Assembly: GCA_947468085.1 (NCBI GenBank)
Contig: CANIKY010000004.1
Span: 1 to 57,295 of the forward strand
DNA length: 57,295 bases
Source: Paracoccaceae bacterium
GTDB lineage: Bacteria > Pseudomonadota > Alphaproteobacteria > Rhodobacterales > Rhodobacteraceae
Direction of reading: 5' to 3'
The notes under the pieces: model-generated
The model's input: the letters and a program-made list of their open reading frames with translations, nothing else
Told to the model about the DNA's origin: nothing
The model's database searches: none
Part shown: positions 1-57,295 of the stretch, piece after piece
Position numbering within the stretch: the first letter of the stretch is position 1
Layout of the letters: each line of letters starts with the position of its first letter
Made by a program: the position numbers and the translations under genes

Positions 1-620
1 CCCGTCACGGTGATTTCTGCCGCAACCAGCCCCTTTAACCCCGTGATCAGATTGGGTTGATCTTCGCCCCATTGGCTGCCATCGGCGGAAAAGATCATAT
101 CGGCTTTCAACAGGGCGCCATTGGCCGAGATAAAGGGCGGCAAGTGCGGCGAGCCTATTTCCTCTTGGCCTTCAAAGAAGAACTTCACATTAACCGGTAA
201 ACGGCCCGAGGTTTTCAACATCGCCTCAACCGACAGGATGGGGATTAGCATCCCCCCCTTGTCATCCGAAGCGCCGCGCCCCCAGACCTTGCCATCGCGC
301 ACTTGCGGCGCAAAGGGCGGGGTTTGCCACAGATCAAAGGGTTCGGCTGGTTGCACATCAAAATGGCCGTAGATCAGCACCGTGGGCTTGCCCGCCCCCG
401 CGTGCAGCCAATCGCCGTAGACCACAGGATGCCCCGCCGTGGGCATCATGCGCACGTTTTCTACCCCCGCTGCGAGCAGTCGGGCCACGACCCAATCGCC
501 CGCCGCCACCACATCCGCCACATGGGCCTCTGACGCGGACACCGACGGGATGCGCACAAAGTCTAACAGTTCTTCGACAAAACGCGCCTGATGGGCGTCA
601 AGATAGGTTGACCACGTCAT
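1..620 (-). CDS. M20-family dipeptidase (partial, C-terminus off the window)
   Basis: Last visible gene of the minus-strand peptide/amide operon. The reading frame opens with ATG at 620-618 and stays open to base 1, so about 206 N-terminal residues are seen and the stop lies outside. It shows the M20 metallopeptidase signatures YGHFDVQP (first metal ligand H and D) and GRGASDDKGG (bridging Asp), followed by EGQEEIGSP, which holds the general-base and metal-ligand glutamates. This set is typical of the cytoplasmic dipeptidase/ArgE/CPG2 group. The start is 11 nt after the M20D gene, so the two are almost certainly co-transcribed. Together with the transporter it suggests hydrolysis of an imported dipeptide or N-acyl amino acid. 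The substrate cannot be told from sequence. Confidence 0.9.
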   Translation of the reverse strand, partial: MTWSTYLDAHQARFVEELLDFVRIPSVSASEAHVADVVAAGDWVVARLLAAGVENVRMMPTAGHPVVYGDWLHAGAGKPTVLIYGHFDVQPAEPFDLWQTPPFAPQVRDGKVWGRGASDDKGGMLIPILSVEAMLKTSGRLPVNVKFFFEGQEEIGSPHLPPFISANGALLKADMIFSADGSQWGEDQPNLITGLKGLVAAEITVT

Positions 621-631
621 GTTATTTCCTT

Positions 632-1804
632 TCACGCCGCAGGCATGCGGGTTTCAACCAGTTCCGCCCAGTAAGACGCGCCAAAGGGAATGGCCTCGTC
701 GTCGAAATTATATTCGGGGTGATGCACCTCGGCGGTGTTGCCATTGCCGACTTGGATATAGGCCCCCGGGCAGGCTTGCAGCATATAGGCGAAATCCTCG
801 CCGCCCATGATGGCGGGGCATTGGGTATCCACCGCCGCTTTGCCCGAGATTTTGGCCGCCACTTCGATGGCAAATTCCGTCTCGCGCGCGGCATTGACCA
901 TTGAAGGATAGCCAGGCTTCCACTCAATCTCGGCCGAGCCGCCAAAGGCTTGGGCGGTGCTGGTGACGATGGTTTTCAGCCGCTCTTCGGCGACTTTGCG
1001 CATGGCGGCATCAAAGGTGCGCACGGTGCCGCGAATTTCGACCCGTTCGGGGATGACGTTCCACGCTTCGGATTCGGTGCGCAGCGAGGTGACCGAGACG
1101 ACCACCGATTCCAAAGGATCAATGCTGCGCGCCACGATGGTTTGCAGCGTCATGACGGTTTGGCTGGCCATCACGGTGGTGTCGATCGTGCGGTGCGGAT
1201 AGGCGGCATGGCCCCCCTTGCCCGACAGATGCAAGGTGAAGTTGTCCGTCGCGGCATAAAACGGGCCGGGCTTGATCGAAAAATGGCCCACCGGCAGGCC
1301 GGGCGAATTGTGCATGCCGTAGATTTCCTTGATGCCAAAGCGGGGGATCAAGCCGTCTTTGACCATCGCCTCGCCCCCCGCCCCGCCCTCTTCGGCGGGT
1401 TGGAAGACCACGGCTACGGACCCGTCAAAATTCCGCGTCTCGGCCAGATATTTGGCCGCCCCAAGCAGCATTGCCGTGTGGCCATCATGGCCGCAGGCGT
1501 GCATCTTGCCAGGCGTTTTGCTGGCATAGGGCAGGCCGGTTGCCTCTAATATCGGCAGGGCATCCATATCGGCGCGCAGGCCCACGACATGGCCGCGCGT
1601 ATCGGTGCGGCCTTTGATCACGCCCACAACACCGGTGCGGCCAACGCCTTCGACAACCTCGTCGCAGCCAAATTCGCGCAAGCGCGCGGCCACGGTGGCG
1701 GCGGTGCGGTGCACGTCATACATAAGCTCTGGATTCTCGTGCAGATCGCGCCGCCATGCGGTGATTTCGGCTTGCATTTCGGACAGACGGTTCTTGATCG
1801 GCAT
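632..1804 (-). CDS. M20D amidohydrolase (hippurate hydrolase / N-acyl-amino-acid hydrolase type)
   Basis: A 390-residue zinc-dependent amidohydrolase of the HipO/IAA-amino-acid hydrolase group, which cleaves the amide bond of N-acyl or N-aroyl amino acids. The metal-binding MHACGHDGHTAML segment lies near residue 100, followed by FQPAEEGGAGG with the catalytic glutamates and GGEDFAYML near the C-terminus. Length matches the family (about 385-395). The ATG at 1804 is preceded by GGGGGA. The gap to the ATPase gene is 9 nt and to the dipeptidase 11 nt, so it sits inside the transporter operon. It probably works on the imported compound in the cytoplasm; no signal peptide is seen. Confidence 0.92.
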   Translation of the reverse strand: MPIKNRLSEMQAEITAWRRDLHENPELMYDVHRTAATVAARLREFGCDEVVEGVGRTGVVGVIKGRTDTRGHVVGLRADMDALPILEATGLPYASKTPGKMHACGHDGHTAMLLGAAKYLAETRNFDGSVAVVFQPAEEGGAGGEAMVKDGLIPRFGIKEIYGMHNSPGLPVGHFSIKPGPFYAATDNFTLHLSGKGGHAAYPHRTIDTTVMASQTVMTLQTIVARSIDPLESVVVSVTSLRTESEAWNVIPERVEIRGTVRTFDAAMRKVAEERLKTIVTSTAQAFGGSAEIEWKPGYPSMVNAARETEFAIEVAAKISGKAAVDTQCPAIMGGEDFAYMLQACPGAYIQVGNGNTAEVHHPEYNFDDEAIPFGASYWAELVETRMPAA

Positions 1805-1813
1805 AGCTTCCCC

Positions 1814-3625
1814 CTAAAGGCTCAGGACAAAATGTCCCGGCGTCACTTCGGTGTAGGTTGATGGTGCGGGCTTGTGGCCCAATGGAAAGATGGGCGAGGT
1901 GATGGGCTTAAAGGCCAGATCCTCGCCAAAGCGGCGCTTTCTCGGATCGGCAATGGGCACGGCAGACAGCAACGATTGGGTGTAAGGGTGCTGGGGGCTG
2001 TCAAAGACGGCGGACCTTGGGCCGATTTCCACAATTCGCCCCAGATACATCACCCCCACCTGATGCGCCACCCGTTCGACCACGGCCATGTCATGGCTGA
2101 TGAAAAGATAAGACAGGCCCAGATCTTCCTGCAACTCCATCATCAAATTCAACACCTGCGCTTGGACCGAGACATCCAGCGCCGACACCGCCTCATCCGC
2201 CACGATCAGCTTGGGGTTCACCGCCAAGGCGCGCGCGATGGCCACCCTTTGGCGCTGCCCGCCTGACAGTTCGTGCGGGTAGCGGTTCATAAAATCGCGC
2301 GGCAGGCGGACACGGTCGAAAAGTTGCAACACCATGGCGTCAAGGGCAGCGCCTGTGGCCAGTCCAAAGTTCAAGATAGGCTCGGCCACCTGATCTTTCA
2401 GCCGCCGGTAGGGGTTTAAACTGGCAAAGGGGTCTTGGAAGACCATTTGCATATCAGCCCGTGCGCGGCGCAGATCGGCATGGGACAGCGCCCCTATATC
2501 GCGCCCACCGATCCAAACCTCACCCGAGGTGGGTTCGATCAGCCGCAGGATGGATCGCCCGCAACTGGATTTGCCGCAGCCCGATTCGCCCACCAGCGCC
2601 AAGGTTTCCCCCACGTTCAGGCTAAAGCTGACATCTTCCACCGCATGCACCTGCGCCACGGTGCGGCGCAAAATACCACCCTTCACGGGAAAGCGGGTGG
2701 TGAGGTTCTTCACCTGCAACAGCACCTCTGGCTTGCGCGCCTTGGCGGGGGCGGCAGCGGCGCGCGCCGCCTCGTCGCCAATCAAGCGCATCTTTTCGGG
2801 CGCAGGCTTGCCCTTCATCTCGCCCAGCTTGGGCACGGCGGCAAGAAGGGCCTTGGTATAGTCTTCTTGCGGGTTTTCAAAGATTTGGGTGACGCTGCCC
2901 GTTTCCACAATCCGCCCGCGGTACATCACCACCACGCGGTCGGCCATCTGCGCGACAACGGCCATGTCATGGGTGATAAACAGCACCGCCATGCCATTTT
3001 CACGTTTCAGCCGGTTGATCAGGGCTAAGATCTCGGCCTGAATCGTCACATCTAGGGCGGTCGTGGGTTCATCGGCAATCAGCAGTTTGGGGTCACAGGC
3101 CATAGCCATAGCAATCACCACCCGCTGGCGCATACCGCCGGACAGTTCGTGGGGATATTGCTTCAACCGCCGCTCAGGTTCAGGAATGCGCACGCTTTGC
3201 AACAATTCCAACGCGCGGGCCGAGGCCGCCGCTTGCGTCAACCCCTTGTGCAGCATCAAGCCATCGGTCAGCTGGCGTTCGATGGTGAAAACCGGGTTCA
3301 GGGCCGTCATCGGCTCTTGAAAGATCATGCCGATTTCATGGCCGCGCACAGCGCCCATCACCTGCGCGTTGGCTGCGGCCACATCCAAAAGCGACCCATC
3401 GGCGCGTTCAAAGTTCAAGCTGCCCGCCGTGATCGTGCCGCCGCCAAATTCCACCAAGCGCATCAGCGACAAAGAGGTGACCGATTTGCCTGACCCGCTT
3501 TCGCCCACCACGCACAGCGTCTCGCCGGGGGCTATGGTAAAGGACACATCCTCGACCCCCACAACTGTGCCGCCATCAGTGGCAAATTCCACCCGCAGAT
3601 GATCGACCGAAACGATGTCTTTCAT
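1814..3625 (-). CDS. Fused dipeptide/oligopeptide ABC transporter ATPase (DppD-DppF type)
   Basis: A 603-residue protein with two complete nucleotide-binding domains in tandem. The first has Walker A GESGSGKS at about residues 41-48, signature LSGGMRQRV and Walker B LLIADEP. The second has GESGCGKSS, LSGGQRQRV and LIVADEA. Each half ends in the oligopeptide-type C-terminal extension (QEDYTKALLAAVP and HPYTQSLLSAVP) that marks the peptide/nickel subfamily. It energises import through the two permeases encoded upstream. Such DppDF or GsiA-type fusions are common in Rhodobacterales. The start follows dppC by 13 nt and the stop precedes the M20D gene by 9 nt. Confidence 0.96.
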   Translation of the reverse strand: MKDIVSVDHLRVEFATDGGTVVGVEDVSFTIAPGETLCVVGESGSGKSVTSLSLMRLVEFGGGTITAGSLNFERADGSLLDVAAANAQVMGAVRGHEIGMIFQEPMTALNPVFTIERQLTDGLMLHKGLTQAAASARALELLQSVRIPEPERRLKQYPHELSGGMRQRVVIAMAMACDPKLLIADEPTTALDVTIQAEILALINRLKRENGMAVLFITHDMAVVAQMADRVVVMYRGRIVETGSVTQIFENPQEDYTKALLAAVPKLGEMKGKPAPEKMRLIGDEAARAAAAPAKARKPEVLLQVKNLTTRFPVKGGILRRTVAQVHAVEDVSFSLNVGETLALVGESGCGKSSCGRSILRLIEPTSGEVWIGGRDIGALSHADLRRARADMQMVFQDPFASLNPYRRLKDQVAEPILNFGLATGAALDAMVLQLFDRVRLPRDFMNRYPHELSGGQRQRVAIARALAVNPKLIVADEAVSALDVSVQAQVLNLMMELQEDLGLSYLFISHDMAVVERVAHQVGVMYLGRIVEIGPRSAVFDSPQHPYTQSLLSAVPIADPRKRRFGEDLAFKPITSPIFPLGHKPAPSTYTEVTPGHFVLSL

Positions 3626-3638
3626 GGCTGGGCCCCCT

Positions 3639-4454
3639 TCATTTCGATCTTGGGTCTAGGATGTCGCGCAGCACATCGCCAAACATATTCAGCCCCAGCA
3701 CAGTCAAGGCCACGGCCAAGCCCGGCACCACCGCCGTCCAAGGCGCGATATCCAACTGATCGCGCGAGGCTTGGATCATCAGCCCCCAACTTGCCGCAGG
3801 CGGCTGGGTGCCAAGGCCCAGAAACGACAGGCCTGCTTCGGCGAGGATGGCAAAGGCCAGACTGATTGTGGCCTGCACGATCACGGCGGGCAGAATGTTG
3901 GGCAGCACGTGGCGCCACATGATCATGGCATCGGTTGTCCCCGATGACCGCGCCGCCTCGACATAGGGCATCTGCGCCACGCGCAATGCCTCGCCGCGAA
4001 TGATGCGGGCGAGGTAGGGGGTGAAGGCCACGCCGATGGCGATGATGGTGTTTTGGATATTGGGCCCCAAGACCGCGCTGATCGTCAGGGCCAAAAGCAA
4101 GGCTGGAAAGGCCAAAAGCGTATCGACCAAGCGCATCAGAACATTGTCGATCCACTTGCCGAAATAGCCACTGATCAGCCCCAAGGGCAGGCCCAAAACC
4201 ACGCTCATCAGCACGGCTGAAACGGCAATTTCCAACGAGGTGCGCGTGCCCAATATCACGCGGAACAAAAGATCGCGGCCCAACTGGTCCGTGCCAAACA
4301 GGTGGGTCAAGCTGGGCGGGGCGCGGCGGGCGCGCATATCCATGGCCGTGGCCGCATCGGGCGGAATGACCATAGGGCCAAAGATGGCGATCAGCGCAAT
4401 CAGCGCCAAAAGAACGATCCCGATCATGCCTTTGGTGGTTTTAAACCGCTTCAT
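3639..4454 (-). CDS. ABC transporter permease (DppC/OppC type)
   Basis: A 271-residue inner-membrane permease. It has an N-terminal hydrophobic segment (KGMIGIVLLALIALIAIFG), then the OppC N-terminal motif HLFGTDQLGRDLLFRVI and five to six membrane segments. The cytoplasmic EAA loop EAARSSGTTDAMIMWRHVLPN contacts the ATPase. It starts 3 nt after the dppB-type stop and ends 13 nt before the fused ATPase gene, so translation is probably coupled. It pairs with the DppB-type subunit to form the import channel. The substrate class (peptide, amide or opine-like) is inferred only from the family and neighbours. Confidence 0.95.
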   Translation of the reverse strand: MKRFKTTKGMIGIVLLALIALIAIFGPMVIPPDAATAMDMRARRAPPSLTHLFGTDQLGRDLLFRVILGTRTSLEIAVSAVLMSVVLGLPLGLISGYFGKWIDNVLMRLVDTLLAFPALLLALTISAVLGPNIQNTIIAIGVAFTPYLARIIRGEALRVAQMPYVEAARSSGTTDAMIMWRHVLPNILPAVIVQATISLAFAILAEAGLSFLGLGTQPPAASWGLMIQASRDQLDIAPWTAVVPGLAVALTVLGLNMFGDVLRDILDPRSK

Positions 4455-4457
4455 GGC

Positions 4458-5399
4458 CTATCCCAACCGAATGCGTGGATCAATGACAACGTACAGCAGA
4501 TCGACGGCCAGATTGGTCAGCATCACCACGCCCGCAATCACAAACACCGTGTCTTGAATAAGTGGCAAGTCGCGGTTGAGGAGGGCCTGATAGGTCAGCC
4601 AGCCCATGCCGGTATAGCCAAACAGGCTTTCCATCACGATGATCGACCCGAACAGATAGCCAATCTGCAGCCCCGCAATGGTGATCACCGGCCCAATCGC
4701 ATTGGCCAAAGCATAGCGCCAGATCACGGTGCGCTCACTTAAGCCTTTGGCGCGGGCCACGCGGATGAACTCTTGGCTTAAGATCCCCGTCATGGTCGAT
4801 CGTGTCATCCGCGTCAAATGCGCCATCAGCCCCAAGCCCAAGGCCAGCGCCGGCAGGAAAGCGTGCTGCAGGGTGCCCAAAAAGTCTACCGAAGGGTCGA
4901 CAAACCCCGACGAGGGGAACCACCCTAGCCAGCGGGCAAAGACCAAGATCATCACGATGCCCCAAAAGAAATCGGGCAGGCTGACCCCCAAAAGAGCTGA
5001 AGACGAACTGACCGTGTCTTGCCACTTGTCGCGGTGCACGGCGGCCCAAACGCCCAAGGGAATGGCCAAGGCCAACGCGATGCCCATCGACATAACAACC
5101 AGCACGGCAGACGCCACGATCTTTTGGCTTAATAGTTCCAATATCGGTTTTTTGAAAATCAGGGAATTGCCCCAGTCTCCGGTCAGCAAACCGCCCACCC
5201 AATGGGCATATTGCACCAACAGCGGGTCATTCAGCCCAAGGCTTTCGCGCAGTCCGGCCAGCGCCTCGGGGTTGGATTGGGTGCCCATGATCATCATGGC
5301 CACATCCCCGGGCAGGATGTTCGTGACCGCAAAAGTCACTAGGGTGATCAAAAACAGCGTCAAGATCACCGACAAAAGCCGGTTCAGCACATAGGTCAT
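4458..5399 (-). CDS. ABC transporter permease (DppB/OppB type)
   Basis: A 313-residue permease of the DppB family. It has the typical N-terminal segment MTYVLNRLLSVILTLFLITL, the periplasmic stretch TNILPGDVAMMIMG and an EAA loop FIRVARAKGLSERTVIWRYALANA. It ends in the family's usual C-terminus, VDLLYVVIDPRIRLG. Length fits (about 305-340). The gene is separated from the binding-protein gene by 52 nt holding a strong GC hairpin, which is typical for systems where the binding protein is made in excess of the membrane parts. Confidence 0.96.
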   Translation of the reverse strand: MTYVLNRLLSVILTLFLITLVTFAVTNILPGDVAMMIMGTQSNPEALAGLRESLGLNDPLLVQYAHWVGGLLTGDWGNSLIFKKPILELLSQKIVASAVLVVMSMGIALALAIPLGVWAAVHRDKWQDTVSSSSALLGVSLPDFFWGIVMILVFARWLGWFPSSGFVDPSVDFLGTLQHAFLPALALGLGLMAHLTRMTRSTMTGILSQEFIRVARAKGLSERTVIWRYALANAIGPVITIAGLQIGYLFGSIIVMESLFGYTGMGWLTYQALLNRDLPLIQDTVFVIAGVVMLTNLAVDLLYVVIDPRIRLG

Positions 5400-5420
5400 C
5401 AGCGCAATCCAAAAGGAAAA

Positions 5421-5445
5421 GCGGCGGGCCCTTGGGGCCCGCCGC
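5421..5445 (-). terminator. GC hairpin between binding-protein and permease genes
   Basis: GCGGCGGGCCC and GGGCCCGCCGC form an 11-bp perfect stem with a 3-nt loop. Read on the minus strand the stem is followed by TTTTCCTTTT. It lies just after the binding-protein stop and about 20 nt before the dppB-type start. It probably acts as a partial terminator or as a 3'-end stabiliser that raises binding-protein mRNA relative to the transporter mRNA. The structure is seen directly; the role is inferred from similar ABC operons. Confidence 0.6.
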
Positions 5446-5451
5446 AGGGTG

Positions 5452-6999
5452 TTAGGCTTTGATCCAGACCTTGTGGAAGTTCAGGTTCGACCCGTTGGGA
5501 TGCACAACCGTGTCCAGCCCCATCACGGCAGGCTGTGCGCCAATCGTACCATTGCGGAACCACAAGATAATGTCGTGGCTTTCGGCCCAGATCTGCTGCT
5601 GCACCTGCTTGTAGACATCCGCGCGGGCGGCATCGTCCACGGTGATGCGGGCTTTGGCTGTCAGCTCGTCGATGATCGGGTCCTTGACGGCGCGGTAGTT
5701 GAACGCCCCTTCCGAGTTCCAGACCGAGTAGTACAGGAAGTCAGATTCCCATAGGCTGAAGAAGTTCATCATGGTCATCTGATAGTCTTTGTCGACCCAG
5801 CACTGGCTAAGCCAATCGGCCCAAGTCAGCTGTTCGATCGTCAGGTTCACGCCAGCGGCCTTGAACCATTCGACCAGGATCTGCGCTGTTTCGATGTGGT
5901 AGGGATAGTTCGTGGTCGCCTTGAACACGATGTTCAGGCTGCCTTCCGGGTAACCGGCGTCCGCCAACATGGCCTTGGCGCCTTCGATATCCTGTGGGCG
6001 CTGCTTGAGGTCTTTGTTATAAGCGGCCGAGGTAGGAAAGCTGGGCGACGGTGTCGTGGCCCCTTGGCCCCACAAAGCGCCCTGCATCAGGGCTTCTTTG
6101 TCAATGATCATGTCAAAGGCGACACGCACCTTGGAGTTCTGGAAAGGCTCGTAGGTGTGGTTCATGTTGATGAAGTCAAAGTTCAACGGGAACCACGTTT
6201 TGACCTGAACCGCGGCATCGCCCTGCAATTCGCCCACACGGTCCAACGGAATGTCGTTGATCATGTGCAATTCGCCGGTACGCAGGCCGGTCAAGCGGGT
6301 GGTGGGTTCGGTGATTTCGCGGGCTTCGACGGCATCAAGGAAGGCGGGGCCGTCCCAGTATTCTTCGTGGCGCGCCATTTTGACCACGGTGCCAACCTCG
6401 TAGCTGACGAATTTGAACGGGCCAGCGCCCATCGGGTTCGTGCCTTGGGTTGGTCCGGAATCCACGGGCATGATGACGCCAGCGCCATTTTCTGACAGAC
6501 GCGATAGGAAGGGCGCGTTGATGGCGCTCATCTTTATAATCACGGTCAGGTCATCGGGGGTTTCGATGGCCGCGACATTGTTGAACACTTCGAAGTTTAC
6601 AGCGCCTGTGGCCGGATCCTTGCAGCGTTCAAAGCTGTATTTCACATCGGCCGAGGTCATCGTGGCGCCGTTGTGGAATTTGACATTGGCGCGCAGCTTG
6701 AAGGTGTAGCTTAGGCCATCGGGGGCCACTTCAAAGCTTTCGCACAGGCCCGGGATCACGTTCAAGTCTTTGTCCACCGTCACAATCGACGAGTGGATGT
6801 TTTGCAAAACGCGGCCTGAAGATGCCGTGCCCGTCTGGTGCATGTCCAGATTTTGCGTCGTTTCCGAATGGCCCCAGATCAGGGTGCCGCCCGAGACAGG
6901 CGCATCTTCGGCCCAAGCCGCCATGGGCAAGCTGGTGCCCATGAAAATGCCACTGCCCAGAAGGGCCGTGGAACTGCGAAGGAAGTCTCTGCGTTTCAT
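5452..6999 (-). CDS. ABC transporter substrate-binding protein, family 5 (Tat-exported)
   Basis: A 515-residue periplasmic solute-binding protein of the DppA/OppA (SBP_bac_5) family. The N-terminus, MKRRDFLRSSTALLGSG, has a twin-arginine motif followed by a hydrophobic stretch and an AWA-type cleavage region, so export should be by Tat. Later motifs include GLCESFEVAPDGLSYTFKLR and VKFHNGATMTSADVKYSFE, both highly typical of the family. A GGAG lies 8 nt before the ATG. It captures the ligand for the two permeases and fused ATPase encoded downstream. The gap to the upstream amidase is 82 nt. Ligand unknown; opine, glutathione or di/oligopeptides are all possible in this family. Confidence 0.96.
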   Translation of the reverse strand: MKRRDFLRSSTALLGSGIFMGTSLPMAAWAEDAPVSGGTLIWGHSETTQNLDMHQTGTASSGRVLQNIHSSIVTVDKDLNVIPGLCESFEVAPDGLSYTFKLRANVKFHNGATMTSADVKYSFERCKDPATGAVNFEVFNNVAAIETPDDLTVIIKMSAINAPFLSRLSENGAGVIMPVDSGPTQGTNPMGAGPFKFVSYEVGTVVKMARHEEYWDGPAFLDAVEAREITEPTTRLTGLRTGELHMINDIPLDRVGELQGDAAVQVKTWFPLNFDFINMNHTYEPFQNSKVRVAFDMIIDKEALMQGALWGQGATTPSPSFPTSAAYNKDLKQRPQDIEGAKAMLADAGYPEGSLNIVFKATTNYPYHIETAQILVEWFKAAGVNLTIEQLTWADWLSQCWVDKDYQMTMMNFFSLWESDFLYYSVWNSEGAFNYRAVKDPIIDELTAKARITVDDAARADVYKQVQQQIWAESHDIILWFRNGTIGAQPAVMGLDTVVHPNGSNLNFHKVWIKA

Positions 7000-7081
7000 A
7001 TCGAACTCTCCGTGTTGAAGGGGCCTTTGAGCCCTGAGGGATGTCTAAAACACCGCATTGATTGCGGGGTCGGCTTATGTG

Positions 7082-8749
7082 TTAGGCCCCAAAGACGGGT
7101 CGACGGTCAGCAACCGCCAAGGCCCGCTCTAAGGCCAGTCCAAGGGTCAAGATCGGCCCCTCGTCAAAAAGCCGTCCCCAAAGCGAGATGCCTTGGGGAA
7201 CGGTGTAAACTTGGCCGGCAGTGTCCGCCTCGCCGGTGGTCAAAGACCCCGAGGCCAGTGAGGCCGGGCTGCGTGTGCCCAGATCTTCAAATCCGGCGCG
7301 CAGATGCAGGCAGGGGTGGCCGGTGAAGTTTGACGCAATCAGCATCGGCCCTGTCATGAAGGGGCCGATCAGCACGTCGACTTGGGTGAACATCTCGTCT
7401 AGGGCCTGCATCGCCAAATAGCGCAGACGGTCCAGTTGCACGTGATCCACCGCCGACAAAAAGCGCGCCTTGCGCATGGCATTGGGCCAAGCGGCGGCGT
7501 CTTGCCATGTCAGCGTGTCGTCTTGGTTGGATAGGGTCAGGTCTTCGAAACTGGCGGCGGCTTCGGCGAACAGGATGTTCATCAGCGCGCCGTAGGGCAA
7601 ATCGCGCAACTGCGCCTCGACCACCTTCACGCCCAAGCCGCGCAATGCCGCCAAAGCGGCGTGGTCCACCGCCGTGGCCCCTTCGCCAAAGGCTTCGGGC
7701 AGATAGCCCACGATCAAGCCTTGCAGGCTTGCAGCCGCATCAAAGCGGAAAGGCGCTGCGATGGTCGAGCGGTCATTGATATCGGCCCCGTTCAGGGCCG
7801 CCAGCACCATCGCTGTGTCTTCGACTGACCGGCAAATCGGCCCGACCTTGTCCAACGAATTGCACAGCGCCATACACCCCGCCCGACTGACGCGGCCAAA
7901 GGTGGGCCGCAGGCCCGTGGTACCGCAGCGCTGGCTGGGCGAGGTGATCGAGCCCAGCGTTTCTGTCCCGATGGCAAAGGCGCAAAGCGCTGCCGCTGTG
8001 GCGCTGGCTGACCCAGCGCTTGACCCGCTGGAACCTTCGTTCAGGTTCCAAGGATTGCGCGTCACCCCGCCATACCAGATATCGTTATAGGCCAAAGCCC
8101 CCACGGTGGTTTTGCCCAACAAAACCGCCCCCGCCGCGCGCAGGCGCGTGACGATGGCGGCGTCAGCTTCGGGCACGCGGTGCTGGAAAGGCTCAGCCCC
8201 CCAACCTGTGACAATGCCCTTGGTGTCAAACAGGTCTTTTACGCCGTAAGGAATGCCGTGCAGTGGCCCCAAATTGACCCCCACCCGCGTCAGGGCATCG
8301 GCGGCCTCGGCCTCTGCCAAGGCAAGTTCTGGGGCGACGGCGGCGAAACATTCCAGACGCGGGCCAAGGGTCTTGATCCGGTCAAGGAAGATCTGCGTCA
8401 GACGGCGGCTGCTCAGCGCCCCGCTTTTGATCCAAGCCTGCAGGTGGGTCACGGGGGCAAAGGCGATGTCTTCGTCTTTGTCGGGCAGCGCGGCTGTCAC
8501 AGTCGACAGGTGCAAGCCATCCGCCCCATGCGGCATCGCAAAGCCCGGCAAGCGCGGATCAAACCGCAGCGCCATGGGCACGCTATTGGCCAAAGGCACC
8601 GCCCGCCGCTGGACCGAGGACAGGATCTGCCCTTCAAGATTGTCCAGCATTTGCTGACGTTCTTGCAGGCTATAGCTGACACCCATCAGACGCTCGGCTG
8701 CGGCGATGGTCTCTAAGGTGATGGCCGTTTGGGTCACGTCAGGCTCCAC
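7082..8749 (-). CDS. Amidase signature (AS) family hydrolase
   Basis: A 555-residue amidase. The catalytic Lys lies in GIPYGVKDLFDTKG, and the cis-Ser and Ser nucleophile in the glycine/serine-rich NEGSSGSSAGSASATAAA block, followed by TETLGSITSPSQRCGTTGLRPTFGRVSRAG. The C-terminal part ends with the ISLWGRLFDEGPILTLGLALERAL helix seen in AtzF/allophanate-hydrolase-like amidases, but the allophanate hydrolase C-terminal domain is absent. Start taken as GTG at 8749; no good ribosome site is visible, so a start slightly downstream is possible. It lies 15 nt after the GntR gene and heads the transporter operon. Likely hydrolyses an amide related to the imported ligand. Confidence 0.92.
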   Translation of the reverse strand: MEPDVTQTAITLETIAAAERLMGVSYSLQERQQMLDNLEGQILSSVQRRAVPLANSVPMALRFDPRLPGFAMPHGADGLHLSTVTAALPDKDEDIAFAPVTHLQAWIKSGALSSRRLTQIFLDRIKTLGPRLECFAAVAPELALAEAEAADALTRVGVNLGPLHGIPYGVKDLFDTKGIVTGWGAEPFQHRVPEADAAIVTRLRAAGAVLLGKTTVGALAYNDIWYGGVTRNPWNLNEGSSGSSAGSASATAAALCAFAIGTETLGSITSPSQRCGTTGLRPTFGRVSRAGCMALCNSLDKVGPICRSVEDTAMVLAALNGADINDRSTIAAPFRFDAAASLQGLIVGYLPEAFGEGATAVDHAALAALRGLGVKVVEAQLRDLPYGALMNILFAEAAASFEDLTLSNQDDTLTWQDAAAWPNAMRKARFLSAVDHVQLDRLRYLAMQALDEMFTQVDVLIGPFMTGPMLIASNFTGHPCLHLRAGFEDLGTRSPASLASGSLTTGEADTAGQVYTVPQGISLWGRLFDEGPILTLGLALERALAVADRRPVFGA

Positions 8750-8764
8750 GAGGTCAAGAGGGGG

Positions 8765-9481
8765 TTAAGAGGTGAGGATGCGGCCAAGGTTGGTGGCAAG
8801 GGTGGTCAAATGGCGGCGCATGGCCGTTTCGGCGGCTTGGGGGTTGCCGGCCTCGATTTGGTCAATGATGGCATGGTGTTCGCTGTCGCTGATTTTTAGC
8901 GTTTCCAGCGAGCGCTTTTGTGATCGGAACGACCGCCATTTTTCGTTGCCGCGAATTTCGTCAATCATCGAAAACGCGGTCAGCAAAGGTTTGTTGCGCG
9001 CGGTTCGCGCAATCAGGCGGTGCAGGGCACCGTCCCACAGTTCAATCGAGTCCATATCGCCCGCCTCAAGCGTGCGGCGGGCCAAAGCGCGCATCCGGTC
9101 GATATCGGCGGGCAGGGCGTGTTTTGCGGCCATGGCGGCCAAGGTCGGTTCGATGCACAGGCGGGCTTCCATCACGTCCGAGAAATTCGTCTCACCCACG
9201 ATTTCGGCGGCCAAAATCTGCGTCTTATCGGGCGGTTGTCCAGCAAAAGTGCCCTTGCCTTGCTGCCGCCAGATCAGCCCCTCCGCCAAAAGCGAGTCCA
9301 TAGCGCTGCGCACCGCCCGCCGCCCAACGCCCATGCTTTCGCTTAAATCGCGTTCGGTGGGCAGGCGGCCATCTGCGGGCAGGCTGCCGGTTTCAATCAC
9401 AGCTTGAAGCCGCGCACGCACAACTGTGGCACTGTCTTTGACGCGGGGCTTGGGAAGGTGAGCGGTCAAGGGGCGAACCAT
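8765..9481 (-). CDS. GntR/FadR-family transcriptional regulator
   Basis: A 238-residue regulator. The N-terminal winged helix-turn-helix covers about residues 13-80, with LPTERDLSESMGVGRRAVRSAMDSLLAEGLIWRQQGKGTF. A helical FCD ligand-binding domain follows, with metal-ligand-like residues in EARLCIEPTLAAMAA, HRLIARTARNKPL and SEHHAIIDQIEAGNP. It is the first gene of the minus-strand operon and probably controls it in response to the substrate. An inverted repeat, CGAACCA-N9-TGGTTCG, overlaps its start codon and is a good candidate for an autoregulatory operator. Confidence 0.94.
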   Translation of the reverse strand: MVRPLTAHLPKPRVKDSATVVRARLQAVIETGSLPADGRLPTERDLSESMGVGRRAVRSAMDSLLAEGLIWRQQGKGTFAGQPPDKTQILAAEIVGETNFSDVMEARLCIEPTLAAMAAKHALPADIDRMRALARRTLEAGDMDSIELWDGALHRLIARTARNKPLLTAFSMIDEIRGNEKWRSFRSQKRSLETLKISDSEHHAIIDQIEAGNPQAAETAMRRHLTTLATNLGRILTS

Positions 9482-9496
9482 TTCTATATTGGTTCG
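9474..9496. promoter_or_regulatory. Candidate GntR operator (inverted repeat over the start codon)
   Basis: CGAACCA at 9474-9480 and TGGTTCG at 9490-9496 are perfect inverted repeats with a 9-nt A/T-rich spacer. The left arm overlaps the ATG of the GntR gene (minus strand). The position would allow the regulator to repress its own operon. The repeat is seen directly; binding is inferred. It does not match the classic FadR-type TGGTnnnACCA spacing. Confidence 0.5.
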
Positions 9497-9813
9497 TCAA
9501 GCTTCTCATTCAAAAACAATCTGTCAAGAAATTCCGCTGAATAGGATCAATTTGGCAGTTTTATGGGCAGGCGTGCCGGTTTCTTTTAGAATTTAAGGCG
9601 TACATGCGGTGAAACTGCTCAGAGAAAAGGCGAAATGCGAAGATAGGCCTTGGCCGATTCGCTCATGGATCTGTTTTTGATAGCCTTGATGCGCCGCCAC
9701 TTTGAATCAATTCTCTATTGGGTCGCCTGTTCAAGGTCGCCAATAGGCCAAGCGAACCCGTAGCCCTTGGGGCCGTGACGGGGCAGGGTCTGGCACTGGC
9801 AATAGGCTTTGGG
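9497..9813. other. Gene-free stretch with one inverted repeat
   Basis: No coding frame of convincing quality is seen on either strand. The A/T-richer half near 9500-9620 probably carries the promoter of the minus-strand GntR operon. CTATTGG (9715-9721) and CCAATAG (9740-9746) form a 7-bp inverted repeat whose loop holds one of two GGTCGCC direct repeats. It may be the 3' end structure of the mutase transcript that enters from the right, but there is no T tract. Confidence 0.4.
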
Positions 9814-11181
9814 TCAGTCTTCGAGCAAAACCTTGGAAATCAGCGCCAGCTTTTGTGGCAACAAAGCCGCATTGCCGCGCGATTCGAGGTTCAACCGCAC
9901 CAAGGGTTCGGTATTCGACGATCGCAGGTTCATGCGCCAATCGCCAAAGGACAGGCTAAGCCCGTCGGTTTCATCGACCGTTTCGGCCAAAGGTTCAAAA
10001 ATCTTGCGCACCCGCGCCATGGCAAGCGCGGGGGTTTTGAGGCGAAAGTTGATCTCTCCTGAGGATGGAAAGGCCGCTTTGCGCCCCGCCACAAGGTCCG
10101 CCAAAGCGCCTTGGCGGCTGATCAACTCGCAGATCAGCAAAAACGGGATCATGCCAGAATCGCAATAGGCGAAGTCGCGGAAATAGTGGTGGGCCGACAT
10201 CTCGCCACCATAAACAGCGCCCGTGTCGCGCATCACCTGTTTGACAAAGGCGTGCCCGGTGCGCGACTGTACAGCTACCCCGCCTTGGGCCGCCACAATA
10301 TCCTGAGTGTTCCACACCACGCGGGGGTCATGCACGATCCGCGCTGCCGGTTCCTTGGCCAAAAACACCGAAGCCAGCAGGCCAACGATATATTCGCCAT
10401 CCACAAAGGCGCCTTCGTGGTCAAAAAAGAAACAGCGGTCAAAGTCGCCGTCCCAAGCCACGCCCAGATCGGCCCCGTTCGCCAGAACCGCCGCTGCCGT
10501 CACGGGGCGGTTTTCCATGAGCAATGGGTTTGGGATGCCGTTGGGAAAGGTGCCATCGGGGTCATGGTGCATCCGCACAAAACGCAAGGGCGCGCCGTGC
10601 TTGGCCAACGCCTCGGCCAGCGCATCAAAGGTTGGCCCTGCCGTGCCGTTGCCCGCATTGACCAGCACCGTCAGTGGGCGCAGCGCTGCTAAATCGACAA
10701 AGGACAGCACGGTTGCCACATAGGCGGCCCGTGCGTCGCCTGCCACATCTACCCTTTGCCCGCCACTCTTGGCAGGCCCGAAATCATCCGCCTCGGCCAA
10801 GGTGCGGATCACAGACAGGCCCGTTGCCCCATCCAGCGGGGCCGAGCCTTTGCGCACCATCTTCATCCCGTTGTAATCAATCGGATTGTGCGAGGCTGTC
10901 ACCACAATCCCACCGTCCGCGCCAAAATGCGATGTGGCGTGGTACATTTCTTCGGTGCCTGCCAAGCCCAGATCCAGCACCTTGACACCCTCGGCCAACA
11001 GCGCCTGTGTCACCGCTTGCGCCAATTCTGCCGAAGACGCCCTGCAATCGCGCGCCACCACCACCGTCCCCGCCCCCAAAGCCCGCGCAAAGCCGCGCCC
11101 GATGCGAAAGGCAATCGCGGCGTCCAGATCGCTGCCCAAACGGCCGCGGATGTCGTAAGATGTAAAACAGGTCAGGGTCAT
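9814..11181 (-). CDS. Phosphomannomutase/phosphoglucomutase
   Basis: Alpha-D-phosphohexomutase of 455 residues, interconverting hexose 6- and 1-phosphates for nucleotide-sugar and polysaccharide synthesis. Visible motifs in order: the N-terminal SYDIRGRLG, the phosphoserine loop GGIVVTASHNPIDYNGMK, the metal-binding loop WDGDFDRCFFFD, the sugar-binding GGEMSAHHYFRDF and the C-terminal phosphate clamp RSSNTEPLVRLNLE. ATG at 11181 is chosen because GGAG lies 8 nt upstream; the frame stays open to an ATG at 11241, which would add 20 non-family residues. The mannose/glucose preference cannot be read from sequence. It diverges from the sugar dehydrogenase gene. Confidence 0.94.
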   Translation of the reverse strand: MTLTCFTSYDIRGRLGSDLDAAIAFRIGRGFARALGAGTVVVARDCRASSAELAQAVTQALLAEGVKVLDLGLAGTEEMYHATSHFGADGGIVVTASHNPIDYNGMKMVRKGSAPLDGATGLSVIRTLAEADDFGPAKSGGQRVDVAGDARAAYVATVLSFVDLAALRPLTVLVNAGNGTAGPTFDALAEALAKHGAPLRFVRMHHDPDGTFPNGIPNPLLMENRPVTAAAVLANGADLGVAWDGDFDRCFFFDHEGAFVDGEYIVGLLASVFLAKEPAARIVHDPRVVWNTQDIVAAQGGVAVQSRTGHAFVKQVMRDTGAVYGGEMSAHHYFRDFAYCDSGMIPFLLICELISRQGALADLVAGRKAAFPSSGEINFRLKTPALAMARVRKIFEPLAETVDETDGLSLSFGDWRMNLRSSNTEPLVRLNLESRGNAALLPQKLALISKVLLED

Positions 11182-11311
11182 CACCATTGCTCCGCAGTGT
11201 GCGAAATCATGCGATCCGCACGGGGGTTCTTCAAGCCACAAAGCAGGTCGGTCAAAAGGATTGACGCGATTTGGGATGCTTCATAAAGAAACTCTATCAA
11301 GGGAGGATGTC

Positions 11312-12391
11312 ATGGCCATCAAGAAAGAACAGCGCCTTTTAGGGGTGGGGATTTTGGGCTGCGGCCCCATCTCGCAATTTGGCCATCTGGAATCGGTGCA
11401 AAAGGCCCGAAACACCCAACTGCGCGCGGTGTGCGATGCCGACGAGGGCCTCGCCAACCGCTTTGGGGCCTTTTATGACGCCAGTGCCATCTATCTGGAC
11501 TACGATGCCATGCTGGCTGACGAGACGGTCGAGGCCGTGATCATCGCAACCTCTGACGCCTTCCACGTTCCCGCCGCCATTCGCGCTTTGCAGGCGGGCA
11601 AGCATGTGTTTTGCGAAAAACCCATCGGCCTGTCGGTGCAAGAGGTGCAAGACCTGCAAAAGGTCGTCGATGCCACGGGCAAGGTTTTGCAGGTGGGCCA
11701 TATGCTACGGTTTGATCCGGGCATCCAGTCGGCGAAAGACTTTTTGACGGATGAGATGGGCGAGATTTTGGCGCTCAAGGCGTGGTACTGCGATTCCACG
11801 GCGCGCTACACCAACACCGATGCCATCCAACCAGTGCCGCGCACCGGAACGCGGGCGATCAAGCCATCTGAAAACCCCAAGGCCAACCTGCGCCGTTATA
11901 ACATGCTGGCCCATGGTTGCCACCTGTTGGACCTTGCTCGCTACCTCTCTGGCCCGATTGTCGAAGTGCACGCCCGCCACCGCGAGAAATACGGGGCCAT
12001 GTCGTGGTTTATCGATGTCGAGTTTGAAAACCGCGCTTTGGGCCATTTGGACCTGACCTTGGCCGTGCGGATGGATTGGCACGAGGGGTTCCAGATCTAC
12101 GGGCAGAACGGGTCGATCAAGGCCAATATCCTGAACCCTTGGTACTACCGCGCGGCCGAGGTGGATATTTTCCGCGAGGCGGACGCCTCAACCCACCGTG
12201 TGCTGGGGGCGGACGGGCATTTTTACCGCCGCCAGTTGGAAGGTTTTGGCGATGTGATCTTGAAAGGCGCGCCCATGACGGGGGCGTCGATCATCGACGG
12301 GCTGGAATCGGTGCGCGCGATGGTGGCGGTGATGCGATCCGCCGAAACGGGGCAGCCGGTGAAGCTGGCCGATGCCACGGGGCCGGTATGA
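11312..12391 (+). CDS. Gfo/Idh/MocA-family NAD(P)-dependent oxidoreductase
   Basis: A 359-residue sugar or inositol-type dehydrogenase. The Rossmann motif GVGILGCGPISQFGHL sits at the N-terminus. Further family marks are VCEKP-like HVFCEKPIGLSVQEVQDLQ with the conserved Lys, and the later GCHLLDLARYLSGP, which fits the catalytic Asp/His helix. Start ATG 11312 follows GGGAGG at 11301-11306. First gene of a plus-strand sugar cluster; its stop overlaps the next start (ATGA). It probably oxidises a free sugar or polyol to a keto or lactone product. The specific substrate is unknown. Confidence 0.93.
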   Translation: MAIKKEQRLLGVGILGCGPISQFGHLESVQKARNTQLRAVCDADEGLANRFGAFYDASAIYLDYDAMLADETVEAVIIATSDAFHVPAAIRALQAGKHVFCEKPIGLSVQEVQDLQKVVDATGKVLQVGHMLRFDPGIQSAKDFLTDEMGEILALKAWYCDSTARYTNTDAIQPVPRTGTRAIKPSENPKANLRRYNMLAHGCHLLDLARYLSGPIVEVHARHREKYGAMSWFIDVEFENRALGHLDLTLAVRMDWHEGFQIYGQNGSIKANILNPWYYRAAEVDIFREADASTHRVLGADGHFYRRQLEGFGDVILKGAPMTGASIIDGLESVRAMVAVMRSAETGQPVKLADATGPV

Positions 12392-13209
12392 TCCCCGCCA
12401 TATTCTCGCGCACCTATCCTTTGAGCACGGCAGAGGCGACCTTTGCCGCCGTCAAGGCCGATGGCTTTGGCGCGGTGCAGTTTAACCTGTCAAACCTCGG
12501 CCTGTCGCCTGTGCCCGAAACGGCGGCTGAGGGGCTTGAAGCTGTCCGCGAACAGGCCACCAAGGCGGGCGTTGTCATCAGCGCCCTGTCGGGCACATGG
12601 AACATGGCCCATCCCGATCCAGCTTACCGCGCCACGATGCGGGGCCGCTTTGAATGGGTGCTGCAAGCCGCCAAAACTTTAGGCGCGCCGATTGTCACGC
12701 TGTGCACCGGATCACGCGATGCGGGCAATATGTGGGCGCATCATCCAAAAAACACCTCTGCCGCCGCTTGGGCCGATATGGCGAGAGAGTTGTCCCATGC
12801 GCTGGACCGCGCCGACCACTATGGCCTGCGCTTGGGGATCGAGCCAGAGCCTGCCAATGTGATCTGCGATGCCTTCGCCGCCCGCCGCATCCTAGACCAG
12901 TTACAGGCGCCCCATCTGGGCATTGTGCTGGATGCCGCCAACCTGATCGCGCCAGAACAGGCGGTGCATCAACAGGCCATTCTGGATCACGCCTTGGACC
13001 TGTTGGGGGCCGACCTGCTTTTGGCACATGCTAAAGACCACGACGCCTTCGGCCGCGTGACAGCCCCCGGTGACGGGATGATCGACCTTCCGGCCTTTGT
13101 TCGGGGCCTGCGCCAAGCGGGCTATAACGGCCCGCTGATCGGCCACGGCTTCGACTCGTCCGATGCGCCCCGAGCCGCCCGCGTGTTGCATGATCTCTGC
13201 CGGATATGA
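12388..13209 (+). CDS. Sugar phosphate isomerase/epimerase (xylose isomerase-like TIM barrel)
   Basis: A 273-residue TIM barrel of the AP-endonuclease-2/IolE/IolI family. Metal-ligand positions can be recognised in LGIEPEPANVI (Glu), HLGIVLDAANLI (Asp), LLLAHAKDHD (His and Asp) and the C-terminal GYNGPLIGHGFDS. Start ATG 12388 overlaps the stop of the dehydrogenase gene (ATGA) and the stop overlaps the next start in the same way, so the three genes are translationally coupled. It likely isomerises the keto product of the dehydrogenase. Reaction unproven. Confidence 0.9.
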   Translation: MIPAIFSRTYPLSTAEATFAAVKADGFGAVQFNLSNLGLSPVPETAAEGLEAVREQATKAGVVISALSGTWNMAHPDPAYRATMRGRFEWVLQAAKTLGAPIVTLCTGSRDAGNMWAHHPKNTSAAAWADMARELSHALDRADHYGLRLGIEPEPANVICDAFAARRILDQLQAPHLGIVLDAANLIAPEQAVHQQAILDHALDLLGADLLLAHAKDHDAFGRVTAPGDGMIDLPAFVRGLRQAGYNGPLIGHGFDSSDAPRAARVLHDLCRI

Positions 13210-14003
13210 GGGGAACATTTCAAACCCCTGACGGATGCCGCCTTGCCTACGAAGTTACAGGCCAAGGCCCCGCTGTCTTGTGGCAACATGGCCTTGGGGC
13301 CACCGCCGCCCAACCTGCCGAGGTTTTCCCCGACGGCTTCACCCGTATCACCCTGCTTTGCCGAGGGCATGACGGCTCTGACCTTGGCGACCCCGCGCGC
13401 CTGTCTATCGCGCAGTTTGCCGCCGACGCGCTGGCATTGATGGATCATCTGGGCTTGCAAACCCTGCCGATGGGCGGGATTTCCCTAGGGGCCGCCATAG
13501 CCTTGCGGCTGGCGGTGCTGCACCCCGCCCGCGTGCAGGCGCTGATCCTCGCCCGCCCCGCTTGGGTCGATCACCCCGCCCCCGCAACGATGCAATCTTA
13601 TTCTGAGGTCGCCCGCATTCTGGCCCGCCACGGCGATATCGGGGGGGCGTTGTTTCAATCGGGGCAAACCTACCGCGATCTTAGCCTTGCCTCGCCCGAC
13701 AATGCCGGCTCACTGGTCAGCTTTTTCACCCGTCCGCAGCCTGACACCACGGTGGCGCTGTTGCAAAGCATCCCGCAGGATGGGCCGGGGGTGACAAAGG
13801 ATCAAATCGCGGCACTGCACCTGCCCACACTGGTGCTGACCACAGGGCAAGACTATGTCCATCCCGCCGCCTATGGCGCGGAATTGGCCAAACTTATCCC
13901 CCATGCGACCCTGACTGACCTGCCCGCCAAGGGCCAAGACAAACCCGCCCATGTCGCCGCCTTTCGCGTAGCCCTAACGCAGTTTTTGGGTGGGTTGGCG
14001 TGA
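13206..14003 (+). CDS. Alpha/beta-hydrolase fold protein
   Basis: A 265-residue hydrolase resembling 3-oxoadipate enol-lactonases. The oxyanion region is LWQHGLGATAAQ, the nucleophile elbow GGISLGAAIALRLA carries the Ser, the acid is probably the Asp in TTGQDYVHP, and the catalytic His is in KGQDKPAHVAAF. It overlaps the isomerase gene by 4 nt (ATGA) and its TGA overlaps a GTG that opened the decayed ROK gene. In this setting a sugar-lactone or ester hydrolase step is plausible. Confidence 0.88.
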   Translation: MRGTFQTPDGCRLAYEVTGQGPAVLWQHGLGATAAQPAEVFPDGFTRITLLCRGHDGSDLGDPARLSIAQFAADALALMDHLGLQTLPMGGISLGAAIALRLAVLHPARVQALILARPAWVDHPAPATMQSYSEVARILARHGDIGGALFQSGQTYRDLSLASPDNAGSLVSFFTRPQPDTTVALLQSIPQDGPGVTKDQIAALHLPTLVLTTGQDYVHPAAYGAELAKLIPHATLTDLPAKGQDKPAHVAAFRVALTQFLGGLA

Positions 14004-14640
14004 ACACCACCCGCCTGCTGTTGCGCCTGCACACGCGCCACTGCCTGCGCTTGATTCAAGGTTACCAAACCTTAATCCCTGCCTGTATGGCGCTGGGCTT
14101 GGGGGCGTCACCTGTGCCAGCATCGGGCATCGCGTGGCCGACTGACTGCCGCTGGCCTTGTGCTGGAAACGCCCAGTCCCACGCCCAAGCGCCTTGACCA
14201 CCCCGGCGTGGCGGTGCAACTGAAGCAGCAAAGGACGCGGTTTATCGATGTTACCATGGACACCCGCGCCATTTCCGGCGTGCTTTTAGACCTGAATATG
14301 AAGGTGCTGGCCCGCAGTGTTCACGCTAAGGGCGGGGCCTTCAGCGATCCGCAAGCCATGCTGCCGCTGCCCTTAACCTTTGGGACGAGGCTTTGGCCTT
14401 AGGCCCTGCAAACGCCGCCCATATTTTGCATCCTGACCCGATCATGCCGGGCGGGCCTTTGTTAACGCATTATCCCCATGTGGCTGTTACTCTGACAGAC
14501 AGGCTTGCAGCCCTGATGCTGCAAGGCCATGCCACCCCCAATGTGTATCTGGCGCGCTAAGGCGACGAGGGGGCCGCCATCGGCACAGCCCCCCGTTTGC
14601 GCGCGCAGATGTTTACCTTGCCCGACTTGGGCGACCCACA
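14000..14640 (+). pseudogene. Decayed ROK-family transcriptional regulator
   Basis: No intact frame exists, but pieces of one ROK/NagC-type repressor can be followed across frames. A winged-helix piece ends in LTAAGLVLET (about 14142-14168). A sugar-kinase-like piece, RFIDVTMDTRAISGVLLDLN, lies at 14238-14297. After a frame change at about 14385 comes the ROK C-terminus: EALALGPANAAHILHPDP, IMPGGPLL, then YLAR-stop-GDEGAAIGTAP at 14548-14592. The in-frame TAA stands where the family has Leu. The middle of the protein, including the usual Cys-rich zinc motif, is deleted. Its GTG at 14000 overlaps the hydrolase stop. It was probably the repressor of this cluster. Confidence 0.7.
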
Positions 14641-14738
14641 ACCGAAGTCAAACCACCCACGACCCCTTTCCCCAGAAAGCGCGCCGTGCCAAACATAGCC
14701 ATTCTCGCATCGTGCGACCTTTGCCCAAGGACCTCTTC

Positions 14739-15674
14739 ATGACCAGCAAACTTGACCAACTCAGCGCCATGACCGTGGTCGTGGCCGACACAGGCGACAT
14801 CGACGCTGTGCGCCGCTTGGCTCCGCAAGACTGCACCACCAACCCTTCGCTGGTGCTTAAAGCCATGCAAGGCGCTGCCATGCAAGAAAAATTCTCCCAA
14901 ACCATCGCGCGGCTGAAAGGTCAAAGCAACGCCGTGACGGCCATTGTGCAAGACCTGACCGTGGGGTTGGGTGCAGAACTTGCCGCCATAGTGCCGGGCC
15001 GTGTGTCAACCGAGGTCGATGCGCGCCTGTCTTTTGACAAAGACGCCTCCATCGCCAAGGCCCGCGCCTTGATTGACGCCTATGCCAAGCTGGGTGTCGG
15101 GCGTGCGCGCATCCTGATCAAACTCGCCGCCACTTGGGAAGGCATCCAGGCCGCCCGTGTGCTGGAGCGTGAGGGGATCCAGTGCAACCTAACGCTGCTC
15201 TTTTCCATGGCCCAAGCCAAGGCCTGCGCGGATGCAGGCGTGTTTCTGATTTCCCCCTTCGTGGGGCGCATCACCGACTGGTATTCCAAAGCCACAGGCC
15301 AAACCTACACGGCCGAGCAAGACCCAGGCGTCCTATCCGTCCGCCGCATCTATGACCATTACAAATCCAACGGGATCGCCACCGTGGTCATGGGGGCCTC
15401 TTTCCGCAACCCCGGCCAGATCGAAGCGCTGGCCGGCTGCGACCGCCTGACGATCTCGCCCGACCTGATCGCCAAACTCGCCGCTGACCAAGGCCCGTTG
15501 GACCGCAAGCTGACCGCAGGGGCCGCAACTGGCACCGCTGCCCCCACGTCAGAGGCTGATTTCCGCTGGGCCCATAACGAAGACGCCATGGCAACCGAAA
15601 AGCTGGCCGAAGGCATCCGCAACTTTCATATCGACGCGCTGAAGCTGGAAGCTTTGGTCGCAGCGCAACTCTAA
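14739..15674 (+). CDS. tal: Transaldolase (TalB type)
   Basis: A 311-residue transaldolase of the classical TalB class, moving a dihydroxyacetone unit between sugar phosphates in the pentose phosphate pathway. It opens with VVVADTGDIDAVRRLAPQD, then CTTNPSLVLKA, the Schiff-base Lys in ARILIKLAATWEGIQAA, and CNLTLLFSMAQAKACADAG, ISPFVGRITDWY, VMGASFRNPGQIEALAGCD, all very close to enterobacterial TalB. ATG 14739 is chosen because the protein then begins exactly where TalB does; only AAGGA 9 nt upstream is seen. Located between the dead ROK regulator and the 3-epimerase. Confidence 0.96.
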   Translation: MTSKLDQLSAMTVVVADTGDIDAVRRLAPQDCTTNPSLVLKAMQGAAMQEKFSQTIARLKGQSNAVTAIVQDLTVGLGAELAAIVPGRVSTEVDARLSFDKDASIAKARALIDAYAKLGVGRARILIKLAATWEGIQAARVLEREGIQCNLTLLFSMAQAKACADAGVFLISPFVGRITDWYSKATGQTYTAEQDPGVLSVRRIYDHYKSNGIATVVMGASFRNPGQIEALAGCDRLTISPDLIAKLAADQGPLDRKLTAGAATGTAAPTSEADFRWAHNEDAMATEKLAEGIRNFHIDALKLEALVAAQL

Positions 15675-15696
15675 CTTTCCCCAAAAGGCACGACCC

Positions 15697-16395
15697 ATGG
15701 CAAAACCTGACGCAAACTGGCTGGAAAGCCTGCCCAAAACCCGCCTAATCGCCGAGTTTTCGCTGTGGAGTGCCGATTTGGCCGCCCTGCGCGCTGATCT
15801 GGCGCGGGTGGAGGGGCATGTCGATATGCTGCATATCGACGTGTCTGACGGGCATTTCACCGCCGCCTTGCTGTTCTTTCCCGACCAAATCGCCGCCCTG
15901 CGCAAAGCCACCACCAAACCGATGCATGTGCATTTGATGGTGACAGGCGCGGTGCTTTTGTCGCAGATCGAGCAGTTCGCCGAAGCGGGGGCGGATCTGA
16001 TCTCGATCCATGCCGAAACCGACCCTGCCATCTTGCGCCAAGCCTTTGCCCGCATTGCGGACTTGGGGGTAAAGGCGGGGCTGGTGCTGCAACTGGAAAC
16101 TCCTGTTGCGCAGGCCGAACCTTGGCTGGGCCATGTGGCTATGCTGACGCTTGTGTCCACCCCCATCGGCATCAAAGGCGTGCAACCTGATGAGACAACC
16201 TATCTGCGTCTGGCCGAGGCCCGCGCCTTGCTGGATTCCAAAGCCCCGCAGGTGATCTTGGCGGCAGACGGCGGCATTCGCGAACACACCGTGCCGCGCA
16301 TGCGCGCCGAGGGGGCGCAGACGGTGGTCTTGGGCTCGCTGGCCTTCAACGCGCCTGATCTGGGCGCGCGTATGGCTTGGCTGGCAGCACTCTAA
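15697..16395 (+). CDS. Ribulose-/allulose-phosphate 3-epimerase family protein
   Basis: A 232-residue TIM barrel of the Rpe/AlsE family. Metal and catalytic residues are recognisable in MLHIDVSDGHFT (His and Asp), HVHLMVTG (His) and ILAADGGIREHT (Asp). The phosphate loop reads STPIGIKGVQ instead of the usual NPGFGGQ, which sets it apart from housekeeping Rpe and nearer to AlsE-like or uncharacterised epimerases. It lies 22 nt after tal, and its TAA overlaps the ATG of the ROK kinase. It probably epimerises a ketose phosphate at C3. Confidence 0.88.
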   Translation: MAKPDANWLESLPKTRLIAEFSLWSADLAALRADLARVEGHVDMLHIDVSDGHFTAALLFFPDQIAALRKATTKPMHVHLMVTGAVLLSQIEQFAEAGADLISIHAETDPAILRQAFARIADLGVKAGLVLQLETPVAQAEPWLGHVAMLTLVSTPIGIKGVQPDETTYLRLAEARALLDSKAPQVILAADGGIREHTVPRMRAEGAQTVVLGSLAFNAPDLGARMAWLAAL

Positions 16396-17336
16396 TGGCG
16401 GAACTGGCGCTGGCGATTGACCTAGGTGGCACCCAGATTAGGGTGGGTCTGGTTGACGCCTTGGGTCAGATTGTGACGCAACAGTCCACAGGCACCCGCG
16501 CTCTGGAAGGGCCTTTTGTGGTGATCGACCAGATCAGCGACCTTTGCGCGCAAGTTCTGGCTGGCACCCAAGCCAAAGGGGCTGCCATCTGCGCCCCGGG
16601 GCCGCTGGATACGATCTCGGGCCGGGTTTTTGGCGTTCAAACTCTAAAGGGTTTTGAGGATTTCCCCCTGCGCGATGCGCTTAGCCAAAGCCTGTCCCTG
16701 CCGGTGCAGGTGGAAAATGACGGCATCGCTGGGGCTGTGGCCGAACTTTGCTATGGGGCAGGGCGCACCTACAGCGACTTTGTCTATATCACGATTTCAA
16801 CCGGCATCGGCGGCGGTATCATCTTAGATGGTAAGCCCCTGCGCGGGCGGCGCGGAATGGCTGGGCATCTGGGCCACATGTTCTTTCACCGCGACTGGCC
16901 GCGCTTTGCCGGTGCGCATATGCCCTGCTTTGAGGATTGGGGCGCTGGCCCAGCACTGGCTCACCGCGCGATGGCCCGCGCGGCGCTTGACCCCGCCTCG
17001 GCGCTACACAACCGTGCGCTTGACGCCCGCGCCGTGTATCAAGCGGCAACTCAGGGCGACATCTTGGCCCAAAACCTTGTCCAAGATGAAGCTACGCTTC
17101 TCGGCATCGGCTGTGCCAGCCTGATCCATATCCTGTCGCCCCAAGCGATCATTTTGGGCGGTGGAATGAGTCAAGCCTTCACCCAATTGGCCCCCATGAT
17201 TGAAAAAACCCTATCCAACCACCTGAAACCCGGCTTTGATGGTGTAGAACTGCACTGCGCCCAACTGGGCACGACCTCTAGCCTAATTGGGGCGGCGGCC
17301 TTGGTGTTTCACCCCCATCTGGCTGCGCGCGCCTGA
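16395..17336 (+). CDS. ROK-family sugar kinase
   Basis: A 313-residue kinase of the ROK group. The N-terminal phosphate loop LAIDLGGTQIRVGLVD, the catalytic Asp in VQVENDGIAGAVAE, and the ATP loop ITISTGIGGGIILDG are all present, as is HILSPQAIILGGGMSQ. The family's zinc motif (CxCGxxGCxE) is absent: after GMAGHLGHMFFH only one Cys is seen, in MPCFEDWGAGPAL. ATG 16395 shares its A with the epimerase TAA. It lacks a DNA-binding domain, so it is an enzyme, perhaps for allose, fructose or a related hexose. Confidence 0.9.
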   Translation: MAELALAIDLGGTQIRVGLVDALGQIVTQQSTGTRALEGPFVVIDQISDLCAQVLAGTQAKGAAICAPGPLDTISGRVFGVQTLKGFEDFPLRDALSQSLSLPVQVENDGIAGAVAELCYGAGRTYSDFVYITISTGIGGGIILDGKPLRGRRGMAGHLGHMFFHRDWPRFAGAHMPCFEDWGAGPALAHRAMARAALDPASALHNRALDARAVYQAATQGDILAQNLVQDEATLLGIGCASLIHILSPQAIILGGGMSQAFTQLAPMIEKTLSNHLKPGFDGVELHCAQLGTTSSLIGAAALVFHPHLAARA

Positions 17337-17426
17337 TTTTTCGCAGAAAAATCGGGAATTCCCACGCGGCCCTCAAAGGTCTACACTGAACCTATCACAG
17401 CGCATCCGCGCCAGCAGGAGAATGAT

Positions 17427-17552
17427 ATGGCCAAGGGCATGAACAAACGTAAAGAAGTTAAAAAACCCAAGAAAGAGGCGGCCAAGGCCACAACCTCAAT
17501 CGCGGTGGCAAGCTCTAAGGGCGAGCTGAATGTGAATAAATCCAAAGAATAA
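17427..17552 (+). CDS. Small lysine-rich protein (41 residues)
   Basis: ATG 17427 has AGGAG 6 nt upstream and opens a 41-residue frame ending in TAA at 17550. The product begins MAKGMNKRKEVKKPKKEAAK and is strongly basic in its first half, with a short neutral tail. No domain is recognised. The good ribosome site, the isolated position between two genes and the composition argue that it is translated. It could be a nucleic-acid- or ribosome-associated small protein; that is only a guess. Confidence 0.65.
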   Translation: MAKGMNKRKEVKKPKKEAAKATTSIAVASSKGELNVNKSKE

Positions 17553-17618
17553 TACCTAGTGGGGGGGTGATCCTTGTCGGGCAAGCCCCCCAAGTCTGCT
17601 TGACCCCAAGGATCGCCC

Positions 17619-17999
17619 TTGAACCTGATGACCAACTTGCGCGGCACGTCCCACTGTGGCGCGGTTGAACTTGAGCTGAGCTTGCCCGATGGGCTTGCCT
17701 CTGCCCGCCGCTGCGATTGTTCGTATTGCCGCAGACGCGGGGCGATTGTCGTCTCGGCCCCTTTGGATCAGGTGGTGATTGTTAAGGGCGCAGAGAACTT
17801 GACGCTCTACCAATGGGGCACTGGCACCGCCAAACATTGGTTTTGCAAGACCTGCGGGATTTACACCCACCACCAGCGCCGATCCAGCCCACTGCAATAC
17901 GGCATCAACACCGGCATTCTGGACGGGGTCAGCCCGCACGATTTTGCCCAAGTGCCGATGATGGACGGGGTCAACCACCCCGCTGATCGCAAGGCGTAA
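17619..17999 (+). CDS. GFA-family (glutathione-dependent formaldehyde-activating-like) zinc protein
   Basis: A 126-residue protein with the GFA/CENP-V zinc pattern: SHCGAVELEL, then RRCDCSYCRRRGA, then HWFCKTCGIYTHH, giving the expected cysteines for two zinc sites. Start TTG 17619 has AAGGA 6 nt upstream; an ATG at 17628 is the alternative but is too far from that site. Function of most members is not established; some bind glutathione adducts. Convergent with the minus-strand inositol-monophosphatase gene, stops 4 nt apart. Confidence 0.88.
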   Translation: MNLMTNLRGTSHCGAVELELSLPDGLASARRCDCSYCRRRGAIVVSAPLDQVVIVKGAENLTLYQWGTGTAKHWFCKTCGIYTHHQRRSSPLQYGINTGILDGVSPHDFAQVPMMDGVNHPADRKA

Positions 18000-18003
18000 G
18001 GGG

Positions 18004-18792
18004 TCAAACGTTGCGGATGATCTTCGCGAAGGCGTCAAACAGCCCATCATTGCCGCAGATGACAGAACCCGAATCCAAAATATCATCGCCGTCGCGCACG
18101 GCTTGCGCAAAACCGCCTGCCTCGCGCACCAGCAATAGGCCCGCGGCCATGTCCCAAGGCTGCAGCTCGCGCTCCCAATAGCCGTCAAAGCGGCCGCTGG
18201 CCACATAGGCAAAGTCCAACGAAGCTGCCCCCCAGCGCCGCACTCCGGCACAGCCCGGCATCAGGCGGGCCAAATCGGCCACCATGGCGGGGAGCGTCTT
18301 TTTTGCCCCAAACGGCACGCCGGTGGCAAACAGCCCCTCGTGCATCTGACTGCGGCCCGAAACGCGCAGACGGCGCTCGTTCATCCAGGCGCCCGCGCCC
18401 TTTTCGGCCCAATACATCTCGTCCTTGGCTGCGTCAAACACCACGCCCGAGACGATCTCGCCCTTATGCTCCAGCGCGATCGAGACGGCCCAGTGCGGCA
18501 GACCATGCAAAAAGTTCGTGGTGCCATCCAAAGGATCGACAATCCAACGCCGCGTCGGGTCAGCGCCTGCCATGGCCCCTGTTTCCTCGCCCAGCCAGCC
18601 ATAGGTCGGGCGGGCTTCCATCAGGTCTTCTTTGATAATCCGCTCGGCCTCGCGGTCGGCCTTGGTCACAAAGTCGCCTGGTCCCTTGGCTGACACTTGC
18701 AGGTTTTCCACCTCGCGAAAGTCTTTAACCAAGGCGCGCCCGGCTTTGCGCGCGGCTTTGATCATCAGGTTGAGGTTGGCACTGCCTTGCAT
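18004..18792 (-). CDS. suhB: Inositol monophosphatase family protein
   Basis: A 262-residue Mg-dependent phosphatase. Motifs: WLGEETGA (metal-binding Glu), WIVDPLDGTTNFLHGLPHW (metal-binding Asp pair and catalytic Thr) and the C-terminal QPWDMAAGLLLVREAGG. Length matches bacterial SuhB/IMPase. ATG 18792 has GGAG 7 nt upstream; a longer frame exists but lacks such a site. SuhB proteins dephosphorylate inositol-1-phosphate and in enterics also act in rRNA antitermination; which role applies here is unknown. Confidence 0.92.
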   Translation of the reverse strand: MQGSANLNLMIKAARKAGRALVKDFREVENLQVSAKGPGDFVTKADREAERIIKEDLMEARPTYGWLGEETGAMAGADPTRRWIVDPLDGTTNFLHGLPHWAVSIALEHKGEIVSGVVFDAAKDEMYWAEKGAGAWMNERRLRVSGRSQMHEGLFATGVPFGAKKTLPAMVADLARLMPGCAGVRRWGAASLDFAYVASGRFDGYWERELQPWDMAAGLLLVREAGGFAQAVRDGDDILDSGSVICGNDGLFDAFAKIIRNV

Positions 18793-18895
18793 GGGGCACT
18801 CCGCTAAGGGATGTCTTGAAGCGCTGGGCATTACACGCGACCGCCCATGAAGGAAAGGGCCAAAGGTCGCTTGGTCAAAATGCGGCCCCCCGCCC

Positions 18896-18945
18896 CCCTT
18901 TCATATGTGCCCAAATATCCCGGGGCCCGGGGCTAGCCCCGGGGC
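18896..18945. repeat. Dispersed intergenic hairpin repeat, copy A
   Basis: Starts with TTTCATATGTGCCCAAATAT and runs into an 18-bp perfect palindrome CCCGGGGCTAGCCCCGGG. Near-identical to the copy at 20590 and related to those at 41941 and 44146. It lies downstream of the ABC-F gene (minus). Confidence 0.75.
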
Positions 18946-18982
18946 TTATCGGTGGCGGTAGACGGCTGCAGCCCAACCGCCG

Positions 18983-20491
18983 TTACGCCCCGCCGATTTG
19001 CCCGCTGAAAAAGGCCTCGGGGCTATCCACCTCGATCAGACGTTTTTTCTCGATCATCCAGAACCGCGTGCCCACGTTGCGCACAAAGCTGCGGTCATGG
19101 CTGACCAGCAGGCAGGTTGCACCTTGGCTGAGCAGCTCGGCCTCCAGCGCCTCTTGGCCTTCGATGTCCAGATGGTTGGTGGGCTCGTCCAAAAGGTAGA
19201 AGTTGGGCTTGGCAAGGCGCAACAGCAGCATCGCCAGCCGTGCCTTTTGCCCGCCCGACAGGGGGTCAAGCGGCTTGGTCTGCAGATCGGCGCGAATACC
19301 TGCTTCGGCCAAAAGCCCCCGCGCGGCACCATCGCCGGTCTTGAAGCCCATAACCAGATCGAAGGGCGTGGCCTTGGGCGGCAATTGGGCCAAGGCCTGA
19401 TCGGAATGGCCCAAGACCAGCGAGGGCGGCACCTTGATCTCGCCGTGCCCTTCCGTGATCGCTTGCAGCACGGCGCGCACCAACTGCGTCTTGCCCGAAC
19501 CGTTTTGGCCCAAAAGCACCACCCTGTTGCCCTTTTCCACCCATTTCTGACCGGTGCGAAACAAGGGCCGCCCATCCGGCGTGGTGATCTGCGCATCCGA
19601 TAGGGCGACCAGCGCCTTGGCATGGGTGCCGGAATTGGCCAGCCGTATCTCACCTGCCGAAACCTCTTTGAAGGCGGCTTTCGCCTGCGCCTCGATCTTT
19701 TCGGCGCGCTCTTTCAACTGCTTGGTCTTGGTGATCAACAGGTCCGACCCGCTGTTGATGCCGATGTTCTTCAGCTTCGCCGCCTGTTTGCGCAACTGAT
19801 CGGCCTTGGCGAGATCGTTTTCAAACTGGCGGCCTTGGGCGGCGTCGGCCTCGTTTAAAGCGGCGCGCGCCCGCGAATAGGGCAGTGCGAAGGACCGCGC
19901 GCCCACATCGCGCAAGAACAGGCTGCGCCTCGTCACGCCGTCCAGAAAGGCGCGGTCGTGGCTGGCAACGATCACCGCCACATCGCGGGCCAAACCTTGC
20001 AGCCAGCGCTGCAAAATGCCGATGCGGGATAGATCAAGGTGGTTGGTCGGCTCATCCAGCAGCAAGATATCGGGGTCTACCACAGCACCCCGCGCCAAAA
20101 GGCCGGTGCGCTGCCACCCACCGCTCAGGTCGCCCAAAGGCTGATCGCGCACCGCCTCTGGCACCTCTAGCGTGTCTAGAACCACATCAACCCGCCAAAA
20201 CTCGCCCTCAGGATCTGCCAGCGCCCCCGCCACCGCCGCACGCAGCGTCACTTTGCGCAGCGCGTCTGGCACCTCTTGCTCCACCCGGCGCAGCGTCACA
20301 CCCCGCGCCTTGGTAATCTCCCCCGACGATGGCTCCATCTCGCCCGTCAGACACCGCAGCAGCGACGATTTGCCCCGCCCGTTCGGCGCAATCAGCCCCA
20401 AACGATCCCCCGGTTCCAGCGTAAAGCTTAGATCAGAAAACAGCGGCAGCCCAAGGGTCAGCGATAAGGATTTGACGGCCAGCAGGCTCAT
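18983..20491 (-). CDS. ABC-F family ATPase
   Basis: A 502-residue soluble protein with two ATP-binding cassettes and no membrane segment. Domain 1: GLIAPNGRGKSSLL and LSGGWQRTGLLARGAV with DILLLDEPTNHLDL. Linker of about 80 residues rich in Lys/Glu/Ala (LRKQAAKLKNIGINSGSDLL). Domain 2: VVLLGQNGSGKTQLVRAVL and LSGGQKARLAMLLL with NFYLLDEPTNHLD. ABC-F proteins act at the ribosome (translation factors or antibiotic protection); this one is likely a housekeeping type. ATG 20491 has GGAG 6 nt upstream, better than a TTG at 20503. Confidence 0.93.
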   Translation of the reverse strand: MSLLAVKSLSLTLGLPLFSDLSFTLEPGDRLGLIAPNGRGKSSLLRCLTGEMEPSSGEITKARGVTLRRVEQEVPDALRKVTLRAAVAGALADPEGEFWRVDVVLDTLEVPEAVRDQPLGDLSGGWQRTGLLARGAVVDPDILLLDEPTNHLDLSRIGILQRWLQGLARDVAVIVASHDRAFLDGVTRRSLFLRDVGARSFALPYSRARAALNEADAAQGRQFENDLAKADQLRKQAAKLKNIGINSGSDLLITKTKQLKERAEKIEAQAKAAFKEVSAGEIRLANSGTHAKALVALSDAQITTPDGRPLFRTGQKWVEKGNRVVLLGQNGSGKTQLVRAVLQAITEGHGEIKVPPSLVLGHSDQALAQLPPKATPFDLVMGFKTGDGAARGLLAEAGIRADLQTKPLDPLSGGQKARLAMLLLRLAKPNFYLLDEPTNHLDIEGQEALEAELLSQGATCLLVSHDRSFVRNVGTRFWMIEKKRLIEVDSPEAFFSGQIGGA

Positions 20492-20589
20492 GACAGGCTC
20501 CAAAAGATCACGCGCGCCAGCGCCGGTCTCAAGAATGTGCTAAAAACCATGATCCGCCGCATGATTGCCCCCCAACCCTGCCCCGTCAA

Positions 20590-20640
20590 CCCCTTTCATA
20601 TGTGCCCAAATATCCCGGGGTCCGGGGCTGGCCCCGGGGC
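20590..20640. repeat. Dispersed intergenic hairpin repeat, copy B
   Basis: CCCTTTCATATGTGCCCAAA continues identically to copy A for about 30 nt, then CCGGGGC-TG-GCCCCGG forms the hairpin. It lies between the metR stop and the ABC-F start, both minus strand. Confidence 0.75.
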
Positions 20641-20658
20641 GTTGGCCAAGGGCGCACC

Positions 20659-21564
20659 CTATCCCCTTTGCAGCTTGACAGGCTCACTGCGCCCCAGACG
20701 CAGAAAATGCGCCATAAAGGGGCGGGCAGCATCTTCATCGCGGGTTGCTGCGTACAAGCGTTTGGTGATCACCCCCGGCCCCAAGGGCCGTGTCACATAA
20801 TCGGCATGGCTTTTTACATCGCGGATCACCCAGTCGGGCAGCACTGCCACGCCGCGATCTGACCCCACCAGCATCAAGATCACCGCCGTCAACTCCACCG
20901 CGCGCTGGGCGCGGGGTTCCACCCGTGCCGCGGTCAAAAGTTCGGTGAAAATGTCCAGCTTATCGCGCCCGACCGGATAGGTGATCAGGGTCTGGTCGCG
21001 AAAATCTTCCGCCTCGATCACGGCCTTGGCGGCCAAGGGGTTGCGTGACGAGGCGATAAAGGTCGGATGATAATCAAACAGCGGATGAAAAGTGATCCCG
21101 CCCAAAGGTTCAGGGTTGGAGGATATGACCAAATCCACCTCCTCCCTCAACAATGCCGGAAAGCTGTCAAAGGCCAGCCCCGCGCGGATGTCGACATCCA
21201 CCTCTGGCCAGGCGTGGCGAAACAGGTCCAGCACCAGAAAGAGCCAGTCAAAACAAGCGTGGCATTGGATGGCGATATGCAGCCGTCCGGTTTTGCCCGA
21301 TTTAAGGGCGCGAAACTCGTCCTCTAGCGCGGCTATCTCTGGCAGGATGCGTTCGGCCACCCGCAGCATCCGCAGCCCCGCCGCTGACAATCGCAGCGGT
21401 TTTGAACGGCGCACGAATAGATCCATCCCCACCTGATCCTCTAACCCCGCCACTTGATGCGACAGGGCCGATTGCGTGGTGTGCAGCAGGTCCGCCGCGC
21501 GGGCCAACCCGCCCGCTTGTTGAATGGCCCGCAGGGTGCGGAAGTGGCGCAATTCTAGATACAT
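20659..21564 (-). CDS. metR: LysR-type regulator MetR
   Basis: A 301-residue LysR regulator very like E. coli MetR throughout: N-terminal helix-turn-helix LARAADLLHTTQSALSHQVAGLE, then LFVRRSKPLRLSAAG, and effector-domain stretches IAIQCHACFDWL and HPLFDYHPTFIAS that parallel MetR's homocysteine-responsive domain. ATG 21564. It diverges from metF, and the 90-nt gap holds a perfect TGAA-N5-TTCA MetR box. It should activate metF, with homocysteine as co-inducer. Confidence 0.93.
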   Translation of the reverse strand: MYLELRHFRTLRAIQQAGGLARAADLLHTTQSALSHQVAGLEDQVGMDLFVRRSKPLRLSAAGLRMLRVAERILPEIAALEDEFRALKSGKTGRLHIAIQCHACFDWLFLVLDLFRHAWPEVDVDIRAGLAFDSFPALLREEVDLVISSNPEPLGGITFHPLFDYHPTFIASSRNPLAAKAVIEAEDFRDQTLITYPVGRDKLDIFTELLTAARVEPRAQRAVELTAVILMLVGSDRGVAVLPDWVIRDVKSHADYVTRPLGPGVITKRLYAATRDEDAARPFMAHFLRLGRSEPVKLQRG

Positions 21565-21595
21565 GCGATAAACCTCATGATCATTGTGAAAAATA

Positions 21596-21608
21596 TGAAT
21601 TGGATTCA
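21596..21608. promoter_or_regulatory. MetR-binding site between metR and metF
   Basis: TGAATTGGATTCA matches the E. coli MetR consensus TGAA-N5-TTCA exactly and sits in the middle of the divergent gap, 47 nt before the metF start. The match is seen directly; the use by this MetR is inferred from gene identity and position. Confidence 0.8.
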
Positions 21609-21654
21609 CTATTGCGCTTCTGTCACACAGGGGCAAGCCGTTATGGAGGTTCAA

Positions 21655-22533
21655 ATGACCCGCGCCCAAGTGTCTTTCGAAGTGTTCCCGCCGCAAAGCG
21701 TTGATGCCTCGTTTCGTCTTTGGCAGGCGGTGCAGGCCCTTTCCCCCCTGTCGCCAGATTTTGTGTCAGTCACCTACGGCGCAGGCGGTGGTACACGCAG
21801 CCAAACGCAAGAGACGCTGGCCACCTTGCAGCGTACCTACGGCGTGGAAGTTGCCGCCCACCTGACCTGCGTGGGCGCCACCCGTGCGCAAACCCTGCAA
21901 ACCGCAGCCGCCTTTGCAGCCGTTGGCGTGCGCCAGATCGTTGCCCTGCGCGGTGATGCGCCGCAAGGGGCTGCCCGCTTTACCCCCCATCCTGACGGCT
22001 TTGCCAGCACGGTCGAGCTTGTCGAGGCCCTTGCCAAAACCGGCCTTTTCACCCTGCGGGTTGCCGCCTATCCCGAACGCCACCCCGAAACTGCCGACAC
22101 GAAAGCCGATGTCGATTGGCTCAAGCGCAAGATTGACGCCGGGGCCTCTTCCGCCATCACCCAGTTCTTTTTCGAGGCCCACACGTTCCTGCGCTTTCGC
22201 GATGCCTGCGCCAAAGCGGGGATCACCGCCCCCATCATCCCAGGCATCCTGCCTATTCAAACGTGGGCAGGGGCCAAGCGCTTTGCCGCGCGTTGCGGCG
22301 CATCGGTGCCCCAGCGGCTGGACGAAGGCTTCACCACCGCCACCCGCGATGGCCGCGAGCGGCTGTTTGCCCTGACCCAATGCGCCACGCTGTGCGAAAG
22401 GCTGTTGCAGGAAGGAGTGGCGCAGTTGCATTTTTACACCCTGAACTGCGCCGATCTGACCCGCGATGTCGTGCGCGCCCTTGGCTTGGCCCCTGAAGTG
22501 ATCCCCTATCTGGCGAAATCCCGCGTGGCCTGA
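21655..22533 (+). CDS. metF: Methylenetetrahydrofolate reductase
   Basis: A 292-residue FAD enzyme reducing 5,10-methylene-THF to 5-methyl-THF for methionine synthesis. Motifs: VSFEVFPPQS, DFVSVTYGAGGGTR, HLTCVGATRAQT, IVALRGDAPQG, VAAYPERHPETA and ITQFFFEAHTFLRFRDAC, all in MetF order. ATG 21655 has GGAGG 5 nt upstream. Controlled in all likelihood by the divergent metR. Shorter-than-eukaryotic form without the SAM-regulatory domain, as in all bacteria. Confidence 0.97.
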   Translation: MTRAQVSFEVFPPQSVDASFRLWQAVQALSPLSPDFVSVTYGAGGGTRSQTQETLATLQRTYGVEVAAHLTCVGATRAQTLQTAAAFAAVGVRQIVALRGDAPQGAARFTPHPDGFASTVELVEALAKTGLFTLRVAAYPERHPETADTKADVDWLKRKIDAGASSAITQFFFEAHTFLRFRDACAKAGITAPIIPGILPIQTWAGAKRFAARCGASVPQRLDEGFTTATRDGRERLFALTQCATLCERLLQEGVAQLHFYTLNCADLTRDVVRALGLAPEVIPYLAKSRVA

Positions 22534-22638
22534 CAGCGCCTTTGCCACCCCCGACCGGCGCTTTGTGTCTGGTGAGCTTGGCCGGATCCGGCTTTCTCGC
22601 TCCGTCCCCTTTTGTATGTTGTGAAGGGGGGTGGGCTT

Positions 22639-22653
22639 CCGCTAGTCTAGCGG
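22639..22653. promoter_or_regulatory. Perfect palindrome upstream of aroQ
   Basis: CCGCTAG-T-CTAGCGG is a 15-nt perfect palindrome ending 21 nt before the aroQ GTG. It could be an operator or a short 5' hairpin. No known site matches it. Confidence 0.35.
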
Positions 22654-22674
22654 CCAGTCAAGGGGAGAAATCCG

Positions 22675-23118
22675 GTGCGTAAACCCGTCTACATCCTGAA
22701 CGGTCCCAACCTGAACCTTCTGGGCCAGCGCCAGCCCGAGATTTACGGTGCCCAGACTTTGGCCGATGTGGTGCGGGCCTGCACCGATCTGGCGGGGTCT
22801 TTGCACCTTGACGTCAAGGCGCTGCAATCCAACCACGAGGGCCAGTTGGTCGACTGGATCCAAGAGGCGCGGCTGAGTGGGTCTGCCATCGTCATTAACC
22901 CGGGCGCTTACTCGCATACCTCGGTCGCCATCTTTGATGCGCTCAACGCTTTTGACGGTCCGGTGATCGAAGTTCATATCTCTAACATCCACAAACGCGA
23001 AGCTTTTCGTCATCACTCCTATGTCTCGCTGCGGGCAGATGGGGTGATCGCGGGGTGCGGCACCGAAGGCTATCTTCTGGCGCTGCGCCGTGTGGCAAGC
23101 CTGCTTGCCAAAGGCTAG
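22675..23118 (+). CDS. aroQ: Type II 3-dehydroquinate dehydratase
   Basis: A 147-residue class II dehydroquinase of the shikimate pathway. Motifs: [18 protein letters not shown] (catalytic Arg/Tyr region), [32 protein letters not shown], and [20 protein letters not shown] with the catalytic His. Start GTG 22675, preceded by AGGGGAG. It probably forms a transcription unit with the following ligase and thiolase genes (5-nt gap), although their functions are unrelated. Confidence 0.97.
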
Positions 23119-23122
23119 GCCC

Positions 23123-24289
23123 GTGGCCGCCGATGCCGCCGCACCGCGCTTTGTCTGGCATGACCAAGCGCGGTTGTTTGATGCGGCGGGGCAGTCTGTG
23201 GTGCGCAAGGAGCCAAAAGAGGGCGTGATTGCCGCGCATCCCGCTGGTGAAGCCCTCGCCGCCTTGGGTGCGCGCGCGTTTCGCATTGGGGGAGCAGGTC
23301 CTGCACCTCAGGCAGGGCCTGAGCCCATTTTTGAAACCCTCACGGGTGGATCAAGCGGCGCACCGCGCCGCATCAGGCGGACTCAGGCCAGTTGGATTGC
23401 AAGTTTTGCCGTAAACGCGGGGCTTTTTTGCATCGGGCCTGCCTGCCGTGTGGCGGTTTTGGGGGGGCTTATCCATTCTTTGGCGCTTTACGGTGCGATT
23501 GAAGCGCTGCACCTTGGGGCAGAGTTGCACCTCATGGGAGAGCTGCGCCCTGACCGCCAGCGTGCCGCCTTGGCTGCGCGGGCCGTGCGCCTGCTGTATG
23601 CAACCCCCGCCCAATTGCGCCTGTTGGTTGGGGCAGGTGGTCCCACGCTGCCCGATCTGCGCTATGCGCTGGTGGGCGGATCAAAGCTTGACCCGGCCTT
23701 GCGGGTTGCCCTCGCCCAGATGGCCCCTGCCTGCGCTGTCCATGAATTCTACGGCGCAGCGGAGGCCAGTTTTATCACGCTGTCAGGGCCGGACACACCC
23801 ATCGATGCCGTAGGCGCGGCCTATCCCGGTGTTGAAGTGCAGGTGAGCGATGGTGAGGTCTGGGTCAAAAGCCCCTATCTCTTTGAAGCTTATGCCAGCG
23901 ACGCCGGATCGGCGCGCTGGCAAGACGGTTGGCTTTCGGTGGGCGAGATGGGGGCGCTGCGGGGTGGCCAGCTTTATCTGGCGGGCCGCGCCAGTCGCAT
24001 GGTGAAAGTGGCTGACCAAGCCGTCTATCCTGAAGAGATCGAAACCTTCCTTTTGTCCCAACCCGGTATCGCCCAAGCCGCCGTGCTGCCCCGCCCCGAT
24101 GGATTGCGTGGGGTGCATCTGGTTGCAGTGCTGCAAGGGGATGCCACCAAAGCCCCTGCCATTTTGCAGGCGCTGCGCGCCAAATTTGGCCCGCTCAAAG
24201 CCCCCAAAGCAATGATCTGGCGTGACAGCTTTGCGCTACTTGCCTCTGGCAAACCCGATCTGGCCCGCTTGGGCGAGGATTTGCCATGA
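23123..24289 (+). CDS. Short AMP-forming acyl-CoA ligase (YhfT-like)
   Basis: A 388-residue acyl-adenylate/CoA ligase, about 100 residues shorter than usual, with a reduced N-terminal part. The P-loop-like ETLTGGSSGAPRRIRRTQ is at about 71-88, then HEFYGAAEASFITL, DGWLSVGEMGAL and the hinge plus C-terminal domain GRASRMVKVADQAVYPEEIE. A lysine near the C-terminus (ASGKPDLARL) fits the adenylation Lys. Start GTG 23123, 5 nt after aroQ. Its stop overlaps the thiolase start (ATGA). The ligase–thiolase pair beside bioY parallels yhfT-yhfS-yhfU of Bacillus subtilis, a biotin-regulated set. A role in activating a pimelate-like acid is inference. Confidence 0.85.
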   Translation: MAADAAAPRFVWHDQARLFDAAGQSVVRKEPKEGVIAAHPAGEALAALGARAFRIGGAGPAPQAGPEPIFETLTGGSSGAPRRIRRTQASWIASFAVNAGLFCIGPACRVAVLGGLIHSLALYGAIEALHLGAELHLMGELRPDRQRAALAARAVRLLYATPAQLRLLVGAGGPTLPDLRYALVGGSKLDPALRVALAQMAPACAVHEFYGAAEASFITLSGPDTPIDAVGAAYPGVEVQVSDGEVWVKSPYLFEAYASDAGSARWQDGWLSVGEMGALRGGQLYLAGRASRMVKVADQAVYPEEIETFLLSQPGIAQAAVLPRPDGLRGVHLVAVLQGDATKAPAILQALRAKFGPLKAPKAMIWRDSFALLASGKPDLARLGEDLP

Positions 24290-25368
24290 CATGGATCATC
24301 GCCGCCCGCCGCACCGCTGTGGCCCCCGTCAACGGGGCGTTCCGGCGGCTTTTGGTGCATGACCTTGCAGCGCCCGTGATCCGCGCCTGTCTGGCCGATG
24401 TGGGCCTTGACCCCCAAGACGTGGACGAGGTGATCTTGTCGAACGCCTTGGGCGGGGGCGGCAATCCGGCACGCTTGGCGGCCTTGGCGGCAGGCCTGCC
24501 CGTGGCTGTGGCGGGCCTGTCGGTGGATCGCCAATGTGCGGGCGGGTTGGATGCGATCTTGCTGGCGCGGGCCTTGGTGGAAAGCGGCGCGGCGCGCATT
24601 GTGGTCGCAGGGGGGTCGGAAAGCTATTCCCGCCGCCCGATCCGGCTGGCCACCGACCCCGATGGCGGCCCCGCTGTCCCCTACGACAGGCCCGCTTTTT
24701 CTCCGTTTCCCGATCAAGACCCCGATCTGCATGACGCCGCTTGGCAATTGGCACAACGGCTGGGTCTGACCCGCAAAGATATGGACGCTTGGGCCGCCTT
24801 TTCCCACGCCAAAGCGCTGGCTGCCCGCAGCCGCCTCATGGCCGAGATTGTGCCGGTTGCGGGCCTGTCTTTTGATGCCTTCACCCGCGCCCTAAGCCCT
24901 GCCTTGGCCGCGCGGGCCCGGGTACTGGTGGGCGGCATCACGGCGGCCAATGCGGCGGTGGCGGCCGATGGGGCGGCGTTTGTGATTGTGGCAGACCGAC
25001 CGCTGGGGCCAAACCCAATGCGGATTGTGGCAGGCCAAACCCAAGGGGCCGATCCTGCTGAGCCGGGCCTAGCGCCGCTAAAGGTTATGGCCCAAGCGCT
25101 GCGTATGGCTGGCTTGGCCCCAACGGCCTTGCAGATGGCCGAGGTGATGGAGGCCTATGCCGCCCAAGCCATGGCCTGTGTTGCAGCCTGCGGCCTTGAC
25201 CCCGCCATCGTCAACCCCGACGGCGGCGCTTTGGCACGCGGCCACCCTATTGGCGCTTCGGGTGCTATTTTGGCAGTCCGGCTGTTTCACGGGCTTGTCG
25301 CAGGGCACGGCCTTGCCGCCATCGCCGCCGCTGGGGGCTTGGGCACGGCCTTGGTCGTCGCCCGTTAA
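24286..25368 (+). CDS. Thiolase-family protein (YhfS-like), second catalytic Cys missing
   Basis: A 360-residue thiolase. The acyl-accepting Cys is present at about residue 84 (SVDRQCAGGLDA), and the HP motif in GGALARGHPIGASGA. The usual C-terminal C-x-G motif is replaced by AAAGGLGTALVVAR, so the base Cys is lacking, and Claisen condensation by the standard mechanism is doubtful. It is 30-40 residues shorter than typical thiolases. It overlaps the ligase gene by 4 nt and meets bioY tail to tail, the two stops sharing the bases TTAA. Probably acts with the ligase on an acyl-CoA connected to biotin. Confidence 0.85.
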   Translation: MTWIIAARRTAVAPVNGAFRRLLVHDLAAPVIRACLADVGLDPQDVDEVILSNALGGGGNPARLAALAAGLPVAVAGLSVDRQCAGGLDAILLARALVESGAARIVVAGGSESYSRRPIRLATDPDGGPAVPYDRPAFSPFPDQDPDLHDAAWQLAQRLGLTRKDMDAWAAFSHAKALAARSRLMAEIVPVAGLSFDAFTRALSPALAARARVLVGGITAANAAVAADGAAFVIVADRPLGPNPMRIVAGQTQGADPAEPGLAPLKVMAQALRMAGLAPTALQMAEVMEAYAAQAMACVAACGLDPAIVNPDGGALARGHPIGASGAILAVRLFHGLVAGHGLAAIAAAGGLGTALVVAR

Positions 25369-25907
25369 CCCCGCGAGAGCAAAGCCCCCGGGCGTGCTTG
25401 GGCGATGGCTTGGGTCACCAGCGCGGCCAGTACAGCCTTGATCACATCGCCTGCCAAAAATGGTGTCGCGAGTAAGGCCGCCTCAGGCAGTGATTTTCCA
25501 AGTGTCAGCGCCATGCCGGGAATGCCAAAGGCATAAAGCACCACAATCCCACCCAAAACAGCCCCTGCCAAGGCCGCCACGCCAACCCGCACTTGCCAAC
25601 GCTCCACCACAAACCCTGCCACGAAGGCGGCAACAGGAAAGCCTATCAAATACCCCGCCGATGGCCCGACAAACAGGCCAATCCCGCCCCGCCCGCCTGA
25701 CAGCAGCGGTAGACCCGCCGCCACCAGAACCACAAACAGCACCACCGCCAGAAAGCCGCGCTTGGCCCCCAAAACCGTGCCACACAGCATGATCCCCAAG
25801 GACTGTGCAGTGATCGGCACGCCGCTGATCAGATCGATCTTGGGGATTAGACCCAACACCGCGATCAGCGCGGCGAAGAGGGCGATATGGGTCAGGTTGC
25901 GTTCCAT
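25365..25907 (-). CDS. bioY: Biotin ECF transporter S component BioY
   Basis: A 180-residue membrane protein with six predicted hydrophobic segments. Family marks: KIDLISGVPITAQSLGIMLCG, LLSGGRGGIGLFVGPSAGYLIGFP and AGDVIKAVLAALV. It binds biotin in the inner membrane. ATG 25907 has AAGGA 8 nt upstream; an in-frame ATG at 25925 would add six residues. First gene after bioM and bioN would be expected; here the order on the minus strand is bioM, bioN, bioY, about 30 nt between bioN and bioY. Confidence 0.95.
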   Translation of the reverse strand: MERNLTHIALFAALIAVLGLIPKIDLISGVPITAQSLGIMLCGTVLGAKRGFLAVVLFVVLVAAGLPLLSGGRGGIGLFVGPSAGYLIGFPVAAFVAGFVVERWQVRVGVAALAGAVLGGIVVLYAFGIPGMALTLGKSLPEAALLATPFLAGDVIKAVLAALVTQAIAQARPGALLSRG

Positions 25908-25936
25908 GGGCAGGGTCCTTTTCATCAGACCCGCAC

Positions 25937-26533
25937 TTAGCCCGCCCCGCCGCGTGCGCGCAAGGCCTCGGCCACGCGGTCAGCATCGTCAAGGGTGGCC
26001 AAAAGCACCGGCATCAAGATCCGCCATCCCGGGCGGCGCGGGCTGCGGGCCCGAAACGCTAACGCGATTTGGGCATAGCGCAGCAGCATGACGGGCACAA
26101 AGCGGATCACCAGCGCGACGCACAGCGCCAAGACCTGCGGCTTCAGGCCAAGCCGTGCCAAGGGGCGGGCAAGGCGGGTCAAAAGCGCCAGAATCTCTGC
26201 CAGTTCAGTGGTCATCGTCACGGCATTGGCCAGCCCAACGGCCGCGCCCAAGCGGGCGATGATGGGAAAAGTCGCCCAAGGTGCGCCCAACCAAACTTGC
26301 CACAGCGCCACCAGCGCAACAAAGGGCCAAAGCGGGCGCAACATCTTCAGCCATTGCGCAAAGAACACCCGCCCCCCGCTGGCTGCCAAGGCCAAGACCA
26401 GCGCCACAGCCCCTGCCAGCCAGCCCCCCTCCAGCTGCATCAGCGCAAGCGTGAAGACGCATATCGCCCCCAGCTTGACCCAAGCCGACAAAGAATGCGC
26501 CCATATCCTAACCGGAGAGGTCAGCGTCAGCAT
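25937..26533 (-). CDS. bioN: ECF transporter T component BioN
   Basis: A 198-residue EcfT-type transmembrane protein linking BioY to the ATPase. Hydrophobic segments fill the first 110 residues; the coupling helices carry RLARPLARLGL and LAFRARSPRRPGWRIL, the latter holding the Ala-Arg-Ser/Gly motif of EcfT. ATG 26533 lies inside the bioM end (26-nt overlap), so the two are translationally coupled. A longer frame to 26596 exists but would start within the ATPase domain. Confidence 0.9.
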   Translation of the reverse strand: MLTLTSPVRIWAHSLSAWVKLGAICVFTLALMQLEGGWLAGAVALVLALAASGGRVFFAQWLKMLRPLWPFVALVALWQVWLGAPWATFPIIARLGAAVGLANAVTMTTELAEILALLTRLARPLARLGLKPQVLALCVALVIRFVPVMLLRYAQIALAFRARSPRRPGWRILMPVLLATLDDADRVAEALRARGGAG

Positions 26534-27233
26534 CCAGCCCCCCGATCCGCGCCATCTCGTCGGTAAAGACGCCAAGCACATGATCCGGCGGCCCATCTTG
26601 CACCACCCGGCCTCCGTCCAGCCAGATCACCCTATCAGCGCCTACCACGGCAGCGGGGTCGTGGCTGATGGTGATGATCTGCTGGGCCAAGCCCGCCAAC
26701 CTGCGCCGCAACCGCGCCTGCGAGGGCAGATCAAGCGCGGCAAAAGGTTCATCCAAAAGCAGTGTGGCAGGCTGCATGGCCAAGATCGACAAAAGGCACA
26801 GATACTGGCGTTGGCCTTGGCTGAGGGTGTGGGTCGCAGCCCCTTCCCAATGGGCGCGGTCCACCTCGGCCAAAAGGTGGCGGGCTTGTGCGCGGGCCTC
26901 TTTGTCGGTTTGGCCCATCTGCGTCAGACCAAAGGCCAATTCTTCGCCCACAGTGGGAAACAAGATCTGATGGTCGGGGTTTTGAAACAAAATTCCCACT
27001 TCGGTCAGCATGGCTTTGCGGTTGCGCGCGGGGTCTTGGCCCGCCACCAGAACCGTGCCAACACTCGGGGCCACCAGTCCGGCCATAACCCGCATCAAAC
27101 TGGTTTTGCCCGACCCGTTGCGCCCGACAATGCCAATGCGCGCCTCGGTCAAATGCAGGTCAATGTCAGACAGGATGGCTTTGCCCGCCATGGCGTAGGC
27201 CACCCCACGCAGTTCGATCCCAGACGCCGCCAT
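26508..27233 (-). CDS. bioM: ECF transporter ATPase BioM (CbiO-like)
   Basis: A 241-residue ATP-binding protein powering biotin uptake. Walker A GIVGRNGSGKTSLMR, Q-loop ILFQNPDHQILFPTVGEELAFG (typical of ECF ATPases), signature LSQGQRQYLCL, Walker B TLLLDEPFAALDL and H-loop ISHDP. ATG 27233 has GAGGG 8 nt upstream. Leads the bioMNY operon. No BioR-type TTATnnATAA site is seen upstream. Confidence 0.94.
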   Translation of the reverse strand: MAASGIELRGVAYAMAGKAILSDIDLHLTEARIGIVGRNGSGKTSLMRVMAGLVAPSVGTVLVAGQDPARNRKAMLTEVGILFQNPDHQILFPTVGEELAFGLTQMGQTDKEARAQARHLLAEVDRAHWEGAATHTLSQGQRQYLCLLSILAMQPATLLLDEPFAALDLPSQARLRRRLAGLAQQIITISHDPAAVVGADRVIWLDGGRVVQDGPPDHVLGVFTDEMARIGGLDADADLSG

Positions 27234-27289
27234 ATCCCTTGCCCTCTGCCCTGCCTGCGCTTTAGCAGCCAATCCACCTCGCTCAAAGC

Positions 27290-27316
27290 AAAAAGGGCGA
27301 CCCGTTCAGGCCGCCC
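27290..27316 (-). terminator. Rho-independent terminator of gabT
   Basis: On the minus strand GGGCGGCC and GGTCGCCC form an 8-bp stem (one G-U) with a 6-nt loop, followed directly by TTTTTG. It begins 30 nt after the gabT stop and separates gabT from bioM. Confidence 0.85.
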
Positions 27317-27346
27317 CCCTGTTTAACTTGGGCCCAAGGAGCAGCC

Positions 27347-28624
27347 TTAGCCTTTTTGTGCCGCCGCCACCGAGTCTTCTAAAATCGCCATGGCTTCGGT
27401 GAAATGCGCGTCTGGAATGGTGATGGGGGCTAAAAAGCGCACGACGTTGCCGTAGACGCCGCAGGTCAGCAGGATCAGCCCGCGCTTTTGCGCTTCGTTC
27501 TTCACGCGGTTGGTAAAGCCTGCGTCGGGTTCGTGGTTGGCGGGGTTGGCGAATTCGACGGCAACCATGAAGCCCGGACCACGGATGTCGGAAATCTCGG
27601 GCGTGGTCGAGCGGATCGATTCCAGCTTTTGCTTCAGACGGCTGCCCAGTTCATTGGCCCGCGCGCAAAGCTGTTCTTCCTCGATCACATCCAGCACGGC
27701 ATGGGCGGCGGCAATGCCAATCGGGCTACCGCCGTAAGTGCCGCCCAGACCGCCGGGGTTGGCGGCATCCATCAGGCTGGCCTTGCCGGTCAGGGCTGCG
27801 ATGGGAAACCCGCCGCCCAGACCCTTAGCCATGGTGGTGATATCGGCCGCCACGCCGTAGCCTTCCATGGCAAACATCGTGCCGGTGCGGGCAAAGCCGG
27901 TTTGCACCTCGTCGGCGATCATGACGATGCCATGTTCATCGCACAAAGCGCGGATCGCCCTGACCAGATCGGTCGGCGCGGGGTAAAAACCGCCTTCGCC
28001 CTGCACGGGTTCAAAGATAATCGCCGCAACCCGGCCCGGATCAAGATCGGCTTTGAACAACTTGGTGATCCCCGCCATAGCATCGGCGGTTGAGATATGG
28101 TGCACCTCTTGCGGGAAGGGCACGTGGTAGACATCGGGCATCATGGCGCCAAAGCCCTTTTTATAGGGTTCCACCTTGCCCGTCAGCGTCATGCCCATAA
28201 ATGTGCGCCCGTGAAAAGCCCCGCCAAAGGCGATGACAGCCGGGCGTCCTGTGGCATAACGCGCCACTTTGATGGCGTTTTCCACGGCTTCTGCGCCGGT
28301 GGTGACAAAGACCGTCTTTTTATCAAAATCGCCCGGAACGATGGCATTCAAACGCTCGGCCAAGTGGATGTAGTTTTCATAAGGCAGCACTTGGTGGCAG
28401 GTGTGGGTGAAACGTTCCAGCTGCTTATGGACGGCCTCGATCACCTTAGGGTGGCGGTGGCCGGTGTTGACTACGGCGATGCCGGCGGCAAAGTCGATGT
28501 AGCGGTTGCCCTCGATATCCCAGATTTCCGAGTTCAGAGCCTTGTCCACATAGATCTGGGTCTGCATGCCCACGCCACGGGCAATCGAATCAGTCCGGCG
28601 AAGGGCGACATCTGCGTTCTTCAT
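27347..28624 (-). CDS. gabT: 4-aminobutyrate aminotransferase
   Basis: A 425-residue class III PLP aminotransferase. Motifs: WDIEGNRYIDFAAGIAVVNTGHRHP, FVTTGAEAVENAIKVAR, AFGGAFHGRTFMGM, MIADEVQTGFARTGTMFAME and the PLP-Lys in ITTMAKGLGGGFPIAALTG. Length equals typical GabT. ATG 28624 with AGGAG 6 nt upstream is preferred over the adjacent ATG at 28627. The frame is open further upstream to 28822 (65 extra residues), which I do not regard as coding. Converts GABA and 2-oxoglutarate to succinate semialdehyde and glutamate. Confidence 0.95.
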   Translation of the reverse strand: MKNADVALRRTDSIARGVGMQTQIYVDKALNSEIWDIEGNRYIDFAAGIAVVNTGHRHPKVIEAVHKQLERFTHTCHQVLPYENYIHLAERLNAIVPGDFDKKTVFVTTGAEAVENAIKVARYATGRPAVIAFGGAFHGRTFMGMTLTGKVEPYKKGFGAMMPDVYHVPFPQEVHHISTADAMAGITKLFKADLDPGRVAAIIFEPVQGEGGFYPAPTDLVRAIRALCDEHGIVMIADEVQTGFARTGTMFAMEGYGVAADITTMAKGLGGGFPIAALTGKASLMDAANPGGLGGTYGGSPIGIAAAHAVLDVIEEEQLCARANELGSRLKQKLESIRSTTPEISDIRGPGFMVAVEFANPANHEPDAGFTNRVKNEAQKRGLILLTCGVYGNVVRFLAPITIPDAHFTEAMAILEDSVAAAQKG

Positions 28625-28820
28625 CATGCTCTCCTGTGCACCGCATCGGGGGAAAGGGCCTGCCCCTGCGGCTTTGGCTCTATTTGCACGAAGTTTGCCA
28701 GCAGTTTCAATCCCGTCAGCGGCTTTTTTCGGGCTGACCGCGACAGCCTTGGGCAGGGTGGGGCTTGGTTTACGCTTCTTTAACTCCTCTGGGCGCAAGG
28801 TGATCCTGATCGGAGCATTC

Positions 28821-29945
28821 ATGTCCTACCTACCCGCCCAAGAAGACCCCGCCCTTTGGCTGCAACTGATCCGCTCGCGCAGGATTGGCCCTGTCACCTT
28901 TCACAGGCTTTTGGCTGAGCACGGTGGGGTTGAAGCAGCCGTTGCCGCCCTGCCAGAGATTGCAAAGGCCGCGGGGATTGAGGGCTATGAAATCTGCCCG
29001 ATTGGCGTGGTGCGCCATGAGTTGGCCCAAGGCCGGGCTGCTAAGGCCCGGCTGTTGCGCTTTGGCGGGCCGGACTATCCGCAGGCCTTGCTAACACTGC
29101 CCGATGCGCCGCCAGTGCTTTGGGTGCAGGGCGATGTGTCATTGCTCAACCGGCCCATGGTGGCCTTGGTGGGCGCGCGCAATGCGTCGTCTTTAGGGCT
29201 GCGGATGGCGCGGCGTTTGGCTTTGGCCTTGGGTGGGGCGGGGCAGGTGGTGGTTTCGGGTCTTGCGCGGGGCATTGATGCCGCGGCGCATGAGGCGGCT
29301 TTGACCACCGGTACGGTTGCGGTTCAGGCGGGTGGGGTGGACGTGATCTATCCGACCGAAAATGCCGAATTGGCTGCGCAAATTCTGGCGCAAGGCTGCC
29401 GGATCTCTGAGCAGCCGGTTGGGATGCAGCCGCAAACCCGCCATTTTCCGTTGCGCAACCGAATCATCTCGGGCCTCGCAACGGCGGTGGTGGTGGTCGA
29501 GGCGGCCTCGCGCTCGGGTTCTTTGATCACGGCTGAGACAGCACTGGAACAGGGGCGCGAGGTTTTTGCCGTGCCGGGCCACCCGTTTGATGCCCGTGCC
29601 GAAGGCTGTAACCGGCTGATCCGCGACGGTGCAACTCTGCTGCGTGGGCCGCACGATCTGTTTGAGGGGCTGGGGATTGCGGCAAAAACCCTGCCGCGCC
29701 CAGACCCCACCGATCAGGCCCTTTGCGAATCGCCCCCCGGCCCCGTTCCGCCCCGCCGCCCTTTGGGCGATACGGCGGCGCTGCACGCCCAGATTTTGGC
29801 GCGGCTTGGCCCCTCTCCTACGGCAGAGGACCAGCTGATCCGCGACTTGGGCCTGCCCGCAGCCGCGCTGACCAGCGAGCTGGTCACGCTGGAACTGGAC
29901 GGCAAGATCGAGCGCCACTCTGGCGGTTTGATCGCCCTGCGCTGA
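28821..29945 (+). CDS. dprA: DNA-processing protein DprA
   Basis: A 374-residue DprA/Smf protein, which loads RecA on incoming single-stranded DNA during transformation. The Rossmann core runs from VALVGARNASSLGLRMAR through VVSGLARGIDAAAHEAAL and GTVAVQAGGVDVIYPTEN to PLRNRIISGLATAVVVVEAA and EVFAVPGHPFDARAEG. A C-terminal winged-helix domain follows (about residues 310-374, LIRDLGLPAAALTSELVTLEL). ATG 28821 has CGGAG 5 nt upstream. Lies upstream of topA, as in many proteobacteria. Confidence 0.96.
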   Translation: MSYLPAQEDPALWLQLIRSRRIGPVTFHRLLAEHGGVEAAVAALPEIAKAAGIEGYEICPIGVVRHELAQGRAAKARLLRFGGPDYPQALLTLPDAPPVLWVQGDVSLLNRPMVALVGARNASSLGLRMARRLALALGGAGQVVVSGLARGIDAAAHEAALTTGTVAVQAGGVDVIYPTENAELAAQILAQGCRISEQPVGMQPQTRHFPLRNRIISGLATAVVVVEAASRSGSLITAETALEQGREVFAVPGHPFDARAEGCNRLIRDGATLLRGPHDLFEGLGIAAKTLPRPDPTDQALCESPPGPVPPRRPLGDTAALHAQILARLGPSPTAEDQLIRDLGLPAAALTSELVTLELDGKIERHSGGLIALR

Positions 29946-30007
29946 ACCGCGCCAAAGCCCCGGTTGACATTCCTCGCCAATCCCTCCCATCTTGCGCCGC
30001 TGTGCAG

Positions 30008-30025
30008 ACCCCGCCTTTTCGGGGT
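30008..30025 (+). terminator. Small hairpin between dprA and topA
   Basis: ACCCCG-N6-CGGGGT, 27 nt before the topA start. No T tract follows, so it is more a leader hairpin than a proven terminator. Confidence 0.35.
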
Positions 30026-30051
30026 CACTTGGCGCAAGTGAAAGGATTTCC

Positions 30052-32697
30052 ATGCCCGTTGTCGTTGTCGAATCCCCGGCCAAAGCAAAGACAATCAACA
30101 AATATCTGGGCAGCAATTACACGGTTTTGGCCTCTTACGGCCATGTCCGCGACCTGCCGCCCAAGGACGGCTCAGTCAACCCCGACGACAACTTCGCGAT
30201 GACATGGGAAGTGGCCGCCGACAGCCGCAAGCATATCAAGGCCATCACCGACGCGCTGAAAACCGATGACGAACTGATCCTTGCCACCGACCCGGACCGC
30301 GAGGGGGAAGCCATTTCGTGGCACCTGACCGAAGCGCTGGCCTCTGTCATTGCCAAGGGCAAGAAAAAGGTCAGCCGCGTGACCTTTAATGCCATCACCA
30401 AATCCGCCGTGACCGAAGCTATGGCGCGCCCTAGGCAGGTCGACCAACCGCTGGTCGAAGCCTATCTCGCACGCCGCGCTTTGGATTATCTGGTGGGGTT
30501 CACCCTGTCGCCTGTTTTGTGGCGCAAGCTGCCCGGGGCGAAATCGGCTGGCCGCGTGCAATCGGTTTGCCTGCGCCTGATTGTCGAGCGCGAGATGGAG
30601 ATTGAGGCCTTTCGTGCGCAGGAATTCTGGACCGTCTCTGCCGTTCTTACCACGCCGCGCGGGCAAGAGTTTGAAGCGCGTTTGGTGGTTTTGGGTGGCA
30701 AGAAACTAGACAAATTCGATATTCCTACCGCCGAAGCAGCAGAATTAGCTGTATCTGCTATCAATAATCGAACTTTTCAGGTGGTGTCCGCAGAAAAGAA
30801 GCCTGCCAGCCGCAACCCCTATGCGCCTTTCATGACATCCACCTTGCAACAAGAGGCCAGCCGCAAATATGGCATGGGGGCCAAGGCCTGTATGTCGGCA
30901 GCCCAGCGGCTTTATGAGGCGGGCCATATCACCTATATGCGCACCGACGGCATCGACATGGCCCCCGAAGCCGTGATGTCAGCCCGCGATGTGATCAGGT
31001 CCACCTATGGTGCGGCCTATGTGCCTGACAGCCCAAGGATGTATAAAAACAAGGCGAAAAACGCCCAAGAAGCGCACGAATGCATCCGCCCCACGGATAT
31101 GGCCGCCGCACCCGACAAGCTGCGCTTGGTCGAAGCTGATCAGAAAAAGCTTTATGATCTGATCTGGAAGCGCACCATTGCCAGCCAAATGTCCGCCGCG
31201 CGGATGGAGCGGACGGTGGTTGAAATAGCCTCGCCCGACGGGCAAGTGGGGTTGCGCGCCAATGGGCAGGTGGTGCTGTTTGACGGGTTCTTGAAAGTCT
31301 ATGACGAGGGCCGCGATGACGAGGGCGACGACGAAGGCCGCCTGCCGCAGATTGACGCGGGTGATAAGGTTGACAAGCGCAAAGTCACGCCGGAACAACA
31401 CTTTACCCAGCCTTTGCCGCGCTACACCGAAGCCACCCTTGTCAAGCGGATGGAGGAGTTGGGGATTGGTCGCCCCTCTACCTATGCCTCGGTCATCACG
31501 ACGATCCAAGACCGCGAATACGTCAAGAAAGATAAAAACCGCCTGATCCCCGAGGATAAGGGCCGGCTGGTGACGGCGTTTTTGACCAATTATTTCCACC
31601 GCTATGTCGATTTCAACTACACGGCGAGCCTTGAATCGGAATTGGACGATGTCTCGGCGGGAAGTCGCAGCTATACCGATGTGTTGACCCGCTTTTGGCG
31701 CGATTTCAACGCCGCAATTGCCGAAACTGCCGATCTGCGGATTGGCGAGGTGCTGGATAAGATTGATGAATTTTTGGCCCCCCACCTGTACCCGATCCGC
31801 GCTGACGGCTCTGATCCGCGCATTTGCCCGACCTGCGCAAAGGGCCGCTTGCATCTGAAAACTGCCCGTTCTGGCGGAGCGTTTATTGGCTGTGGCAGCT
31901 ATCCTGATTGCCGTTACACCCGCGCGATTTCCGGCACCGAAGAGGGCGGCTCGGTCGAGGGCCGCGTACTTGGGCTGGAAGACGGCCTTGAAATCAGCCT
32001 GCGGACGGGGCGTTTTGGCCCTTATGTGCAAAAGGGCGAGGCCACGACCGAAGCACCAAAACCTCCACGCGCCAGCCTGCCCAAAACTTGGCCGCCCGAA
32101 GACCTAACGCTGGAACGCGCACTTGATCTGTTGAACCTGCCGCGACTGATTGGCACCCATCCCGAAGATGCAGCCCCAGTCGAGGCCGCGATTGGGCGCT
32201 TTGGCCCTTACGTCAAGCATAACAGCACCTATGCCAACTTGCCCGATGTGGAAGAGGTGTTCACCATCGGCATGAACCGCGCGGTGGAAGTCTTGGCGCA
32301 AAAACTGGCTGGCCGTCCGGGGCGCGGGGCTGCGGCAGCGGCGCTTAAGGAATTAGGAGAGCATCCTGACGGCGGGCCTATCACGATTATGCCGGGCAAA
32401 TATGGCCCCTATGTCAAATGGGCCAAGGTCAATGCCACGATCCCCAAAACGATCGAGCCAGAGGCGCTGACTTTGGAAGAGGCCTTGGCGTTGATTGCTG
32501 AAAAGGCAGGCAAAGCGCCCGCCAAAAAGCCCGCGCGCAAAGCGGCAGCGGCCAAACCAAAGGCTGCCGCAAAGCCAAAGGCGGTTGCCGCAAAGACAAC
32601 CGCGGCCAAAACGGCTGCAGCTAAAACTCCGGTGAAAAAGCCTGTTATCAAGAAAACACCCGCCAAAAAACCCTCAGCAAAAGCGGTGGAAACCTAA
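30052..32697 (+). CDS. topA: DNA topoisomerase I
   Basis: An 881-residue type IA topoisomerase. TOPRIM domain at the N-terminus (VVVESPAKAKTINKYLG, then ATDPDREGEAI), the active-site Tyr in AGHITYMRTDGIDM, and GRPSTYASVITTIQDREYV. One C-terminal four-Cys zinc finger is present (CPTCAKGRLHL and GCGSYPDCRYTR), followed by three copies of a GxFGPYVK-type repeat. The last 75 residues are a low-complexity Lys/Ala/Pro tail (PAKKPARKAAAAKPKAAAKP...), a common DNA-binding extension in alphaproteobacteria. ATG 30052 with AAAGGA upstream. A short A/T-rich patch near 30710-30780 stands out but keeps the frame. Confidence 0.97.
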   Translation: MPVVVVESPAKAKTINKYLGSNYTVLASYGHVRDLPPKDGSVNPDDNFAMTWEVAADSRKHIKAITDALKTDDELILATDPDREGEAISWHLTEALASVIAKGKKKVSRVTFNAITKSAVTEAMARPRQVDQPLVEAYLARRALDYLVGFTLSPVLWRKLPGAKSAGRVQSVCLRLIVEREMEIEAFRAQEFWTVSAVLTTPRGQEFEARLVVLGGKKLDKFDIPTAEAAELAVSAINNRTFQVVSAEKKPASRNPYAPFMTSTLQQEASRKYGMGAKACMSAAQRLYEAGHITYMRTDGIDMAPEAVMSARDVIRSTYGAAYVPDSPRMYKNKAKNAQEAHECIRPTDMAAAPDKLRLVEADQKKLYDLIWKRTIASQMSAARMERTVVEIASPDGQVGLRANGQVVLFDGFLKVYDEGRDDEGDDEGRLPQIDAGDKVDKRKVTPEQHFTQPLPRYTEATLVKRMEELGIGRPSTYASVITTIQDREYVKKDKNRLIPEDKGRLVTAFLTNYFHRYVDFNYTASLESELDDVSAGSRSYTDVLTRFWRDFNAAIAETADLRIGEVLDKIDEFLAPHLYPIRADGSDPRICPTCAKGRLHLKTARSGGAFIGCGSYPDCRYTRAISGTEEGGSVEGRVLGLEDGLEISLRTGRFGPYVQKGEATTEAPKPPRASLPKTWPPEDLTLERALDLLNLPRLIGTHPEDAAPVEAAIGRFGPYVKHNSTYANLPDVEEVFTIGMNRAVEVLAQKLAGRPGRGAAAAALKELGEHPDGGPITIMPGKYGPYVKWAKVNATIPKTIEPEALTLEEALALIAEKAGKAPAKKPARKAAAAKPKAAAKPKAVAAKTTAAKTAAAKTPVKKPVIKKTPAKKPSAKAVET

Positions 32698-32704
32698 GCC
32701 CTGA

Positions 32705-33070
32705 TCATACCCCAAGGGCGCGTCGTTCAAGGTTATCAACAAGTTTGGCGCGAATTTGGCCAAAAAGGTGATGACCTCTTTGGCGGGCTGCTGCGGCGTG
32801 ACGATGGCGGCGGTGTCGGTGGCGCTGCGCCATCAGACCTTGCGCTGTCAGAACGGCCGAAAGGGTCTTAAGGGCGACACAATCGGCGATCTGCTCGCTG
32901 ATCGGAAAGGCAATGATCTCCCGCGCAGAGCCTATTTGCACGGTGTGGGGTTTAAGCGCCTCGTCCAGGGTTTGGCTGACAAAGATACGGAGCAAATTTA
33001 ACGGTCGTGGGGCCCCGCTGTTTTTGTTGATTGACGAGTCAATAAACTTAACGCTAGCGTCAAAAGTCAA
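32705..33070 (-). other. Uncertain region; possible remnant of a small gene
   Basis: The 400 nt between topA and betI hold no clear gene. On the minus strand a 121-codon frame (33070-32705) has a natural-looking first half (FVSQTLDEALKPHTVQIGSA, REIIAFPISEQIADCVALKT) and then an Arg/His-rich stretch. A different minus frame gives a natural-looking second half ending PAKEVITFLAKFAPNLL. This may be a frameshifted small gene or chance. No ribosome site is seen, and its start would lie across the betI operator. No function proposed. Confidence 0.25.
33027..33046. promoter_or_regulatory. BetI-box-like palindrome upstream of betI
   Basis: TTGATTGACGAGTCAATAAA contains the perfect ATTGAC-GA-GTCAAT palindrome and resembles the BetI operator pattern ATTGAAC-GTTCAAT. 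It is centred about 60 nt before betI. A second palindrome, ACGCTAGCGT, is at 33050-33059. Both fit autoregulation relieved by choline. Confidence 0.6.
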
Positions 33071-33097
33071 CTCTTCAAAAGCCCCTTAAAGGACAGC

Positions 33098-33694
33098 ATG
33101 CCAAAGCTTGGGATGGAGCCCATACGCAAAGACGCGCTCGTCAAAGCCACGATCACCGAGATCGGGCGGACGGGGTCTTTGGACGTGACGGTCAGCCAAA
33201 TTGCCAAGCGTGCGGGCATGTCCAGCGCGCTGGCGCATCACTATTTCGGCTCAAAGGAAGACATGTTTTTGGCCGCGATGCGCCATATTATGACGATCTA
33301 TGGGGCCGAGGTGCGCGGGGCTTTGGGGGTGGCGCAAACGCCCATGGCGCGGGTCGAGGCGATTGTGGTGGCCTCATTCAGCCCGACCAATTTCAGGCGC
33401 GAAGCGGTGGGGGCTTGGCTGAACTTTTGGGTTTTGGCCCAAACCGTGCCACAGGCCAAGCGCTTGGTCGCCGTTTATCAGCGGCGGTTGAAATCGAACC
33501 TGCTGGTCGGACTGCGGCCCTTGGCAGGCGCGCGGGCCGAAGGTATCGCCGAAGGCTTGGGCGCTCTGATCGACGGGCTTTATCTGCGCCAAGTTCTGCG
33601 CCCCGGTGCGCCGGATGGCGCGGCAGCGGCGCAGATGGCGCGGGATTATCTGGCGGCGCATTTGCCCTCAGCCCCGCAGGACCACAACAGATAG
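33098..33694 (+). CDS. betI: TetR-family repressor BetI
   Basis: A 198-residue TetR regulator with the BetI hallmark N-terminus [19 protein letters not shown] and helix-turn-helix [26 protein letters not shown]. Length is the same as E. coli BetI (about 195). It represses the choline-to-glycine-betaine genes until choline is present. It lies 49 nt before betA and behind a BetI-like palindrome. Confidence 0.94.
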
Positions 33695-33743
33695 GGTCGT
33701 TGACCCCAAGACAGCAAAGGCGCACCGCAAGGGGCGAAGGGAT

Positions 33744-35399
33744 ATGCAGGCAGAGTATGTGATCATCGGTTCAGGTTCGGCAGGGTCGGCTTTGGCTTAC
33801 CGCTTGGGGGCCGCGGGCCACCGTGTGATTGTGATCGAGGCGGGCGGTACCGATGCGGGCCCCCTGATCCAGATGCCCGCGGCTCTGTCTTATCCGATGA
33901 ATATGCCGCGTTATGACTGGGGTTTTCATTCCGAACCCGAACCGCATTTGGGCGGGCGGGTACTGGCCACACCGCGCGGGCGGGTGGTGGGCGGATCGTC
34001 TAGCATCAACGGCATGGTCTATGTGCGCGGCCATGCCCACGACTACGACACATGGGAGGCGATGGGGGCCCAAGGCTGGGCCTATGCCGATGTGCTCCCC
34101 TATTTCAAACGCATGGAAAATTGGCACGGCGAAGATGGACAGCCGTCCGCGTTTCGCGGCACCGATGGCCCGCTGCACATCACCCGTGGGCCGCGCAACA
34201 ACCCGCTATTTGACGCCTTTGTCACGGCAGGCCGCCAAGCGGGCTACAACACCACCGCCGATTACAACGGCGAGGCCCAAGAAGGCTTTGGCGCGATGGA
34301 GGCGACAATCTGGAAGGGTCGGCGCTGGTCGGCGGCCAATGCCTATCTTAAGCCCGCGCTGAAACAGGGCAACGTGCAGTTGTACCACGCCTTGGCGCGC
34401 AAGGTCGTCATCGAAGACGGTCGCGCCGTTGGGGTCGAGGTGCAGCGCGGCGATAAGATCGAAGTGATCCGTGCCGCGCGCGAAGTGATCGTGGCGGCAT
34501 CTGTCATCAACACGCCTAAAATCCTGATGCACTCGGGGATTGGCCCTGCCGCCCACTTGGCCGAAATGGGGATTGGCCTTATCGCCGACCGCCCCGGGGT
34601 GGGGGCCAATCTGCACGACCATCTGGAACTGTACCTGCAATTCGCCGCAAGCCAGCCTGTCACGCTGTACAAATACTGGAACCTGTGGGGCAAGGCGCTG
34701 ATCGGGGCGCAGTGGATGTTGACAGGCAAAGGGCTTGGCGCGTCCAACCAGTTTGAAAGCTGCGGGTTTATCCGTTCGCGCGCGGGGATAGACTATCCCG
34801 ACATCCAGTATCATTTCCTGCCGATTGCGGTGCGCTATGATGGCAAAGCCTCAGCCCACGGGCACGGGTTTCAGGTGCACACGGGGCCGATGCGGTCGCT
34901 CTCACGCGGCGCGGTGACGCTGCGTTCAGCCGATCCTTTGGCACCGCCGAAGATTGTGTTCAACTACATGTCCGACCCCGCCGATTGGCAGGATTTTCGC
35001 ACAGCCATTCGCCTGACGCGCGAGATTTTCGCACAAGATGCTTTTAAACCCTATGTCAAATCTGAAATCCAACCGGGGTCTGGCGTGCAGTCGGATGAGG
35101 ATCTGAACGACTTCATCCGCGCCCATGTGGAAAGTGCCTATCACCCCTGCGGCACGGCCCGCATGGGGCGGCGCGACGATCCGATGGCCGTGGTTGACCC
35201 CGAACTGCGGGTGATCGGGGTCGAAGGATTGCGCGTGGTCGACAGCTCTATCTTCCCGCAGGTCACCAACGGCAACCTAAACGGCCCGTCGATCATGACG
35301 GGGGAAAAGGCCGCTGACCACATCTTGGGCAAGGGCATGCTGGCGCGGTCAAACCAGCAGCCTTGGATCAACCCCAACTGGCGCACGTCGCAGCGTTAG
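33744..35399 (+). CDS. betA: Choline dehydrogenase
   Basis: A 551-residue GMC flavoprotein. FAD-binding motif [17 protein letters not shown] (residues 6-22), then [11 protein letters not shown], the GMC signature [20 protein letters not shown] and [10 protein letters not shown], the second signature [20 protein letters not shown], and the active-site His in [16 protein letters not shown] 33744 with GAAGGGAT just before it. Oxidises choline to betaine aldehyde; betB is not next to it here. Its stop is only 4 nt into the convergent SRPBCC gene's end (overlap at 35396-35399). Confidence 0.94.
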
Positions 35400-35836
35400 A
35401 TTTCTGCTTGACGGGCCAAGCGTTCGAACAGGGTTTTGACAATCCGATCCGCTTCATCGGCGCGGTCTTTCACGATGCGGGCCGTCAGACCGCGTGCCTC
35501 CATCGTGCCGATCCATGTAAGGGTTTTGGCACCATCGGGGCCAGTCTGCGGTGTTACATTTAACCCGATGGAAACACCGCCACCAATGCGGTGATCGGCT
35601 TGAATGTCGATGTGGCTTTCGGCCACGCCTGCGGTTTGACGAAGGCTGATATGGCCAGCCAAATTCAGCAAAATCACCCCGATCCTGCGCCGGAAAGTGA
35701 AGGCCATTGTCTCTGCAACGGGTTCGGAAAAGATAAACCCGTCAGGGGCAATTTTACCCAAAACGTTTGGGTCACGCAAAAGGTGCAGCACCTTTTCAGG
35801 CGGGCAAGCGGTTAGAATAGAACCATGAATTTTCAT
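35396..35836 (-). CDS. CoxG/SRPBCC-fold protein
   Basis: A 146-residue protein of the START-like SRPBCC superfamily, closest in appearance to CoxG-like proteins: [20 protein letters not shown], then [15 protein letters not shown] and a long C-terminal helix [21 protein letters not shown]. Such proteins bind hydrophobic ligands; no catalytic residue can be named. It overlaps the betA stop tail to tail and lies 49 nt from the end of the MFS gene, both minus, so it may be read as a second gene after that exporter. Confidence 0.75.
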
Positions 35837-35885
35837 TTTTTATCCAATAATTTTAGTCATCATTCTAGCGTAAAGAACGAATTTA

Positions 35886-37094
35886 TCAGTCTTTCGCCCA
35901 CCACAAAAGGGGTAACATCGTCAAAGTTGACAAAACTGAGCATCCCAGCATCAGCCCTATCAATGGCATCTCGCCCGAACCAGGCGGCAGGGCCGCTACG
36001 GCCAAGGCTGACAAAGCCGCCCCGCCGCCTATTACAATCGCACCCCCAAGGCCCGACGCTGTCCCCGCAAGTTCGGGTCGCACCGACAGCATTCCGGCAT
36101 TGGCATTGGGCAGAGCCATACCATTGCCCACCCCCAAGGCGACCATCGCACCGAAAAACGATATGGCCCCCGAAAGGCCAGCCCAAGTGAATAGCGCCAA
36201 AAAGGCCATCCCGCCGGTGGTGATCATCGTACCGGCGACAATCATCGGGTTCATGCCAAAGCGCACTGAAAAGCGCCCTGCCAAGAAGTTTCCCGCTGCA
36301 TAGCCCATGGCCGGCAGTGCAAAAGCCAGTCCTATGGCCGAAGGTTGCAGCCCAAACACTTTAGCCCCGACATAGGGGGCACCGCCCAAAAAGGCGTAAA
36401 AACAGCCCGATGCAAATGTGGCAGACCCGCAATAGGCCCAAAACCTTCCAGCACCCAAAAGGGCGGGGTATAGGCGGATCTGTTGGGCAAAGCTGCGCTG
36501 GGCTGTGGTGGCGGTTTCGCCCATATCGGCCCAAGTCAGCGCCGTAACGACCAGCCCCAAGACCAACAGCATGACAAAGGTGGATTGCCAACCAAAGGCC
36601 TCTTCCAGCGCTCCGCCAAGGACGGGGCCGATCATGGGCACCAAACTCATCCCCATGGTGACATAGCCAATCATCGACGCCGCCCGCGGCCCATCCACCA
36701 TGTCGCGCACCACGGCACGGCTTAACACCATCCCCGCCGTTACCACCGCCTGCACCATACGAAAGGCCAAGAACACCGTGGCATTGGGCGCGAACAGCGT
36801 GCCAATCGTCGCCAGAAGAAAGATGGCCAAAGCCCCCAAAACCACCGGCCTGCGGCCAAAACGGTCGCTGACCGGCCCGATTACCACCTGCATCACCGCC
36901 GACAGCGCCAGATAAAGCGACACGGCCAATTGCATCAGCCCATAGGGCACATCGAAATACAGCGCCATCTGCGGCAAAGACGGCAGCATCAGATTCAAGG
37001 TCAGCGCTGAAAGCCCCGTCAGTAAGGTCAGCGTCACCAAGCGCGGTGGGGTTTTGCGGTTCAAGAAAACGCTTTGCGGCAAGTGGCTTACCAT
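35886..37094 (-). CDS. MFS multidrug efflux transporter (Bcr/CflA type)
   Basis: A 402-residue, 12-segment drug:proton antiporter. Early motif LTGLSALTLNLMLPSLPQMA, the MFS loop motif GPVSDRFGRRPVVLGALAIF, and the DHA1 antiporter motif LVPMIGPVLGGALEEAFGWQ (motif C). ATG 37094 is chosen because MVSHLPQSVFLNRKTPPRL leads directly into the first membrane helix. The open frame extends 103 codons further without family similarity. Substrate unknown. Confidence 0.9.
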   Translation of the reverse strand: MVSHLPQSVFLNRKTPPRLVTLTLLTGLSALTLNLMLPSLPQMALYFDVPYGLMQLAVSLYLALSAVMQVVIGPVSDRFGRRPVVLGALAIFLLATIGTLFAPNATVFLAFRMVQAVVTAGMVLSRAVVRDMVDGPRAASMIGYVTMGMSLVPMIGPVLGGALEEAFGWQSTFVMLLVLGLVVTALTWADMGETATTAQRSFAQQIRLYPALLGAGRFWAYCGSATFASGCFYAFLGGAPYVGAKVFGLQPSAIGLAFALPAMGYAAGNFLAGRFSVRFGMNPMIVAGTMITTGGMAFLALFTWAGLSGAISFFGAMVALGVGNGMALPNANAGMLSVRPELAGTASGLGGAIVIGGGAALSALAVAALPPGSGEMPLIGLMLGCSVLSTLTMLPLLWWAKD

Positions 37095-37462
37095 TTTGGA
37101 AAAGCAAAATAGGCAAAGCCCGCGTGACAAAGCCATGACCTGGGGGCTTTGCCCAAAACCCCGTTCCATCTTCGCGGCCCAAAGCACAGCGTTTGAACAT
37201 CGCAATCGCTGCCCAAAGGCAGAAGGCTTGGGGCAGAGACGGGAAAAAGCGGCATATGACCCTCGACTATTTTTAAAAGGGTTAGCGCATAAAGAGCACC
37301 TTGGGCAGGGGGGCAGCGCCGAAGTGCCCAAGCTTTGCCCCCGTAAAGTCATTTTATTGCGGCCCCGCGCAACATTTTTGCTTTCCGCTGCGGCGCGGCA
37401 CATCTATGTTGCGCGCACAAAGCCTGTCATACGGGCGACATGAATGCAAAAGGACCCGTGCT
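37095..37462. other. Divergent gap between MFS exporter and pccB
   Basis: 368 nt without a credible gene. CTTGGGCA (37300-37307) and TGCCCAAG (37325-37332) form an 8-bp stem. TTGCG-N6-CGCAA (37357-37372) is an inverted repeat about 90 nt before pccB; propionate regulators of the ScfR/PccR type recognise TTGC/GCAA-containing half-sites, so it is a candidate operator only. A/T-rich patches near 37260-37290 and 37345-37380 may hold promoters. Confidence 0.4.
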
Positions 37463-38992
37463 ATGGATGTACTGCTTGAACTGGAAAAGCGCAGGCAGGC
37501 CGCCCGCGAGGGTGGCGGTCAGCGGCGGGTCGAGGCGCAGCATGGCAAGGGCAAACTCACCGCGCGCGAGCGGGTGGAGTTGTTGCTAGACGAAGGCTCG
37601 TTCGAAGAGTTTGACATGTTCGTGGCCCACCGCTGCACCGATTTCGGCATGGAGGCCGAGCGGCCAGCAGGCGACGGCGTGGTCACAGGCTGGGGCACGA
37701 TCAACGGGCGCATGGTCTATGTGTTCAGTCAGGACTTTACGGTCTTTGGCGGGTCACTGTCAGAAACCCATGCAAATAAGATCTGCAAGATCATGGATAT
37801 GGCCATCCAAAACGGCGCGCCCGTGATTGGCATCAACGATTCGGGCGGCGCGCGGATTCAAGAAGGGGTTGCTTCGCTGGCGGGCTATGCTGAGGTGTTT
37901 CAGCGCAACATCATGGCATCTGGCGTGGTGCCGCAGATCAGCTTGATCATGGGGCCCTGCGCCGGTGGGGCGGTTTATTCGCCCGCTATGACCGATTTTA
38001 TTTTCATGGTCAAAGACAGCTCTTATATGTTTGTGACCGGCCCCGATGTGGTCAAGACCGTGACCAACGAAGTGGTTTCGGCGGAAGAGTTGGGGGGGGC
38101 TTCGACCCATACCAAGAAATCCTCGGTGGCTGATGGCGCTTATGAGAATGACATCGAAATGCTGGCCGAAGCGCGGAGGTTGTTTGACTTCCTGCCGCTT
38201 AACAACCGCGAAAAAGCCCCCGTCCGCCCGTTTTTTGATGACCCAGCACGGTTGGAAGCCAGCCTTGATACGCTGATTCCTGACAACCCCAACCAGCCCT
38301 ATGATATGAAAGAACTGATCCATAAAGTCGCCGACGAGGGTGATTTTTTCGAAATTCAGCGCGATTATGCCGCCAATATCATCACGGGTTTTGTGCGCAT
38401 TGAAGGCCAAAGTGTGGGCGTGGTGGCCAACCAGCCGATGGTTCTGGCAGGGTGCTTGGATATCGACGCCTCGCGCAAGGCGGCGCGGTTCGTGCGGTTT
38501 TGCGATGCTTTTGAAATTCCGATCCTGACCTTGGTCGACGTGCCGGGCTTTTTGCCCGGTGTGGCGCAGGAATTGGGTGGGGTGATCAAGCACGGGGCCA
38601 AGTTGCTGTTTGCTTACGGTGAGGCAACGGTGCCAAAAGTGACCGTCATCACGCGCAAGGCGTATGGCGGGGCTTATGATGTCATGGCCTCTAAGCACCT
38701 GCGCGGCGATTTCAACTATGCTTGGCCCACGGCAGAGATTGCCGTGATGGGGGCCAAGGGGGCGGTTGAGATCCTCTATCGCTCGGAACTGGGCGATAAG
38801 GAAAAGATCGCAGCACGGGTGAAAGACTATGAAACCCGCTTTGCCAATCCCTTTGTTGCCGCCGAAAAAGGATTCATCGACGAGGTGATCCACCCGCAAT
38901 CCACCCGCAAGCGCGTGGCGCGGGCCTTTGCCGCCCTTAGGGGGAAAAAGCTGTCCAATCCATGGAAAAAACACGATAATATCCCACTTTGA
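37463..38992 (+). CDS. pccB: Propionyl-CoA carboxylase beta subunit
   Basis: A 509-residue carboxyltransferase subunit moving the carboxyl group from carboxybiotin to propionyl-CoA, giving methylmalonyl-CoA. Motifs: [77 protein letters not shown] (oxyanion Gly pair), and [28 protein letters not shown] 37463 has AAAAGGA 9 nt upstream. First gene of the propionyl-CoA operon with pccA and the mutase. Confidence 0.97.
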
Positions 38993-39009
38993 TGCACCCA
39001 CCCCTACAA

Positions 39010-39414
39010 ATGAGCTTCATGTTCCGTTGGCCCGCCCTGATTGGTTTTTTGCTGCCGCTGCCCCTTTGGGCGGGCGAGGCAATCACCGTGCCCTCGGGCC
39101 AAGTTGTGACCTTGTTGGAAGCCGTATCCAATGTGCCCGGCTCCAACGGTCCTGCGCTGCGCTTTCGGTTTTTGGCCCCAGCTATTGCTCGGGATCTGGC
39201 CACGATTGACGCCGAGACCGCAGGCAGCGATATGGACCATCTGTGCAACACTTTTGCGCTGAGCAATCTGCCTGACGATGTATCCATTCCGGCCGAGATC
39301 ATCATCTCTTTGTCCGATCGCGATGTGCCTTTGGGCGAAGACGATCCCGAAGCGACGCAATTCTTCAATGCCTACCGGATCGAAGATGGCGCGTGCCAGT
39401 GGGAGTTGTTCTGA
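39010..39414 (+). CDS. Small exported protein of the pcc operon (possibly DUF6497)
   Basis: About 134 residues. The N-terminus MSFMFRWPALIGFLLPLPLWAGEA is a standard Sec signal peptide with an AGEA-like cleavage site. The mature part holds DMDHLCNTFALSNLP and an acidic C-terminal region ending CQWELF; two Cys could form a disulfide. An upstream ATG at 38992, overlapping the pccB stop, is possible, but neither has a good ribosome site. It resembles a Rhodobacteraceae-restricted family usually found here; I recall it as DUF6497 but cannot confirm. Function unknown. Confidence 0.75.
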   Translation: MSFMFRWPALIGFLLPLPLWAGEAITVPSGQVVTLLEAVSNVPGSNGPALRFRFLAPAIARDLATIDAETAGSDMDHLCNTFALSNLPDDVSIPAEIIISLSDRDVPLGEDDPEATQFFNAYRIEDGACQWELF

Positions 39415-39467
39415 ATGCGGCACGCGCACCTCTTTAGAAAGACTGCTCCTAGAAGAAAGACTGGCCT

Positions 39468-39863
39468 ATGCTGAAACACCGCGGCTTTCCCGGGCGTCTG
39501 CCGGGGTCTGATTTTCAATTCGTCATCCGGCGCGCCAATATGAAAGAGGGTGCGACGAAGATCACCAAGCGCGAACGCTTTCGCGACCGCAAACACGTGG
39601 ACCGGATGGCCGATGCTGGCTTTATGGCAGCCCTTTGGCAGTATTTCGGCGAAGACCCCTTTGAGCGCGGCAATCTTGATGCGGGTCGCCTGTCATGGCT
39701 TTTCGGCCGCGAAGTGGTGCCAGCCGAAGACCCGTTCAACCCCGCCTCTTACGACGCTGTGCTGAAAGTTGACGCCGCGCGCGCGCGGGCGTCCTTTCCC
39801 GAAGTCTTCGCCGAAGACGCCCCCGACGCCTTGGGCGGCGGCGACGAGGATTGGGAAGATTAA
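39468..39863 (+). CDS. Conserved hypothetical protein between pccB and pccA
   Basis: A 131-residue soluble protein, basic in its first 50 residues (KITKRERFRDRKHVDRMADA) and acidic at the end (AEDAPDALGGGDEDWED). No catalytic motif or membrane segment is seen. ATG 39468 gives the longest product; an ATG at 39540 is an alternative. The codon use is like the neighbours, and the position inside the pcc operon is typical of Rhodobacterales. Role unknown. Confidence 0.75.
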   Translation: MLKHRGFPGRLPGSDFQFVIRRANMKEGATKITKRERFRDRKHVDRMADAGFMAALWQYFGEDPFERGNLDAGRLSWLFGREVVPAEDPFNPASYDAVLKVDAARARASFPEVFAEDAPDALGGGDEDWED

Positions 39864-39935
39864 GATGCGCGCGCCCTGCCCAAATAATCGTCTTGCGACC
39901 ACGTTAGCGGCAAGCATAATTGCGAAGGAATGTCC

Positions 39936-41939
39936 ATGTTCACCAAGATCCTGATCGCCAATCGCGGCGAGATTGCCTGCCGCGTGATCAAGACCGCCCG
40001 CAAGATGGGCATCAAGACCGTGGCCGTCTATTCCGACGCTGACCGGGGTGCGCTGCATGTTAAAATGGCGGACGAGGCCTATCACATCGGCCCTGCGCCT
40101 GCCGCCCAAAGCTATATCGTGATCGACAAAATCCTAGAGGCTGTCCGCGCCACGGGCGCGCAAGCAGTTCACCCCGGCTACGGCTTCCTATCCGAAAACC
40201 GCGCCTTTGCGGCGGCGTTGGAAGCTGCAGGTGTGGTTTTCATCGGCCCGCCGTCCTCGGCCATCGAACAGATGGGCGACAAGATCACGTCCAAGAAAAT
40301 TGCCCAAGCGGCGGGGGTTTCCACTGTGCCCGGCTATATGGGCATCATCGCTGATGCCGATGAAGCGGTGAAAATCTCGGATGAGATTGGCTATCCCGTG
40401 ATGATCAAAGCCTCGGCCGGTGGCGGCGGCAAGGGGATGCGGATTGCGTGGGACGCGGCTGAGGCGCGCGAGGGTTTCCAGTCTTCCAAGAACGAAGCTG
40501 CGGCTTCTTTTGGCGACGACCGCATTTTCATTGAAAAGTTTGTCACCCAACCCCGCCATATCGAAATTCAGGTCCTGGCCGACCAGCACGGCAACACAAT
40601 CTACCTGCACGAACGCGAATGCTCGATCCAGCGGCGCAACCAAAAGGTGATCGAAGAAGCGCCTTCCCCCTTCCTTGATGCCGCGACCCGCAAGGCCATG
40701 GGCGAGCAGGCCTGCGCCTTGGCCCGCGCGGTGGGCTATACCTCGGCTGGCACGGTGGAATTCATCGTGGATGGCAGCCGGAATTTCTTTTTCCTAGAAA
40801 TGAACACCCGCTTGCAGGTGGAACATCCGGTGACTGAACTTATCACGGGGATTGATCTGGTCGAACAGATGATCCGCGTGGCCGATGGGCAAAAGCTGCC
40901 CTTTGCCCAAGGGGATATCAAAATCAACGGCTGGGCCATGGAAAGCCGTCTTTACGCCGAAGACCCTTACCGCAAGTTTCTTCCCTCCATTGGCCGCCTC
41001 ACCCGCTATCGCCCGCCTGTTGAAGGTGCCACCGAACGTGGCGGCATCGTGCGCAATGATACGGGTGTGTTCGAAGGTGGTGAGATTTCGATGTATTACG
41101 ACCCGATGATCGCCAAACTGTGCACTTGGGCCCCGACCCGCGCTGCGGCGATTGAAGAAATGCGTCTGGCGCTGGACACGTTCGAGGTCGAGGGCATCGG
41201 TCACAACCTGCCCTTTGTCGCCGCCGTGATGGATCACCCGCGCTTCACCTCTGGCAACATCACCACGGCTTTCATCGCAGAAGAATACCCGGACGGCTTC
41301 AAAGGGGCCACGCTTGACAGCGACCTTCTTCACCGCATCGCCGCCGCCGCCGCTGCGATGAACCGTGTCGCCGAAATTCGCCGCACGCGCATTTCTGGCA
41401 CGATGGACAATCACAAACGCAAGGTCGGCGATGATTGGGTGGTCGATCTGCAAGGCGAGCGCATTGCCTTGACGATTGCCGCCGATCATCATGGATCGAC
41501 CATCACCTTCGCCGACGACACGCGCCTGCGCGTCACCTCGGATTGGCAACCGGGCCAAGTCCTCGCACGTCTGATGGTGGATGGCCAACCGCTGGTGATG
41601 AAAGTGGGCAAAATCCCCATGGGCTTTCGCCTGCGCCTGCGCGGTGCGGATCTGAAGGTGCTGGTCCGCTCGCCCCGCGCGGCAGAGTTGTCCCAGCATA
41701 TGCTGGAAAAGATCCCACCAGACACATCGAAATATCTTCTTTGCCCGATGCCCGGCCTGCTTGTGACGCTTGCCGTGGCCGTAGGCGACGAAGTGCAAGA
41801 GGGCCAAACCCTCGCCACGGTCGAGGCGATGAAGATGGAAAACATCCTTAAAGCCACTCGTGCGGGCGTGGTCAAGGCGGTCAACGCCGCCCCCGGCGCC
41901 TCACTAAAGGTCGACGAGATCATTTTGGAATTCGTCTGA
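39936..41939 (+). CDS. pccA: Propionyl-CoA carboxylase alpha subunit (biotin-containing)
   Basis: A 667-residue protein: biotin carboxylase domain (ILIANRGEIACRVIKTARKMG, VHPGYGFLSENRAFA, ATP-grasp MIKASAGGGGKGMRI, FLEMNTRLQVEHPVTE), a central BT domain, and a C-terminal biotinyl domain with the attachment Lys at about 633 in VEAMKMEN. ATG 39936 has AAGGA 6 nt upstream and is preferred to the ATG at 39930. Uses ATP and bicarbonate to carboxylate biotin for PccB. The bioMNY uptake genes in the same window supply its cofactor. Confidence 0.97.
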   Translation: MFTKILIANRGEIACRVIKTARKMGIKTVAVYSDADRGALHVKMADEAYHIGPAPAAQSYIVIDKILEAVRATGAQAVHPGYGFLSENRAFAAALEAAGVVFIGPPSSAIEQMGDKITSKKIAQAAGVSTVPGYMGIIADADEAVKISDEIGYPVMIKASAGGGGKGMRIAWDAAEAREGFQSSKNEAAASFGDDRIFIEKFVTQPRHIEIQVLADQHGNTIYLHERECSIQRRNQKVIEEAPSPFLDAATRKAMGEQACALARAVGYTSAGTVEFIVDGSRNFFFLEMNTRLQVEHPVTELITGIDLVEQMIRVADGQKLPFAQGDIKINGWAMESRLYAEDPYRKFLPSIGRLTRYRPPVEGATERGGIVRNDTGVFEGGEISMYYDPMIAKLCTWAPTRAAAIEEMRLALDTFEVEGIGHNLPFVAAVMDHPRFTSGNITTAFIAEEYPDGFKGATLDSDLLHRIAAAAAAMNRVAEIRRTRISGTMDNHKRKVGDDWVVDLQGERIALTIAADHHGSTITFADDTRLRVTSDWQPGQVLARLMVDGQPLVMKVGKIPMGFRLRLRGADLKVLVRSPRAAELSQHMLEKIPPDTSKYLLCPMPGLLVTLAVAVGDEVQEGQTLATVEAMKMENILKATRAGVVKAVNAAPGASLKVDEIILEFV

Positions 41940-41940
41940 T

Positions 41941-41993
41941 CCTTTCATATGTGTTCAAATATCCTCGGGGGTCCGGGGGCAGACAGCCCCCGG
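41941..41993. repeat. Dispersed intergenic hairpin repeat, copy C
   Basis: CCTTTCATATGTGTTCAAAT followed by CCGGGGGC-AGACA-GCCCCCGG. It fills most of the gap between pccA and the mutase gene and keeps the same orientation on the plus strand as copies A and B. Confidence 0.75.
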
Positions 41994-42020
41994 TTCCGCC
42001 GCCGCAATAAGGACCTCGCC

Positions 42021-44144
42021 ATGACCACCCGCGCTGACTGGGACGCCCTCGCCACCAAAGACCTTAAGGGCAAGTCGCCCGATACGCTGACATGGGCCAC
42101 GCTGGAAGGCATACCAGTCAAGCCGCTTTACACCGCCGAAGATACCGCCAACCTACCCCATATGGGCGGCTATCCCGGCCTTGCCCCTTTCACACGCGGC
42201 GTGCGCGCCACGATGTATGCGGGCCGTCCTTGGACGATCCGGCAATATGCGGGCTTTTCCACGGCCGAAGAATCCAACAACTTCTACCGCAAGGCTTTGG
42301 CTGCGGGCCAACAGGGCGTGTCCGTCGCCTTCGATCTGGCCACCCACCGTGGCTACGATTCCGATCATCCCCGCGTGGTGGGCGATGTGGGCAAGGCCGG
42401 TGTGGCGATAGACTCCGTCGAGGATATGAAGATCCTGTTTGATGGCATCCCCTTGGACAAAGTCTCTGTCTCCATGACGATGAACGGCGCTGTGATCCCG
42501 ATCCTCGCCAATTTCATCGTCGCAGGCGAAGAGCAGGGCGTGGCCCGCGCCGCCCTGTCAGGCACGATCCAAAACGACATCCTCAAAGAATTTATGGTGC
42601 GCAACACCTATATCTACCCGCCCGAACCCTCGATGCGGATCGTGGCTGACATTATCGAGTACACCGCCCGCGAAATGCCCAAGTTCAATTCGATTTCGAT
42701 TTCCGGCTACCATATGCAGGAAGCGGGCGCGAATTTGGTGCAGGAACTGGGCTTTACCCTTGCTGATGGGCGCGAATATGTCCGCACGGCCTTGGCACGC
42801 GGCATGAATGTTGACGATTTTGCCCCCCGCCTGTCGTTCTTTTTCGCCATCGGCATGAACTTCTTCATGGAGGCCGCCAAGCTTCGCGCCGCCCGCCTGC
42901 TATGGCACCGCATCATGGCCGAATTTGGCGCGCAAAAGCCCGAAAGCTTGATGCTGCGCACGCATTGCCAAACCTCTGGCGTGTCTTTGCAGGAAAAAGA
43001 TCCCTATAACAACGTGATCCGCACGGCTTATGAGGCCATGTCGGCGGTTCTCGGCGGTACGCAATCGCTGCACACCAATTCCTTTGACGAGGCGATGGCC
43101 TTGCCTACCGAGGCGTCAGCCCGCATCGCGCGCAATACGCAACTGATCTTGCAAGAAGAAACGGGCATCACCCATGTGGCTGATCCGCTGGCGGGCAGCT
43201 ATTATGTCGAAACCCTCACCGCCCAGTTGGCCGAAGAGGCGTGGAAGCTGATCGAACAGGTGGAATCTTTGGGCGGTATGACCAAGGCTGTTGCCTCGGG
43301 CATGCCCAAACTGCGCATTGAAGAAAGTGCCGCGCGCCGCCAATCGCTGATTGATCGCGGCTCCGATGTGATTGTGGGCGTCAACAAATACCAGCCCGAA
43401 ACCGACACGCCGGTGGATATCCTGTCGATCGACAACATCGCCGTGCGCGACAGTCAGATCGCCCGCCTTCACACCACCCGCGCTGCCCGAAATGAAGCCG
43501 CAGCCCAAGCCGCCCTGCAAGCCTTGGAGGCCGCCGCGCGTTCCGACGGCAACCTGCTCGATGCCGCCATCCTCGCCGCCCGCGCCCGCGCTACGGTTGG
43601 AGAGATTTCGACCGCGATGGAAAACGTCTTCGGTCGCCACAGGGCTGAGGTCAAAACCCTCGCCGGTGTTTACGGCGCAGGCTACGACGGCGACGCGGGC
43701 TTTGAAGCCATCCAAGCCGATATCAACGCCTTTGAGGCCGAAGAAGGCCGCCGCCCGCGGATGCTGGTGGTCAAGATGGGCCAAGACGGCCACGACCGTG
43801 GGGCCAAGGTGATCGCCACAGCCTTTGCCGATATGGGCTTTGACGTCGATATGGGCCCGCTGTTTCAAACACCCGAAGAGGCGGCGCAAGACGCCATCGA
43901 CAATGATGTTCATGTCATCGGCATCTCGTCGCAAGCCGCAGGCCATATGACACTCGCGCCCAAACTGATCGAGGCGCTCGCCGCCAAAGGTGCCGGCGAC
44001 ATCCTTGTGATCTGCGGCGGCGTCATTCCTGCGCAGGATCATGCCTTCCTCAAATCCAAAGGTGTCAAAGCCATCTTCGGCCCGGGCACCCATATCCCCA
44101 AAGCCGCCGCCGAAATCCTCGCCCTGATCCGCGCCACGCGCTAA
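42021..44144 (+). CDS. mcm: Methylmalonyl-CoA mutase (single-chain)
   Basis: A 707-residue B12 enzyme converting (R)-methylmalonyl-CoA to succinyl-CoA. The N-terminal TIM barrel has [23 protein letters not shown] (substrate-binding Arg/Tyr) and [18 protein letters not shown]. The C-terminal cobalamin domain has the base-off motif [10 protein letters not shown], with Asp 589, His 591 and Gly 594. ATG 42021 with AAGGA 10 nt upstream. It completes propionyl-CoA assimilation with pccB/pccA; the epimerase gene is not in the window. Related ethylmalonyl-CoA mutase is the main alternative, but the context favours methylmalonyl-CoA. Confidence 0.95.
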
Positions 44145-44145
44145 C

Positions 44146-44203
44146 CCCTTCACCGAGGTGCAAATACTTCGCAGGGGTCCCGGGGGGGCGCGCAGCCCCC
44201 CGG
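44146..44203. repeat. Divergent copy D of the intergenic hairpin repeat
   Basis: CACCGAGGTGCAAATACTTC replaces the CATATGTGCCCAAATAT part, followed by GGGGGGC-GCGCA-GCCCCCC. It lies just after the mutase stop. A CACCGAGGTGCGAAAT piece recurs at 46385-46400. Confidence 0.55.
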
Positions 44204-44210
44204 CCTTGCC

Positions 44211-44250
44211 CAAGCAAAAGGCCCGCTGTCGCCAGCGGGCCTTTTGCTTG
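44211..44250. terminator. Strong bidirectional terminator between mutase and cuckoo-RNA array
   Basis: An 18-bp perfect stem with a 4-nt TCGC loop. The inner GC-rich part (GGCCCGCTG / CAGCGGGCC) is flanked by AAAA and TTTT, so it works in both directions. It ends the pcc/mutase operon from the left and the DUF1127–small RNA transcript from the right, 13 nt after the last CTCCTCCC hairpin. Confidence 0.9.
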
Positions 44251-44263
44251 GGGACGTAAAGGT

Positions 44264-44331
44264 GCGGCGACCTCGGGGAGGAGGTCGAAGTCGCCGCTGG
44301 TCCGGGGGCCTCAGGGAGGAGGAAAAGGCCC
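44264..44331 (-). ncRNA. Cuckoo-type small RNA unit 4 (CcsR4-like)
   Basis: Two hairpins read on the minus strand. First 44331-44306: stem GGGCCT/AGGCCC with CCTCCTCCC in a 14-nt loop. Second 44297-44264: a 12-bp stem with one G-U pair and the exact loop ACCTCCTCCC. The linker is 8 nt. The terminator begins 13 nt further on. In R. sphaeroides such RNAs are processed from the ccaF1 transcript and sequester SD-like partners. Confidence 0.8.
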
Positions 44332-44370
44332 GCGTACATCGTGAGCCGCGAAATCTTGCGACTGAATTTC

Positions 44371-44438
44371 GCGACGGAGCCCGGGGGAGGAGGTTGGGCA
44401 CCGTCGCACTTGGCCGTCACCCGGGGAGGAGGTCGGGT
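44371..44438 (-). ncRNA. Cuckoo-type small RNA unit 3 (CcsR3-like)
   Basis: Hairpin 44438-44419: stem ACCCG/CGGGT with the 10-nt loop ACCTCCTCCC. Hairpin 44407-44371: GCGACGG/CCGTCGC and GCCC/GGGC separated by one mismatch, with the same 10-mer in a 13-nt loop. Linker 11 nt. An extra hairpin, GCGAAAT/ATTTCGC at 44348-44372, follows and overlaps its base by 2 nt. Confidence 0.8.
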
Positions 44439-44454
44439 TTAGGCGAAGAAGAAA

Positions 44455-44520
44455 GCGGCACCCTCAGGGAGGAGGTTGAGGATGCCGCCGGTCCGATAGC
44501 CCGGGGGAGGAGGTCCGGGC
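44455..44520 (-). ncRNA. Cuckoo-type small RNA unit 2 (CcsR2-like)
   Basis: Hairpin 44520-44499: stem GCCCGG/CCGGGC, loop exactly ACCTCCTCCC. Hairpin 44488-44455: 12-bp stem GCGGCA-x-CCTCA, where x is a G-U pair only on the minus strand, and the same loop. Linker 10 nt. Confidence 0.8.
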
Positions 44521-44557
44521 CGCCGAAGTCTGGTCCGCTTGCGGACCTTGTAGAAAA

Positions 44558-44626
44558 GCGACGATGCCAGGGAGGAGAAAAGCACCGCCGCACTTGTCCA
44601 ATCACTTGCAGGGAGGAGGTTGCAAG
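44558..44626 (-). ncRNA. Cuckoo-type small RNA unit 1 (CcsR1-like)
   Basis: Hairpin 44626-44605: stem CTTGCA/TGCAAG, loop exactly ACCTCCTCCC, beginning 13 nt after the DUF1127 stop. Hairpin 44591-44558: ten-bp stem with two G-U pairs on the minus strand and CTCCTCCC in a 14-nt loop. Linker 13 nt. A motif-free hairpin GGTCCGC-TT-GCGGACC at 44532-44547 separates it from unit 2. Confidence 0.8.
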
Positions 44627-44638
44627 CTTAGGCCAAGA

Positions 44639-44854
44639 TTAAACTTTGTACGCCGCCTCGCGCGCCACATCGGCGATATTGCCACGGCTAAGGCCGAGAT
44701 CCGACAGGTCGCGGTCCGACAGGTGGCTTAGTTCAAAAACCGTCTGATTGTACACGCGGCGGCGTGCAATTGCGTCTTTCAATCCAACTGCCAAAGCGGC
44801 GAAGCGATCATAAAAGCTCACCTGCGCCGCACGGGTCGAAGTCATATATGCCAT
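44639..44854 (-). CDS. ccaF1: DUF1127 small protein, CcaF1-like
   Basis: A 71-residue protein with the C-terminal DUF1127 (YjiS-like) motif: LSHLSDRDLSDLGLSRGNI, preceded by RFAALAVGLKDAIARRRVYN. ATG 44854 has GAGG 6 nt upstream; an upstream GTG at 44866 is unlikely. It heads a minus-strand transcript that continues into the hairpin array. In R. sphaeroides the gene at this position (RSP_6037, CcaF1) encodes an RNA-binding DUF1127 protein involved in sRNA maturation and RNA turnover, and the transcript is stress-induced through RpoHI/RpoHII. The same role here is inferred from gene order and motif. Confidence 0.93.
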   Translation of the reverse strand: MAYMTSTRAAQVSFYDRFAALAVGLKDAIARRRVYNQTVFELSHLSDRDLSDLGLSRGNIADVAREAAYKV

Positions 44855-44929
44855 TTTTAGCCTCACATTTTTTCTATTACGCCGGACCTTTTCGTATCGA
44901 TCTCATCAGGTCTGACGCTGTTATGGCAA

Positions 44930-44958
44930 AGATGGGGCAAATGCTGCAGCTGCACAAT
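44930..44958 (-). promoter_or_regulatory. Sigma-32 (RpoH)-like promoter of the DUF1127–small RNA operon
   Basis: On the minus strand ATTGTGC, 15 nt, CCCATCT. The second half matches the heat-shock -10 consensus CCCATnT exactly; the first is a weak match to CTTGAAA, with TTG conserved. The start point would be about 70 nt before the gene. Inferred from motif and the known RpoH control of the orthologous operon. Confidence 0.5.
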
Positions 44959-45124
44959 AGGTTGATCCCTCAATGCCGCCATGCGCCCTGTGCATGGCTA
45001 GCTGTCAAAAAATGTTCATACTTATCAATATTCTCGCTTAATTTTTGAGCGTTTGGTCAAGACAGGCTTGCCCTTTGCCCCAAAGGGGAACACCTTGTAA
45101 AGGCCTTTGTCACAGGAGAATTTC

Positions 45125-46210
45125 ATGGCCCCGACACGCGATATGGTGATGGCGGAACTGGCAAAGATTGCCACCCCAAGCGGGGGCAATCTGGTGCGCG
45201 ATGATTTGGTGCGCGCCCTGACGATCGAGAGCGGTGTTGTGCGTTTCGTGATCGAAGCGCCCAGTGCCGATCACGCCCGCGCTTTGGGTGGGGCGCAACA
45301 GGCGGCCGAATCTGCGCTGCGGCGATTGGATGGTGTGACGGCGGTGCAGGTCGTGTTGACAGCCCACGGCCCTGCGGCCAAGCCCGCCGCCCCTGCCGAA
45401 GTGCCCTCGCTGAAAGTGGGTGGCCACCCGACCCCGCATCAGGGCGGGCCGGCGCGGGTTTCGGGGGTGGATCGGATCATCGCCATCGCCTCGGGCAAGG
45501 GGGGGGTCGGCAAATCCACCGTGGCCTCGAACCTCGCCGTAGCTTTGGCGCGGCAGGGGCGGCGGGTGGGGCTGTTGGATGCGGATATCTATGGCCCCTC
45601 GCAGCCGCGCATGATGGGCGTGTCCAAGCGCCCGGCCTCGCCCGATGGCAAAACGATTGAGCCCTTGCACGCGCACGGCGTGACCATGATGTCAATTGGC
45701 CTGATGCTGAAAGAGGACGAAGCCGTAATCTGGCGCGGCCCCATGCTGATGGGAGCGCTGCAACAGCTGATCAATCAAGTGGCGTGGGGCCGGTTGGATG
45801 TGCTGGTCATCGACCTGCCGCCGGGCACCGGGGATGTGCAACTGACATTGGCGCAGCGCACGCATCTGACAGGTGCCATCGTGGTATCGACCCCGCAAGA
45901 CGTAGCCCTGCTAGACGCGCGCAAGGCGCTAGATATGTTTGACAAGCTCAAAGTGCCTGTGCTGGGCCTGATCGAGAATATGTCGACCTATATCTGCCCC
46001 AACTGCGGCCACGAAGCGCATATCTTCGGCCATGGTGGCGTTGCGGCTGAGGCGGTTAAGCTGAACTTGCCCTTCTTGGGGGAATTGCCGCTTAATCTTG
46101 ATGTGCGGATTGCGGGCGATGCAGGAACCCCAATTGCCGCAACCGACAGCCCCCTGGCCGAGCCCTATATCCGCTTGGCCCGCCGGTTGATTGATGGCGG
46201 GATGGGCTGA
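45125..46210 (+). CDS. mrp: Mrp/NBP35-family P-loop ATPase (iron–sulfur carrier)
   Basis: A 361-residue protein. N-terminal MIP18-like (FeS assembly) domain of about 100 residues, then the deviant Walker [20 protein letters not shown], switch regions [17 protein letters not shown] and [17 protein letters not shown], and the Fe-S-binding CxxC in [19 protein letters not shown] 45125 has AGGAG 6 nt upstream. Acts as a scaffold or carrier of [4Fe-4S] clusters. Confidence 0.95.
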
Positions 46211-46400
46211 ACCTGCGGCGGGGCAAAGCGGGGGGCAACTCTGCCCCCCGCACCCCCTGAGCCGAGAGGCCTTTTGGGCCTCCCGGACCCTCCAGAGGCG
46301 ATTGTGGCAAAGGGCACGGGCAGGGCTGCGGCCCTTTGGCCCGTTTTCTGGCTGATTCGCAGGAATTTTCCGGGAAAATGCCCCACCGAGGTGCGAAATG

Positions 46401-46419
46401 CCGCTAAAAAGCGGTTTTT
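46401..46419 (+). terminator. Rho-independent terminator downstream of mrp
   Basis: CCGCT-AAAA-AGCGG followed by TTTTT on the plus strand. The stem is short (5 bp) and lies 190 nt after the mrp stop. It probably separates mrp from the mraZ leader. Confidence 0.55.
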
Positions 46420-46852
46420 CAGCTAAAGGCGATTTGCGGTCAAAGCCTGCGCTGCCTAAATATAGAATTTAAGGTTAAAGTGACCACAATATATAGGAAC
46501 CTGAAGGGATCTGATCGCGAAGGTTTCTCTTTTTTACCAAATGTGGGGCACTTTCCCAATATTTCCCTTGAAATGGGGTTCAATCCCATCCATAACTAAT
46601 AACAAGAGACGGGCAGCACCTTAGGGCGGACGAAACGACCCAAAATAAAAGAGCCAGAGGCAGGTTCATCAGGCTCCCTTCTTGAAAGAAAAAACGAATC
46701 CGGCGCGCGGCGCGGCCTACGTCTCCCCAAGGCAGTGCGCGAAGTTGGACGCCCAGCGATGGGACAGACGGCGGACCTGGCAGTGGCAGCAGCAGGGTCC
46801 GCCGTATTTTGTTTTACGCCCAAGCATGGGCCAAATGGAGGCGCGTTGCGCC
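46420..46852 (+). promoter_or_regulatory. Long structured leader/promoter region of the mraZ cluster
   Basis: About 430 nt without a credible gene. The left part is A/T-rich and holds a TATATA at 46490-46495. Two TGGGG boxes at 46544 and 46574 are exactly 30 nt apart; MraZ is known to bind repeated TGGG boxes near its own promoter. The right part is GC-rich. ACGGCGGACC (46768-46777) and GGTCCGCCGT (46796-46805) form a 10-bp stem followed by ATTTTGTTTT, a terminator-like structure ending about 38 nt before the mraZ start. It may be an attenuator of the cluster or the 3' end of a separate small RNA. Confidence 0.5.
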
Positions 46853-47359
46853 GTGGCGACAGAGACGTTCAGGGGCGAACACTACCTGAAGGTAGATTCC
46901 AAGGGCCGCGTGATGCTGCCCGCCCCATTTCGCCATGTCTTTGATTTTGCAGATAAACCAAGTGCCGGTGCTGGCCTTCAGATGCTTTTGGTCTATGGTG
47001 GCACCGACCGTCCCTTTGTTGAGGGTTATACCCAAGCAGGTGCTGAGGATCTGGACCGCCGGATCAGCCAATTGCCTATGGGCTCTGAAGAATACGATCT
47101 TGCCAATGCGATTTTCTACGAACAGTCTATTGGCGTGGAAACTGACAAAGATGGTCGGTTTAGCCCACCGCCGCAGGTGCGTGAAAAGCTGGACCTGCCG
47201 AAAGACGAGGTCGAGGTGGTTTTTATCGGCTCTAAACACAGTTTTAGGATGTGGCGCGCCGACACCTACCTTGCCCAGCGCAAGCCTGCGATCCGTGCCT
47301 TGGAAACCAAGCTTTTGGCAGGGGCGGATCCGCTTTCGCTGCTAAAGAACACCGTCTAG
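46853..47359 (+). CDS. mraZ: Transcriptional regulator MraZ
   Basis: A 168-residue MraZ (SpoVT/AbrB-like double fold): FRGEHYLKVDSKGRVMLPAPFR for repeat one and FYEQSIGVETDKDGRFSPPP for repeat two. First gene of the division/cell-wall cluster and its known autoregulator. The start is uncertain: GTG 46853 gives a family-like length and has GGAGG 11 nt before it; ATGs at 46826 and 46835 would add a few residues. Confidence 0.92.
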   Translation: MATETFRGEHYLKVDSKGRVMLPAPFRHVFDFADKPSAGAGLQMLLVYGGTDRPFVEGYTQAGAEDLDRRISQLPMGSEEYDLANAIFYEQSIGVETDKDGRFSPPPQVREKLDLPKDEVEVVFIGSKHSFRMWRADTYLAQRKPAIRALETKLLAGADPLSLLKNTV

Positions 47360-47368
47360 GGGGGGGAT

Positions 47369-48385
47369 GTGCAGGCAAGCGATCCCACATCTGGTCGCAA
47401 GGCACATATTCCAGTTTTGCTGCGGCCTTTGCTGGCGGCGGTTTCTCCCATTCGCGGTGTTTGGCTTGATGGTACCTTCGGCGCAGGCGGTTATGCGCGC
47501 GGCCTGTTAGAGGCGGGGGCCGAAAAGGTCATAGGCATCGACCGCGACCCTTTGGCGCATCAGATGGCAGCCGTGTGGGCGGGTGAGTTTGGTCTTCGCC
47601 TGCGGTTGGAAGAGGGCATTTTTTCAAATCTTGATACTTTGGCCGGCGAACCTTTGGACGGGGTCGTCTTGGATCTGGGCATATCCTCAATGCAGATCGA
47701 CCAGCCAGAGCGCGGATTTTCCTTCCAAAAAGATGGCCCCTTGGATATGCGGATGAGCCAGAAAGGCCCCTCTGCCGCTGATCTGGTCAACCACGCCTCT
47801 GAATCCGAGATTGCCGATATTTTGTATCTTTACGGCGAAGAGCGCGCCTCGCGGCGGATTGCGCGCGCGATTGTAGAGCATGCGGCTAAAGCGCCGTTTG
47901 AAACCACGCTGCAACTGGCTGAAGTGATCGCCCGCTGCCTGCCCCGCCCAAAGCCAGGCCAAAGCCATCCCGCAACCCGCAGCTTTCAAGCCCTGCGCAT
48001 CGCCGTAAATGCAGAGTTTACCGAATTGGCCCAAGGGCTTGCAGCGGCTGAGCGGGCGCTGAAACCTGGCGGGCTTTTGGCTGTTGTGACCTTTCACAGT
48101 CTGGAAGACCGCATCGTCAAACGCTTTTTGCAATTGGCCTCGGGCACCGAAGCCAACGCCAATCGCTATGCCCCCGCCCGGGCCGAGACGACTGCGCGCT
48201 TTACCTTGATGACCAAGCGCGCCATTGATCCGGACGCGCAAGAACTGGCCGATAACCCCCGCGCGCGGTCGGCCAAGTTGCGCATAGCGCGGCGTACCGC
48301 AGCCCCGCCGCAAGTCATCGCCATGGCTGACATTGACGTGCCCTTGACCCCCAAGCCAAACACTACCCGCAAAGGAGGCCGCTGA
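47369..48385 (+). CDS. rsmH: 16S rRNA m4C1402 methyltransferase
   Basis: A 338-residue SAM-dependent methyltransferase. [18 protein letters not shown] motif [41 protein letters not shown], and the RsmH signature [16 protein letters not shown]. Start GTG 47369, 9 nt after mraZ and directly behind a G-run. The stop abuts the ftsL ATG. Confidence 0.96.
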
Positions 48386-48760
48386 ATGCGACCTTTCTTG
48401 TCAATCTTATCTTTCATTGCAATGATGGCTTTTGCCTTTTGGGCTTACCGCGAAAACTATGCGACCCAGACGCAGTTGAAAGAGATGTCTGAGGTGCAAA
48501 ACCAAATCGCGGCCCTGCGCGACGAGATTGCCATGCAAAAAGCCGAATGGGCCTATCTGAACCGTCCCACGCGCCTGCGCGATCTGGCGGCGATGAATTT
48601 TGACAGGCTAGGTTTGATGCCAATGGCCCCCTTGCAACTGGCGACGGCGGCAGATGTGGCCATGCCCCTCGCAATTCCCCTGCTGATCACCGGAGAAGCC
48701 CAGTCGGATGGCGCTTTAAGTTCTGTCTTGGTCAGTCCGGAGGGAGAACAATCCCCATGA
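48386..48760 (+). CDS. ftsL: Cell division protein FtsL
   Basis: A 124-residue bitopic membrane protein: a short cytoplasmic start, a membrane helix at about 3-21 (FLSILSFIAMMAFAFWAYR), then a coiled coil with KEMSEVQNQIAALRDEIAMQKAEW and the LNRPTRLRDLAAMNFD segment typical of alphaproteobacterial FtsL. Immediately follows rsmH and overlaps ftsI by 4 nt. Part of the FtsQLB divisome subcomplex. Confidence 0.9.
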   Translation: MRPFLSILSFIAMMAFAFWAYRENYATQTQLKEMSEVQNQIAALRDEIAMQKAEWAYLNRPTRLRDLAAMNFDRLGLMPMAPLQLATAADVAMPLAIPLLITGEAQSDGALSSVLVSPEGEQSP

Positions 48761-50565
48761 TCCGCACGCCGCTGCGTCCTTTGGCCCGGATTTTGGATGC
48801 CCGCGCCAAGGGGCAAAACCCAGATGTGATCGAAAGAGAAAATCTTGCAGCGCGCAATGACGCGTTGCGCGATACCTCTCGGGCACGGGCAGAAAAACGA
48901 TTGATTTTGTTAGCCCTTTGCTTTTTTGCGGCGTTTGCTGTGATCGGGGTGCGGATGGGCACACTTGCCGCATCGACCCCAACAGAACCGCGCGCGGCGG
49001 CCGGTGGGTCCGAGATTACGGCGCAGCGCGCTGATATTGTAGATCGCAGCGGCCGGATTTTGGCCACGAATATGTTGACCTATTCGCTTTATGCCCAGCC
49101 ACGCGATCTGGTGGATCCGGCCAAGACAGCCACTGCTTTGGCCGAAATATTCCCTGAACTTAATGCCAAAGACTTGCAGCGCCGCTTCACAGATGGGCGC
49201 AGCTTTTTATGGGTGCGCAAAGTCCTGTCGCCTGAACAAAAGCAAAGAGTGCATGAAATTGGCGATCCGGGCCTGTATTTTGGCCCGCGTGAAATGCGTC
49301 TTTACCCAAATGGTACCTTGGCCGCCCATATTTTGGGGGGCACTGCCTTTGGCTCGGAAGGGGTGAATGCGGCCCAAGTCATTGGCACGGCCGGATTAGA
49401 AGCAGCGCTAGAGCCCCGCCTGAGCGACCCCGCCCAGTCGGCCACGCCTGTGACCCTGTCCATCGACCTCACCTTGCAAGCAACGGTAGAAGAGGTGCTG
49501 CTGACCGGCATGACCACACTGCACGCCAAGGGCGCTGCAGCGATTTTGATGGATATCCATAGCGGTGAAATTCTGGCCATGGCCAGCCTGCCCGACTTTG
49601 ACCCCAATGATCGCAATGCCACAAACACAACGCGTGACCCATCGGATAACCCTTTGTTCAACCGCGCGGTGCAGGGCATTTACGAGTTGGGCTCGACCTT
49701 CAAGATTTTTGCCGCGGCTCAGGTTATGGATCTAGGGTTGGCCACGCCCGAGACTCAGATTGATACCGCCAAACCTTTCCGGGTTGGGCGCTTTCCTATC
49801 AACGAATTTGACGGCCACAATTACGGCCCGACAAGAAGCCTGTCAGATGTGATTGCAGTTTCGTCTAACATCGGGGCTGCCCATCTGGGATTGATGATTG
49901 GGGGCGAACGTCAGAAGGCTTTTCTCAAAAGCCTCGGCCTATTGGACCCGCCGATCATCGAATTGACCGAGGCGCGCTCTGCCCGGGCAATGTTTCAAAC
50001 CCCTTGGAACGATGTGGTGACTGTCACGGCCTCTTACGGGCACGGGGTGGCTACCAGTCTTTTGAACCTTGCAGCTGCCTATGCAGCCCTTAGCAACGGG
50101 GGCACCAAGGTAACGCCCACTTTGCTGCATTCTGACAACCACACCCTTGGCCCGCGTGTCGTGAGCGAGCAAACCTCTAGGGACAGCGTTTTGATGATGC
50201 GCCGCGTGGTCACCGACGGGACGGCAACTTTTGCCAATGTGCCCGGCTATCAGGTCGCTGGTAAAACTGGGACAGCCGAAAAGCCGAAGAAAGAGGGACG
50301 TGGTTATGACAAAGACAAGGTGATCAACACATTCGCTTCGGTCTTTCCCGCCAGTAATCCGCAATATGTTCTGGTCGTGACGTTGGATGAGCCGGTGGAA
50401 ACCGCTGGCCCCAAGCCCCTACGCACCGCAGGCTACACGGCCGTGCCCGTTGCGGCCGAGATCATCCGCCGCATCGGGCCTTTGGTGGGCCTGCGCCCGC
50501 AGTTCGAAGATACCAGCTTGGCCGCGATCAATGCCCCGCCTCAAAAGCCCGTGGCGCAGGAGTAG
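48757..50565 (+). CDS. ftsI: Septal peptidoglycan transpeptidase FtsI (PBP3)
   Basis: A 602-residue class B penicillin-binding protein. One membrane helix near residues 47-66 (LILLALCFFAAFAVIGVRMG), pedestal domain beginning AQRADIVDRSGRILATNM, and the transpeptidase motifs STFK (ELGSTFKIF), SSN (AVSSNIGAAH) and KTGT (VAGKTGTAEK). Overlaps ftsL (ATGA). Cross-links peptidoglycan at the septum together with FtsW, which is not in the window. Confidence 0.97.
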   Translation: MIRTPLRPLARILDARAKGQNPDVIERENLAARNDALRDTSRARAEKRLILLALCFFAAFAVIGVRMGTLAASTPTEPRAAAGGSEITAQRADIVDRSGRILATNMLTYSLYAQPRDLVDPAKTATALAEIFPELNAKDLQRRFTDGRSFLWVRKVLSPEQKQRVHEIGDPGLYFGPREMRLYPNGTLAAHILGGTAFGSEGVNAAQVIGTAGLEAALEPRLSDPAQSATPVTLSIDLTLQATVEEVLLTGMTTLHAKGAAAILMDIHSGEILAMASLPDFDPNDRNATNTTRDPSDNPLFNRAVQGIYELGSTFKIFAAAQVMDLGLATPETQIDTAKPFRVGRFPINEFDGHNYGPTRSLSDVIAVSSNIGAAHLGLMIGGERQKAFLKSLGLLDPPIIELTEARSARAMFQTPWNDVVTVTASYGHGVATSLLNLAAAYAALSNGGTKVTPTLLHSDNHTLGPRVVSEQTSRDSVLMMRRVVTDGTATFANVPGYQVAGKTGTAEKPKKEGRGYDKDKVINTFASVFPASNPQYVLVVTLDEPVETAGPKPLRTAGYTAVPVAAEIIRRIGPLVGLRPQFEDTSLAAINAPPQKPVAQE

Positions 50566-50571
50566 GTGCAG

Positions 50572-52056
50572 ATGTCTTCCCCCTACCCAAAGCTTTTGTC
50601 GCATATGGCCCTGTCAGCGCGCGGCGGGCGCGACCCGCAGGTGGTGGGATTGACGGCTGACAGCCTGGCCGTGCGGCCGGGATTTTTGTTTGCTGCCCTG
50701 CCCGGATCTGCCCTGCACGGGGCCAGCTATATCGCGGTGGCGATAGAGGCGGGAGCTGCGGCCATCTTAACCGATGCCAAGGGGGCCACCCTTGCCAAAG
50801 ACGCACTTGACGGCGCAGACGTGGCGCTTGTGGTGGCAGAAGACCCGCGCGAAGTTTTGGCCCGTGCCGCTGCCCTTTGGTACGGGGCGCAGCCAGCGAC
50901 CATGGTGGCAGTGACAGGCACCAATGGCAAAACCTCCACTGCGACATTTTGTCGCCAGATTTGGACGCTGTTGGGCCATGCCGCCATCAACATCGGCACC
51001 ACAGGGGTGGAAGGGGCATGGTCGGCCCCGTCGTTGCACACCACGCCAGACCCTTTAACATTGCATCACATGCTGGCCAATGCCGCCGCGCAAGGCATCA
51101 CCCATGCCGCGATGGAGGCGTCAAGCCACGGGTTGGATCAACGCCGGATGGAGGGTGTGCGCCTTAACGCTGCGGGCTTCACCAACTTCACCCAAGATCA
51201 CCTAGACTATCACAAGACCTTTGAGGCCTATTTCGCCGCCAAAGCCGGGCTCTTCAGCCGCCTTTTGCCGCCCGATGGCATAGCGGTCATCAACTTGGAT
51301 GATCCCAAGGGTGCAGATTTGGCCGAAATTGCCCGCTCCAAGGGGCAGGGGCTGATCACTGTGGGCCACGCGCCCACGGCGGATCTGCGGCTGCTCGCGC
51401 AGCGTTTTGACGCAACGGGACAAGATTTGCGTCTGTCGTTTCATGGCGTTACCTATCAAATTCGCCTGTCGTTGATCGGCGGGTTTCAGGCGGAAAATGT
51501 GGCGCTTGCCGCGGCCTTGGTGATGGCTGCCGGCGAACGGGCGGGTGATGTCATGGCCACCTTGCCCGCGCTGACCGGCGTGCGCGGGCGTATGCAATTG
51601 GCCGCGACCCGCAAAAACGGCGCTTCGGTCTTTGTGGATTATGCCCACACGCCTGACGCGATCGCCACCGCGTTACAGGCCCTGCGCCCGCATGTCTTGG
51701 GGCGGATCGTGATCGTTTTTGGCGCAGGCGGCGACCGCGACACATCCAAGCGGGCACTGATGGGGCAAGCAGCGCAGGCCCATGCCGATGTGCTTTTTGT
51801 GACAGATGATAACCCCAGAAGCGAAGATCCAGCCTTGATCCGCGCATCCATCCTGCAAGCCTGCCCTGAAGCCGCCAATGTGAGTGACCGGGCAGAGGCG
51901 ATCTTGCGCGGGGTTGATGCGTTGGGTCCGGGGGATGCTTTGCTGATCGCGGGCAAGGGGCATGAGACGGGCCAGATCATCAAGGGTGACATTTACCCTT
52001 TTGACGATGTCGAACAGGCAAGTATCGCCGTCGCGGCGTTGGACGGTGTGATATGA
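50572..52056 (+). CDS. murE: UDP-MurNAc-tripeptide synthetase (meso-DAP adding)
   Basis: A 494-residue Mur ligase. ATP loop VTGTNGKTSTATFCRQ, carbamylated-Lys region, SSHGLDQRRMEGV, FTNFTQDHLDYHKTFEAYF, and DNPRSEDP, the signature for meso-diaminopimelate as third residue. ATG 50572 has AGGAG 9 nt upstream; a GTG at 50566 is the alternative. Overlaps murF by 4 nt. Confidence 0.97.
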   Translation: MSSPYPKLLSHMALSARGGRDPQVVGLTADSLAVRPGFLFAALPGSALHGASYIAVAIEAGAAAILTDAKGATLAKDALDGADVALVVAEDPREVLARAAALWYGAQPATMVAVTGTNGKTSTATFCRQIWTLLGHAAINIGTTGVEGAWSAPSLHTTPDPLTLHHMLANAAAQGITHAAMEASSHGLDQRRMEGVRLNAAGFTNFTQDHLDYHKTFEAYFAAKAGLFSRLLPPDGIAVINLDDPKGADLAEIARSKGQGLITVGHAPTADLRLLAQRFDATGQDLRLSFHGVTYQIRLSLIGGFQAENVALAAALVMAAGERAGDVMATLPALTGVRGRMQLAATRKNGASVFVDYAHTPDAIATALQALRPHVLGRIVIVFGAGGDRDTSKRALMGQAAQAHADVLFVTDDNPRSEDPALIRASILQACPEAANVSDRAEAILRGVDALGPGDALLIAGKGHETGQIIKGDIYPFDDVEQASIAVAALDGVI

Positions 52057-53513
52057 CCCAAGCGCTTTGGACCTCGGCCGAGGCGGTGGCCGCCACCGGT
52101 GGCACCAGCACCTGTCCTTGGGCAGCCAGCGGCGTGTCAATCGATACCCGAAGCTTGCAAGAGGGTGATCTTTTCGTCGCCCTGAAAGACGTCCGTGATG
52201 GGCATGAGTTTGTCGCCCAAGCCTTGTCCAAGGGCGCTGCTGCAGCCATCGTCAGCCATATTCCAGATGGGCTAGACCCAACCTCCCCGCTTTTGATTGT
52301 GCCTGATGTTTTGGCGGCCTTGACAGCCCTTGGGGCGGCGGGTCGTGCGCGCAGCAAGGCGAGTGTGGTGGGGGTGACGGGATCGGTTGGCAAAACCTCG
52401 ACCAAGGAAATGCTGCGCGCTATTTTGGCAGGACAAGGCCGCGTTCATGCGGCAGAGGCAAGCTATAACAACCACTGGGGCGTGCCCCTGACCTTGGCGC
52501 GCATGGCCCAAGATGCCGAATTTGCCGTGATCGAGATTGGCATGAACCACCCCGGCGAGATCGCCCCCCTTGCCCGCTTGGCCCGCCCCCATGTGGCGGT
52601 GATCACCACGGTGGCGGCAGCGCATCTTGAGGCTTTTGCCGATATTGCAGGCATCGCCCGCGAAAAGGCCGCAATTTGTGAAGGGTTGGAAGCGGGCGGT
52701 ACGGCTATATTACCAGCCGATCTGGAAACAACACCGCAGTTGATTGAGGCGGCCCACCGCATGGGTGCGCATATCCACACCTTCGGTTCCAGCGCTAACG
52801 CACAGTATCACCTAACTTCTGCCACTTTGGGCGACGGCGTTACCATTGCGCGCGCCGAACGTGCTGGAGTGCCGTTTTTGTTCAAGGTCCGCTCTGCGGG
52901 GCGCCACTTTGCCTTTAACGGGTTGGCGGCTTTGGCTGTTGCTGATGCTTTGGGTCTCGACAGTGCGGTCGCGGCCACCGACCTTGGCCTATGGGCGCCG
53001 CCCGCCGGACGCGGCACGCGCGAGCGTATTGTGCGCGACAGGCTGGAGGATGAGGGTTTTGATCTGATCGATGACGCCTTCAACGCCAATCCGGCTTCGA
53101 TGGGTGCAGCCCTTGAAGTGTTAATTGCAGCCAAACCGCAAGATGGGCCTGGCCGCTTCGCGCAGGGGCGGCGCATCGCCATTTTGGGGGATATGCTGGA
53201 ACTGGGCCCGACCGAAGGCGCGCTGCATCTGGCAATCGCCGATCACCCGGGGCTAGAGCAGATTTCTACCATCCACTGTGTCGGACCCCGTATGCACGCA
53301 CTTCACGCCGCTTTACCGCGCGCGCAACGTGGCGAATGGGTGCCCGAGGCGAAAGACTTGCTGCCGCGCCTGCGCAGCCTTGTCGATGCGGGCGATGTGG
53401 TGCTGGTGAAAGGATCCAAGGGGATCAAAGTGTCACTTCTCGTTGACGGCTTGCGCAAATTAGGCCACTCGGTCCCGATGCACGGGGCTGCCCAGATATT
53501 TGGAGGGGGATAA
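52053..53513 (+). CDS. murF: UDP-MurNAc-pentapeptide synthetase (D-Ala-D-Ala adding)
   Basis: A 486-residue Mur ligase. N-terminal substrate domain with SIDTRSLQEGDLFVAL, ATP loop VTGSVGKTSTKEMLRAIL, EIGMNHPGEIAPLARL, and the C-terminal DDAFNANPASMGAALEVL and LGDMLELG motifs. Overlaps murE (ATGA) and ends immediately before mraY. Confidence 0.97.
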   Translation: MTQALWTSAEAVAATGGTSTCPWAASGVSIDTRSLQEGDLFVALKDVRDGHEFVAQALSKGAAAAIVSHIPDGLDPTSPLLIVPDVLAALTALGAAGRARSKASVVGVTGSVGKTSTKEMLRAILAGQGRVHAAEASYNNHWGVPLTLARMAQDAEFAVIEIGMNHPGEIAPLARLARPHVAVITTVAAAHLEAFADIAGIAREKAAICEGLEAGGTAILPADLETTPQLIEAAHRMGAHIHTFGSSANAQYHLTSATLGDGVTIARAERAGVPFLFKVRSAGRHFAFNGLAALAVADALGLDSAVAATDLGLWAPPAGRGTRERIVRDRLEDEGFDLIDDAFNANPASMGAALEVLIAAKPQDGPGRFAQGRRIAILGDMLELGPTEGALHLAIADHPGLEQISTIHCVGPRMHALHAALPRAQRGEWVPEAKDLLPRLRSLVDAGDVVLVKGSKGIKVSLLVDGLRKLGHSVPMHGAAQIFGGG

Positions 53514-54596
53514 ATGCTGTATTGGATGACGCAGTTTGCCGATGGCGGTGGCATTTTCAACCTGTTCAAATATATCACCTTCCGCGCAGGCTGTGCCTTC
53601 ATCACGGCGCTGATTTTCGGCTTTATCTTCGGCCGCCCACTGATCGAATTGTTGCGCCGCAAGCAGGGCAAGGGCCAGCCCATCCGCGAAGACGGGCCGC
53701 AAAGCCACTTTTCCAAGGCAGGCACGCCCACGATGGGGGGGCTGCTGATCTTATCTGCGCTGGTCTTTGCCACGCTGGTCTGGGCGCGTCTAGACAATCC
53801 CTATATCTGGATCGTGCTCTTGGTGACTTTGGCCTTTGGCGGGATAGGCTTTGCCGATGACTATGCCAAGGTCACCAAGCAAAACACCAAGGGCGTCTCG
53901 TCGCGCATCCGCATTATCTTGGGATTGGTGATCGCTGGTTTGGCGACCTATGCGGCGGCAAGCTTTCATCCGGCGGGCTTGACGGACCAACTGGCCTTAC
54001 CCGTCTTCAAGAATACCCTGATCAATCTGGGCCTGTTCTATGTGCCGTTCGGGATGTTTGTCATTGTAGGGTCTGCTAATGCGGTCAACCTGACCGACGG
54101 CTTGGATGGGCTTGCCATCATGCCGGTGATGATCGCCGGCGCCACTTTGGGCGTGATCGCCTATGTTGTGGGCAACTTCAACTTTTCGGAATACTTGGGC
54201 GTGCATTTCGTGCCGGGCACGGGCGAGATCTTGATCTTTGCCGCGGCCCTATTCGGCGCGGGCCTTGGGTTCTTGTGGTACAATGCCCCGCCTGCCGCCG
54301 TGTTCATGGGCGATACGGGATCGCTGGCCTTGGGCGGCGCGCTTGGGGCGATTGCGGTCTGCATCAAGCATGAAATCGTGTTGGCCATTGTCGGCGGGCT
54401 ATTCGTCGTCGAGGCGCTTTCGGTGATCATTCAGGTGGCTTATTACAAGCGTACCAAAAAGCGCATCTTCCTGATGGCCCCCATCCACCACCATTTCGAA
54501 AAACGCGGCTGGGCCGAACCGCAGATTGTGATCCGCTTCTGGATCATATCGTTGATCCTGGCGATGCTGGGCCTTGCCACACTAAAGGTGCGCTAG
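53514..54596 (+). CDS. mraY: Phospho-MurNAc-pentapeptide translocase
   Basis: A 360-residue, ten-helix membrane enzyme making lipid I from UDP-MurNAc-pentapeptide and undecaprenyl phosphate. Motifs: [30 protein letters not shown] (catalytic Asp pair), [32 protein letters not shown], and [20 protein letters not shown] lies 8 nt before ATG 53514. Last gene of the cell-wall cluster in this window; murD/ftsW do not follow. Confidence 0.98.
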
Positions 54597-54618
54597 GGGC
54601 GGGGCTTTCGCCCGCCCC
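54596..54618. terminator. GC hairpin between convergent mraY and gloA
   Basis: GGGGCGGG-N7-CCCGCCCC begins on the last base of the mraY stop and ends 8 nt before the gloA stop. No clear T tract on either strand, but the position between convergent genes suggests a shared terminator. Confidence 0.55.
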
Positions 54619-54626
54619 CATGACCC

Positions 54627-55055
54627 TTACCAGTGGCCCGTGTTGCCCATGCTGGCCCAAGGTTCTTGCGGGGGCAGGCTGTCGCCCATCTGCAAAATCT
54701 CGATCGAGATGTTGTCGGGGCTGCGCACAAAGGCCATGTGGCCGTCGCGCGGCGGGCGGTTGATCGTGACACCTGCGGTGGCCAGTTTGGCGCAGATGTC
54801 ATAGATGTTTTCGACCTCATAGGCCAAATGGCCAAAGTGCCGCCCATCTGACGGCAGACCCGTGTCGCCATCCCAGTTATAGGTCAGCTCAACAGGCGCT
54901 TCGGGCTGGCCGTGGGCGGCCAGAAAGATCAGTGAAAAGCGCCCCTTTTCATTGTCATAGCGGCGGATTTCTTCCAAGCCGAGCAGCTTGTAAAAGGCCA
55001 AAGACGCCTCAAGATCCAAGACGCGGACCATCGTGTGCAGATACCGAACTTTCAT
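54627..55055 (-). CDS. gloA: Lactoylglutathione lyase (glyoxalase I)
   Basis: A 142-residue glyoxalase I. Begins [21 protein letters not shown] (first metal His), then ELTYNWD (Glu), [16 protein letters not shown] (His), and ends ISIEILQMG (Glu), giving the H/E/H/E set for metal binding. ATG 55055 with AGGA 9 nt upstream; a longer frame is rejected because the family starts here. Detoxifies methylglyoxal with glutathione. Converges on mraY and diverges from thyX. Confidence 0.95.
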
Positions 55056-55194
55056 CGCGGGGATTCCTATCCTGTGGGGTAGGCCTGTTCTAGCAGGCCC
55101 AAACCGGCGCGTCAGCGGCCAAATCACCCCGCCCCTGACATTCCCGCGCCTGACGGCTATTCTAAGCGCGACTCACGCCAGAAAGGCCCGCCTG

Positions 55195-56100
55195 ATGCCC
55201 CTGTCTCCCGACCAGATTGCCGAGATCGAAGCCGCCCGCGCCACGCCGCGCCTGACCCTGCGCGCGGTCAGTGATGGGATGGAAAGCCATCTGTACAAAG
55301 CTTACCCCGTGCTGGATCACGGGCTGGTGCGGGTGATCGACTATATGGGCGACGATGGGGCCATCGTGCAGGCCGCCCGCGTCAGCTATGGGGCGGGCAC
55401 GAAACATGTGCAAAACGACGAAGGGCTGATCCGCTATCTGATGCGCCATTGGCATTCGACGCCGTTCGAGATGTGCGAGATTAAGCTGCATATCAAACTG
55501 CCGGTCTTTGTAGCGCGCCAATGGATCCGCCACCGCACCGCCAATGTGAACGAATACTCCGCCCGCTATTCCATTCTGGACCGCGAGTTTTACATTCCCG
55601 AACCCTCGCAATTGGCCGCGCAATCAAGCGTGAATAACCAAGGGCGGGGGGAGGTGCTGTCGGGCGAAGAATCCGCCCGCGTGCTGGATATGCTTAAACG
55701 CGATGCGGCAACCGCCTATGACCATTACGAAGACATGCTCTCGCAAGAGGGGCAACAGGGGCTGGCGCGCGAATTGGCGCGGATGAACCTGCCGATGAAT
55801 ATTTACACCCAGTGGTATTGGAAGGTCGATCTGCACAACCTGTTCCATTTCCTGCGCCTGCGGGCCGACAGCCACGCCCAATATGAAATCCGCGTCTATG
55901 CCGAAGAGATGTGCCGCTTGGTCAAAGACTGGGTGCCGCTGGCTTACGGCGCGTTCGAAGATTACCGCATGGGTGGGGCGACTTTGAGTGCCAAGGCCTT
56001 GGCCGTGCTGAAACGGCGGTTGGCGGGGGAGGCGGTGGACCAAGAGAGCAGCGGGATGAGCAAAGGGGAATGGCGGGAGTTTATGGAGGTTTTGGGATAA
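55195..56100 (+). CDS. thyX: Flavin-dependent thymidylate synthase
   Basis: A 301-residue ThyX, making dTMP from dUMP with FAD and methylene-THF. The ThyX motif is [17 protein letters not shown] (RHRxxNxxSxRYS), followed by YIPEP, and later [22 protein letters not shown] conserved [20 protein letters not shown] block precedes it. ATG 55195. Its TAA shares the A of the next gene's ATG. Confidence 0.97.
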
Positions 56101-57287
56101 TGCCACTCCTTTCGCTCTGGAAATCTGATCCTGCCACTGTTGAAAAATTCACGATTCAACAAATTGTTTCATTCGCCGGTAATGGTAAGCTTCATGATGA
56201 TTCTGAGTGCTCGTTAGAGCCTCGTTCCTATCTTTCAGGCATTAAGACGGAAAAAATCGCGAAATACGTTGATTTTTGTCTCGCTGAGCAATTCGACAAG
56301 AGTGGAAGTATTCTTCAAGATTTGGTAAATGAGCTAGGCCGACGATTGGATTATGTCGCTGAGAATGGATTGTATTCTGGGCGGAAGAATGCAATTGGAA
56401 ATGACGGACTTTGGCAATCACCTGAAAACCACTCCATTGTTATCGAAGTCAAGACTACAGACGCATATCGGATTCCTCTTGATGTTATTGCAACTTATAG
56501 ATCAAAACTGATCGCATCTCACAAAATCAGTGAAAAGTCATCAATATTGATAGTCGTCGGGAGGCAAGATACAGGTGAGCTGGAGGCGCAGGTTCGCGGT
56601 TCACGGCACGCGTGGGATATCCGCTTAATTAGTGTTGAGGCGTTGATAAAACTTGTGAATATTAAAGAAAACTCCATGGAAGCGGAAACTGGAAGAAAGA
56701 TTAGAAGTGTACTTGTGCCCGTTGAATATACTAGAGTTGACAGTTTAGTAGAAGTTGTTTTCGCTGCCGCCAGCGATGCACTAGAGGTTGAGCCATTTAT
56801 TGGATCTGATCCGTCTATCGAAGTACAAAGCACAGAAAACCAAAGCATAGATGTTAGTAACTCAGGCGACATTCAAACGGTGCGTGAGAAAATCGTTTCA
56901 GTATTCGATCGGAAGAATGGCTCGTCTTTGATCCGAAAAAGCCGCGCGATGTATTGGACGGCTGATCACTCTCTGCGTTTGGTTTGTGCTATTTCAAAGC
57001 ATTATGAAAGTGGCAATGCTTACTGGTATGCATTTCATCCCGCATGGAAATCGTTTCTTGAAGAGGGAACATCCGGTGTATTTGTTCTGGGCTGTCTCGA
57101 TTTAGAACGGGCATTTGTTATCCCTATACCGTTTTTGTCTGCGATACTTCCTGATTTGAATACTACACAACGCTCGGACTCAGTGTATTGGCACATCCGA
57201 CTTGATTTTAACCCGTCGGGCGCTGTTTACATTGTGATTCCGAAGAAGGCTCCCGTTGCTCTGGAGGGTTATGCATTGGTGCTATAA
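56100..57287 (+). CDS. Putative PD-(D/E)XK nuclease (restriction-endonuclease-like), AT-rich
   Basis: A 395-residue protein with a likely nuclease core at residues 85-185: NDGLW (Asp 102) and, 14 residues on, IVIEVKTTDAY (Glu 116, Lys 118), the PD-(D/E)XK pattern, then ILIVVGRQDTGELEAQ and RHAWDIRLISVEAL. A separate C-terminal domain contains NAYWYAFHPAWKSFLEEG and YWHIRLDFNPSGAVYIVIP. ATG 56100 has GGAGG 10 nt upstream and overlaps the thyX stop. The gene is far richer in A+T than everything to its left, with unlike codon use, so recent transfer is likely. No methyltransferase is seen in the window. Probably a restriction or defence nuclease; family name not known to me. Confidence 0.75.
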   Translation: MPLLSLWKSDPATVEKFTIQQIVSFAGNGKLHDDSECSLEPRSYLSGIKTEKIAKYVDFCLAEQFDKSGSILQDLVNELGRRLDYVAENGLYSGRKNAIGNDGLWQSPENHSIVIEVKTTDAYRIPLDVIATYRSKLIASHKISEKSSILIVVGRQDTGELEAQVRGSRHAWDIRLISVEALIKLVNIKENSMEAETGRKIRSVLVPVEYTRVDSLVEVVFAAASDALEVEPFIGSDPSIEVQSTENQSIDVSNSGDIQTVREKIVSVFDRKNGSSLIRKSRAMYWTADHSLRLVCAISKHYESGNAYWYAFHPAWKSFLEEGTSGVFVLGCLDLERAFVIPIPFLSAILPDLNTTQRSDSVYWHIRLDFNPSGAVYIVIPKKAPVALEGYALVL

Positions 57288-57295
57288 CGAACGTC

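Follow-up and report, generated by a model that had tools for sequence, protein, structure and literature searches.

The locus examined here raises the question of what kind of RNA a row of hairpins behind a small DUF1127 gene represents, how its transcription would be driven and which mRNAs it could address. It lies in a 57,295-nucleotide stretch of the genome of a Paracoccaceae bacterium (the window; assembly GCA_947468085.1, contig CANIKY010000004.1). An earlier note had read it as the ccaF1–CcsR1-4 "cuckoo" RNA operon of R. sphaeroides, present in another genome, and had placed it at 44264–44854. The name was correct: the array is a further member of the known ccaF1–CcsR/cuckoo RNA kind, as judged by the 71-aa DUF1127 gene, full-length CcsR1 matches on three hairpin pairs, open anti-Shine–Dalgarno (aSD) loops, a terminator and the same architecture in relatives. 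The coordinates were too narrow, since the minus-strand operon, consisting of a conserved promoter element, the DUF1127 gene, eight hairpins and a terminator, extends upstream to ~44985 and ends at 44209 (Table 1).

Table 1. Features of the operon from its upstream to its downstream end (positions in the window).
Feature	Position	Strand	Basis
Conserved promoter element, 42-bp	44942..44985	-	pattern in related genomes and profile
Box A CGCATGGCGGCATTG	44971-44985	-	part of the promoter element
Box B TTGTGCAGCTGCAGCA	44942-44957	-	part of the promoter element
Proposed core promoter	44929..44957	-	sequence and 44-row profile
Proposed -35 TTGTGC, then 17-nt spacer	44952-44957	-	
Proposed -10 CATCTT	44929-44934	-	
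Likely DUF1127 ribosome-binding site, GTGAGG	44861..44866	-	sequence
DUF1127 gene, 71 aa, CcaF1-like	44639..44854	-	Pfam PF06568
Hairpin 1 (pair 1, first), loop ACCTCCTCCC	44604..44627	-	folding and CcsR1 match
Hairpin 2 (pair 1, second), loop TTTCTCCTCCCT, GCGGCG outer arm	44558..44591	-	folding and CcsR1 match
Linker hairpin GGTCCG-CAAG-CGGACC, without aSD motif	44532..44547	-	folding; outside the CcsR1 matches
Hairpin 3 (pair 2, first), loop ACCTCCTCCC	44492..44527	-	folding and CcsR1 match
Hairpin 4 (pair 2, second), loop ACCTCCTCCC	44454..44489	-	folding and CcsR1 match
Hairpin 5 (pair 3, first), loop ACCTCCTCCC	44409..44448	-	folding
Hairpin 6 (pair 3, second), loop AACCTCCTCCCCC	44370..44408	-	folding
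Second linker hairpin, without aSD motif	44344..44363	-	folding
Hairpin 7 (pair 4, first), loop TTCCTCCTCCCT	44303..44334	-	folding and CcsR1 match
Hairpin 8 (pair 4, second), loop ACCTCCTCCC	44264..44297	-	folding and CcsR1 match
Intrinsic terminator, 20-bp stem	44209..44252	-	fold and sequence

Most of the anatomy given in the earlier note was borne out. The 71-aa ORF matches Pfam PF06568 (DUF1127) with an E value of 1.5e-11 (44.3 bits, cut-off 23.3), and eight minus-strand stem-loops were found at 44264–44627 both by reading the sequence and by folding. In the minimum-energy fold, CTCCTCCC is unpaired in all eight loops, as had been expected of exposed loops. The 10-mer ACCTCCTCCC occurs in six of the eight hairpins and is exactly the whole loop in five, and CCTCCTCCC is found in seven loops, the exception being hairpin 2 with TCTCCTCCC. 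The region 44200–44650 folds with -222.2 kcal/mol, compared with -162.0 (sd 5.8) for 100 dinucleotide shuffles, none of which was as low (z -10.4). The strong terminator claimed at the end of the array is a 20-bp hairpin with T-runs on either strand, and from its sequence it might act as well for the convergent, putatively methylmalonyl-CoA-mutase-like gene, which ends at 44144 on the plus strand. Across the genome (3.22 Mb, both strands) CTCCTCCC occurs 28 times, and the eight copies that cluster all fall in one 343-bp stretch of a single strand, which is the array. Opposite hairpin 4, on the plus strand at 44467–44484, GGGAGGAGGTTGAGGATG resembles a ribosome-binding site with a start codon; this is probably chance, as there is no 60-aa ORF behind it.

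The stems were said to differ throughout. This is true letter by letter, but second hairpins tend to share a GGCGGC, GCGGCG or GCGGTG outer arm, which was present in 105 of 172 unambiguous second hairpins and in 3 of 173 first hairpins of related arrays, among the matches listed. When the arms of 513 hairpins were compared, a stem's own arms had a median pairing score of 23.5 against 9.0 for arms swapped between genomes, which indicates that the stems are maintained by matching changes while they drift. The distances from motif to motif fall mainly into two groups, 35–54 nt and 60–74 nt, and this supports an arrangement in hairpin pairs. The linker picture in the note was incomplete, as the linkers after pairs 1 and 3 hold an extra small hairpin without the motif. 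Among the matches listed, 79 of 86 long linkers of related arrays (two of the 86 being from the window itself) are more stably folded than their own shuffled versions on average, so that long linkers tend toward a small GC-rich hairpin without an aSD motif. Since the first linker hairpin of the window lies outside the CcsR1 matches, such a hairpin is probably removed or has a part in processing.

The family was examined with Rfam models, as the earlier note had proposed along with the folding. At the gathering cut-off there were no matches in the window. At a lowered threshold, CcsR1 (RF02791) matched pair 4 (44259–44340; 52.0 bits, E 9.7e-12), pair 2 (44450–44530; 49.8 bits) and pair 1 (44553–44637; 40.2 bits). 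All 83 positions of the model are aligned in these three pairs, with E values from 9.7e-12 to 3e-8; the scores remain below the gathering cut-off of 65.3, and default annotation therefore misses the array. Pair 3 gave no CcsR1 match even at the lowered threshold, and the rhizobial model ar14 (RF02344) stayed below its gathering score (47.6 bits against 58.8). The family had thus been predicted correctly, and of the four two-hairpin RNAs that were claimed, pairs 1, 2 and 4 rest on homology to CcsR1 and the one from pair 3 on inference.

The anatomy, fold and homology of the locus, and the conservation of its array and promoter element, are observations. The best joint explanation, which takes in the processing, targets and regulator proposed below, is very probably that the locus is a ccaF1–CcsR-type (cuckoo RNA, CIN1) operon. 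Compared through the Rfam model and the published description, it shares with R. sphaeroides ccaF1–CcsR1-4 the 71-aa DUF1127 gene, two-hairpin RNAs, CCUCCUCCC loops and a terminator; it differs in scoring below the CcsR1 gathering cut-off and in the unmatched pair 3. The cuckoo RNA family and CIN1 locus, compared by its cited description, likewise has a DUF1127 gene and then CcsR-like RNAs; Reinkensmeier and Giegerich (2015) reportedly described this combination in alphaproteobacteria, and Billenkamp 2015, Reinkensmeier 2015 and Gruetzner 2021 are said to be the founding papers on these RNAs. The rhizobial alpha-r14/NfeR1 RNAs (RF02344), in the parts of their description that were available, also carry one aSD motif per loop on variable stems. 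In contrast to the window, most rhizobial arrays contain three or four motifs, and many lack a DUF1127 ORF immediately before them. In the available part of the R. sphaeroides account, CcaF1 has 71 aa, is co-transcribed with CcsR1-4, and RNase E takes part in processing (PMC10253847). The accessible portions of the published ccaF1–CcsR accounts mention neither an LsrB-like box nor linker hairpins.

To speak of "another genome" was correct but too modest. With a strict pattern, which asks for three motifs at suitable spacings, the array was detected in 241 of the 394 family genomes, and the reversed pattern in 17 rows. Among the 30 family loci returned (L128–L157), the DUF1127 ORF ends at most 50 nt from the first motif in 26, the others being L129, L135, L145 and L151. 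For further counts, 68 arrays with at least four motifs and a DUF1127 ORF within 80 nt were taken from the matches listed (L009–L157) and the window; eight of these are rhizobial. The pattern matches listed as L009–L127 include chance matches in non-alphaproteobacteria, and those rows were dropped; G077 and L041 probably stem from a single genome, and their array entered the counts once, under L041. Among the matches listed, 60 DUF1127-led arrays, that of the window being one, come from outside Rhizobiales; their number of motifs ranges from 4 to 26 with a median of 7.5, and eight is the commonest number (13/60). Flanking sequence was sufficient in 21 loci, including the window, and in 19 of these an Mrp-type P-loop motif lies upstream. 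A constant gene on the downstream side was considered and rejected, as mutase motifs within 3.5 kb downstream were found in the window only (1/21).

Several variants of the layout were observed. L137 (G165:C1, minus strand) has 26 CTCCTCCC motifs in near-identical repeats of ~140 nt, which reads as recent tandem growth of the same operon type. In L135/L192 (G092), L151/L205 (G128) and L129 (G112:C9), the array stands directly behind the promoter element and no DUF1127 gene was found between them. The genome of L129 also holds another promoter element with a DUF1127-like ORF and two motifs (L189, G112:C1:489638). In the window itself, ~640 nt (46211–46850, plus strand) separate the mrp-like gene from what is probably the start of an mraZ-like gene; according to the accessible part of the published work, R. 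sphaeroides makes the small RNA UpsM from the 5' UTR of this cluster.

Which mRNAs could such loops address? Outside the array, GGGAGGAG occurs at twenty sites, three of which lie 6 nt before the ATG of a long ORF. All three genes encode transporter substrate-binding proteins: L268 (site of L001), L379 (L259) and L385 (L264). Two further sites with an ATG 13–16 nt away, and some with TTG or GTG, were left uncounted. A widened search for GGGAGGA-N4-9-ATG gave 25 sites in this genome and 64 in a second genome from its genus. Of these 89 sites, 74 are followed by an ORF of 60 aa or more, and the other 15 were dropped. Substrate-binding proteins of ABC, TRAP and tripartite tricarboxylate transporters make up 34 of the 74 (11/20 here, 23/54 in the same-genus genome), each confirmed singly by Pfam, with L288 being weak (E 5e-6). 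As controls, AAAGGAGA gave 36 sites with 33 ORFs (three sites dropped) and one substrate-binding protein, and AAGGAGG, sampled at 30 of 64 sites, gave 25 ORFs (five sites dropped) and again one; for both controls the first 25 families were taken from the listing and the remainder judged from N-termini. The difference between 34/74 and 1/33 has a Fisher p of 3.6e-6, to be read with the fact that the two genomes are related and the rows therefore not independent. Among the other genes behind GGGAGGA are L343, a zinc alcohol dehydrogenase, and L337, a pyridine-nucleotide-disulphide oxidoreductase. By our reading these may be the glutathione-dependent formaldehyde enzyme and dihydrolipoyl dehydrogenase, which would fit the effects on C1 metabolism and pyruvate dehydrogenase that the available parts of the literature report for the CcsR system.

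The enrichment as proof of targeting by the array is weakened by four genomes (G045, G093, G101 and G326) in which the patterns detect neither array nor element. When 30 of their 180 GGGAGGA sites were sampled and five without a 60-aa ORF dropped, 12 of the 25 remaining ORFs were substrate-binding proteins, verified singly. As the enrichment is equally strong without a detected array, it cannot be credited to the array; the site preference is wider than the detected arrays. These four genomes could hold arrays that the pattern overlooks.

By analogy with the R. sphaeroides and S. meliloti systems, a scheme of transcription, processing and pairing in trans can be proposed. A single transcript would begin ~70 nt before the DUF1127 gene and stop at the 44209–44252 hairpin. 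It would be cleaved into the mRNA and as many as four two-hairpin RNAs, most likely by RNase E with the DUF1127 protein assisting, and the small linker hairpins would be left out of the mature RNAs. Each RNA would display two UCCUCC-bearing loops on stable stems, and these loops would pair with GGGAGGA(GGU) ribosome-binding sites and thereby block translation or speed up mRNA decay. The likely targets would be mRNAs of transporter substrate-binding proteins and of some central and C1 enzymes.

The promoter of this operon proved to be conserved. Upstream of the DUF1127 gene, related loci share TGCATRGCAGCATTG, ~10 nt and then ATTGTGCANNYGCAGCA, followed by a weaker -10-like block; in a 44-row profile, this weaker T/A-rich block lies ~20–28 nt from TTG. 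Among the 68 arrays from the matches listed (a count that takes in the eight rhizobial rows and two rows clipped by locus edges), the core of box A is found in 47, that of box B in 53 and both in 45, and in all 45 arrays with both the two boxes start 26 or 27 nt apart. Of the 394 family genomes, 216 contain the joint two-box pattern and none its reversed control. When loci were fetched by the element, CTCCTCCC followed within 900 nt downstream in 20 of 20 (one with a single motif and two with two), which ties the element to these arrays. By visual inspection, 18 of the 20 have a DUF1127-like ORF between the element and the motifs, the exceptions being L192 and L205.

Box A resembles a known regulator site. 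For Brucella melitensis, the VtlR motif is printed as CAATGCAGCCATGCA in the available part of a paper (PMC12595884), and the motif's reverse complement agrees with box A at 14 of 15 letters in the family consensus and 13 of 15 in the window. With up to two mismatches, box A occurs before 31 of 56 rhizobial arrays, a further likeness to the NfeR1 RNAs, compared with 0/56 for the reversed box and 18/791 for box A in other stretches of these loci. The available portion of a study on S. meliloti describes LsrB as indispensable for the activation of NfeR1, a cuckoo RNA (PMC10746234). This genome encodes an LsrB-like protein outside the window (G000:C24:35254-36054), the gene of which is cut by the contig end. 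It is 43% identical to the rhizobial LsrB query (E 4.4e-69, the next LysR protein having 3.2e-31), with 45/66 identical residues in the DNA-binding part and 66/191 in the remainder. In the reverse search, the lsrB gene beside AbcR was the best match in three of three rhizobial genomes (E 7.1e-69 to 9.1e-65, runners-up 1.6e-44 to 3.4e-42), so the two are reciprocal best matches. At E 1e-60, the regulator is present as a single copy in 384 of 394 family genomes and in 345 of the 347 good ones.

The regulator differs from rhizobial LsrB/VtlR in its neighbourhood and its cysteines. A TrxB motif beside the gene was found in none of 30 family loci (in G000 the downstream side lies beyond the contig end), a MurI motif was found in 21 of the 30, and the LsrB cysteines 146, 238 and 275 are absent. 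A tree of LysR proteins was saturated, with branch lengths up to 10 and one row left out for having too few columns. A 2025 paper, in its available part, calls LsrB unique to Rhizobiales from a tree of representative proteins (PMC11975290), and in the literature, as far as its texts were accessible, no link of LsrB or VtlR with either CcsR or Rhodobacterales was found. The idea of a coupled gain and loss of regulator and array was rejected, given their presence in 384 and 241 of 394 genomes, respectively. By analogy with the rhizobial system, it is proposed that an LsrB/VtlR-like LysR regulator controls the operon, with or beside RpoHI/RpoHII. In its fullest form the proposal is tentative, its odds a little below even: this near-universal single-copy regulator would drive ccaF1–CcsR through the two-box promoter and, together with the aSD-loop RNAs, would make up a single ancient alphaproteobacterial module, which rhizobia would share with NfeR1 and which would tune the translation of substrate-binding proteins with GGGAGGA sites.

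It is also possible, though somewhat less likely than not, that RpoHI/RpoHII-type sigma factors alone drive the operon, the 42-bp element being an extended promoter that no LysR protein reads. TTGTGC and the -10-like block with their 17-nt spacing do stand at the element, but box A lies further upstream, its end 13 nt from the proposed -35, and the GCAG of the spacer is fixed in 44 of 44 profile rows, with the following CA in 42 of 44. A sigma factor is not known to read that much. The likeness of box A to the Brucella VtlR motif and the similar box before the rhizobial arrays also speak against sigma factors alone. An RpoHI/RpoHII promoter is published for R. sphaeroides ccaF1–CcsR (2023; PMC10253847, available in part), and set against this is the proven role of LsrB as activator of NfeR1 in S. 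meliloti (PMC10746234, likewise available in part).

The array might instead serve mainly as a sponge, its loops titrating an RNA-binding protein, another small RNA or stray SD sequences. Many near-identical loops per transcript, eight here and 4 to 26 in the 60 related arrays from the matches listed, would suit such a role; nevertheless it is unlikely, as the array loops extend with CCC past a plain anti-SD sequence. In the available parts of the published work, moreover, NfeR1 silences ABC-transporter mRNAs with its aSD loops and pairs with a translation initiation region (PMC10746234), and FlhR is a CcsR target. Far less probable still is a REP-like or mobile hairpin element that merely stabilises a 3' end. 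Tandem hairpins between convergent genes, and recent tandem copies in at least one genome (G165, 26 motifs), would be expected of such an element, whereas a constant loop on stems that change with pairing kept, a Mrp-type gene upstream in nearly all testable loci (19/21) and a dedicated promoter element would not. Mobile or REP-like repeats were rejected on the further ground that this array is the only motif cluster in the genome, with none scattered elsewhere.

With the ccaF1–CcsR-type operon as the preferred reading, the array itself mostly extends a known family, and a clear CcsR member is seen to be overlooked by the default Rfam cut-off. The conserved element is a simple handle for finding such operons, including those without a DUF1127 gene. 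A direct question is thereby opened, namely whether the activator type of the rhizobial cuckoo RNAs is also active in Rhodobacterales, where the accessible literature credits RpoHI/RpoHII only.
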